A stretch of 34,906 nt of DNA, from positions 1 to 34,906 of IMG/VR virus record IMGVR_UViG_3300032053_000263; one strand, 5' to 3'. Both the position numbers and the translations under genes were made by a program. Positions within the stretch are counted from its first letter, which is position 1, and each line of letters starts with the position of its first letter. Origin of the DNA: a virus. A model generated the notes under the pieces. It ran no database searches, was not told where the DNA came from, and saw only the letters and a list, made by a program, of their open reading frames with translations. This document shows, piece by piece, positions 1 through 34,906 of this stretch.

Positions 1-212
1 GTACCTAATTTCTTGACGGTTATATATGGAGCATAATAGTGGCCAGGACTTATTTTGGTAGCGGGAATGGACATTCCCGAAGCCAAACTACCATCACTAC
101 CATATACAGTCCACGCCACAGACAGAGCATCCTGCTCTTGTCCGAGATCGTTGGTGAGATTAAGCTTCAGTCCATTTCTAGACAGTTCTTGTTGAGAAAG
201 GATCACGGGCAT
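1..212 (-). CDS. Partial probable virion protein, 3' end beyond window
   Basis: The reading frame starts at ATG 212, follows a GGGAGG Shine-Dalgarno, and runs off the left edge after about 70 codons. It begins MPVILSQQEL and contains a G-H-Y-Y-A-P segment about 20 residues before the edge. That G-x-Y-Y-A pattern is common in beta-sandwich virion and tail-associated proteins of large phages, so a virion role is inferred from the pattern and from the late-gene context. It lies 15 bp downstream of the 122-residue gene and is probably co-transcribed with it. An overlapping plus-strand frame (39-239) has no ribosome-binding site and is not believed. No specific function is assigned. Confidence 0.6.
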   Translation of the reverse strand, partial: MPVILSQQELSRNGLKLNLTNDLGQEQDALSVAWTVYGSDGSLASGMSIPATKISPGHYYAPYITVKKLG

Positions 213-227
213 CCCCGACCTCCCTTC

Positions 228-596
228 TCAAATGAATGACGCAATAAGTCCCGAAGACTGTGCGGAAGCTGGATTAACATCAAACTCTAGAAGAGATTCA
301 AAGCTTGATGCTACGACGGATATTCTCCAATATCCGACTCTATCGGGGAAAAATCTCAAAGAATAGAAACCAGGGGCACCGATTATCTCATTAAAATAGA
401 CATTTCCGGCAGAAATAGAAGAATCCGCTACAGCCGTTCCATCAAGGAGAGGCCAGCTAAGAATTTGATTATTTACCATCAAAATTAGAGTCACTCCAGT
501 TGCTTGGAGGCCCGTGACTCTGTTATAAGTATCTATTGGAAAATAGAAATCCGGCTGAGATCGGATTAGAGTTCCGGCTGATACTGATCGACCCAT
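228..596 (-). CDS. Hypothetical protein, probable tail/virion beta-sandwich
   Basis: The protein has 122 residues, starts at MGRSVSAG, and contains alternating hydrophobic stretches typical of an all-beta fold, with a GAPGFYSLRFFP segment near residue 85 followed by VGYWRISVV. Such G-x-Y and W-R-I patterns occur in phage structural beta-sandwich proteins, but no family is recognised with certainty. No clear Shine-Dalgarno precedes the start. It sits between the DUF5659-like gene and a second likely beta protein at the left edge. A virion or tail-accessory role is inferred from context only. Confidence 0.6.
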   Translation of the reverse strand: MGRSVSAGTLIRSQPDFYFPIDTYNRVTGLQATGVTLILMVNNQILSWPLLDGTAVADSSISAGNVYFNEIIGAPGFYSLRFFPDRVGYWRISVVASSFESLLEFDVNPASAQSSGLIASFI

Positions 597-639
597 ACTG
601 TAAATAATGCATCACAAGTTCAAAACAACTTCATCCTAG

Positions 640-888
640 TTAACCATCATGAAGTAACTCTTTCATTGCTATGATCTTCTGACTATAATCGTGTGCTTTA
701 ACTATAGCTTTCCCTGAAAAGAAAGCCTGTCGAAGCTCTTTAATGGAGCCTGCTGGATTAGAAAAAACAAAGTATATTTTTGTTGGTCCTGATCTTCGCT
801 TACGAACCAGAACACAACCGCTTAAAAGAAAGAAAGCGGAGAGATAAATGTCATCGCTCTCCATTTCAGAATCATCAAGAACTGACAT
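640..888 (-). CDS. DUF5659-like small protein
   Basis: This 82-residue protein has a core reading IYLSAFFLLSGCVL, then a basic stretch and KIYFVF, then a C-terminal part with RQAFFSGKAIVKAHDY. This matches the pattern I know for DUF5659: a Y-L-[AS]-[AS]-F-L start, a central YFVF strand, and an F-x-x-G-x-A-x-V helix region. The family occurs in phages and mobile elements, and its function is unknown. The start is supported by an AGGA Shine-Dalgarno 5-6 nt upstream. The gene lies immediately downstream of the divergent homing endonuclease gene. Confidence 0.7.
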   Translation of the reverse strand: MSVLDDSEMESDDIYLSAFFLLSGCVLVRKRRSGPTKIYFVFSNPAGSIKELRQAFFSGKAIVKAHDYSQKIIAMKELLHDG

Positions 889-954
889 TTAAATCCTCAT
901 CATAAATAACTTTAAGTTAACCGTACTAAAGATAGAAGTGTACTATTCAATAAC

Positions 955-2745
955 ATGTCAAAACCAAACATTCTTTCGAGAGAATACTTTATTGAAAATA
1001 AATTCGAAAAACTTATGATGAAATATCCAGAAGCACATTCAAAAGGGTCCATGAAAAAGACCTGGTGGATATGTGATTGTGGAAAAGAAACAAACACTAG
1101 TATATATAGCGTGACATCAGGTCATACTAATTCATGCGGGAAATGCGACCTATTACCAAAATCGTACTGGGAAAAGGCGAGATTCGGAAAACTGAAAATG
1201 AAAAATCCTGGAGAGTACTTCCCGGGATCATCAAAGAAAGTTGAATGGGTATGTGACTGCGGAAAAGAAAGAAAAATAACTATCATATCAGTTTCAAGAG
1301 GAGCAACAAGTTCATGCGGGAAATGCGACATATTACCAAAATCGTACTGGGAAAAAACAAAATTCGGTAAACTACGAATGAAAAATCCTGGAGATTATTT
1401 TAAATCTCATAAGGGGAAAGTTGAATGGATATGTGACTGCGGAAAAGAAAGTTCGGTAAGATTAGTGCAAGTAACGAGAGGACACACTAATTCGTGTGGT
1501 AAATGTGATTTATTACCGGAATCATATTGGGAAGCGGCGAAATTCGGTAAATTAAGAGTTACTTCACCGGAAAATCTACACATTAGTTCAAATAGAAAAA
1601 TTGAATGGACATGTGATTGTGGTGGAAGTATATTTTCTTATGTACAAAATGTAACTAAAGGAAGAACAACTTCATGCGGGAAATGCAGAAATATCATTAG
1701 AAACTGGTATGAAACAAATAAAGAAGAACTTTTTAATTTAAAAACACCGATATTACCAGAAAGCATCCCTTTGGGAGGGTTGATTCTACTGGAAAGAATT
1801 GAAAAAATAAATAATAAAATTGAAGCAGCATGTCCGGCTTGTAATGGTAAGTATAATCCAGTTTGGAGTGATTTCAGAACAGGGAGATCGCTGACATGCG
1901 GATGCTCAACGAATAAAATATCAGATGCTCAAAAAAAGATGATGGATTTCATAGAAAGTATTGGAATAAAAACGATATCTGAGTATAAGATAGATAGTCT
2001 GAAATATGATATATTTATAGAAGGAAGCAATACTGTAATCGAATATAATGGAATAAGGTGGCATTCCTTCCCAAATTCAAAAAAGAAAGATGTGAACAAG
2101 TACCTTAATGCAAAGAATTCTGGATATGAATTTATTTCAATTTTTGAGGATGAATGGATATATAAACAGGATCAAATCAAACAATTATTAAAAAATAGAC
2201 TAGGAAAAAATGACTCAATCTCACTGAGACCCTCAGGATGTGAAATAAAATTGATCAATTCTAAAGATGCTGATCCGTTCTACGAACAGCATCATTATAT
2301 CGGGGCCTGTAAGGCAAAAATAAACTATGGAGTCTTCCATCAAGATCAGTTGATCGCCTGCGCTTCATTCAAAAAACCAACTCGCCAATCTTCCCATGAG
2401 TGGGAACTAGTCAGAATGACTTCCCATCCAAATTATCGAATTCATGGTATCTGGTCTAAATTAATTAAACAATTCGTAGAAGACCATAAACCAAAATCAG
2501 TAGTCAGCTTTTCAGATAATCGACTGTTTACTGGATCGGTATATGAGAAGACCGGTTTTAAATTCGATGGGGATGTCGACCCGGATTATTACTGGTGTAA
2601 AGGGCAGAAAAGATTCCATAAATCGGGTCTTAGGAAAACTGAAGAAGAAAAACTGTCTGGGAAGACTGAAACTGAGTTGAGAGAAGCTCAAGGTTACCGA
2701 AAAATCTGGGATCTCGGCAAGAAACGTTGGATCCTCAAATACTAA
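955..2745 (+). CDS. Free-standing homing endonuclease: zinc repeats, EDxHD-type nuclease, GNAT/Mom-like tail
   Basis: This 596-residue plus-strand gene sits inside minus-strand late genes. Residues about 18-260 are four tandem repeats of about 60 residues, each with W-x-C-D-C-G and, about 20 residues later, S-C-G-K-C. A fifth degenerate copy has CPAC and CGC. These are probably zinc-binding DNA-recognition modules. Residues about 320-420 form a Vsr-like nuclease core with E363 (IEYNG), H370 (WHS) and FEDEW, matching the EDxHD homing endonuclease class. Residues about 425-590 (FYEQHHYIGA, then an acetyltransferase-like segment) resemble the GNAT/Mom-like domain often fused to such nucleases. 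No Shine-Dalgarno is visible. It presumably cuts a related phage that lacks the gene, spreading itself by repair. The target site is not identifiable here. Confidence 0.85.
   Translation: MSKPNILSREYFIENKFEKLMMKYPEAHSKGSMKKTWWICDCGKETNTSIYSVTSGHTNSCGKCDLLPKSYWEKARFGKLKMKNPGEYFPGSSKKVEWVCDCGKERKITIISVSRGATSSCGKCDILPKSYWEKTKFGKLRMKNPGDYFKSHKGKVEWICDCGKESSVRLVQVTRGHTNSCGKCDLLPESYWEAAKFGKLRVTSPENLHISSNRKIEWTCDCGGSIFSYVQNVTKGRTTSCGKCRNIIRNWYETNKEELFNLKTPILPESIPLGGLILLERIEKINNKIEAACPACNGKYNPVWSDFRTGRSLTCGCSTNKISDAQKKMMDFIESIGIKTISEYKIDSLKYDIFIEGSNTVIEYNGIRWHSFPNSKKKDVNKYLNAKNSGYEFISIFEDEWIYKQDQIKQLLKNRLGKNDSISLRPSGCEIKLINSKDADPFYEQHHYIGACKAKINYGVFHQDQLIACASFKKPTRQSSHEWELVRMTSHPNYRIHGIWSKLIKQFVEDHKPKSVVSFSDNRLFTGSVYEKTGFKFDGDVDPDYYWCKGQKRFHKSGLRKTEEEKLSGKTETELREAQGYRKIWDLGKKRWILKY
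1006..1740 (+). repeat. Four tandem ~180-bp coding repeats
   Basis: Within the homing endonuclease gene, a unit of about 180 bp recurs four times. The stretch around 1131-1180 is nearly identical to that around 1311-1360, both encoding CGKCD followed by LPKSYWEK. High nucleotide identity between neighbouring copies suggests recent duplication. The boundaries given are approximate. It is in frame throughout and is not a CRISPR array. Confidence 0.8.
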
Positions 2746-2777
2746 TTTGGCCAGAAGGACATCCTTCTGGCCAAATT
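2744..2777. terminator. Bidirectional terminator hairpin
   Basis: A perfect 16-bp inverted repeat (arm AATTTGGCCAGAAGGA) with a 2-nt centre lies between the 3' ends of the plus-strand homing endonuclease and the minus-strand 275-residue gene. The arms begin with A and end with T runs, so the hairpin could terminate transcripts in both directions. It overlaps the last bases of the endonuclease stop codon. Confidence 0.85.
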
Positions 2778-2800
2778 ATTTAGTCACATTCCTAGGAATT

Positions 2801-3628
2801 TCAGACTACGAAGACAGTCGACCCGTCGTCTGCCACGATGGCCGCACCGACGCCGGCAGGGAGACCGACCCGGGCACCACCGGGCTGGAAAGCAGCTGAG
2901 CGGAGCTTCGACATCACACCGTAAACGAACGAAAGGAGAACGGGACCGGTCTCAACCAGTCTCGGCGCAATCTTATCTGCAATAGCATTCACAAGGTTCG
3001 TCTGTGCAGTGGCCTGCATGACTGAGAACGTTGAGAGAGCCGTGATTGTGGCTGAAGCCACATTGATCGTCGTAGCGGTCGGATAGACAGCTGCCTTGAG
3101 TGTGGCGAGCGAAATACCCGAAAGATTCGGAGGAGTGAGCACCCAAGCAGCAGCGAGAGCGATGTTTAAGGTCGATCCGTTCGCAGCGGTATCGATCTGG
3201 AGTTTCGCATTCGGGCCTGCGTTCGGAGCCACCGTATCAAACTGCAGTTTGTTGAGATTCGCACCAGAAGTGAAGTGCGTTACAACGACAGGAAGACCAG
3301 CATTCAAGAAGCCGGCATTTAACTCTGCCGCAAGCTGGGCTTTAGAGAGAGTCAAACTGGATGATACTGAAATAGTGGTGTAAGCACCAGTAGTGGTGCG
3401 AATCTTGAGGGCATTATTGGCAGTCGTGTCGAAAGTTGCAGCGGCATCAGTGCCAAGAGCCGACAGAATGGCATATCTGTTCATGACGCCGGTCAGATCA
3501 GTATCTGACGGTTTCACAACATAACGGCTCTGACCAGCGGGCTCCGAAGAGAAAACACGCTGTGAGCGATTCTCAATATCGGAAAGATAAACCTTCGCAA
3601 TGTCTGAACGAACGATTCCTACTCTCAT
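2801..3628 (-). CDS. Probable virion structural protein
   Basis: The protein has 275 residues, with an AAAGGAG Shine-Dalgarno ahead of MRVGIVRSD. It is rich in Ala, Thr and Ser and low in Cys, as is typical of phage structural proteins. Residues about 70-150 hold beta-rich segments such as ALKIRTTTGAYTTISV followed by an AQLAAELNAGF helix, a pattern I associate with tail and baseplate beta domains. The C-terminus (SAAFQPGGARVG, DDGSTVFVV) looks ordered. It is the last gene before a bidirectional terminator and follows the 182-residue gene in the same transcript. The exact structural role cannot be assigned. Confidence 0.7.
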   Translation of the reverse strand: MRVGIVRSDIAKVYLSDIENRSQRVFSSEPAGQSRYVVKPSDTDLTGVMNRYAILSALGTDAAATFDTTANNALKIRTTTGAYTTISVSSSLTLSKAQLAAELNAGFLNAGLPVVVTHFTSGANLNKLQFDTVAPNAGPNAKLQIDTAANGSTLNIALAAAWVLTPPNLSGISLATLKAAVYPTATTINVASATITALSTFSVMQATAQTNLVNAIADKIAPRLVETGPVLLSFVYGVMSKLRSAAFQPGGARVGLPAGVGAAIVADDGSTVFVV

Positions 3629-3654
3629 TTTCGGCTCCTTTCAATCGCTCGTTC

Positions 3655-4203
3655 TTAGAGCGTAAACTGTGCACTCAGGCGACTGTTTGACTGAACAATG
3701 ACTTTCCAACCAACACCAGGGGTGCCGATTGTGACAGCGGCGTCGGGAATGATAATCTGCAATGCAGTATGGGTAGTAAAAGCAGACTGAGGGATTACTT
3801 GGGTCACACTTGAAAGATTAGTAATCCGGACATACGTGATGTCCGGGGAAACCGACAGGAACGTCGTTCCGTTGATGGTAGTATTGGTGGCTGCATGAGA
3901 CGCAGAAGTGACGACCGGAGTGGCAAGGAGAGTCGCTGCCACCGCTGTGAAAGTCACATACCCACGGGTCGAGAGCTTCTTGATAGTTCCAGCGTCAGCC
4001 GAGAGGAGTACCTCATCGGTCGGCACCATATCAAGATACCCCTTGACAGCAGTATCTACGGGGTTGACGTACGGGACATACACCTTCTGCTTCGCCCGAT
4101 TAGCATACCCAGAAAAGTTGCCCTGGCTACGATCGACCTTATCGATTAAGATAGATCGGTTCAGAACTTGCTGGTTAACGACTCGGATATACGAGAGCGA
4201 CAT
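3655..4203 (-). CDS. Probable virion structural protein
   Basis: The protein has 182 residues, starts at MSLSYIRVVNQQ, and is preceded by GGAGACAAAC, a good Shine-Dalgarno context. The N-terminal part (RSQGNFSGYANRAKQ, then VYVPYVNPVDTAVKGYLDMVPTDEV) resembles the start of tail-accessory beta proteins. The C-terminal half is a Thr/Val-rich beta region ending in SRLSAQFTL. It lies 26 bp upstream of the 275-residue gene and 54 bp downstream of the 210-residue gene. The family is not recognised, so the virion role rests on composition and neighbourhood. Confidence 0.65.
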   Translation of the reverse strand: MSLSYIRVVNQQVLNRSILIDKVDRSQGNFSGYANRAKQKVYVPYVNPVDTAVKGYLDMVPTDEVLLSADAGTIKKLSTRGYVTFTAVAATLLATPVVTSASHAATNTTINGTTFLSVSPDITYVRITNLSSVTQVIPQSAFTTHTALQIIIPDAAVTIGTPGVGWKVIVQSNSRLSAQFTL

Positions 4204-4257
4204 GTTTGTCTCCTAGACAAGGCAGGAATAAAGAATCCAATTGTTTAAGCCGGTGCT

Positions 4258-4890
4258 TCATTCATTTCGAAGTGAGACTACGAGACTGAATGTAGGTGTG
4301 CCAGCCACACCTCTAACAAAAACCTGTGAAAAAGCAGGAAAAGTGGTGTTGAACTGGGGACCAGTAGTCGAGAAAGGAGGAACTCTAAATTCAGGGCCGC
4401 CTTTATCGAAAGCTACGAATAAGTCCACAGAACCATCATTTTCTATGTTTACGTTCTGGCATTGTAGAGGAAGATTGATTTCCAAGGAATTTGCTACTGT
4501 TGCACCGGATGGAGCCGCTCCGCGAAGAACAACAGGTCTCCGTGGCTGGGATGAATATGATAGTACGAGATGAATAGCTTCATCAGTTCCGACTACACCA
4601 GCGTTATCGATGGGCTGAATCTTCAACCAAAGATAATCAGCATCCGAGAATGAATAATCTACTGGATTAAATATGAAGCGGGTCTTATTTCGAAACATTC
4701 CGTCAGCAAAGCTGGGCTCTTGGGCCGTGGCAGAACGGAAACCAGCTGCTGGTACGTTTTGGAATGTGACGAAAGCACCATCGAAATTAGCGGACCTCTT
4801 AAAATTATAAGAGGCAATGCCGTCTCTTGCGTTAAGATATATATCTACTAGATTGGCTCGACGCCGATATGTTGATAAAGATCTTGGCAT
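4258..4890 (-). CDS. Probable virion structural protein
   Basis: The protein has 210 residues, begins MPRSLSTYRRRANLVDIYLN, and is largely beta-rich. Its segments include DADYLWLKIQPIDNAG, HLVLSYSSQPRRPVVLRG and VNIENDGSVDLFVAFD. The last third (fluctuating beta strands with N-x-G-S-x-D-L-F-V-A-F) resembles a jelly-roll or Ig-like domain of a phage decoration or tail protein. There is no strong Shine-Dalgarno. It lies between the ATC-start zinc-ribbon gene and the 182-residue structural gene. No family is recognised. Confidence 0.65.
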   Translation of the reverse strand: MPRSLSTYRRRANLVDIYLNARDGIASYNFKRSANFDGAFVTFQNVPAAGFRSATAQEPSFADGMFRNKTRFIFNPVDYSFSDADYLWLKIQPIDNAGVVGTDEAIHLVLSYSSQPRRPVVLRGAAPSGATVANSLEINLPLQCQNVNIENDGSVDLFVAFDKGGPEFRVPPFSTTGPQFNTTFPAFSQVFVRGVAGTPTFSLVVSLRNE

Positions 4891-4922
4891 TTAGCCAAAC
4901 AAATAATAAAAAACTGAGTAAT

Positions 4923-5327
4923 TTAAACGATATTTTTCTCCTTCTTAACCTTTTGAGTATATGTAGCCGCGCTTTCTTTTCCGCGCTCTTTCAAGGCCAA
5001 ATTCTGGGATTCTGCCCAAGAACTAGTCTCTTTTCCATCATAGTTAGGAACAGCATCTCTCCTGAGAGGTCCATATCTATCCCTCTGGCGTCTACTGGCA
5101 GCTTCAGAAGCTTCTTTCCGCTGCTTTTTTACTCGGTCACCCTTAGAAGGCCAAGAACCGCTGGGACCATCTTTAAAGGCTACCTGAGGAACAGTTGGTA
5201 TGAAGGTATAATCGCATTTCTTCCCGCATTTTAGACACTTCGGATGATGTTCCTTGAAAGTATGAATGGAACAATCATCTTCACGAACTTTTTTACATGA
5301 TTTACATATGTAAAAATATGTTGGGAT
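4923..5327 (-). CDS. FmdB-like zinc-ribbon protein with apparent ATC start
   Basis: This open frame encodes 134 residues and has no ATG, GTG or TTG between its upstream in-frame stop and the conserved N-terminus. Translation most likely starts at ATC 5325-5327, exactly 6 nt after a strong GAGGAG Shine-Dalgarno (5334-5339). The N-terminus then reads (M)PTYFYICKSC, matching the MPTYxYxCxxC start of FmdB-type regulatory zinc ribbons. The second half of the ribbon is CLKCGKKC near residue 31-38. The C-terminal two thirds are charged and helical (DRVKKQRKEASEAASRRQRDRYG), ending KVKKEKNIV. It follows the SWIM gene by 30 bp. FmdB-type ribbons are common, but the function here is unknown. A base error at the start codon is the main alternative. 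Confidence 0.8.
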   Translation of the reverse strand: MPTYFYICKSCKKVREDDCSIHTFKEHHPKCLKCGKKCDYTFIPTVPQVAFKDGPSGSWPSKGDRVKKQRKEASEAASRRQRDRYGPLRRDAVPNYDGKETSSWAESQNLALKERGKESAATYTQKVKKEKNIV

Positions 5328-5357
5328 AGTAATCTCCTCGTTATGTAACGAAGAACT

Positions 5358-6641
5358 CTACTTCTTTTCCTTATCTAATTCTTTTTCCGATTCATCAAAG
5401 TCTATTTCATATTCATCATCTTTAGATTTTTCAGGAGACTCGTCAAAATCTATTTCATATACGTCCTCGGGCTCCTCATCGGGCTCCTCCTCGGGCTCCT
5501 CAAGATCGATCTCATATACGTCCTCGGGCTCCTCCTCGGGCTCCTCCTCGGGCTCCTCCTCGGGCTCCGGTTTTGCTTTAGATTCGGTCTCTGGTTCTTC
5601 CTCAGAATCGTCGAGATCGATTTCGTAGACGTCTTCTTCATCCCCATCAGGGATCTCAGATACTTCCCAATCAACTTCAAGATCATCAGAATCATCAAGA
5701 GGTACTTCTGTTACCTCCTGCATTTTATCCCAATCCTCATCTATTTTAATGAGTATCTCATCCTCTTCCGAGGTCTGATTTTCTTCAATTTCGTCTGCTA
5801 TGAAAGAGTCTATTCTCTTTAAGACAGCATATGTATGTTTACACAACCAAAATTGCCGATCAGGATCTCTTATATCAGGAGGAGATGCAGTACCGTTTGG
5901 GTTACCAAACATGAAAGCATTCTGTTCAGCATGAAATTCTGGACCACCATATTGCCAGAATTTGCAATCACAAGTCAGAGACACATTCTCAAGGTCTTTA
6001 ACTGACGCACGGACAATGTGGTTGCCGTTGCCGCAGTTAGCATTGAATGTGAAAACCTTCGTTTTCTTATCATATGAAGTTAAACTGACTGAACATGAAG
6101 ATGCGCGATCCTTGACTTTAGATGGAGTTTTGGTAATTATTGATTCGGATCTTAAAGCCAATTTTAAAATCAATACTTTTGGAATAACTGAAGAATGCCT
6201 TACAGGACTTTCCTCTGTCCTGTATGGATAATCAAAATATTGACTTATATCAATATCTTCCATATAAGAAGTTTCTGTCGGAGATTGAAGATTTTCATCA
6301 ATGAAATCTTCATTGTGGTGCGTCATAGCGTCCGCACCGTCAATCTCAAATATCGAACCAGGTTCCGAACTCGGAATGGTCGGTTCGTTATCATTATAAG
6401 TAAAAGTCTTAGTACCGAATAAATCAGCTTCTTCGGTATCGCCGGTAGGAACAGCTAATCTAGATGCTGTTCTACTTGAAGCCATGGTTACATTTATTGG
6501 TATTAGGAATAGATGTCGAAGATGAGAGGGAATAGCAGCAGAGAAGCTGACTACGTCAGGAAAAACATCCTGAATTTTAAAAGCATACATGGCTGATTCC
6601 GAAAGAACATATCCGTTCGGAACATCATCTTCATTTGCCAT
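5358..6641 (-). CDS. SWIM zinc-finger protein with acidic repeat tail
   Basis: The protein has 427 residues. The central part holds a SWIM-type zinc motif, C224-x-C226, a 40-residue loop and C267-x-H269, preceded by beta strands VFTFNANC and HIVRASVKDL. SWIM domains bind nucleic acid or protein. Residues 1-160 contain an R-T-A-S motif at 57-60 and acidic segments. The last ~130 residues are strongly acidic, with Glu-Pro repeats and four copies of a YEID[LF] motif ending in KELDKEKK. The tail suggests a protein-binding or DNA-mimic region, which is inference. The start codon overlaps the stop of the upstream 128-residue gene by 11 bp. The gene sits among likely tail genes. Confidence 0.75.
   Translation of the reverse strand: MANEDDVPNGYVLSESAMYAFKIQDVFPDVVSFSAAIPSHLRHLFLIPINVTMASSRTASRLAVPTGDTEEADLFGTKTFTYNDNEPTIPSSEPGSIFEIDGADAMTHHNEDFIDENLQSPTETSYMEDIDISQYFDYPYRTEESPVRHSSVIPKVLILKLALRSESIITKTPSKVKDRASSCSVSLTSYDKKTKVFTFNANCGNGNHIVRASVKDLENVSLTCDCKFWQYGGPEFHAEQNAFMFGNPNGTASPPDIRDPDRQFWLCKHTYAVLKRIDSFIADEIEENQTSEEDEILIKIDEDWDKMQEVTEVPLDDSDDLEVDWEVSEIPDGDEEDVYEIDLDDSEEEPETESKAKPEPEEEPEEEPEEEPEDVYEIDLEEPEEEPDEEPEDVYEIDFDESPEKSKDDEYEIDFDESEKELDKEKK
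5450..5570 (-). repeat. 12-bp tandem repeats encoding Glu-Pro tail
   Basis: A 12-bp unit (plus-strand TCGGGCTCCTCC) is repeated in two blocks, about 5466-5504 and 5524-5568, encoding EEPE units. A larger unit encoding EDVYEID plus EEPE is duplicated around 5455 and 5511. The repeats stay in frame, so length variation would change the tail in four-residue steps. Confidence 0.8.
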
Positions 6642-7017
6642 CAGGAGACTCCTGAAAGTCAGGCTTTGATATAAGAACTTCTCCTCTACGTCTTGGGATA
6701 CGTATTCTTAAATCTTCAAGAACTCGTTCAAGTTCATCAACCTTTTCAGGTCGAAGAACTTGACGAAGTTCTTCGTAATCCATTTTATTTATAGCTAGAG
6801 CCGTAGCGCCTAAAGCTTTCTCAAGTCTCATGAGAGCGTTAGGCGCAGCATGAATAACGTCACCAGCCGCTGCATATATCTGGTCCTTCATCCCACTAGA
6901 ATGAATTAGATCCAGAACTTTAACCATATAATGTTTTAGCTCATCACACCGGAGCCTCGCGTCGGAGAGTTCCTCCTGAACGTATATCATTGCCCCAGCG
7001 GTTTTATTTTGAGCCAT
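6631..7017 (-). CDS. Hypothetical helical protein
   Basis: The protein has 128 residues and begins MAQNKTAGAMIYVQEEL. An in-frame GTG lies one codon upstream, but ATG 7017 is preferred, with AAGG 8 nt upstream. It appears almost entirely helical, with LSDARLRCDELKHYMVKVLDLI in the first half and a second helical region KVDELERVLEDLRIRIPRRRG. It overlaps the SWIM gene by 11 bp, implying translational coupling. It follows the 333-residue repeat protein by 23 bp. No family is recognised. A small virion or assembly role is possible from context. Confidence 0.65.
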   Translation of the reverse strand: MAQNKTAGAMIYVQEELSDARLRCDELKHYMVKVLDLIHSSGMKDQIYAAAGDVIHAAPNALMRLEKALGATALAINKMDYEELRQVLRPEKVDELERVLEDLRIRIPRRRGEVLISKPDFQESPDGK

Positions 7018-7040
7018 CACTATGGCCTTGAATTAGAATT

Positions 7041-8042
7041 TTACCTAAAGACCTTCGGAAATTCAGTTTCAAGCTTTTTACGCATTTGATCACCTTCTGC
7101 TGCATAGAGAGCCTGAAGGAAGTCGTCGGAAATACCATGTTCCTTAGCCCGTGCAAGACGCTCAGAAAGCTTTCCTTCAAATGACCAATCAATTGGAAAA
7201 CTCGGATCTATGACCCGTGCGATACGGACGCGGGGACTGAGTTTAGTATCTATCTTTACTTTCTTAGATATGATGGGGGAAGGACGACTTGAAGTATCTT
7301 TAACCTCAATGCCCTCCGTAGAAGCAGCACGAGAGTGTCTAACCTTCGCTACCTCCACACCCCCATCAGTATCTTCATAAGAATTGATTTTTGAGTCAAC
7401 CTTCCCGACGTTTGTCCGAATACTAACACCCTCTTTATGGATAATATTATCCCGAATCAAACCGGAACCTGATAAATTGGTAAGCTTATCAGCAAGACCA
7501 ACGTCTTTAGTAACATCAGAAGAAAGACGAGTGGGAGTACGAATTCTCCCAATTGACACACCTTCTTGGTCGTCATATCCCTTTGTAACAGGCATAGAAC
7601 GAACAGATTCCTTAGTCAAAGCACGGGGTGAAGAATTGTCGATACTAACCCCTAGAACCTTAGATGAACCCTGTTTGGGGCGACGATCTTCAACTGTCAT
7701 AACAGTGTCTTCATCAAGGCTACTTGCTTCCAGTGCCTTAAAACTGGAACGTTGAACCTTCGAAAGGTCAGTATTTATGGTTTGAGCTTTAGCAATATTC
7801 CTTGAAGGGGTAGTTGATTCCGGGATGTAGGTTTCATCCTCAGAAAGACTGGCCCAATCAGATTTAATAGCCCCACGAAGCTCTACGGTATTTATCTCCA
7901 TGCCACCATATTTGAGAATGGAACCATCGAATTCAAATTCATCACCTGATTGTATAGATAAACCTTTCTGAGCACCAATTTGAATTTTCATTTTCGAGTA
8001 GAATTTGAGAAAACTACCGCGTTGCCATTTAATGTCAGCCAT
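7041..8042 (-). CDS. Probable virion protein with repeated G-V-[SE]-[IV] motifs
   Basis: The protein has 333 residues, starts at MADIKWQRGSFLKF, and follows a GGGAGA Shine-Dalgarno. The N-terminal 65 residues form a small ordered domain (SGDEFEFDGSILKYGGMEI). The middle is low-complexity and basic-acidic, with a short motif recurring at intervals of roughly 30 residues: LGVSID, EGVSIG, EGVSIR, GGVEVA and EGIEVK. An R-A-A-S motif is present. The last 60 residues form a distinct helical domain with SFEGKLSERLARAKEHG and ALYAAEGDQMRKKL. It is the first gene of a minus-strand block. A structural role is inferred, and no family is recognised. Confidence 0.65.
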   Translation of the reverse strand: MADIKWQRGSFLKFYSKMKIQIGAQKGLSIQSGDEFEFDGSILKYGGMEINTVELRGAIKSDWASLSEDETYIPESTTPSRNIAKAQTINTDLSKVQRSSFKALEASSLDEDTVMTVEDRRPKQGSSKVLGVSIDNSSPRALTKESVRSMPVTKGYDDQEGVSIGRIRTPTRLSSDVTKDVGLADKLTNLSGSGLIRDNIIHKEGVSIRTNVGKVDSKINSYEDTDGGVEVAKVRHSRAASTEGIEVKDTSSRPSPIISKKVKIDTKLSPRVRIARVIDPSFPIDWSFEGKLSERLARAKEHGISDDFLQALYAAEGDQMRKKLETEFPKVFR

Positions 8043-8116
8043 AAAATCTCCCTGGTTATATGATGACGTTACTGAAGACTAGGCGTTTGGGTAATTAAAG
8101 GTCTAACGGTGAAATC

Positions 8117-8323
8117 ATGAATTTGACTAATATAGAATTATCAAATATGGCAACACATTCATCTAAAGATGAAAGAATAAAAGCCATTAAATATGCAAGA
8201 ATAATTATAGAAAATAATAAAACAGATAAGCTCATAGCTTCAGCAATCATAAGAACAGCTATGAGAGATCAAGATCCGGATGTTAGATCCGAAGCAATGA
8301 TGTCTATTAGAAAATCTTATTGA
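8117..8323 (+). CDS. Small HEAT-like hypothetical protein on the opposite strand
   Basis: The protein has 68 residues and runs on the plus strand between minus-strand genes. A GGTGA sequence precedes ATG 8117. The sequence reads as two or three amphipathic helices, with IRTAMRDQDPDVRSEAMMSIR resembling a single HEAT repeat (D-P-D-V-R followed by A). The gene is clearly AT-rich. Its 3' end overlaps the convergent HicB-like gene by 7 bp. It may be a small inserted accessory gene. Function unknown. Confidence 0.55.
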   Translation: MNLTNIELSNMATHSSKDERIKAIKYARIIIENNKTDKLIASAIIRTAMRDQDPDVRSEAMMSIRKSY

Positions 8324-8523
8324 GAGACTGGAAAGACGTCAAGAAATTCGGCACGGTTTGCGGCCTCGTCATCTCTTAGCGCATCTCTTAGCGCATCTCT
8401 TACCCTATGTCTAGCGAGCGATGGCGTAGATCCATGAGATGAACACCAGACTCCATAATCTCCCTTTATGGCTGCTACCCACTTACCGAGACCATCTTTT
8501 GAATATTGAACGTTGAAAATCAT
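8317..8523 (-). CDS. HicB-like antitoxin-fold protein
   Basis: The chosen start is ATG 8523, since GGGGAGGGG lies just upstream. A longer frame to 8583 lacks a ribosome-binding site. The 68-residue product begins MIFNVQYSKDGLGKWVAAI and continues with a G-S-T-P-S-L-A-R-H-R-V segment, matching the HicB fold of type II antitoxins: a beta hairpin with W-V-A, then G-x-T-x-x-x-A followed by a helix. No HicA toxin is visible next to it, and no DNA-binding extension follows. Lone HicB-fold proteins are common in phages and may block host HicA or act otherwise. The C-terminus carries an in-frame 12-bp repeat (RDALRDALRDD). Confidence 0.6.
   Translation of the reverse strand: MIFNVQYSKDGLGKWVAAIKGDYGVWCSSHGSTPSLARHRVRDALRDALRDDEAANRAEFLDVFPVSQ
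8370..8405 (-). repeat. 12-bp tandem repeat in the HicB-like gene
   Basis: Two exact copies of plus-strand CATCTCTTAGCG (8370-8381, 8382-8393) are followed by a third, imperfect copy. They encode the repeated RDAL RDAL RDD segment. Confidence 0.8.
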
Positions 8524-8601
8524 GAATACCCCTCCCCGCCACGAGGAACAAATAAGCGTATGGATGTGAGTTTGAATGCTCACATCGGTTTACCATGTAA
8601 T

Positions 8602-8624
8602 CGTGATCAGTACTTCAGATCACG
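8602..8624 (-). terminator. Possible weak terminator hairpin
   Basis: A 7-bp inverted repeat (CGTGATC / GATCACG) with a 9-nt loop lies just downstream of the 140-residue gene. No T-run follows, so termination is uncertain. Confidence 0.3.
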
Positions 8625-8631
8625 TAAGATC

Positions 8632-9054
8632 TCAGCCGACTCTGATGATGAAAGTAAGTGAGCCGGCGGAAGAATTCTCAATTGTCACGTTTGAAAAAGT
8701 AGCATCATGTACTATACTCACGTTGCTAGTAGCAACCCAAGTAATACCAGCTTGCTCCAAAACCACAAGAGTTGGCGGATAGTGAAGATTATGTGTTATA
8801 GTAATACTGTCACCAGGGCTACCATTGGCAGCGAGTGCGACGGTATCATTAACCGTTATTTTTCCAGCAATCTTGAATTTATATACGTCACCAAACTGAA
8901 CACTCCGGAGAACCTCGGAGGTGTCGGGAAGATAGACGGAACCGCCAGGTGCCAAGTACCTGTCTTCCCCACGGCGACCTTCAGTCTGGGATTGGTTGAT
9001 AAACTTAAGGTCTTTTAAATAAATACGTTCATTAGATATGTTCTTAATTTTCAT
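8632..9054 (-). CDS. Probable tail/virion protein
   Basis: The protein has 140 residues and starts MKIKNISNERIYLKDLKF, a typical opening for small phage tail-associated proteins that begin with a beta strand and a D-L-K motif. The region RRGEDRYLAPGGSVYLPDTSEV, seen in two parts around residues 28-50, reads as a loop plus strand. The second half (DSITITHNLHYPPTLVVLEQAG, then WVATSNVSIVHDATFSNVTI) resembles the H-N-L-x-x-x-P-x-V-x-V-x-D repeat of phage tail-fibre and baseplate beta domains. Only a weak Shine-Dalgarno is present. The role is inferred from these patterns. Confidence 0.65.
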   Translation of the reverse strand: MKIKNISNERIYLKDLKFINQSQTEGRRGEDRYLAPGGSVYLPDTSEVLRSVQFGDVYKFKIAGKITVNDTVALAANGSPGDSITITHNLHYPPTLVVLEQAGITWVATSNVSIVHDATFSNVTIENSSAGSLTFIIRVG

Positions 9055-9085
9055 CTTAAAAATGGAGCTTCACAAAAACTCTGAT

Positions 9086-9586
9086 TCATTTAGATCCAAG
9101 TTCAACTACGGTAGCTATTTTTCCTTCACCGTAATCATCGCCCCATATATTTAAAGAGCCAACTTTCCATTGAACAGGGAAAATCCTGAAGTCATCCATT
9201 TCTGTTTTTGAATATGATAGAGTTACATGAGGTGTAAAATCAGGATACTTATTATTATATTCAACATCAAATTTACCTAGCAAAGAAGTTAATTCATCCC
9301 TAATCTTCTTTATATTAGGAGAAACAATTTTAGCTATTATTGGTATTCCATCCTCATTCTCAGGGAAACTAGAAACGAGGGCAGTTCCAACAAGGAAAGG
9401 ATTATTCCTTTTCGCAAACATGCGGCAAATAGCGGTTGCCTTAAGCATTGTCGATAATGATACTCCCTTACCAAGATAAATCATAGTTATATGCATATCC
9501 GACGGCGAAACTAATTCACCAGGGACATCTATAGATGATAATTGTGATGATATATCTTGAGGTACAGATATACTTACGATAGCCAT
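9086..9586 (-). CDS. 2H phosphoesterase (LigT / 2'-5' RNA ligase-like)
   Basis: The protein has 166 residues and carries both signature motifs of the 2H phosphoesterase superfamily: H32-I-T34 in DMHITMIYLG and H120-V-T122 in FTPHVTLSYS. Family members hydrolyse cyclic or 2'-5' phosphodiester bonds in RNA or small nucleotides. Phage members include Acb1, which destroys CBASS cyclic-nucleotide signals. Whether this one acts on RNA ends or on a defence messenger cannot be read from the sequence. It has no Shine-Dalgarno, and its ATG (9584-9586) lies in the loop of a perfect hairpin (9571-9599), itself just downstream of a terminator palindrome. Expression is therefore probably controlled in an unusual way. 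Confidence 0.85.
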   Translation of the reverse strand: MAIVSISVPQDISSQLSSIDVPGELVSPSDMHITMIYLGKGVSLSTMLKATAICRMFAKRNNPFLVGTALVSSFPENEDGIPIIAKIVSPNIKKIRDELTSLLGKFDVEYNNKYPDFTPHVTLSYSKTEMDDFRIFPVQWKVGSLNIWGDDYGEGKIATVVELGSK

Positions 9587-9599
9587 GCTATCGTAAGTA
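9571..9599 (-). promoter_or_regulatory. Perfect hairpin holding the start codon of the 2H phosphoesterase gene
   Basis: A 12-bp perfect inverted repeat (arms TACTTACGATAG and CTATCGTAAGTA) has a 5-nt loop. On the minus strand the loop contains the ATG of the 2H phosphoesterase gene. No Shine-Dalgarno is visible upstream. It could control translation, or be a second part of the terminator region. Confidence 0.6.
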
Positions 9600-9610
9600 A
9601 AAAGAAGACT

Positions 9611-9644
9611 ATTCCACTAAATGGTAGCTACCATTTAGTGGAAT
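9611..9644 (-). terminator. 34-bp perfect palindrome, probable terminator
   Basis: This is a perfect palindrome with 17-nt arms (ATTCCACTAAATGGTAG and its complement). It lies directly after the stop of the WxxW-repeat gene and is followed on the minus strand by AGTCTTCTTTTT, so it looks like a factor-independent terminator. A perfect palindrome can also form a cruciform. Confidence 0.75.
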
Positions 9645-9646
9645 TA

Positions 9647-10348
9647 TCAATTCAATATTGCCGCGATTTGTTCGAGGGGAACCATTTCACCCCTCGTCCG
9701 ATGACGAATCGCAATCTTGAGGAAATCAGCTTCGTCACACTCAAGCATGATCTTCTGTGCAGCCATAGTATCCCCATCAGGGACGTTCAAGCCGGGATAG
9801 GCACAGAGGATGTCGACGACCTTACCATTTTCGTCCAGCAGATCCACATTTGTGGATCTGCCTTTCCGAATTCGGTAGATCTTTCCGGACTGGCTCTTCA
9901 AGAGAAAATAGTCTTTATCCTTGAGTTGAGATTTCTGAGCAGAACTCAGAACAGATTCAAGGAGTCTATCGGCTCTCTTGATCGCCATGGCTCTTTGGCG
10001 GTCTTGTTCTTCACGTTGGGCACGGAGAACTTCTTGTCGAATCAGACGAGCAGCTTTATCCTCTTCTGATTCGACAACCTGCACGACGGGTCTGGCACGA
10101 ACGATGGTTTTGTTCCAGGAATCCCACGTCAGATTGATGGAATAATCTGAAGTTGCGGTTACTGAAGTGTTAGCTGCCCAATTGTTCCACACTTTAGTAT
10201 TGACTGTGTAGGTAGTTGCCGAAGCAGCTGTTGCGCTCCAATTATTCCAAACGGAAGAAGAAGTAGTTATATAACTACTTGCGGCAGCAGTTGAGTTACT
10301 CCAACTATCCCATATTATGGAATTAGTTGTGTAGGTTGTTGTTGCCAC
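9647..10348 (-). CDS. WxxW-repeat protein with conserved C-terminal phage domain
   Basis: The start is taken as GTG 10348, with GGCGG 5 nt upstream. An upstream TTG at 10360 lacks a ribosome-binding site. The product has 233 residues. The first ~80 residues hold four repeats of a Y-[TIS]-x-N/T-x-x-W-[DN]-[SN]-W type (WDSW, WNNW, WNNW, WDSW), rich in Thr, Ser and Ala. A charged helix (EEDKAARLIRQEVLRAQREE) links to a C-terminal domain of about 110 residues with KIYRIRKG, LCAYPGLNVPDGD and AQKIMLECDEADFLKIA. I recognise this domain as a recurrent small protein in phages and metagenomes, of unknown function. The gene begins 1 bp after the upstream stop, and a strong palindrome follows it. Confidence 0.7.
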   Translation of the reverse strand: MATTTYTTNSIIWDSWSNSTAAASSYITTSSSVWNNWSATAASATTYTVNTKVWNNWAANTSVTATSDYSINLTWDSWNKTIVRARPVVQVVESEEDKAARLIRQEVLRAQREEQDRQRAMAIKRADRLLESVLSSAQKSQLKDKDYFLLKSQSGKIYRIRKGRSTNVDLLDENGKVVDILCAYPGLNVPDGDTMAAQKIMLECDEADFLKIAIRHRTRGEMVPLEQIAAILN

Positions 10349-10349
10349 A

Positions 10350-10670
10350 TCAACCGCCAACGAGAGCTGGGAGAAAGATTACTCTTCCACGTGCAGCCTC
10401 AAACGTCGGCATTTGCTCGCCGGTCGTGCCATCATCGGAGACGCGATATGCCTTATAACGTATTTTTCCATTCTTGTCTGGCTTCGTAAGCTCTTCGAAC
10501 TCTCGACGCTTGATTTCGACAAGAACAGCATCATTGGGATCCCAAATGCTCTTCAAATCACCGGAAAGGTCCATGACCTCATATACGGCTTTTCCTTCGA
10601 CGAGGGAAGCACGGATGGTTGCCTCATCGATTTCAACGTTTTTATTTGCGTTCTGAGTTTCGGTATCCAT
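10350..10670 (-). CDS. Hypothetical protein
   Basis: The start at ATG 10670 is supported by GGAGA 6 nt upstream. A longer frame to 10688 has no such signal. The product has 106 residues, is acidic, and begins MDTETQNANKNVEIDEATI. The middle reads VYEVMDLSGDLKSIWDPNDA and the C-terminus ARGRVIFLPALVGG. It ends 1 bp before the GTG of the WxxW-repeat gene, so the two are probably translated together. No family is recognised. It could be a small accessory to the WxxW-repeat protein. Confidence 0.6.
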   Translation of the reverse strand: MDTETQNANKNVEIDEATIRASLVEGKAVYEVMDLSGDLKSIWDPNDAVLVEIKRREFEELTKPDKNGKIRYKAYRVSDDGTTGEQMPTFEAARGRVIFLPALVGG

Positions 10671-10708
10671 ACCATCTCCGTTCAGCATATCGACAAAAGA
10701 AAATACAC

Positions 10709-10734
10709 TAAATCATTTCCCATCGAATGATTTA
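10709..10734 (-). terminator. Terminator hairpin after the 88-residue gene
   Basis: A 9-bp inverted repeat (TAAATCATT / AATGATTTA) with an 8-nt loop lies 3 bp beyond the stop codon. It is followed on the minus strand by GTGTATTTTCTTTTG, a T-rich tract. Confidence 0.65.
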
Positions 10735-10736
10735 AT

Positions 10737-11003
10737 TCATCTTAATTGCATGAGTTGGGAGGCAATAATATTCTTTGCCTCTTCCAAAAAACGTTCACGT
10801 TCACGATCTTCAAAGGATCCATCCCCATCAGTCCGAGCGCTGAAAATTACACTGCCATTAGAGTCAGGAAATGTGACAGTAAAAAGATGAGATCGAAGAT
10901 GGAGAAAACCGACATTTATGCCACGATATAAAGCAGTATACTGCTCAGGCATCCAATCGCTTATTTTATGAAGTTTAATATGTTTTGCCAGGATTGGTTT
11001 CAT
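10737..11003 (-). CDS. Hypothetical protein downstream of the Cas12/TnpB-like gene
   Basis: The protein has 88 residues, beginning MKPILAKHIKLHKISDW. The middle has beta strands (GFLHLRSHLFTVTFPDS, VIFSARTDG) and the end a helix with EDRERERFLEEAKNII. No Shine-Dalgarno is visible. It lies only 13 bp downstream of the RuvC-effector gene and is followed by a terminator hairpin, so it is the last gene of that transcript. Its function is unknown. Its close linkage to the effector makes it a candidate partner, but nothing in the sequence proves that. Confidence 0.55.
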   Translation of the reverse strand: MKPILAKHIKLHKISDWMPEQYTALYRGINVGFLHLRSHLFTVTFPDSNGSVIFSARTDGDGSFEDRERERFLEEAKNIIASQLMQLR

Positions 11004-11016
11004 TGGATATCGGTAT

Positions 11017-13116
11017 TCAAGTTTTTGATCTGATTAGCATGCCCTCACAGAAATTCCTATCCTGATCGAATTCAACACGACATTTTTCACATTCATGTTC
11101 TATGGACACGGAGGCATCCCAAGGAGCGTCATGGCCACAAGCATGGTGAATTCTCGTAAGATTTGCTGGATTAATTTTCTTTACTTCCAGACCACGTGCT
11201 TTAGCGACTTCTTCAATTATCTTTCGGGTATTCCCGGGCGCATAGGCGTCACGTCTCCGTGATATTGAAGTAATAACCTCAACAGGGACGGAACCACGGT
11301 TATCCTTCGCGACCCTTTTGATCTTTGCGTAATTCGTATTTTCAATAAGAATAGTCGAATTATTGTCACAAATCTCATGGGCCCAGACATGGATTTGATT
11401 CTGACGAATCTTCCGTGATTTGAAGCGACTCCCGGCTTCATGGTTCTGGATTGATTTATCGTCAAAGGTCCAAGTGTTTAGCTCCTCAAAAATTATTTTA
11501 TCCTCTGGACGAACAAGAGTATTCGGGCCGCAGAAAAAACTAAGAAGTGAATCCATAGCCAAAACGAATTTCCACTCGTTGTGAACACTATGTAGTCTAT
11601 TTGAAAGACTCTCGTCTTTCGCGAGAGGGAGAAGTTCAATCTTCTTCCTCAAGGAGCGTTCGTTATAGCTTCTTGCACGAGATTCCTCCCCTGACCAATG
11701 AGGAATAATGATTTTCTTACCATCATTCCTACTAAAAGAATCAGGAAAAATGCAGTCCTTGGACCATTTCAAGATGGAATCTCGCATTTCATTGGCAGCA
11801 AGCTCCCGTGACTGTCTTCGTTTGTCCGCAAGATCAATCTTCTTCTCTACCTTCGGATCAACAGTCATTTCCTGAGCAAAATTAGTATCATCGAGGGTAT
11901 ATGCCACGCGTCCAGTTGATCGATAACCGAAGTTGAAAGCAACGGTCCCATCACCATGAGGCTTCTTTGGATGAAGATGAGTCTCATCCTGAACTTGGAG
12001 TTGAAGCTCATATTTCGTTCGATTACCGCGCATGAATATGGAAACCCATGCACCGACAATTTTTCCGTTTTTCGGGAGAGGACGGTGAATGACGATAGGA
12101 AACTCAACCCAGACGGGTAGTCTGCCACGATTGGCTCGACCAAGAGAATCAACACAAATCCTCATATTGGTACGCGTTTTCCGAACCCAACTTGAATTTG
12201 GTTCACCATCGACGCCCTTTTCACGCGAGGTTTTTTGCTCCCAAACTTCGTCCGGGATTTTTACGATTTGGAGAACAGTATTCCCCTTATCAGCCCAAGT
12301 ACCATTTTCGAAAGAACAATCATGAACTGAGCTAACGTTCAATCCCTCGTTTGTACTGACAGGAGACCCGACACGGCCTTCTCCGGTCCAGCGTTTGAAA
12401 GCCGGGAAAGTATCCGAAGTCCTTAAAGCCTGGTCTACAGCATCGTCAATTAGGGCGTAGGTGCCATAGTACAGACCATAATATTTTTTGGCCCGCTCGA
12501 TATCAATCGATACCTGGTCATCAATATGTTGAGTTGTCTTGATAAGGTTTGCTTCTTTAAGAAGCTTGTTTAGAAGCTTCCCGCTCGGCTTCACTCCGCG
12601 CTTTTCTGAGTCTACCGAAAAATTCAGCTGGAAACGACGACGAGGGGAAACACAATCGGGTTCCAAATCAAGAAGATCCATGAGTCTTGATTTGGAGAGA
12701 ACGATTTTTCTACTTTTGAAATCTGCTTTGATTTCTTTTTCGCGTTCGCGGCGTCGAGCTTCTTCCTTTGGAAGAGACTTCATTATTACCGCTTCCCGTA
12801 ACTCACGAATGTGAAGTTCAAGTTCTTTAATCTGGGAATAAAGAACAGGTTTCGCATCATCCGGAGTCTTGCGAACGGCATCATTTAAAGTCTCCAACTG
12901 TTCGAGCTTGTCGGAGTATCCGCCTCTCTGGGCCCAGAATTTGGCGGTTTCTTTACGCTTCCAAAGCTCGATTTCGAGCAGAGCGTTGTAATAATGACAG
13001 GAAGCCCTCAACATCCTATGGAGAGCTTCTCCTCCTGATTTTGGAGGCAGAAGACCGAATGTATAAATTCTGGTCGGAAGCTTATCTGCAGATGCCATGG
13101 ATCGAATTACACTCAA
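11017..13116 (-). CDS. Cas12/TnpB-like RuvC effector with RuvC-I Asp replaced by Asn
   Basis: The protein has 699 residues if started at TTG 13116, or 693 from ATG 13098. The N-terminus (RIYTFGLLPPKSGGE, then YYNALLEIELWKR) matches the opening of TnpB, Cas12m and related phage-encoded type V-like proteins. RuvC motifs appear in order: RuvC-I VAFN395FGYR, RuvC-II IIFE544ELN, and RuvC-III FD684QD686RN, with a zinc finger before the last (H657-x2-C660, C676-x2-C679). RuvC-I normally has Asp where this protein has Asn395 (AAC, 11932-11934), so DNA cleavage is probably lost. Known nuclease-dead relatives bind DNA under RNA guidance and repress genes or recruit partners. No CRISPR array, TnpA or transposon end was seen. 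Role and guide source are unknown. Confidence 0.8.
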   Translation of the reverse strand: MSVIRSMASADKLPTRIYTFGLLPPKSGGEALHRMLRASCHYYNALLEIELWKRKETAKFWAQRGGYSDKLEQLETLNDAVRKTPDDAKPVLYSQIKELELHIRELREAVIMKSLPKEEARRREREKEIKADFKSRKIVLSKSRLMDLLDLEPDCVSPRRRFQLNFSVDSEKRGVKPSGKLLNKLLKEANLIKTTQHIDDQVSIDIERAKKYYGLYYGTYALIDDAVDQALRTSDTFPAFKRWTGEGRVGSPVSTNEGLNVSSVHDCSFENGTWADKGNTVLQIVKIPDEVWEQKTSREKGVDGEPNSSWVRKTRTNMRICVDSLGRANRGRLPVWVEFPIVIHRPLPKNGKIVGAWVSIFMRGNRTKYELQLQVQDETHLHPKKPHGDGTVAFNFGYRSTGRVAYTLDDTNFAQEMTVDPKVEKKIDLADKRRQSRELAANEMRDSILKWSKDCIFPDSFSRNDGKKIIIPHWSGEESRARSYNERSLRKKIELLPLAKDESLSNRLHSVHNEWKFVLAMDSLLSFFCGPNTLVRPEDKIIFEELNTWTFDDKSIQNHEAGSRFKSRKIRQNQIHVWAHEICDNNSTILIENTNYAKIKRVAKDNRGSVPVEVITSISRRRDAYAPGNTRKIIEEVAKARGLEVKKINPANLTRIHHACGHDAPWDASVSIEHECEKCRVEFDQDRNFCEGMLIRSKT

Positions 13117-13137
13117 CCGACCAAGATTTACAATCGA

Positions 13138-13527
13138 TCACGATTTTAAAACAATATTTCCCCATTTTGTAGTCTGTGGCCTCCTGTGCGAATGAACACG
13201 CACACCAGTTTCGACGGCTCCAACAGGTGGTTCTTTCCCTCGATAATGACACGCTTCAAGAAAAATCGGGAAATTGAAAACACTTGGACCGGAATATATA
13301 GTAGACATTGTCGTCTTATGGATCGTGTTGTGGCCGATCTGCTCGATTCCAGCCATCAAATCCCAAAGAGATCTTCTCGTTTTAACGTCTCTGGCTTTCC
13401 AAGATTCGCTCAGATCTATCCATTGGGAAACAGCGAAATCTGCAAGGATAATAATGTTTGAATCGTTAGACTCTCTAGAAACGCGGCTCAACCATTCCAA
13501 AGCGGTTTCTTGACCATTCCTGGGCAT
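13138..13527 (-). CDS. Hypothetical protein upstream of the Cas12/TnpB-like gene
   Basis: The protein has 129 residues. The start MPRNGQETALEWLSR is supported by GGGAGA 8 nt upstream. The first half is helical (ALEWLSRVSRESNDS, then IIILADFAVSQWIDLSESW). The second half has SVFNFPIFLEACHYRGKEPP and a basic C-terminus with HSHRRPQTTKWG. I do not recognise a family. It ends 21 bp upstream of the RuvC-effector frame in the same direction, so it is probably co-transcribed with it. Its possible link to the effector is worth testing by conserved neighbourhood. Confidence 0.55.
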   Translation of the reverse strand: MPRNGQETALEWLSRVSRESNDSNIIILADFAVSQWIDLSESWKARDVKTRRSLWDLMAGIEQIGHNTIHKTTMSTIYSGPSVFNFPIFLEACHYRGKEPPVGAVETGVRVHSHRRPQTTKWGNIVLKS

Positions 13528-13583
13528 ATGTAGATCTCCCGATCCAAAATTACAATCAGGAGCAACGAATCAATTAGGTCAGG

Positions 13584-14024
13584 TCAGTTCGGTCCGACTA
13601 TCTCCATTTCAGCGAAAATTTCAAACTCGGACCAACTAGAAAACTTCTTACATGAGTCAATATACCTAGCATCCATGATCTGCTGGCTCTCTATGAGAGA
13701 ATATGGTTTGTGATTTCCATTGCGGCTGTATGTGACTATAGTATTTTCTGGCTTCTCATCCGAATAGAAGAGAACCTTTACATCATCAACATATGCCCAG
13801 AATGGTAGTCCGACAACCTTGTCGACTACTTTTTTATCCCGGGCCCATTTTTCTTCATCATATCCAGGATCACCCCATCCAATGATGACAGCGGTGGAGC
13901 CGGAGGCAACTTTACTAATTATTCTTTCGAGACTTGAAGATACCCTGGATATACTCGGATTTTCGAGAGAATCTATTAAATCAGCAAGCTCATTGAGCGC
14001 TGTGGAGATCGCATCTGGATTCAT
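13584..14024 (-). CDS. Hypothetical protein
   Basis: The protein has 146 residues, beginning MNPDAISTALNELADLIDSL. It carries an N-terminal helical stretch, then a possible alpha/beta part (STAVIIGWGDPGYDEEKWA, LPFWAYVDDVKVLFYSDE). The C-terminal part, with SRNGNHKPYSLIESQQIMDA, is mixed. No Shine-Dalgarno is evident. It lies 28 bp downstream of the endonuclease III gene. No family is recognised and no function is proposed. Confidence 0.5.
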   Translation of the reverse strand: MNPDAISTALNELADLIDSLENPSISRVSSSLERIISKVASGSTAVIIGWGDPGYDEEKWARDKKVVDKVVGLPFWAYVDDVKVLFYSDEKPENTIVTYSRNGNHKPYSLIESQQIMDARYIDSCKKFSSWSEFEIFAEMEIVGPN

Positions 14025-14052
14025 AAAATAATATAGGAATTAAAGGTATACG

Positions 14053-14709
14053 TCAACGGAATTTTTTAACACCATTCTTTTCACATAGATGGGAAACAGG
14101 ACAAGAAGAACATCTGGGAGATGTTGGAGTACATGTTTTTCGTCCAAAAGCTATGAAATCACCATTGATCGGAATCCACCATTTCTGAGGTAAAACAGAC
14201 ATTAAGGCGTACTCGGTGGCTTCGGGATCCGAAGTCTGGACGAACCCTAATCTATTAACAATTCTTCCAACGTGGGCATCGACACATATTCCGTCTTTCT
14301 TAAAAGCAAGATTTATAATTAAGTTCGCAGATTTTCGTCCGATGCCCTTTAAAGTAAGAAGGTCCTCCATTGAGTCCGGAACCTTGCCGTCGAATTTAGA
14401 AATGAGATCTTTTGAAATGTTCAATATATATTTCGATTTCATCCTATAGAAACTGGTCGGGTAGATAAGGTTCTCTATTTGTTCTTCAGTCAGAAGAACG
14501 GTCTCTTGGGGAGTCGAAGCAGCGCTTAAAAAGCGAGGAGTCACGATAGCGGTGACCTCGTCTCGGGTCCGAAGAGATAGAATCGTAGACACGAGAACAG
14601 CGAAAGGGTTGTTTAACCTGGAAGCGACAGTCACAGCGAGGTCTTCGGGAGATGTGCCAACATATTTTGATATAGTTTCTAAGACCTCGACGATGTATTC
14701 TGAGTCCAT
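14053..14709 (-). CDS. nth: Endonuclease III-like DNA glycosylase
   Basis: The protein has 218 residues and fits the HhH-GPD glycosylase family closely. A helix-hairpin-helix reads LKGIGRKSANLI with the catalytic Lys126, followed by the catalytic Asp144 in CVDAHVGRI. At the C-terminus an iron-sulfur cluster motif C193-x6-C200-x2-C203-x5-C209 is complete. The family removes oxidised pyrimidines and nicks abasic sites. In a phage it may repair or protect the genome, or process modified bases; which of these is inference. No Shine-Dalgarno is visible before MDSEYIVEVLE. It is the first gene of a minus-strand block whose upstream neighbour diverges. Confidence 0.93.
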   Translation of the reverse strand: MDSEYIVEVLETISKYVGTSPEDLAVTVASRLNNPFAVLVSTILSLRTRDEVTAIVTPRFLSAASTPQETVLLTEEQIENLIYPTSFYRMKSKYILNISKDLISKFDGKVPDSMEDLLTLKGIGRKSANLIINLAFKKDGICVDAHVGRIVNRLGFVQTSDPEATEYALMSVLPQKWWIPINGDFIAFGRKTCTPTSPRCSSCPVSHLCEKNGVKKFR

Positions 14710-14765
14710 GAAAGCATTTTACATCTAGTAGTAAATCGACAGACGAGTCGTGTAATGAGACAAGT

Positions 14766-15473
14766 ATGAATGTAACCGAATCCATCCATCTTGAAGTTCA
14801 AAAACTTGGAAAAGATGGATCAATGATATATAAAAGGATCGAAGAATTTAAAAGTTCGAATTCTGCATATTTTTTGAAACCGGAATTACATTGGAGAAAA
14901 CCGAAGAAAGACAAGTATGAAGTGCTTTTCAGAGAGCAAGGAGTTTGGATTAAGGTAGCATATAAAATTCCAGGAGGTAGAACGATAGAAATAAGTGGCG
15001 AAGACCAATTTAGAAATCGCCATAAGTTCGTTTCGGACCATATAATTAGTACATGGGCATATCGTCGTTCAGCCAGTCCGCAATTAAAAAATTGGATAAT
15101 TGGAGAAATCAGTGAAAAACTGAAAGAACATGCGGATCTATACGCAAAGAACAAGCAGATATTGATAGAAGAATTGATCAAAACGAAAGAATTCTCCGAT
15201 TGTGCGAAAGCAGCGGAGAAAGAGGATTTCTATCTTCGAAACCCAAAGATTAGAGAAGCAGAGGAGTTAGCAAGTAAGTTAAAAAATCTGGACCTATACC
15301 AAGAATATATGATAGAAGCTGTCATCAGCGTAGCATATACACTAAAGCATAATGAATACCTAATCGAGACGCTGCAAAAATTCATGAAAGGGCACAAGAA
15401 AGCAGTAATAGATAGGGAATTCATGGAGTTGGTCAGAAATGTGAAGAGTGTGAAAGATGTGCACGAGCTATGA
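14766..15473 (+). CDS. Hypothetical AT-rich plus-strand protein
   Basis: The protein has 235 residues and begins MNVTESIHLEVQKLGKDG, with GAGACAAGT ahead of ATG. The first half mixes strands and charge, with YFLKPELHWRKPKKDKYE and VAYKIPGGRTIEISG. The second half is strongly helical (EELIKTKEFSDCAKAAEKED, then a run of Lys/Glu helices). It runs against the late genes, diverging from endonuclease III and converging with the 118-residue gene, which it overlaps by 6 bp. Codon use is AT-rich compared with the capsid genes. No family is recognised; it is probably an inserted accessory gene. Confidence 0.65.
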   Translation: MNVTESIHLEVQKLGKDGSMIYKRIEEFKSSNSAYFLKPELHWRKPKKDKYEVLFREQGVWIKVAYKIPGGRTIEISGEDQFRNRHKFVSDHIISTWAYRRSASPQLKNWIIGEISEKLKEHADLYAKNKQILIEELIKTKEFSDCAKAAEKEDFYLRNPKIREAEELASKLKNLDLYQEYMIEAVISVAYTLKHNEYLIETLQKFMKGHKKAVIDREFMELVRNVKSVKDVHEL

Positions 15474-15824
15474 TATCCACCGATCAGTAGAATACTTATT
15501 ATTTTGAAGATCATTTTTGTGTTGTACGTAGATGGGATTGGAATCCCGCCATTCCTTATTTTGTTGATCTATTTTAATCTTCCCGTCATCAGTATGATAT
15601 CTATCGCGACGAGATTTAGCGGCAGAACTTGCCTCACACATTCGGCAATATGGGGAAGCATACTTATATTCTTTAGTTGTTCCGTCTTTCAGGCTTTTGA
15701 ACTTTGATCGATAATAAAAGAATTCCTCGGTTGCAGGTTTAATTTCTCCACATTCACCCTTACATAATATTTCAGTAGGATTCCTGCGAATTTTTAGGTC
15801 TTTCGGATCTTTCTTTTTCGACAT
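15468..15824 (-). CDS. Small zinc-finger protein
   Basis: The protein has 118 residues and begins MSKKKDPKDLKIRRNPTE. It carries a paired cysteine motif, C-K-G-E-C followed by a PATEEFFYYR segment, and later Y-C-R-M-C, then a basic helix. This arrangement resembles the N-terminal zinc module found in phage HNH and endonuclease VII-like proteins, but no HNH residues follow, so it may be a truncated relative or a binding module only. It starts 18 bp beyond the major capsid terminator, without a Shine-Dalgarno. Its 3' end overlaps the convergent plus-strand gene by 6 bp. Confidence 0.6.
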   Translation of the reverse strand: MSKKKDPKDLKIRRNPTEILCKGECGEIKPATEEFFYYRSKFKSLKDGTTKEYKYASPYCRMCEASSAAKSRRDRYHTDDGKIKIDQQNKEWRDSNPIYVQHKNDLQNNKYSTDRWIS

Positions 15825-15841
15825 CGAAAGAAAATACAGAT

Positions 15842-15871
15842 GAACCCCGGAAACTTTCGATTCCGAGGTTC
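15842..15871 (-). terminator. Terminator after the major capsid gene
   Basis: An 11-bp stem (GAACCTCGGAA / TTCCGGGGTTC in the minus-strand RNA) with an 8-nt loop includes one position that pairs as G-U only in the minus-strand transcript. A T-rich tract (TGTATTTTCTTT) follows. Both points favour termination of the capsid transcript. Confidence 0.75.
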
Positions 15872-15893
15872 AAATGGATCAAAACTACCCGTA

Positions 15894-16787
15894 TTAACGG
15901 GTAACGATCAAGCGGACCAAACCACGAGGATTGTAGGCTCCGATGCCGAGATTCTCGAACATAGAAAAACCTATAGTCCTTTCTTCGGGATTATCCGCCG
16001 AAAGGATGCTCAGCTCAGTACGCACCGGAATGCGACCGAACATCTCGGGCTCGCAGCAGAGGTAAACCACGCCAGCGGGCACAAGACGCGACACGATGAA
16101 CTGGGCGTTCCAGCCCGACTGCATCACGCCCGACTTCCACAACACGCCCTGGCTCTCGATGTCCAAGACATCGCGACCGAACTTGCGGATGTCGCTGTAG
16201 TCCACGGCATTCATGAACACGCGAGCAACGCGAAGATCATGACGCTCGATCTCGGCGAACGCATCCGCGAGGATGGCAGGCGAGATGGGGGCCACAACGG
16301 GCACGTCGGGGTTCGTCCCGCCAGGAAGCGAGTCGAAGCCGTTGACGGCGATGGCGTCCAGGATTGAGAAGACGCGGTCGTCTTCTGCGGCCTGGATCTG
16401 GGCCTTACCAAGGTCCTGCATACGCTTGAGGAGGTCATAACGACGCTCCTTGACCTGCGTAAGAGGGGCCTTGGGGAGAGCCGCGATCTCGAAGAGGGGG
16501 AAGATCACACGACGGGGCTTCGCCACTGCCGTGATGCTCTCGCCTTCCTCACCGATTACGTAAGCGACCACATCGGGGTCCTTATCGTAAAGAGGAAGCG
16601 CACCGTCGGGAAGCTGCTCGACCAAGAAGGTCTTACGGCCAACCGACGAATAGTCGCGTCGCTCGCGGAGGGGCTGAACCATCGATGCCGCAAGACGCTT
16701 GCGCCCTGCCGAGGTTCCGATGAACTGATCGACAATTTTCTCCTTAATGGAGTTGTCGACTGCCTGAGTACCGAATGGGTTTGTCAT
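15894..16787 (-). CDS. Major capsid protein (HK97-fold)
   Basis: The product has 297 residues from ATG 16787, chosen because AGGA lies upstream. A longer frame to 16811 overlaps the previous gene. The sequence shows the recognised layout of a phage major head protein: a basic N-arm (AGRKRLAASMVQPLRERRDY), a strand-rich E-loop region (VAYVIGEEGESITAVAKP, with RRVIFPLFEIA), the helical spine (RRYDLLKRMQDLGKAQIQAAEDDRVF in parts), and the closing P-domain/A-domain strands (GRIPVRTELSILSADNPEERTIGF in parts). It assembles the icosahedral shell and is normally processed by the prohead protease. The adjacent capsid-associated and scaffold-like genes support the call. The gene is followed by a strong terminator. 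Confidence 0.85.
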   Translation of the reverse strand: MTNPFGTQAVDNSIKEKIVDQFIGTSAGRKRLAASMVQPLRERRDYSSVGRKTFLVEQLPDGALPLYDKDPDVVAYVIGEEGESITAVAKPRRVIFPLFEIAALPKAPLTQVKERRYDLLKRMQDLGKAQIQAAEDDRVFSILDAIAVNGFDSLPGGTNPDVPVVAPISPAILADAFAEIERHDLRVARVFMNAVDYSDIRKFGRDVLDIESQGVLWKSGVMQSGWNAQFIVSRLVPAGVVYLCCEPEMFGRIPVRTELSILSADNPEERTIGFSMFENLGIGAYNPRGLVRLIVTR

Positions 16788-16807
16788 GATTGATAATCCT
16801 TTCCGGC

Positions 16808-17461
16808 TCAAATAAAGCTAAGTGCGAGAAACATCTCGGCACTGGTTGAGTCAGGGATGGAAAGGACGGTGCCCATACGGGTAACATCCGGCTCGGTTGC
16901 CGCGCCGCCAGCGCCGCTACCAGTCGTTGCAACAGTGATCCACTGTGCCTCGTACGAATCCTGCCAACGGTTCGTGAGATAGCCATTGACCGAAGCATAA
17001 AGCTTGTCGCCTACGCTATAGGCCAAAGCTGTCGAAGCGCCGATCTGGATCTGAGTCTCGTAGACCTTAACGCCTACCGAACCGCCACGGAGATGAGGGC
17101 ACTTACCCGATGCCACGGCAGGCGTGTTCTCAAACGCGTTGCCGAGACCATCGTTGATGAAGAGGCCGAGAGGGCGCGTCTTCGCGACGTAAGCGGTAGC
17201 GACAAGAACCGCTCCACCCACTGTATTTGACCCGACATCCGGACGCGTGAAAGCGACCGAACCGCCAAGCACACCACGCTTAACGTTTGTAGGAATCGTT
17301 GTTGATTTATTTGCTGTCGCAACGACAACGTTCGGATTGAGCTGCGTGAATCCATCAGCTGCGACCGACGAAAGACTGTCCTTCGTGATCGAGTAAAGGA
17401 TTCGGAGCGCGCCCTGGCTTAACCGAAAGTCGCCGGAGGCCTGTCCACCGATGCTACCCAT
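16808..17461 (-). CDS. Probable capsid decoration or head-associated protein
   Basis: The protein has 217 residues; GGAGA precedes MGSIGGQASGDFRLSQG. It is Gly, Ala, Val and Thr rich, with alternating strands such as GGAVLVATAYVAKTRPLG and KVYETQIQIGASTALAYSVG, typical of a beta-rich head decoration protein. It lies directly upstream of the major capsid gene and ends 20 bp before the capsid start, as decoration genes often do. The family is not recognised by name, so the role rests on composition and position. Confidence 0.65.
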   Translation of the reverse strand: MGSIGGQASGDFRLSQGALRILYSITKDSLSSVAADGFTQLNPNVVVATANKSTTIPTNVKRGVLGGSVAFTRPDVGSNTVGGAVLVATAYVAKTRPLGLFINDGLGNAFENTPAVASGKCPHLRGGSVGVKVYETQIQIGASTALAYSVGDKLYASVNGYLTNRWQDSYEAQWITVATTGSGAGGAATEPDVTRMGTVLSIPDSTSAEMFLALSFI

Positions 17462-17697
17462 GATTTTCTCCAGTCCCCATAGACTTGAATTTGATTCAAT
17501 TTGAGGAGTTATTCTTGACGTTCAATGGATTCAGTCCAATAAAAATTGCGAATCCGTCTTGAAAATGGAATTACTCAAAAATTGTCGTCATCTCGTCTGT
17601 GGACCCGTGAGCCTGTTTTGGTATGTGATAGTATTTATGGTATCACCGATAATCATCTCTCAAATTAAGTAGATGATTATCGGATAAACTGAGCCGA
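17462..17697 (-). other. 236-bp non-coding gap before the capsid genes
   Basis: This is the longest gene-free stretch of the window. Its upstream end (17646-17683) holds the terminator of the scaffold-like gene, next to a smaller inverted repeat (GTGATA / TATCAC, 17625-17646). The remainder, 17462-17624, is AT-rich and would hold the start of the capsid transcript. I could not find a convincing -35/-10 pair. A possible weak one is TTGGAC with AAGAAT 17 nt later on the minus strand. A GGAGA ribosome-binding site is present at the downstream end. Confidence 0.5.
17646..17683 (-). terminator. Terminator hairpin after the scaffold-like gene
   Basis: A 13-bp perfect inverted repeat (arms CCGATAATCATCT and AGATGATTATCGG) with a 12-nt loop lies 14 bp beyond the stop codon at 17698. 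No clear T-run follows, so the strength is uncertain. Confidence 0.6.
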
Positions 17698-18888
17698 TCA
17701 GCCCCAGAGTTTCGAAAGAAGATCTTCGGGCTTCACGGAAGCGGTACGAGTGACCTGACCAAGCTTCTTTGCGGAAGCGGTACGGCCAACCGAACCGAAG
17801 CCGAGTTCACGAGCTGTGCGCTCGGACTGGGCAGCTGAAATCTGGCGCTGGGCCCGGACTTCGTCGTTGTCAGCAAACAAGTCATCAAGACTTGCGATCT
17901 GAGTGGAAGCAGCCGCCTCGGGAGCTTCATCCTGGTCGAACGAAATCTCAAGGTCGGAAGCCACCATCACGGGCATGACGGGATCAACCACAGGAGCTGC
18001 GGGAGTGGGAGGAGTGAAGAGCTGCATGAGAGCGGCATCGCCAGACTCGCCCTGCTCGCCAAGAAGCGCTTCAAGCTCAGCTGCTTCGGCGGCTGAGAAA
18101 GCATTAGGATCATTCTGATCCATTGCGGTGTCGCAATCTTCCTCTTCTTTTCCCATGGCAGCCACGGGCTCATCCTTCTTGGGCTCGTCATCAGCCTTCT
18201 CAGCTGCAGCGTGCTCCTCGGGCTTATCCTCGGCATCACCCTCAGCCGCCACTCGCTTCTGCGAGGTGCGGACTAAGGAAACGATCTTTCGAAGAGTGGG
18301 ATCATCCACCGACGAAATGACGATGGCAAGCTTCGTGGCTTCCTCGTCGTTGCCATTCTCGCCGAGAAGACGAGCGGCAATCTTGGTGCAAGCGAGTGAG
18401 CGGCGGAAACGAACCTCGCCCTGAAGTGAATCAGGAGAAGCCGATTTAATGCCTGTGGCAATCGAAACGAGCACCTTATCGGGGGCACCCATTAGATTCA
18501 AAGCAACGTGCTCGACCAACGTCTTGTTGTCTGTACGGAGAGCATGGCTCGCGATTCTCATCGCAAGACGCGCACGCTGCTCCGTAGCAAGACGCTGGTT
18601 GTCGTATTTGCCTTTGCCGTTCCACTTATCGGAATCCTTGTGATCCCATGTGTCAGCACGGAACTCGGGAAGGCCGATTTCATTTCGCTTAACGTGATCG
18701 CCGTCGTATTCTAATTCAACCGATTTATTCGATGCAGGAGTCTCCGCCCACTCGTCCGGGTTGCCCGACTCGTAGTCGGTCGCTCCGGGTTGCGGATGCT
18801 CTTGATTCATTTCATAAATATCGGCCCGGCGCTGAGTAGCCGCCTGACGCGGGTTTGAGTTCTTCTGCCAGGTGAGACGCTCGCGCAT
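17698..18888 (-). CDS. Acidic scaffold-like head assembly protein
   Basis: The protein has 396 residues; AGGAGG precedes MRERLTWQKNS. Residues about 90-220 are helical, with RARLAMRIASHALRTDN. The middle is highly acidic and Ala/Glu-rich (KADDEPKKDEPVAAMGKEEED), and the last third is low-complexity. Two R-T-A-S motifs lie near the C-terminus, which ends KPEDLLSKLWG. Acidic, low-complexity, helical proteins next to the protease and capsid genes are typically scaffolding or prohead core proteins. The 797-codon frame contains a similar SPEDL-x-ASLAKLWP segment, hinting at a shared motif. No family name is assigned. Confidence 0.65.
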   Translation of the reverse strand: MRERLTWQKNSNPRQAATQRRADIYEMNQEHPQPGATDYESGNPDEWAETPASNKSVELEYDGDHVKRNEIGLPEFRADTWDHKDSDKWNGKGKYDNQRLATEQRARLAMRIASHALRTDNKTLVEHVALNLMGAPDKVLVSIATGIKSASPDSLQGEVRFRRSLACTKIAARLLGENGNDEEATKLAIVISSVDDPTLRKIVSLVRTSQKRVAAEGDAEDKPEEHAAAEKADDEPKKDEPVAAMGKEEEDCDTAMDQNDPNAFSAAEAAELEALLGEQGESGDAALMQLFTPPTPAAPVVDPVMPVMVASDLEISFDQDEAPEAAASTQIASLDDLFADNDEVRAQRQISAAQSERTARELGFGSVGRTASAKKLGQVTRTASVKPEDLLSKLWG

Positions 18889-18929
18889 GACTTAAAGCCT
18901 CCTAAACGGATCCTTGATTTGGAGCCGGA

Positions 18930-20486
18930 TTAAAATTTTGAAATTTTGGACAACGACGCTATTCGTCCTTTACGAACTAAGAACGCCTCTTCAGACCCTT
19001 TTAGAGGCCGGAAAATTTTTGATCTGCAGGTTGCAACGTATGATTTTTCACTGGGATAATCAGTGATTTTTCCAGATTCAATAACTGCACGATATAAGTC
19101 TGGACTAAAATTCTTACCGTTAAGACTGTCTTCTATCCAACTCAATATGATCAGAGACTTCGGGGAAAGGCTTCCACGGGCTTTAGGATTGCTTGGATTA
19201 TATGCGGTCTTCCAAGTAGCAGAAGCCCAACGAACAAGCATGGGAGATTTACTGAATTTGGCTTTGAGACGACGTGTAAACTCTTCTGAGGAATGTTGAA
19301 GATTGTCGTTTCCGGATTCCAGGTTAACTGGTGCCTTCAACGATTGAACACTTCCAACATCTTCAGGTTTTGGGGTTAATCTCTCCCCAAGTTTATCAAC
19401 GAGAATCTGGAGTAATTTCTCCTGAGCTTGGTCGAGAAGCTTATCCATGCTCGAACCAGAAGCGGCGGGCGGTTTGTCTTTTGGAGACTCTACGGCATCC
19501 GCATCATCGGGTGCATCCTCATCCGGTGGTGCATCTTCAGCAATGTCACCATCGGGATCAGGATCTAGAGCACGCCTTTTAGTAGACGCGACCTGTTTCC
19601 ACATATCACCAGGTATCTCGACATCCTTACGAATCTCGTGGATTCGAGATGCATTCTGGATTTTGCCGGCAACGCGCGTCTCACCAAACAAGTCCTGATT
19701 CAGGAATTGTCGATGAACAGCACCCTCAAAAGCAGGATGTTTAACCCAACTGGCCTCTATAAACTGATTTGAATCAGGAACAGCGGCATGTCCAATGAGT
19801 TCGCAAAGGACGTGTTCAACACCATCCTCATCTAAAAATTTTGATCCCTTGCCGTCGTATTGAACGCAGGGACATGTAGAAGCATCATCAACAGCTACGT
19901 TTCCGCACTTATTGCAAATAGTGAACTGACTTATACAGCCCATGCTGTATGCGTTCATATTGCAAGAAAGAATATCGTCTATTAGTCTTGCATGTTTGCG
20001 ATCGGTTGCTGTGAGAATATCGACGTAGACGGTATCGCCAAGGTCTCTGGCTATGGCATCAACAATAAAGCCCTTCGAAAGCTCAGGAAGTTGAATATGC
20101 TCAACGAAAACGTGAGCACCGACGAAAGTCCGATACGTAGAGAGTAGAAGAGGACGACTCCATGCGTCACGATTGTTATTAATATATTTCTCTGATTCGA
20201 CGCTAGTGCGAAAATCAGGGAACCTAACATCGATCTGAACGCCACGGTTCAGTTGACGGCCAAGTTTAACATTCTTAGGAGAAAAAGTATCAACAGATGC
20301 TACTATAGTAGCATGTGAAAGAAGGTACTGATTAATATCTATTTTATTTAAAGTCGATTTTGCGATTCTATGTAGGCGATTCTTAGGAACTACCCCTTCA
20401 TATCTAGCACGAGCAACATCCATCCATTTCGCAAATTCAATGTTTGGATTGTTTACCAAAGCATTTGCATAGTGTCGACGAGCCAT
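18930..20486 (-). CDS. Prohead (capsid maturation) protease-like protein
   Basis: The protein has 518 residues; GAGGATC precedes MARRHYANAL. Residues about 55-260 resemble head-maturation serine proteases of large phages. They include VGAHVFVEH130, a conserved TATDRKHARLIDDIL stretch, and the catalytic-type motif NAYS181MGC. A zinc-like cluster follows (C191-x2-C194, C205-x-C207), then KFLDEDGVEHVLC and HPAFEGAV. His130 and Ser181 are the likely catalytic pair. Such proteases cut scaffold and capsid N-termini during head maturation. Residues about 300-360 are acidic and proline-rich, and residues 385-518 form a separate helical basic domain ending KGRIASLSKISKF. The gene lies just upstream of the scaffold and capsid genes. 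Confidence 0.75.
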   Translation of the reverse strand: MARRHYANALVNNPNIEFAKWMDVARARYEGVVPKNRLHRIAKSTLNKIDINQYLLSHATIVASVDTFSPKNVKLGRQLNRGVQIDVRFPDFRTSVESEKYINNNRDAWSRPLLLSTYRTFVGAHVFVEHIQLPELSKGFIVDAIARDLGDTVYVDILTATDRKHARLIDDILSCNMNAYSMGCISQFTICNKCGNVAVDDASTCPCVQYDGKGSKFLDEDGVEHVLCELIGHAAVPDSNQFIEASWVKHPAFEGAVHRQFLNQDLFGETRVAGKIQNASRIHEIRKDVEIPGDMWKQVASTKRRALDPDPDGDIAEDAPPDEDAPDDADAVESPKDKPPAASGSSMDKLLDQAQEKLLQILVDKLGERLTPKPEDVGSVQSLKAPVNLESGNDNLQHSSEEFTRRLKAKFSKSPMLVRWASATWKTAYNPSNPKARGSLSPKSLIILSWIEDSLNGKNFSPDLYRAVIESGKITDYPSEKSYVATCRSKIFRPLKGSEEAFLVRKGRIASLSKISKF

Positions 20487-20539
20487 GGATGATCCTCTAG
20501 ATTAGACTCTGGTATGAAAATCTGAAGAATCGGAGTATA

Positions 20540-20776
20540 TTAAAAAATGTTTTCAATGTCGTTTTTCAGTTCGTCGAACCGATAAAGAATTAAATTCTCG
20601 ACTCTCTCAAAATCAGGAGAAGGGCCTTTATTAACCCATTCACTTTTAACGTGAACGGCAGGACACTCGACATACCAATTTTCTTCGTCGAGGGATGAGA
20701 CGGATACTTTTACCCTCCCAAACTCCCTGGTTAGTGTTCCGTCGTGATTTAAAGTCCAATTTTTACTTTCAGACAT
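20540..20776 (-). CDS. Small hypothetical protein
   Basis: The product has 78 residues from ATG 20776 (a GTG lies one codon upstream). It begins MSESKNWTLNHDGTLTREFG, a strand-rich start, with WYVECPAVHVKSEW in the middle and a C-terminal helix (RVENLILYRFDELKNDIENIF in parts). There is no clear Shine-Dalgarno. It diverges from the plus-strand gene at 20837. No family is recognised. Confidence 0.5.
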   Translation of the reverse strand: MSESKNWTLNHDGTLTREFGRVKVSVSSLDEENWYVECPAVHVKSEWVNKGPSPDFERVENLILYRFDELKNDIENIF

Positions 20777-20836
20777 CACTATTAAGAAGAATTAAAATTG
20801 AATTGTAAATATTAGAATCCAAATGTATGATATCTA

Positions 20837-21343
20837 ATGATATCTAAAGTTCTCGAAATTAGCTTTTGTGAAAAATATACATGGTCAAAACCTATTTTCT
20901 CAATAGATAAAGAGAAACTTGAGTATATTAAAGATAGCGAAATAATGGAAGCAGTCTCGGTTACAATTCCATTACAAATGGAAGAATATGTATATATTAA
21001 AATGAATATGACAACAAAATTATCGAAAATTGAAAAAATTATAGAAAGAGCATTTAGGCTAAACAAGCAGTTCCCTGAGGAGGTTGGTTTACATAAGAAA
21101 GATATTGAGTTTATACGGAAAATAGCAGGAATGGTGATAACTACATATGAAGAAGAGTATAACAGTTTTTATTTTGCGTGGTGTAATGCTTCAAAAGAAA
21201 ATATGATATTTCACCTATCACGTGAAATAAGAAAATTTATTTCGAAGAAAGAAATAATGGAAAATCTAACGGAGAATGATTTTGTAAATATATGGAGAGA
21301 GGAAGAGAAGAAATACCAAGTTGAGGTACTTCATTCCTCCTAA
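20837..21343 (+). CDS. Hypothetical AT-rich plus-strand protein
   Basis: The protein has 168 residues and begins MISKVLEISFCEKYTW. It is rich in Lys, Glu and Ile, and largely helical after residue 60 (KLSKIEKIIERAFRLNKQF, then KKDIEFIRKIAGMVITTYEEE). It runs opposite to the late genes and is far more AT-rich than the protease and scaffold genes beside it. A direct repeat (ATGATATCTA twice) covers the start. No Shine-Dalgarno is visible. It is probably a recent insertion of unknown function. Confidence 0.6.
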   Translation: MISKVLEISFCEKYTWSKPIFSIDKEKLEYIKDSEIMEAVSVTIPLQMEEYVYIKMNMTTKLSKIEKIIERAFRLNKQFPEEVGLHKKDIEFIRKIAGMVITTYEEEYNSFYFAWCNASKENMIFHLSREIRKFISKKEIMENLTENDFVNIWREEEKKYQVEVLHSS

Positions 21344-21346
21344 GTC

Positions 21347-22060
21347 CTATTTGTGGACGAGATCTTTAGGTCGGATAACGAAACCACAGACTCTGCAAAG
21401 AAGGACTCTCCGACCCTGGCGATATATACGGGGCTTCAGAACGCCATCGCAACGGGGACATTCGAGAACGCCAGAATTCTTCTCGCGCTGAGTGACGCGG
21501 AATCTGCGACCGGAGTCCTTCCAGTATATTGCCAGTCTGCGACCGTGTGAATAAACGGAGCTGACTTCGTAGCGAGAAATACCGGTATCTAAAACATTAT
21601 CGAACTTGGTAGCGACCAAAAAGGAAGCCAACGGCTCCGATACGTCATGACAAGCTAACTTACAGGCTTGGTAGCGAACTTGATCAAGCAAAGCTTCGTG
21701 GGATGAAACAACGGAAGCCAAAGACTTTCGCCATTTACCGTCAGCTTTTAAAACTTCCGGAGAGTCTATATATTTAGTACTCTCCCAAGTAGAATAGCTC
21801 TGATCATAATTCGGCACAGAAACGGAATCCGAGGCTGACAATATCAGCTCTATGGCACTCTCCGATTCAGCACCCCAAGGCCATTGAACCTGGACTTTTC
21901 CGGTATCCGTGTTCGACCATAAGACTTTTCCAGCATAAGGACTAAGCCATATGCCTGAAAGCCCAGGTTTCCGAACAGCATCACCTGTATGGAAACCGTG
22001 GGCGGCCAATTTGTCGTCTATGAAAGCCGTCCGAATAGTCACAGGTAACTCCGAATTCAA
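21347..22060 (-). CDS. Probable virion-associated protein with C-terminal zinc ribbon
   Basis: The protein has 237 residues, starting MNSELPVTIRTAFIDDKL. Residues about 20-60 form a small beta domain (FHTGDAVRKPGLSGIW, then GKVLWSNTDTGKVQVQW) resembling an SH3- or KOW-like barrel. The C-terminus holds a complete zinc ribbon: ECPRCDG, then LLCRVCGFVIRPKDL. The start overlaps the stop of the upstream 177-residue gene by 4 bp (ATGA), implying coupled translation. The family is not recognised. The position among head genes suggests a virion or assembly role. Confidence 0.65.
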   Translation of the reverse strand: MNSELPVTIRTAFIDDKLAAHGFHTGDAVRKPGLSGIWLSPYAGKVLWSNTDTGKVQVQWPWGAESESAIELILSASDSVSVPNYDQSYSTWESTKYIDSPEVLKADGKWRKSLASVVSSHEALLDQVRYQACKLACHDVSEPLASFLVATKFDNVLDTGISRYEVSSVYSHGRRLAIYWKDSGRRFRVTQREKNSGVLECPRCDGVLKPRIYRQGRRVLLCRVCGFVIRPKDLVHK

Positions 22061-22590
22061 GGAGCCCAGGTCTTCTCGGTCTTCTTAGCAACGACCCGAC
22101 GAGGAGCCCAGGTCTTCGCAGGAGCCTGCGAACCCTGGTGCGTGCTCTTACCACCATAGCTGGGCTGGCTCGGTTGTTTCTTGGCAGACGAAAGGGGGCT
22201 CAGATCACGGACCTGGGGTTCCTTGCGCTCCGAAACGCCACTTGAGTTGTCGTTGTCGTACGTGTCGATCGGGCCGCCACTGAAGGTCTTATCCACCTTC
22301 TTCATATAAGGCTCATCTGCTTCAACCTGGAGAGGCTTATTGGGGTTGTCGAAGGTCTTCATATAAGGCTCGTCGCTATCCTGCTTCAAAACCTTAGCTT
22401 GGAACTTTCGGAGGTTCTCCTCACCGAAAGCGGCAACCTGGAATTTATCGGCAAAGGTATCGATCTTGAGGATCATCTCTGAGGCTACCTTTGCATCAAG
22501 CTTCCCGTCCTTAACAAGACCTTCAAGCTTTTTAGCCGAAGAATCGAGATGAGAAAGAACCTGATTTGCAATCGCCTTGTCTATAGCCAT
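22057..22590 (-). CDS. Probable virion protein with DEPYMK and KTWAP repeats
   Basis: The protein has 177 residues; GGAGAG lies 7 nt upstream of MAIDKAIANQ. The first ~75 residues are helical (LEGLVKDGKLDAKVASEM). Two copies of D-E-P-Y-M-K follow about 20 residues apart, and then a Ser/Pro/Lys-rich linker. The end carries two copies of KTWAP separated by RRVVAKKTE. The short peptide repeats at the end of a small helical protein suggest a tether or binding tail. It is translationally coupled to the following zinc-ribbon gene. No family is recognised. Confidence 0.65.
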   Translation of the reverse strand: MAIDKAIANQVLSHLDSSAKKLEGLVKDGKLDAKVASEMILKIDTFADKFQVAAFGEENLRKFQAKVLKQDSDEPYMKTFDNPNKPLQVEADEPYMKKVDKTFSGGPIDTYDNDNSSGVSERKEPQVRDLSPLSSAKKQPSQPSYGGKSTHQGSQAPAKTWAPRRVVAKKTEKTWAP

Positions 22591-22640
22591 TTTAATCTCT
22601 CCAGGGTTTCGGGTAAAAAATTCAATGAAAAGTTAAGGCT

Positions 22641-25013
22641 TCACCAGTTAAGATCTCTGTCAGAGAACTCAACAGAGGCCTTTCGACCTTTGCCCTTACC
22701 CTTTTGAGAAACTTTCGAGGGGGGACCCTTCTTTGGGAACGGGTTAACGCCCTTCTTGGGAACACCCTTCTTTGGGAATGGATTAACACCCTTCTTGGGA
22801 GCTTCCTTCTTGGGAGGAGAACCCTTCTTGGGGGCTTCCTTCTCTTCATCCTTCTTCTTTGTAGAAGTCTTTGAGGGTTTCTTTTCCATCTTCTTCTTGG
22901 CAGCAACCAAGTATGGGTGAAGGATGGATCGAATCTCGGGAGAAGAAGCAGCAACCTTCATGAGGGTTCGAATATCAACAAGAACTGAAGCTGTTCTTGA
23001 CTTCGCGTCAGCCTCTGCAATAATCTTGTCGAACCATTCAATAATTTCCTCAACGTCTGGATCTGTTCCAGGAGGATTATCATTAAGAATTCCGGCAAGA
23101 TCACCTTCATGAAGCTCGCCGAGCTTCTTAAGCTTATTTTGGATATCACCAGAAGCGACTCTTGAAGAAGCTTCGTGGCCTGATTTATTACTGAAATCAA
23201 GCTCATGCGAACCCATCTTCTCATAAAGGTCAGTAAGACCTTTCAGAAGCATGGCATTATCTTCGCCGCTCTCAGCCAATTTCAGCAACTTACGTTGCAT
23301 TTCTATAAGAATGTCGAGAGGGGGCGGGTCACCCTCAGCAGCTTTTATATCAAAACCCATTTTGCTTGCTATGCGAAGCAAAGCAACAGCAGATAATGGA
23401 TCCGACTTCCGAATATCGTTAGCTATACGGACTATTTTTGCAGAAGACTCTTGTGTCATGGAAGCGGATCTCCTCCCGGGTTTTTCCTGGGAAATAAAAG
23501 TCTCGGAAAAGAACTCTTTTGTGTCATGACCCATGAGTTGAGCCAGAAGTAAATTGTAGGTATTTGAGTCTATTTTGGACTGGAAACCAGAATCGTTTGA
23601 TACATGGATAGCAGCGTCAAGTGCGGCCCTAAAAGGGGCATCAGGTGCACCTTTTTCCCAGTCGAAAGAATACCAATCTTCCTTCATATTTTCTTTTGCT
23701 ATAGCTACTATTCCATCAAAGTCTTTTTTATCAAAATATCTTTTATTTAAAGATTGCTTGCCGAAAAAATCAGCTTCTGGATGGTGTTGGACTTTTACAC
23801 CGTGATATGAAGATACTTTTTTCATATTCGCTGTGGAAAAAGGCTCATAAGAAGCTGCTGAAATTTTGAATATTTTCTTGGTTACATCTTCTGGATAGCC
23901 AGATTTATCAACTACCTCATAGAGACCTTTCAAGAATGACTCTTTATCTATCGGAGAATCATCGTCATCATATTTATCAGGTGCAAAGAACTTGTTTATC
24001 CTAGACTCAGCCCTAGATATTAAATCATTATAGCTAAGGTCTTCATCCTGCTCTTTTTCTCTCTCAAACTCTTTAGTACTTTTCTCCCATTCTTTTACGA
24101 ATGGACCTATTTCACCCATTCTATTTATTTGATCATATATAGGAGCTGTTTGATCTGTAATATGGCGATTCAGGTCACCTTTAGAAGCAGTTATAGGATC
24201 ATTTGCTAAAAATCTATAAGCCGCCGTTAAAGCAGCGAAATCAAGCATACTGCCGGAGTCAAAAGTCTTCTTCGATTTAGACTTGAAATCCTCAAGGATA
24301 CTTTTAATCGCATCTGAATTAGGACGTTTTGGTCTAGTTGGATCAGACCCATAAATTGCTTTCAGAGCTTCTGGAACCCTAGCCGATTTTATGGACTTTT
24401 GTAGAGCCGATAATATTCCAGCTTTAACATCCCAGGACCTAGCATCTCTTGGCCAAAGTTTGGCAAGAGATGCGGATAAATCCTCGGGGGAAGTGTTTGA
24501 AAAATTCTGATCAGCAGATTCCTTGAATCGCTTTTTCCTAACGTTAATTTTATCTATAATATCTTGACTAGGAATATCAGTTTTGAAATAATTATTTTCA
24601 GCAAAAGTGGCGAACTTATCTCCTAATAATTTTGAAGTCTTAAGGAGTTCACGAGTGAATTCCTTAACTTCGTAGTTGGCTAAGTCATCTATATCTTTAG
24701 GCTTCGGAGTCTTCTTTCTTCTATAATCCTCAAGCTCATCTTTTATACCCTTCTCAGGATCCCACGATGCAGCCATGAGGGTTCGAAGAGCAATATCTTC
24801 GATTGAATATCTAAGAGAGGATGACTTGTAATTCAAAGTCATATCACCATCGGAACTCTTAAGATCGGCGTCGTCAATCTTCATACGAGTTCTTCGATTG
24901 TGACGCTGAGGTCCCCTTCTTTTACGATTTTTGCGAGAGGGGGCGGTCTCCTTATTAAGGAGTCTCTCCGCCTCTCTCTCTTCTTTTTCGTTAGGGCTCA
25001 GGTCGCTTGGCAT
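22641..25013 (-). CDS. Large virion protein with lysine-rich repeat tail
   Basis: The product has 790 residues from ATG 25013; an upstream TTG at 25034 has weaker support. Most of the protein is helical and charged. Segments such as DIALRTLMAASWDPEKG, FAENNYFKTDIPSQD and KLLKLAESGEDNAMLLKG suggest a large alpha-helical virion protein. The last ~90 residues are basic, with repeated KKG-V-N-P-F-P-KKG units and KKEAPKKG. Four R-x-A-S motifs occur (R-S-A-S, R-I-A-S, R-V-A-S, R-T-A-S). It follows the portal by 29 bp. A role as an internal head or DNA-binding protein fits the basic tail, but no family is recognised. Confidence 0.65.
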   Translation of the reverse strand: MPSDLSPNEKEEREAERLLNKETAPSRKNRKRRGPQRHNRRTRMKIDDADLKSSDGDMTLNYKSSSLRYSIEDIALRTLMAASWDPEKGIKDELEDYRRKKTPKPKDIDDLANYEVKEFTRELLKTSKLLGDKFATFAENNYFKTDIPSQDIIDKINVRKKRFKESADQNFSNTSPEDLSASLAKLWPRDARSWDVKAGILSALQKSIKSARVPEALKAIYGSDPTRPKRPNSDAIKSILEDFKSKSKKTFDSGSMLDFAALTAAYRFLANDPITASKGDLNRHITDQTAPIYDQINRMGEIGPFVKEWEKSTKEFEREKEQDEDLSYNDLISRAESRINKFFAPDKYDDDDSPIDKESFLKGLYEVVDKSGYPEDVTKKIFKISAASYEPFSTANMKKVSSYHGVKVQHHPEADFFGKQSLNKRYFDKKDFDGIVAIAKENMKEDWYSFDWEKGAPDAPFRAALDAAIHVSNDSGFQSKIDSNTYNLLLAQLMGHDTKEFFSETFISQEKPGRRSASMTQESSAKIVRIANDIRKSDPLSAVALLRIASKMGFDIKAAEGDPPPLDILIEMQRKLLKLAESGEDNAMLLKGLTDLYEKMGSHELDFSNKSGHEASSRVASGDIQNKLKKLGELHEGDLAGILNDNPPGTDPDVEEIIEWFDKIIAEADAKSRTASVLVDIRTLMKVAASSPEIRSILHPYLVAAKKKMEKKPSKTSTKKKDEEKEAPKKGSPPKKEAPKKGVNPFPKKGVPKKGVNPFPKKGPPSKVSQKGKGKGRKASVEFSDRDLNW

Positions 25014-25042
25014 TTCAATCCGTCTTCCAATCAAAAGTCGCT

Positions 25043-27988
25043 CTATTCCTCACCGAATCTATCACCTTCTTCTTTCTGTTTTTTAATAGTCAAACCGGCA
25101 TTTCTGGCAACTATTTCCATAATATTTGTCGAATCAATAGCGGCATCTCCGGCCTTCTGGAGAGCATTTCTTATGAATTCATTGAACGTAGAATCATTGG
25201 GACCAAACATATCAGCCTTAAGCTGTTCCAGTGTATCACTAGGATCAATATTCAAAAGGTCAAGAATGAAAGAAACAGGGAGAGACCCTTTCTGATATAA
25301 ATTGAAGAGAACATCCATGGTGTCAGCCTGATCTCTCAAAGCTAAACGTGTGAACTGGAGTTGAGGATATAAATATATCTTCTCTCCAGTGTTTTCGTCT
25401 ATCTCAAAGAAACCTTTCTTTTTAGCGACAGGTAGAAAGAGATAATTCTCAACATAGTCAGCAAGCTGTTCCCGATATAGGAGATACATGGTATTCATGA
25501 CATCAAGATGAATGCGCTCGCCCGCATATGAAGACTCTCCTGTAAGCATGGACTCGGTAATTCTAAGGCCTATAAAGAGTAATTTATTATCCATCTCATA
25601 TTCAGAGGAAAGATCAAGGAGACGATCACGCGCTCCAATTTCATCCCAATGAACTTCGAAGTTAGTTACTATAGTGAAATCGGGATCGATCAGAGCTTGA
25701 TCTACCTGATCACGAAGATCCTCGACGTTGGCCTCAGACAATTTATCCGCCCAAACGATTCGTTTAGGGGTCATGGCACGGGAAGCTATGCTTGTCTGCG
25801 CCTGACGAAGTTTATCCTGCTTAAGAAGTGTCCTTAAGCATCGTTCGAGAAGTGAAATTCCACGGGTATCATACGGACTCTTCTTATGAGCTAATTGATA
25901 GCAGAAAGAAGAACATAAATAATCATCATATGGGCTCGAACTCAAAGGTATGGGAGTCCCATTTTCAAGACTTTCTCTAATTTCATGCGGTATATCGTCA
26001 GCAATCTTTTGAGCTTCAGGATCATTTTCCTTAGCCTTCATTACCACCATTTTATCTTTATCAGATGGAATTAATTCCATCTTCATACGATTGGTATACT
26101 GAAATACCTCGGTTTTCACCTGTTCGGGAGGAAGAATTTGAAGTCTCTGCCATCCCTGATAATTTTTTTGAACGAATTCAGATATATTTTTCCAAAGTTC
26201 TTCGTCAGGCTTAACAGTCTTTTTTTCTACATTTCTTGAATTCGAACGACCGGCCCAATCAACACCTTCTAAAGTTTCAGTGACAGAATCAACCACTAAT
26301 TCTTTTGGAATTTCCGGAACCAAATCGTGATCTTCAGCGAACAAGAATACTATTCCGTGAAGCCAATATTCATGTGTTGCTTCATGGAGAGTTTGGAATA
26401 ACCTAATGCGTTGTGACATCCTCTGAAAGAACTGCTGTATTTGCTTATTTCTTTTAACATCCTTCCCCTTTGGGAGAGAAAGACGTAGCTTAGACATTGG
26501 CACATCAGTATTATGGGTGGATAATCCATAAGCTATATAGCTTTTCCGGTCACCTTCACCATCAACCTCTATATTATAAACAGGACCTTTATAATGGACA
26601 GTTTCAATCGACTCAATTCTCCTCAAAATATCATTGTCGATCTTAATGAAGTATTCTCTAGTCGAATCAGCGGTGTATCCATCTTGAACAAAATTAGCAT
26701 ATTTTGAAAACTCTTCATGAAACTTATATGGAACAATTACTCTATAAACACAATCCGTATATTTAAATCCGGTAGAAGTCTTAGGGACATGTCGATGCAG
26801 AGTAGCACCGTAGCCGACTTTCAACGCCAAAGCATGGATCTGGTGAGCAAGCTGCATTGAAACAGTAGTAGCAACATATCCATTCTTAGTGAGGGATCCA
26901 TCCCCATTCCAGTAAGCACCAAGAAATTCTAGAATGTCTTCTCGGGGAGAATCCATTATAGCAGAACTGAGTTTTTTGTTCAGAGACCCACTGCCAACAT
27001 GTTCTGAACAAAAATCCGCAAAATCCTTCCTATATACTCTAACATAACAAGAGTTAGAGTCTTCCCTAATTTTTTTGGTAGATGGATATTCATATTCAGA
27101 CATCAGAGTCTTCGATATTTCTTCAGCAACAGTGTTGAATCCATTGGAATTAAGAGTAAATTCAATCCGGCTATTCTTGCCATAATCTGTATAGGATAAA
27201 GACCCCTCAGCCGCATAATATCCAAGCAAACGGAGTTGATTCTTATTGAGTACTTTATTAGAACTTACCATGGAGGGAGAGCAAATATAGTCTCCGACTT
27301 TCAAATCTTGGGCAAAAATAAACTTCGAGGCACCGAAATCAATTCCTTCACATTTTCTCTGCTTACATAGGTTCTTAGTACCACTTTTGCAAGCACCCAT
27401 TCCTATGTTAGGGAACTTGCAATCTACTTGGTCTGAAGTATAGATCCGGAATGGATGATTCTGTGTACAATCAATAATATCTTGAACACCACGGACCTTT
27501 ATCTTGGTGATTGAAGTGTCCACATCGTGTGAAAAAGTGCCGACAACTTCAGTTTTTTCCCCTAATCCATTTAGGACTTTATCGCCGACTTTCAAGTCCT
27601 CAATAAATTTAACGGACCCATCAATTAGAGATACGGGAGCCCCTGGAGGAAAACAGTGGAAATCTATGGCTGATCCAACTATCGGATGCACTTGATACCA
27701 GAAACGAAAAAGTTCTCGTTTCTCGCGATCCGACTGAGGTAATTCTAAAAAGTCTGTGGATAGCTGAGGGCTGTAGAAAGAAGAATCAGCGTCCCTTATG
27801 GAACCGCCAGAAGCGTTTCCGAAATTGGTAACTGAACCAAGGCGAACAGACTGCTGAGATTGGAGTTTAGCCAATCTCTCAAGTTTAGTCAGTTTGGTAC
27901 GAGAAATATCCTGTTCATCAACCTTGATGACAGGCATAGAATTTTTCGAGTTTTTGGGCGGATTGACGCCGACAGATTTCTTTGCCAT
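25043..27988 (-). CDS. Portal protein containing an intein
   Basis: The frame encodes 981 residues; removing residues 112-493 as an intein leaves a 599-residue portal. Portal features include FRFWYQVHPIVGSAIDFH, then after splicing PMSKLRLSLPKG, EATHEYWLHGIVFLFAED and a long helical C-terminal half ending KEEGDRFGEE. The portal forms the dodecameric ring through which the terminase packages DNA. The intein interrupts the conserved SAIDFH/T motif, so splicing is needed for function. GGTGGTAAG precedes the start. The order (terminase, two small genes, portal) is normal for tailed phages. Confidence 0.85.
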   Translation of the reverse strand: MAKKSVGVNPPKNSKNSMPVIKVDEQDISRTKLTKLERLAKLQSQQSVRLGSVTNFGNASGGSIRDADSSFYSPQLSTDFLELPQSDREKRELFRFWYQVHPIVGSAIDFHCFPPGAPVSLIDGSVKFIEDLKVGDKVLNGLGEKTEVVGTFSHDVDTSITKIKVRGVQDIIDCTQNHPFRIYTSDQVDCKFPNIGMGACKSGTKNLCKQRKCEGIDFGASKFIFAQDLKVGDYICSPSMVSSNKVLNKNQLRLLGYYAAEGSLSYTDYGKNSRIEFTLNSNGFNTVAEEISKTLMSEYEYPSTKKIREDSNSCYVRVYRKDFADFCSEHVGSGSLNKKLSSAIMDSPREDILEFLGAYWNGDGSLTKNGYVATTVSMQLAHQIHALALKVGYGATLHRHVPKTSTGFKYTDCVYRVIVPYKFHEEFSKYANFVQDGYTADSTREYFIKIDNDILRRIESIETVHYKGPVYNIEVDGEGDRKSYIAYGLSTHNTDVPMSKLRLSLPKGKDVKRNKQIQQFFQRMSQRIRLFQTLHEATHEYWLHGIVFLFAEDHDLVPEIPKELVVDSVTETLEGVDWAGRSNSRNVEKKTVKPDEELWKNISEFVQKNYQGWQRLQILPPEQVKTEVFQYTNRMKMELIPSDKDKMVVMKAKENDPEAQKIADDIPHEIRESLENGTPIPLSSSPYDDYLCSSFCYQLAHKKSPYDTRGISLLERCLRTLLKQDKLRQAQTSIASRAMTPKRIVWADKLSEANVEDLRDQVDQALIDPDFTIVTNFEVHWDEIGARDRLLDLSSEYEMDNKLLFIGLRITESMLTGESSYAGERIHLDVMNTMYLLYREQLADYVENYLFLPVAKKKGFFEIDENTGEKIYLYPQLQFTRLALRDQADTMDVLFNLYQKGSLPVSFILDLLNIDPSDTLEQLKADMFGPNDSTFNEFIRNALQKAGDAAIDSTNIMEIVARNAGLTIKKQKEEGDRFGEE
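26510..27655 (-). mobile_element. Intein with LAGLIDADG endonuclease in the portal gene
   Basis: This in-frame insertion of 382 residues begins at Cys (codon 27653-27655) with CFPPGAPVSLIDG and ends YGLSTHN, followed by Thr as the +1 residue. Splicing motifs include QNHPF (block B-like) and VYNIEVDGEGD near the end. The endonuclease domain has two LAGLIDADG motifs: LLGYYAAEGS and FLGAYWNGDGS. A cysteine cluster (intein residues 79, 89, 97 and 102) may bind metal. All catalytic positions (Cys1, terminal His-Asn, +1 Thr) are present, so it should splice, and its nuclease may be active. Confidence 0.88.
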
Positions 27989-28008
27989 AACTTACCACCC
28001 AAGTTTAA

Positions 28009-28401
28009 TCAAAAAGTCGAATTCTCTGCCATTTTTCGGAGAAGTTCATCTCCATCATGGACACATCTTTCAAGGTCTCTCTGAAGAAATTCAAGTGATC
28101 TTTTAACTGCAAGCAAAACAGGAGTTGGAAGTTTTGCTTTGAATATCCTATGAATGTTGAATGATCTTAAAGATTGGACCTTAGAAGAGTTTTCAAATTC
28201 TATGGAAAGATCTACCATGTGTAATAATTGATCAGACATTTCTGATATGGAAATAAGTAGTCTATGTCTGAGTTCTAGTAAGTGGTGGATGTCACCACTT
28301 ACTTTTGAAGTATATTGGTTCGGTCTGAGTTCAAGTATTTTGTCAAGACCAGAAATAAATGGATCTTCATCAAGACCCCTGATGGATCTAACTTTAGGCA
28401 T
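28009..28401 (-). CDS. Hypothetical helical protein before the portal
   Basis: The product has 130 residues from ATG 28401; a TTG lies one codon upstream. It begins MPKVRSIRGLDEDPFIS and is mainly helical (IHHLLELRHRLLISISEMSD, then LLAVKRSLEFLQRDLER). It lies between a small gene and the portal, 20 bp from the portal start. A head-assembly or packaging accessory is possible from position. No family is recognised. Confidence 0.6.
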   Translation of the reverse strand: MPKVRSIRGLDEDPFISGLDKILELRPNQYTSKVSGDIHHLLELRHRLLISISEMSDQLLHMVDLSIEFENSSKVQSLRSFNIHRIFKAKLPTPVLLAVKRSLEFLQRDLERCVHDGDELLRKMAENSTF

Positions 28402-28409
28402 CAAAAACG

Positions 28410-28652
28410 TTACTTGACTCCAAGAGCATCTTTCATGGCCCTGACCTTGAAGAAGTCCTCAAGTACTTTCTGGAGCATTATTATTATACGTGTATCACCA
28501 TCCATAAGATCCTTCCAACTACCACCACGACTCAAAAAGACTCTGTATATGAATATGAATTCATCATCGGAGACGTCGGTATCAGAACCGAAAATATGGT
28601 CCACTAGTTGGCGAGTTATTTTCCAGGCAGCCGTATCTTCAATGGTTGACAC
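28410..28652 (-). CDS. Small hypothetical protein after the large terminase
   Basis: The product has 80 residues from GTG 28652 (MSTIEDTAAWKITRQ); a TTG at 28670 would add a hydrophobic LFFLFV stretch that overlaps the terminator. The remainder is helical and charged (DDEFIFIYRVFLSRGG, KVLEDFFKVRAMKDALG). The gene starts directly downstream of the large terminase terminator and has no Shine-Dalgarno, so its expression signals are unclear. Function unknown. Confidence 0.5.
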   Translation of the reverse strand: MSTIEDTAAWKITRQLVDHIFGSDTDVSDDEFIFIYRVFLSRGGSWKDLMDGDTRIIIMLQKVLEDFFKVRAMKDALGVK

Positions 28653-28667
28653 AAAAAGAAAGAATAA

Positions 28668-28689
28668 CAAAGGGTCAGCGGACCCTTTG
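28668..28689 (-). terminator. Terminator overlapping the large terminase stop codon
   Basis: A perfect 9-bp inverted repeat (CAAAGGGTC / GACCCTTTG) with a 4-nt loop contains the TGA stop of the large terminase. It is followed on the minus strand by TTATTCTTTCTTTTT, a typical factor-independent terminator layout. Confidence 0.85.
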
Positions 28690-31600
28690 CCTCATGCCCG
28701 GAATGCGATCTCTGTTGACCCCATGAATTCGAGCTTTCATTCTATGATACTGACCATGCGAACCGGAAGCTATCCTGGGGGCGTAAGCGGATACTCCCGA
28801 TATGTGATTAACGTCAAGAGCGCTAGGGTTATCTTTTATGTACTCCGAGGCCAGGAGAACTGAACGAGCAAGAGAATCGGACATATCATCATGTTTCCCA
28901 ACAACTTTCGGGGCTTCTACTATTATCATGTTCTTACCAGCAGAGGTTGCCTGGAGTTCGAGAAGCTCTTGAATTAATGGAGAATGTCTGGAGCCTCCAG
29001 TTTCTGAAGGATCCGGGATGGGCCAATCATAGAGAGAAAGTCTTTTATTAAACATCATCATTTTGAAATTCTGGTACATATATGAAGAATCTGAAGTGTG
29101 AAAATTCCTCATTTCAAATTGTTCAAGGCCCTTTTTATGTAGAATCTGCTCGAAGACAGGCCCGGCCCACTGATCGAAGATCCCTTTATGTATATAAAAT
29201 AATTTTGACAATGATGAAAACCAATCGGCTATTTGATCTATATCAAGACGATTTGTTTCATGAATAGTTAGAGCATAGGGATTGATGGGATCATTCAAAT
29301 GTGGATTTGAATCTCTCCATCTAATTCTGGGATACCATATTTCATGATAAACCAGTTCAACTTTTCCACTAGCGAATTTGGTTAAAGTTATGGAAGTTCC
29401 ATCTTTCGATAATCCAAAGTCCACTCCGGCAAAATGTACTTCCCTGGGTAAACCCCTAAATTTTGGACGAAGAAGAGGGTCAATTATAGTATTTAAATCA
29501 ACAGCATCTTCGATCCAACCACGAACACGATCAGAAAATTCAGCCCCATGCTCTGTTCTAAATGAAGCAGGGTCCTTATAAAATTCAGTTTCATAATAAG
29601 ATGGGGAAATTGTTGGATTAATTTCCCACGTGGGGGCCTGGATGACCAACATATTGGCAGATCCAGGATCATTGGACATAGCTTTGAGATATTGATTATA
29701 GAAAAAACCCTCTTTTGAATCAGGAGATGATATTAAAATCATTCTTCCATGGGTCTCTCCTATTGGTATATGTTTATCCTTGGGATCTTTAGGAGAAAAC
29801 TGAGCAAGTGATGGATTTAAAGCTCGATAAACCTTTTCAGCGGAGCTGTGTCCATTATCAATAAAGAAAGCTATCTCATCTAAAACGGCACAGATAACGC
29901 CGCGACCACGGAGGCCCTTAGCTATCGAACTTTTGAAGGAAGAAACTATAGTCGAGTTATGGTTCGTCATTCCTTGAGATACGAAAGAAGAACCACTCGG
30001 AACACATAAATCATATACTTTTTTCTTATCGTCAGTAATGGACTTAACAGGATCCCAATAATAGAAAGTGTTAAGTACATGATCCAAATTCTTGATCAAT
30101 GAATCATCAATGTTTGCTTCTCGGGCGATTTCAATACATCCACGTAGTGATATATATGATATTCCAGAATTCCGCTTCGAATCTACTGCGTCTCCAGCGA
30201 GTTTAATAAACCTTGTTTTTAACTTACTACTTGTACGTTGAGGAATATTATTAATAATATTCCTCAACTGAATGTTAAGATTCGGAATCATCTCAAGATT
30301 CTTATTTGCGCGAATCGAATCAAGTCTGGAGTTCTTTCTATCTGTTATAAAGCGAATTTCTTTCTTGAATATATTATAAGAATTATTTCCAATAATCATC
30401 AAATCATAATAGTATTTATCATACTTTCTGTTATATTTACTTCGAAGATTGGATATAATACCAAAATTTAAAAGCAAAAGTTGAACTTCAGAAGCTAAAC
30501 GGTGTGATGCGGTACAAAAAGAGAGGCCTAACCCATTTTCATTAATTGTTCCATCAGTTTCGAAAAGACCGCGAAGATAGGAAGCTACCACAGAGCGAGG
30601 AGACTGAAAAATAACAAATGGAACTCTCTTATCAGATGGTTTATATTTTACATAACCAAGTCTCTCCAAAAATCTGCGAAGTGGTTTCGAATAAGACCTG
30701 ATTTGCCACGCATTATCAGATTTTTTCTTATAAAATATTTTATGATTGCTGAAATTCTCATTAAATAAATCAATCAAATATTTTTTAAATTCTTTACATC
30801 CACCTGTGATCTCAATACCACTCTTATAATTCCACGTACCATCACCTGTCAATATACCAAGAATTTCTCCCCATTTTTCATCAAGAAATTCCGGAAAATT
30901 TATGGACTTTGTATTTTTTCCTGCATTTTTATCCCATTCTATTTTTGTCGGATACCATCGAACGGTAGAACCGGCACCAAATTTCCTTAATTTTACAGTC
31001 TTCCGAACATCAAATCCAATTGACTTCAAATGAGAAAGAACACCCCTTAAAGAGGCTACTCCAATCAAATCACAAACCTCGGATACTGTCATATCCACGG
31101 GGCCTTCGATGCCACCAATCCAATTTATAAATTTTCCAATCTTTAAGGAAAACGAATCATCGAATTTATTTAGAGATTCGTTCACAAATTCAGAAGTCTG
31201 AAAATAAGAATCAGACCACAGATTAGTAGACCTGTTTATTCCAATAAATTCACCGATTTTTATGTCATTAAATTGTCTCCACACTATTTCCCCGTCTGAG
31301 GAAAGAACTCTAATTCTATGTTCTGGAGTGGCAGATAATTCATAACCATTTTTCGTGACCAATTTCTTTACTAATTGTTCACCACCACTATAGAAATTTG
31401 TAGCAAATTCGTGTACAGATTTCCCTTCCTGAGCAACCTTAAAGTTAATGTCTTGCCATTCTGGACCAGTCGGATTCCCAAAAGATTCGATCGATAAAAG
31501 ACCACGATTAGTTAAAACAAGAGAGCCCTCAATTATACATTTTCCTTCCGGACCAAATTTCTTTCTATCACCATCAGACCTGAATTTCATATAGGATTGG

Positions 31601-32205
31601 GTGTCATGCGTATTTGAACTTTTGAAATAATCTATTGAACCGATATAACCCTGCATATTTCCGTAAACTATTGAGGCCTGATCCTTATCATTAGCAATAT
31701 CAAGAACGCGGATTTCAGAGCTGGCAGGCATACCGTAATATGCCTGCGGATTCCCTCTGCAAATTAATTTATATATTTCATACGCACAAACTATGCTGCT
31801 TATTTCGCTTTTACCAGCTCGTCTGCCAGCTACCAGAATGAGTTCATTCCTTATCCTCCCATCTTGGACTCTTATATTACATCTCCCGTTATCGTATAAA
31901 TATGCAAGATATTCTTTTTCGGTAAGTTCATGAAGAATTATCTTATTGAACTTATCAGTTATTTTTATTGATTTTAGATCACCATCTAGAGGTAATCCAT
32001 AATATAATTTAAGTATGAATTTTTGGGCAGGGAATAAACCATATGGAAGAAGTTTAAATCTATCGACAAATTCTATGATGGTGATAAATTCTACATCACC
32101 TTCAGATTTTCCTTCAGTTTCAGACTGTTGTCTTTTTTTCTGATTAAGAAAAGAGTCTACAGTTCCGGTAAGGAGGCTTTTCTGTACTGGTTCTTTAGAA
32201 CTCAT
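28675..32205 (-). CDS. terL: Large terminase subunit (TerL) containing an intein
   Basis: The frame encodes 1176 residues; removing residues 223-750 leaves a 648-residue TerL. The ATPase domain has Walker A (LVAGRRAGKSE, residues 125-134) and Walker B (VICAVLDE, D776/E777). The nuclease domain has an RNase H-like motif FAGVD929FGLSKDGTS, a further D1011, and KHDDMSDSLA near residue 1105. TerL pumps DNA into the head and cuts it at the end of packaging. The intein lies between Walker A and Walker B. The start overlaps the end of the putative TerS by 4 bp, so the two are translationally coupled. Confidence 0.92.
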   Translation of the reverse strand: MSSKEPVQKSLLTGTVDSFLNQKKRQQSETEGKSEGDVEFITIIEFVDRFKLLPYGLFPAQKFILKLYYGLPLDGDLKSIKITDKFNKIILHELTEKEYLAYLYDNGRCNIRVQDGRIRNELILVAGRRAGKSEISSIVCAYEIYKLICRGNPQAYYGMPASSEIRVLDIANDKDQASIVYGNMQGYIGSIDYFKSSNTHDTQSYMKFRSDGDRKKFGPEGKCIIEGSLVLTNRGLLSIESFGNPTGPEWQDINFKVAQEGKSVHEFATNFYSGGEQLVKKLVTKNGYELSATPEHRIRVLSSDGEIVWRQFNDIKIGEFIGINRSTNLWSDSYFQTSEFVNESLNKFDDSFSLKIGKFINWIGGIEGPVDMTVSEVCDLIGVASLRGVLSHLKSIGFDVRKTVKLRKFGAGSTVRWYPTKIEWDKNAGKNTKSINFPEFLDEKWGEILGILTGDGTWNYKSGIEITGGCKEFKKYLIDLFNENFSNHKIFYKKKSDNAWQIRSYSKPLRRFLERLGYVKYKPSDKRVPFVIFQSPRSVVASYLRGLFETDGTINENGLGLSFCTASHRLASEVQLLLLNFGIISNLRSKYNRKYDKYYYDLMIIGNNSYNIFKKEIRFITDRKNSRLDSIRANKNLEMIPNLNIQLRNIINNIPQRTSSKLKTRFIKLAGDAVDSKRNSGISYISLRGCIEIAREANIDDSLIKNLDHVLNTFYYWDPVKSITDDKKKVYDLCVPSGSSFVSQGMTNHNSTIVSSFKSSIAKGLRGRGVICAVLDEIAFFIDNGHSSAEKVYRALNPSLAQFSPKDPKDKHIPIGETHGRMILISSPDSKEGFFYNQYLKAMSNDPGSANMLVIQAPTWEINPTISPSYYETEFYKDPASFRTEHGAEFSDRVRGWIEDAVDLNTIIDPLLRPKFRGLPREVHFAGVDFGLSKDGTSITLTKFASGKVELVYHEIWYPRIRWRDSNPHLNDPINPYALTIHETNRLDIDQIADWFSSLSKLFYIHKGIFDQWAGPVFEQILHKKGLEQFEMRNFHTSDSSYMYQNFKMMMFNKRLSLYDWPIPDPSETGGSRHSPLIQELLELQATSAGKNMIIVEAPKVVGKHDDMSDSLARSVLLASEYIKDNPSALDVNHISGVSAYAPRIASGSHGQYHRMKARIHGVNRDRIPGMRQRVR
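29956..31539 (-). mobile_element. Intein with LAGLIDADG endonuclease in the terL gene
   Basis: This in-frame insertion of 528 residues begins at Cys (31537-31539) with CIIEGSLVLTNRGLLSIE and ends SQGMTNHN, followed by Ser as +1. Block B-like TPEHRI is present. Endonuclease motifs are EILGILTGDGTW and YLRGLFETDGT, spaced as in a two-motif LAGLIDADG enzyme. A helix-turn-helix-like segment (TVSEVCDLIGVASLRGVLSH) lies before them. All splicing residues (Cys1, terminal His-Asn, +1 Ser) are present, and both endonuclease motifs keep their acidic residues, so splicing and homing are likely. Confidence 0.88.
30238..30267. repeat. 30-bp perfect palindrome inside the TerL intein
   Basis: This is a perfect palindrome with 15-nt arms (TTGAGGAATATTATT and its complement), in the coding sequence for the LRNIINNIPQ segment after the endonuclease motifs. 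It is AT-rich at its centre. No termination role is expected within the gene. Confidence 0.85.
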
Positions 32206-32804
32206 GGTTTATCCGAAGGATCAACCAACAGTTTCTCCCAATCTAGCATATCAGCTTTCATCTGGGCGAAAACTAGGTCTATTTCTTGATCGTTCAGGTT
32301 AACTTTCTTCATAGATTCATAAAGAAAATTCATCCACAGATTTAGAACCTGTTGGAAACGAGGAGACCTTAGATCAAGTCTTTCATTTCTAGCGTTCTCT
32401 ATTCTTTTTGAAAGGATTTCAGAGAGTTGCTTAAGGGCGGCTATACGACTAACTGATTGGTTAGTAGCATACTTTCCCGCTTTAGCTAACTTCTGTCTCT
32501 CCCATTTCAAATGAGATAGTTCTTCTACTATTTCTCTGATCAAAAGATCAGAAAGATCTACAGGATTTATTTTTAAATCTGATGATTGAACAAGAGCCTG
32601 AGTTCTAACAAACTCCTCACGTTCTTTAAACTCCTTCTCCATTTTTTTCAAATCAGAGAGAGTAGGTATATATTCATTATCTTTGGCAGAAACAGGAGAG
32701 GCGTAATTAACACCTATCTCTGCCATATCAATATCATTTTTCGAAGGGAACTGTATTAGTTTCCCTTCGATTACTGGAGAATCAGTATCTTTTTCATCAC
32801 CCAT
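32202..32804 (-). CDS. Putative small terminase subunit (TerS-like)
   Basis: The protein has 200 residues and begins MGDEKDTDSPVIEGKLIQF. The body is helical with a long coiled segment (KKMEKEFKEREEFVRTQALV) and a C-terminal helical part (SPRFQQVLNLWMNFLYESM, then DMLDWEKLLVDPSDKP). It ends in a 4-bp overlap with terL. In many large phages the gene directly before terL is the small subunit that recognises the packaging start, and the size and helical content agree. No DNA-binding motif is recognised, so the call rests on position. Confidence 0.55.
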   Translation of the reverse strand: MGDEKDTDSPVIEGKLIQFPSKNDIDMAEIGVNYASPVSAKDNEYIPTLSDLKKMEKEFKEREEFVRTQALVQSSDLKINPVDLSDLLIREIVEELSHLKWERQKLAKAGKYATNQSVSRIAALKQLSEILSKRIENARNERLDLRSPRFQQVLNLWMNFLYESMKKVNLNDQEIDLVFAQMKADMLDWEKLLVDPSDKP

Positions 32805-32817
32805 TCAAAGACAATAC

Positions 32818-34752
32818 TTAAATGTCAATATTCGGGGAAGAAACAGATATCGAGAAATCTGAATCAAAACCGGAACTTGATATCTCAATATCAGGTTTAC
32901 TAATGTCAAAATCTGATACTGGATCAGACGATTTAACAGCAGAAGCGGTATGAATCTTTGAAGATGCCCGAGTAACCTTCATAGATGCCATTATGGAGTC
33001 CGGAATACTACGAAGAAGTCCTTTAGCATACTTCGAACACCAACCAGGAGAAGTTTGAAGGGTACAACCGGTGCACCTGCTAGAAGCAAGAACAAGGGGT
33101 ACGTCTTTCTTTTTGAGTAGTGAGGATCCTTCATTACATCCGGATCCATAATCACCATATGCAGTTGGATCCAAGAAATGGGTACCCTGAATGCCACTAT
33201 ATGAGGCTATCTTGGCAACTTGAGGTACAGAAGAAAGTTCATCCCTAGTCCAGACTTTAAGTATTGAAGATTTTAGCTCTTCACCAGAAAGTCCGGAATT
33301 CATGGCTTTTGATATGAAATTACGAACTTCATTGGGGTCAATAATTCTTTCTACAGTAGTAGAAACCCCAGTAAAAGCTTTTGCCCTTGTGTTTGAATAT
33401 GACGGTGTCGGGGATTTCTCCGGTTTCTTCATATTAATAGAAGCAATAAGTGATCTCCAGTTCGGATTCTTAAGAGAAGCAGATCTGGAAACCGCTAGCT
33501 TAGCTTCGTCATTGGAGATAACGCCATTCCGAACGGAACGTAGTAAAGATTTGGCAAAAGATATACGATTATATTTCGGAAGTTCATCTATGATAGTTGA
33601 AACCTTAGATATTTCCGAACAGCACCCACCAGACACATTCTTGCAAAACTCACAAGAAGACCTTCGAAGAACAAAATCAGGAAATATGCTAGATAGACCT
33701 GAATCAGCTCTACGACGAATGAAAGCCAGAGTCGGCTTACACCCACCAATCGCATCCATATCCAGCCAAGAGTGCCCTAAAAGGCCGAATTCAGACGCCA
33801 AGGAAAGAAGTTCCTTGTCACCGGAGGCAATAAGGAACTCCCTATCATCATGACCGAACATCATCCTGGTAGCGAATTTTGAGTAAGAAGAAGAAACGCG
33901 GTTGGCCTGAACGGCAGGCCTATTCACGAATTCATCGATATGAGCATTAGTAATGGCCGGAGAAGCAACCTTATGTTGCGTCATGGCCGTCTGAATACCA
34001 TCAGATCTTGAGGAGATAGGAGATTTCAGGAAGGCAGTTTTAACACGTTGCTTCCATCCGGAAACTCCGAAGTCCAAAGGACGGAGTTCGGACGATAACT
34101 GAGGGGCATAATGGGCAGCAAGTTGAGTTCCATACGGAACTTCATTGACAATTCTCTTGCTGCCGAGAACTGAACAAAAACCAGATTTATTATTTACACA
34201 GTCGGAACAAGACTCTTTGGCAAGGACGTATAGAGCACGTTTACCATTCTTCTGAACAAAGGATTGTTCTTTAGAATCCGTTGCGCAACGGGGAAAACAA
34301 CTCGCGTCGATATATACATTCCCCAGAAGACCTCTCTCACCCATTAAGTGAGTTATCTCCTTAGAAGCCATTCTCAAACTAGACTGAGAGAATTCCAGCG
34401 ATATTAACTGGGTTATTTCATCAAAGGATCTGTTGCTCATAATGTAATGAGCAAGCCGGTTTCTTATTGGAGATGTTTCATCTTTCGGAACTATATGAGG
34501 TGAATCAGATGGATTCTGATTCACAATGACATGGGGTTTCATAGGGATAAGACGGGGAACCCCGTCCTTATCCTCAAAAAGAGCTTTTTGCAGATCAGGT
34601 ATTATATCCAGATTCTGCTTTGGCAAAGTTTCTGCTGCCTTGTAATCCTCTTCGGTTACAGAGAGCCAAGATAAATCGGATATACCCTGGTTATGGAATA
34701 TACCCTCTAGGTCCCCAATGCCACGGTCAAGGTCGAATTTCTCACCGGCCAT
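32818..34752 (-). CDS. Large probable virion protein with three cysteine-cluster repeats
   Basis: The product has 644 residues from ATG 34752, which overlaps the upstream stop; a frame extending to 34773 uses TTG. Three copies of a module occur, each with a G-L-L/I-x-G and a D-x-x-A stretch, then a first cysteine region, then C-x2-C and a further Cys (SCSDCVNNKSGFC; SCEFCKNVSGGCC; RCTGCTLQTSPGWC). Each copy could bind zinc or an iron-sulfur cluster. Between copies the sequence is helical and basic. The last 60 residues are Ser/Asp-rich with D-I-S/D-I-E-I-S repeats. Its place before the putative TerS suggests a virion or packaging role. The family is not recognised. Confidence 0.65.
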   Translation of the reverse strand: MAGEKFDLDRGIGDLEGIFHNQGISDLSWLSVTEEDYKAAETLPKQNLDIIPDLQKALFEDKDGVPRLIPMKPHVIVNQNPSDSPHIVPKDETSPIRNRLAHYIMSNRSFDEITQLISLEFSQSSLRMASKEITHLMGERGLLGNVYIDASCFPRCATDSKEQSFVQKNGKRALYVLAKESCSDCVNNKSGFCSVLGSKRIVNEVPYGTQLAAHYAPQLSSELRPLDFGVSGWKQRVKTAFLKSPISSRSDGIQTAMTQHKVASPAITNAHIDEFVNRPAVQANRVSSSYSKFATRMMFGHDDREFLIASGDKELLSLASEFGLLGHSWLDMDAIGGCKPTLAFIRRRADSGLSSIFPDFVLRRSSCEFCKNVSGGCCSEISKVSTIIDELPKYNRISFAKSLLRSVRNGVISNDEAKLAVSRSASLKNPNWRSLIASINMKKPEKSPTPSYSNTRAKAFTGVSTTVERIIDPNEVRNFISKAMNSGLSGEELKSSILKVWTRDELSSVPQVAKIASYSGIQGTHFLDPTAYGDYGSGCNEGSSLLKKKDVPLVLASSRCTGCTLQTSPGWCSKYAKGLLRSIPDSIMASMKVTRASSKIHTASAVKSSDPVSDFDISKPDIEISSSGFDSDFSISVSSPNIDI

Positions 34753-34906
34753 TGAAGACACCAATCCTCTCAAGTAGAGCTATAGCAGTAGAAACAGAAG
34801 CCGCAGAGCGACGGACTGTGTTGGCGACCTCGGGGTCCCTGAAATTCGAGATTGAAACTTCAATAAGTTTATCGTGAACTGATGCCATGGACTTACGTCC
34901 ATCCTG
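34742..34906 (-). CDS. Partial small protein at the right edge
   Basis: The frame is open from the right edge to the stop at 34742-34744. A likely start is ATG 34888 (MASVHDKLIEVSISNF), giving 48 residues, but the frame continues upstream to the edge, so the gene may be longer. The end reads RRSAASVSTAIALLERIGVF. The stop overlaps the start of the following large gene by 11 bp, implying coupled translation. Function unknown. Confidence 0.5.
   Translation of the reverse strand, partial: QDGRKSMASVHDKLIEVSISNFRDPEVANTVRRSAASVSTAIALLERIGVFNGR

Follow-up and report, generated by a model that had tools for sequence, protein, structure and literature searches.

An FmdB-like zinc-ribbon gene of a phage with an apparent ATC start codon

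We examined a 34,906-nt stretch of viral DNA (IMG/VR record IMGVR_UViG_3300032053_000263, hereafter the window) and consider it likely that it carries an FmdB-like zinc-ribbon gene of a large tailed phage that is translated from an AUC codon behind a strong Shine-Dalgarno (SD) site, at a low level sensitive to initiation factor 3 (IF3). The original prediction, that the gene appears to start at ATC, is confirmed as an observation on the sequence, in which ATC is the best-supported reading of the start codon. The gene and its putative initiation signals are as follows.

4923 to 5327, minus strand: FmdB-like zinc-ribbon coding sequence of 134 codons with an ATC start; 57% and 53% identity to the L002 and L005 proteins; four invariant Cys.
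5325 to 5327, minus strand: ATC at the initiator position, aligned with the ATG or GTG of about 25 relatives and with the ATT of L005 and L076/L080.
5334 to 5339, minus strand: GAGGAG SD site with a 6-nt spacer, read from the sequence; 5-6 nt spacing is also found in L005 and L076.

On the minus strand the frame reads TAG-AGT-TCT-TCG-TTA-CAT-AAC-GAG-GAG-ATT-ACT-ATC-CCA-ACA-TAT-TTT-TAC-ATA-TGT. The in-frame TAG (5360-5358), located 10 codons upstream of ATC, is the end of the upstream gene; the coding sequence stops at TAA 4925-4923 with all of its codons open, and its translation begins IPTYFYICKSCKKVREDD. As first noted, no ATG, GTG or TTG lies ahead of the conserved N-terminus; none occurs in this frame from the upstream TAG to codon 110, which is TTG. 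The frame is for this reason missing from the standard list of open reading frames (ORFs; at least 40 aa), in line with the original statement that standard gene callers miss it. The GAGGAG site was also found where it had been placed, at 5339-5334, separated from ATC by the spacer ATTACT. The ATT at 5333-5331 was rejected as a start, as the SD site leaves no room for it. The interval first proposed for the gene, 4923-5339, stands only in part: the coding sequence ends at 5327, and the remainder includes the SD site.

The zinc-ribbon frame is certainly coding, since its product shares 57% identity with a protein from a 273-kb viral contig (L002) and 53% identity with one from an 82-kb viral contig (L005). 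C8, C11, C31 and C34 are invariant in 30 relatives, as are several W, K, PN and G positions, and the WPSKG and PNYDGKE motifs are intact in the window protein. The N-terminal PTYxYxC and the two Cys pairs of the FmdB zinc ribbon are likewise present. The protein scores 14 bits against Pfam PF09723 (curated cut-off 34.4) and 15.4 against NCBIfam TIGR02605 (curated cut-off 31.3), and because both scores are under the cut-offs we refer to it as 'FmdB-like'; among PHROGs, it is matched by the FmdB-like family phrog_1076 (E 0.0011). Its MPTYxYxCxxC-type start and two CxxC knuckles are those of the FmdB family (PF09723/TIGR02605/phrog_1076), but it differs in that its scores fall short of the Pfam and NCBIfam thresholds and that its C-terminal part is long and helical. 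In an AlphaFold model (mean pLDDT 82, pTM 0.35) the zinc ribbon at the N-terminus is predicted well, whereas the arrangement of the three helices that make up the C-terminal part is uncertain; searches of PDB folds returned only generic zinc ribbons and no significant match. The term 'transcription regulator' is merely an annotation that the FmdB family carries.

Alignment with about 25 homologues from a profile search places their initiator ATG or GTG on the ATC codon of the window, which bears out the claim that ATC occupies the initiator position of the family (xPTYxYxC). Homologues with a normal start elsewhere were sought and none was found among them; all of them, however distant, use the same codon. 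The closer relatives, all of them metagenomic, were collected by a codon-unbiased search for the signature DGP(S/T)GSWPSKG, yielding a clade of 16 distinct proteins including that of the window. Their starts are ATG in 10, GTG in 3, ATT in 2 (L005, with a 6-nt spacer behind AGGAGG, and L076/L080) and ATC in the window alone; the start of L002 is ATG. With the window itself excluded, ATT, ATC or ATA (ATH) is therefore used by 2 of 15 clade proteins. As most relatives use ATG, the protein can evidently function without a weak start.

One base separates ATC from ATG, and the codon is known from assembled sequence only. Nevertheless, a sequencing or assembly error concealing a true ATG or GTG is very unlikely, because ATT recurs at this codon in independent relatives (L005 and L076/L080) and in separate assemblies. 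L076 and L080, recovered from two metagenomes, show no mismatch across 3,700 bp, and three more pairs elsewhere in the family, differing by 0, 1 and 6 SNPs, have ATT in both members. Independent errors, moreover, would not cluster at a single codon of one family, nor would they explain why weak starts associate with an SD site. A search of cultured phages for homologues with ATT yielded almost no homologues of any kind.

AUC is generally a poor initiator, and the start might have been lost by drift from a gene that is little or no longer expressed and is heading for loss. We regard such decay as improbable, given that the 134 codons remain open with the four Cys and the WPSKG and PNYDGKE motifs intact, that a strong SD site is retained, and that ATC or ATT is found in three lineages of the clade. 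An SD-like sequence (GGAG, GAGG or AGGA) lies within 20 nt upstream of the start in all six non-ATG members of the clade versus one of the ten ATG members; the associated Fisher P-value for the 16 members (8.7e-4) is only descriptive, because the contrast was noticed before testing. This apparent link agrees with a general trend for suboptimal starts to have stronger SD sites (PMC5622118).

The genomic neighbourhood of the zinc-ribbon gene includes two genes on the same strand and a predicted structure over the SD site.

5358 to 6641, minus strand: upstream gene, SWIM zinc-finger-like with a Glu/Pro-rich tail (Pfam SWIM match at E 8.5e-4, slightly under the cut-off); adjoins the zinc-ribbon gene in most relatives.
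4258 to 4890, minus strand: downstream gene of 210 aa; 34-54% identity, with gene order kept, in most clade members.
5334 to 5355, minus strand: predicted hairpin UUCUUCGUU-ACAU-AACGAGGAG taking in the SD site; -8.6 kcal/mol, z -2.4, matched by 4 of 200 shuffled sequences.

Genes for capsid, protease, portal and terminase elsewhere in the window also share this strand. The sole long conserved plus-strand gene found near the zinc-ribbon gene, at 955-2745, encodes four treble-clef zinc fingers (DUF4379) together with REase-like and Mom/GNAT-like parts and looks like inserted cargo. A gene at 11017-13116 (minus strand) encodes a TnpB/Cas12f1-like nuclease with a PF07282 TNB domain; its first listed start is TTG, and 34 codons further on there is an ATG accompanied by an SD-like site. 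In the SWIM-like gene, 57-bp and 12-bp tandem repeats at 5439-5568 encode the tail EEPEEEP...DVYEIDL, and acidic tails recur in relatives.

In the window, the TAG that ends the SWIM-like gene is in frame with the zinc-ribbon ORF, and a stem-loop lies 2 nt downstream, an arrangement that would allow the zinc ribbon to arise solely by readthrough, as an extension of the SWIM-like protein. We give this possibility almost no credence. The zinc-ribbon ORFs of L005 and L002 are not in the frame of the upstream gene, the zinc-ribbon frame has an SD site of its own, and this phage and its relatives use TAG as a regular stop codon; recoding of TAG was rejected on the same observations. Opening of the hairpin, which directly follows the upstream stop, by the upstream ribosome would couple translation of the zinc-ribbon gene to that of the SWIM-like gene, but we place little weight on such coupling because relatives lack the hairpin. 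The structure disappears when a shorter stretch is folded, and the corresponding z values in relatives are -0.5 to -0.8. A conserved hairpin occluding the SD site was rejected, as it is seen in the window only.

The unusual start is not confined to the window. We scanned IMG/VR and 84,980 prokaryote genomes for the pattern GGAG-N4-9-ATH-CCN-ACN-TAY-NNN-TWY-NNN-TGY. About 20 of the 35 matches in IMG/VR are zinc-ribbon genes in which an in-frame stop, but no canonical start, precedes the ATH codon, which is mostly ATT and in some cases ATC or ATA (ATA in L070). A sample of these viral genes scores as PF09723 or TIGR02605, most of them above cut-off. The prokaryote genomes gave 31 matches, of which 30 are chance or not zinc ribbons and one is plausible: an FmdB-type zinc-ribbon gene of Actinomycetospora (L103, 92-406) with an apparent ATT start behind GGAGGAG. 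With a canonical start instead, the pattern occurs in 65 of 296 genomes from Actinomycetota and in 4 of 299 from Pseudomonadota. ATH frequencies from the pattern scan are rough because the scan required IPTY and GGAG. A start-codon-blind sample of 72 viral family genes comprises 57 ATG, 8 TTG, 6 GTG and 1 ATT starts, which puts the ATH share of the viral family at about 1% with a wide error. Mapping the ATH state onto a poorly resolved tree of 117 short proteins takes 12 changes, and well-supported branches force at least five of them. As judged from these sequences, the ATT, ATC or ATA start of phage zinc-ribbon genes is real and recurrent, and evolved several separate times. By way of comparison, 1 of 61,358 ancestral AUG starts was found to have switched to AUU (PMC5622118). 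A 362-kb phage contig (IMGVR_UViG_3300037608_000209) carries two FmdB-like genes, one starting with ATG (L037) and one with ATT (L088).

We examined 543 conserved ORFs, drawn from the window, from two related phage records and from 37 loci. Once alignments starting within a gene or in repeats were discounted, a canonical start at the conserved N-terminus was missing from just two of them, the window gene and the L005 orthologue. When 1,167 testable ORFs from 167 loci were considered, consistent ATH starts behind an SD site were seen in zinc ribbons only, and no second family with such starts could be firmly identified among the approximately 1,050 ORFs estimated to lie outside the zinc-ribbon family. 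The ORF test shows specificity and not frequency, because many loci were chosen for their zinc ribbon. At 5052-5501 of L082 there is a possible second ATT-start gene in the same contig, behind AGGAG and with a single homologue vote. A phage-supplied initiator tRNA with a GAU anticodon would be expected to read both AUC and AUU, but we judge this to be extremely unlikely: no tRNA was found in the window or the 82-kb L005 record (both fragments), no other gene in the ORF set needs it, and the family includes an ATA case (L070).

To our knowledge, starts other than AUG, GUG and UUG are limited to a handful of bacterial genes, nearly all of them cellular. In the literature searched, no report of AUU or AUC initiation in a phage gene matched the present case. 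The IF3 gene infC starts at AUU in E. coli, and pcnB also uses AUU; these genes resemble the zinc-ribbon gene in that a good SD site accompanies a weak, near-cognate AUH codon. However, the product of infC is the very factor that discriminates against the infC start, whereas nothing ties the zinc ribbon to initiation. We think it unlikely that phages repeatedly evolve AUU, AUC or AUA starts at this gene because the zinc ribbon acts on translation initiation or is regulated through it, whether by infC-like feedback or as a sensor of IF3 by which expression is timed to the translation capacity of the host. Phage T4 gene 26 has an internal AUU start and so resembles the zinc-ribbon relatives in AUU initiation in a phage, but there AUU gives an internal second product, whereas the zinc-ribbon gene has no start other than ATC. 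In Staphylococcus aureus, infC starts at AUA, and cvfC1 (AUU) and ccpN (AUA) have conserved AUH starts with strong extended SD sites (PMC13009471); the cvfC1 product, 61 aa long, may contain a zinc finger (PMC13009471). Both genes are like the zinc-ribbon gene in pairing an AUH start with a strong SD site, but they are bacterial chromosome genes whose starts were shown by Ribo-Ret, whereas the zinc-ribbon start is known from sequence. Streptomyces sigR also has a non-canonical start and an extensive SD site and was missed by annotation (PMC5472188), and its start keeps dosage low (PMC5472188). It differs in that it encodes a sigma factor and that its GTC start was proven by mutation.

In the mechanism that we favour, initiator fMet-tRNA would pair imperfectly with AUC, and the strong SD site (GAGGAG, 6 nt) would position the ribosome and partly offset the weak codon. 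The protein would still begin with fMet, followed by Pro-2, and its output would be low and IF3-sensitive. AUC and AUU are near-cognate codons against which IF3 discriminates. Discrimination by IF3 against near-cognate starts has been described (PMC5472188, PMC13009471). A Streptomyces GTC start is repressed by IF3 (PMC5472188), and S. aureus AUU and AUA starts behind a strong SD site give approximately 10% of AUG expression (PMC13009471). Because AUC belongs to this class of codons, and in view of the S. aureus value, we infer that AUC is used in the cell and that the protein level is low. The repeated appearance of ATT, ATC or ATA at the same codon also suggests that little protein is made. 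By analogy with the known genes, it is plausible that the non-AUG start lowers or autoregulates expression, as originally proposed. Selection may keep dosage low or IF3 sensitivity in place; the sequence would fit low dosage that is selected equally with low dosage that is merely tolerated.

Members of the zinc-ribbon family can thus be overlooked or shortened by gene callers. One phage protein family appears to have changed its start codon several times with compensating SD sites, and it may thus serve as a natural set for studying how phage protein dosage is controlled at initiation.
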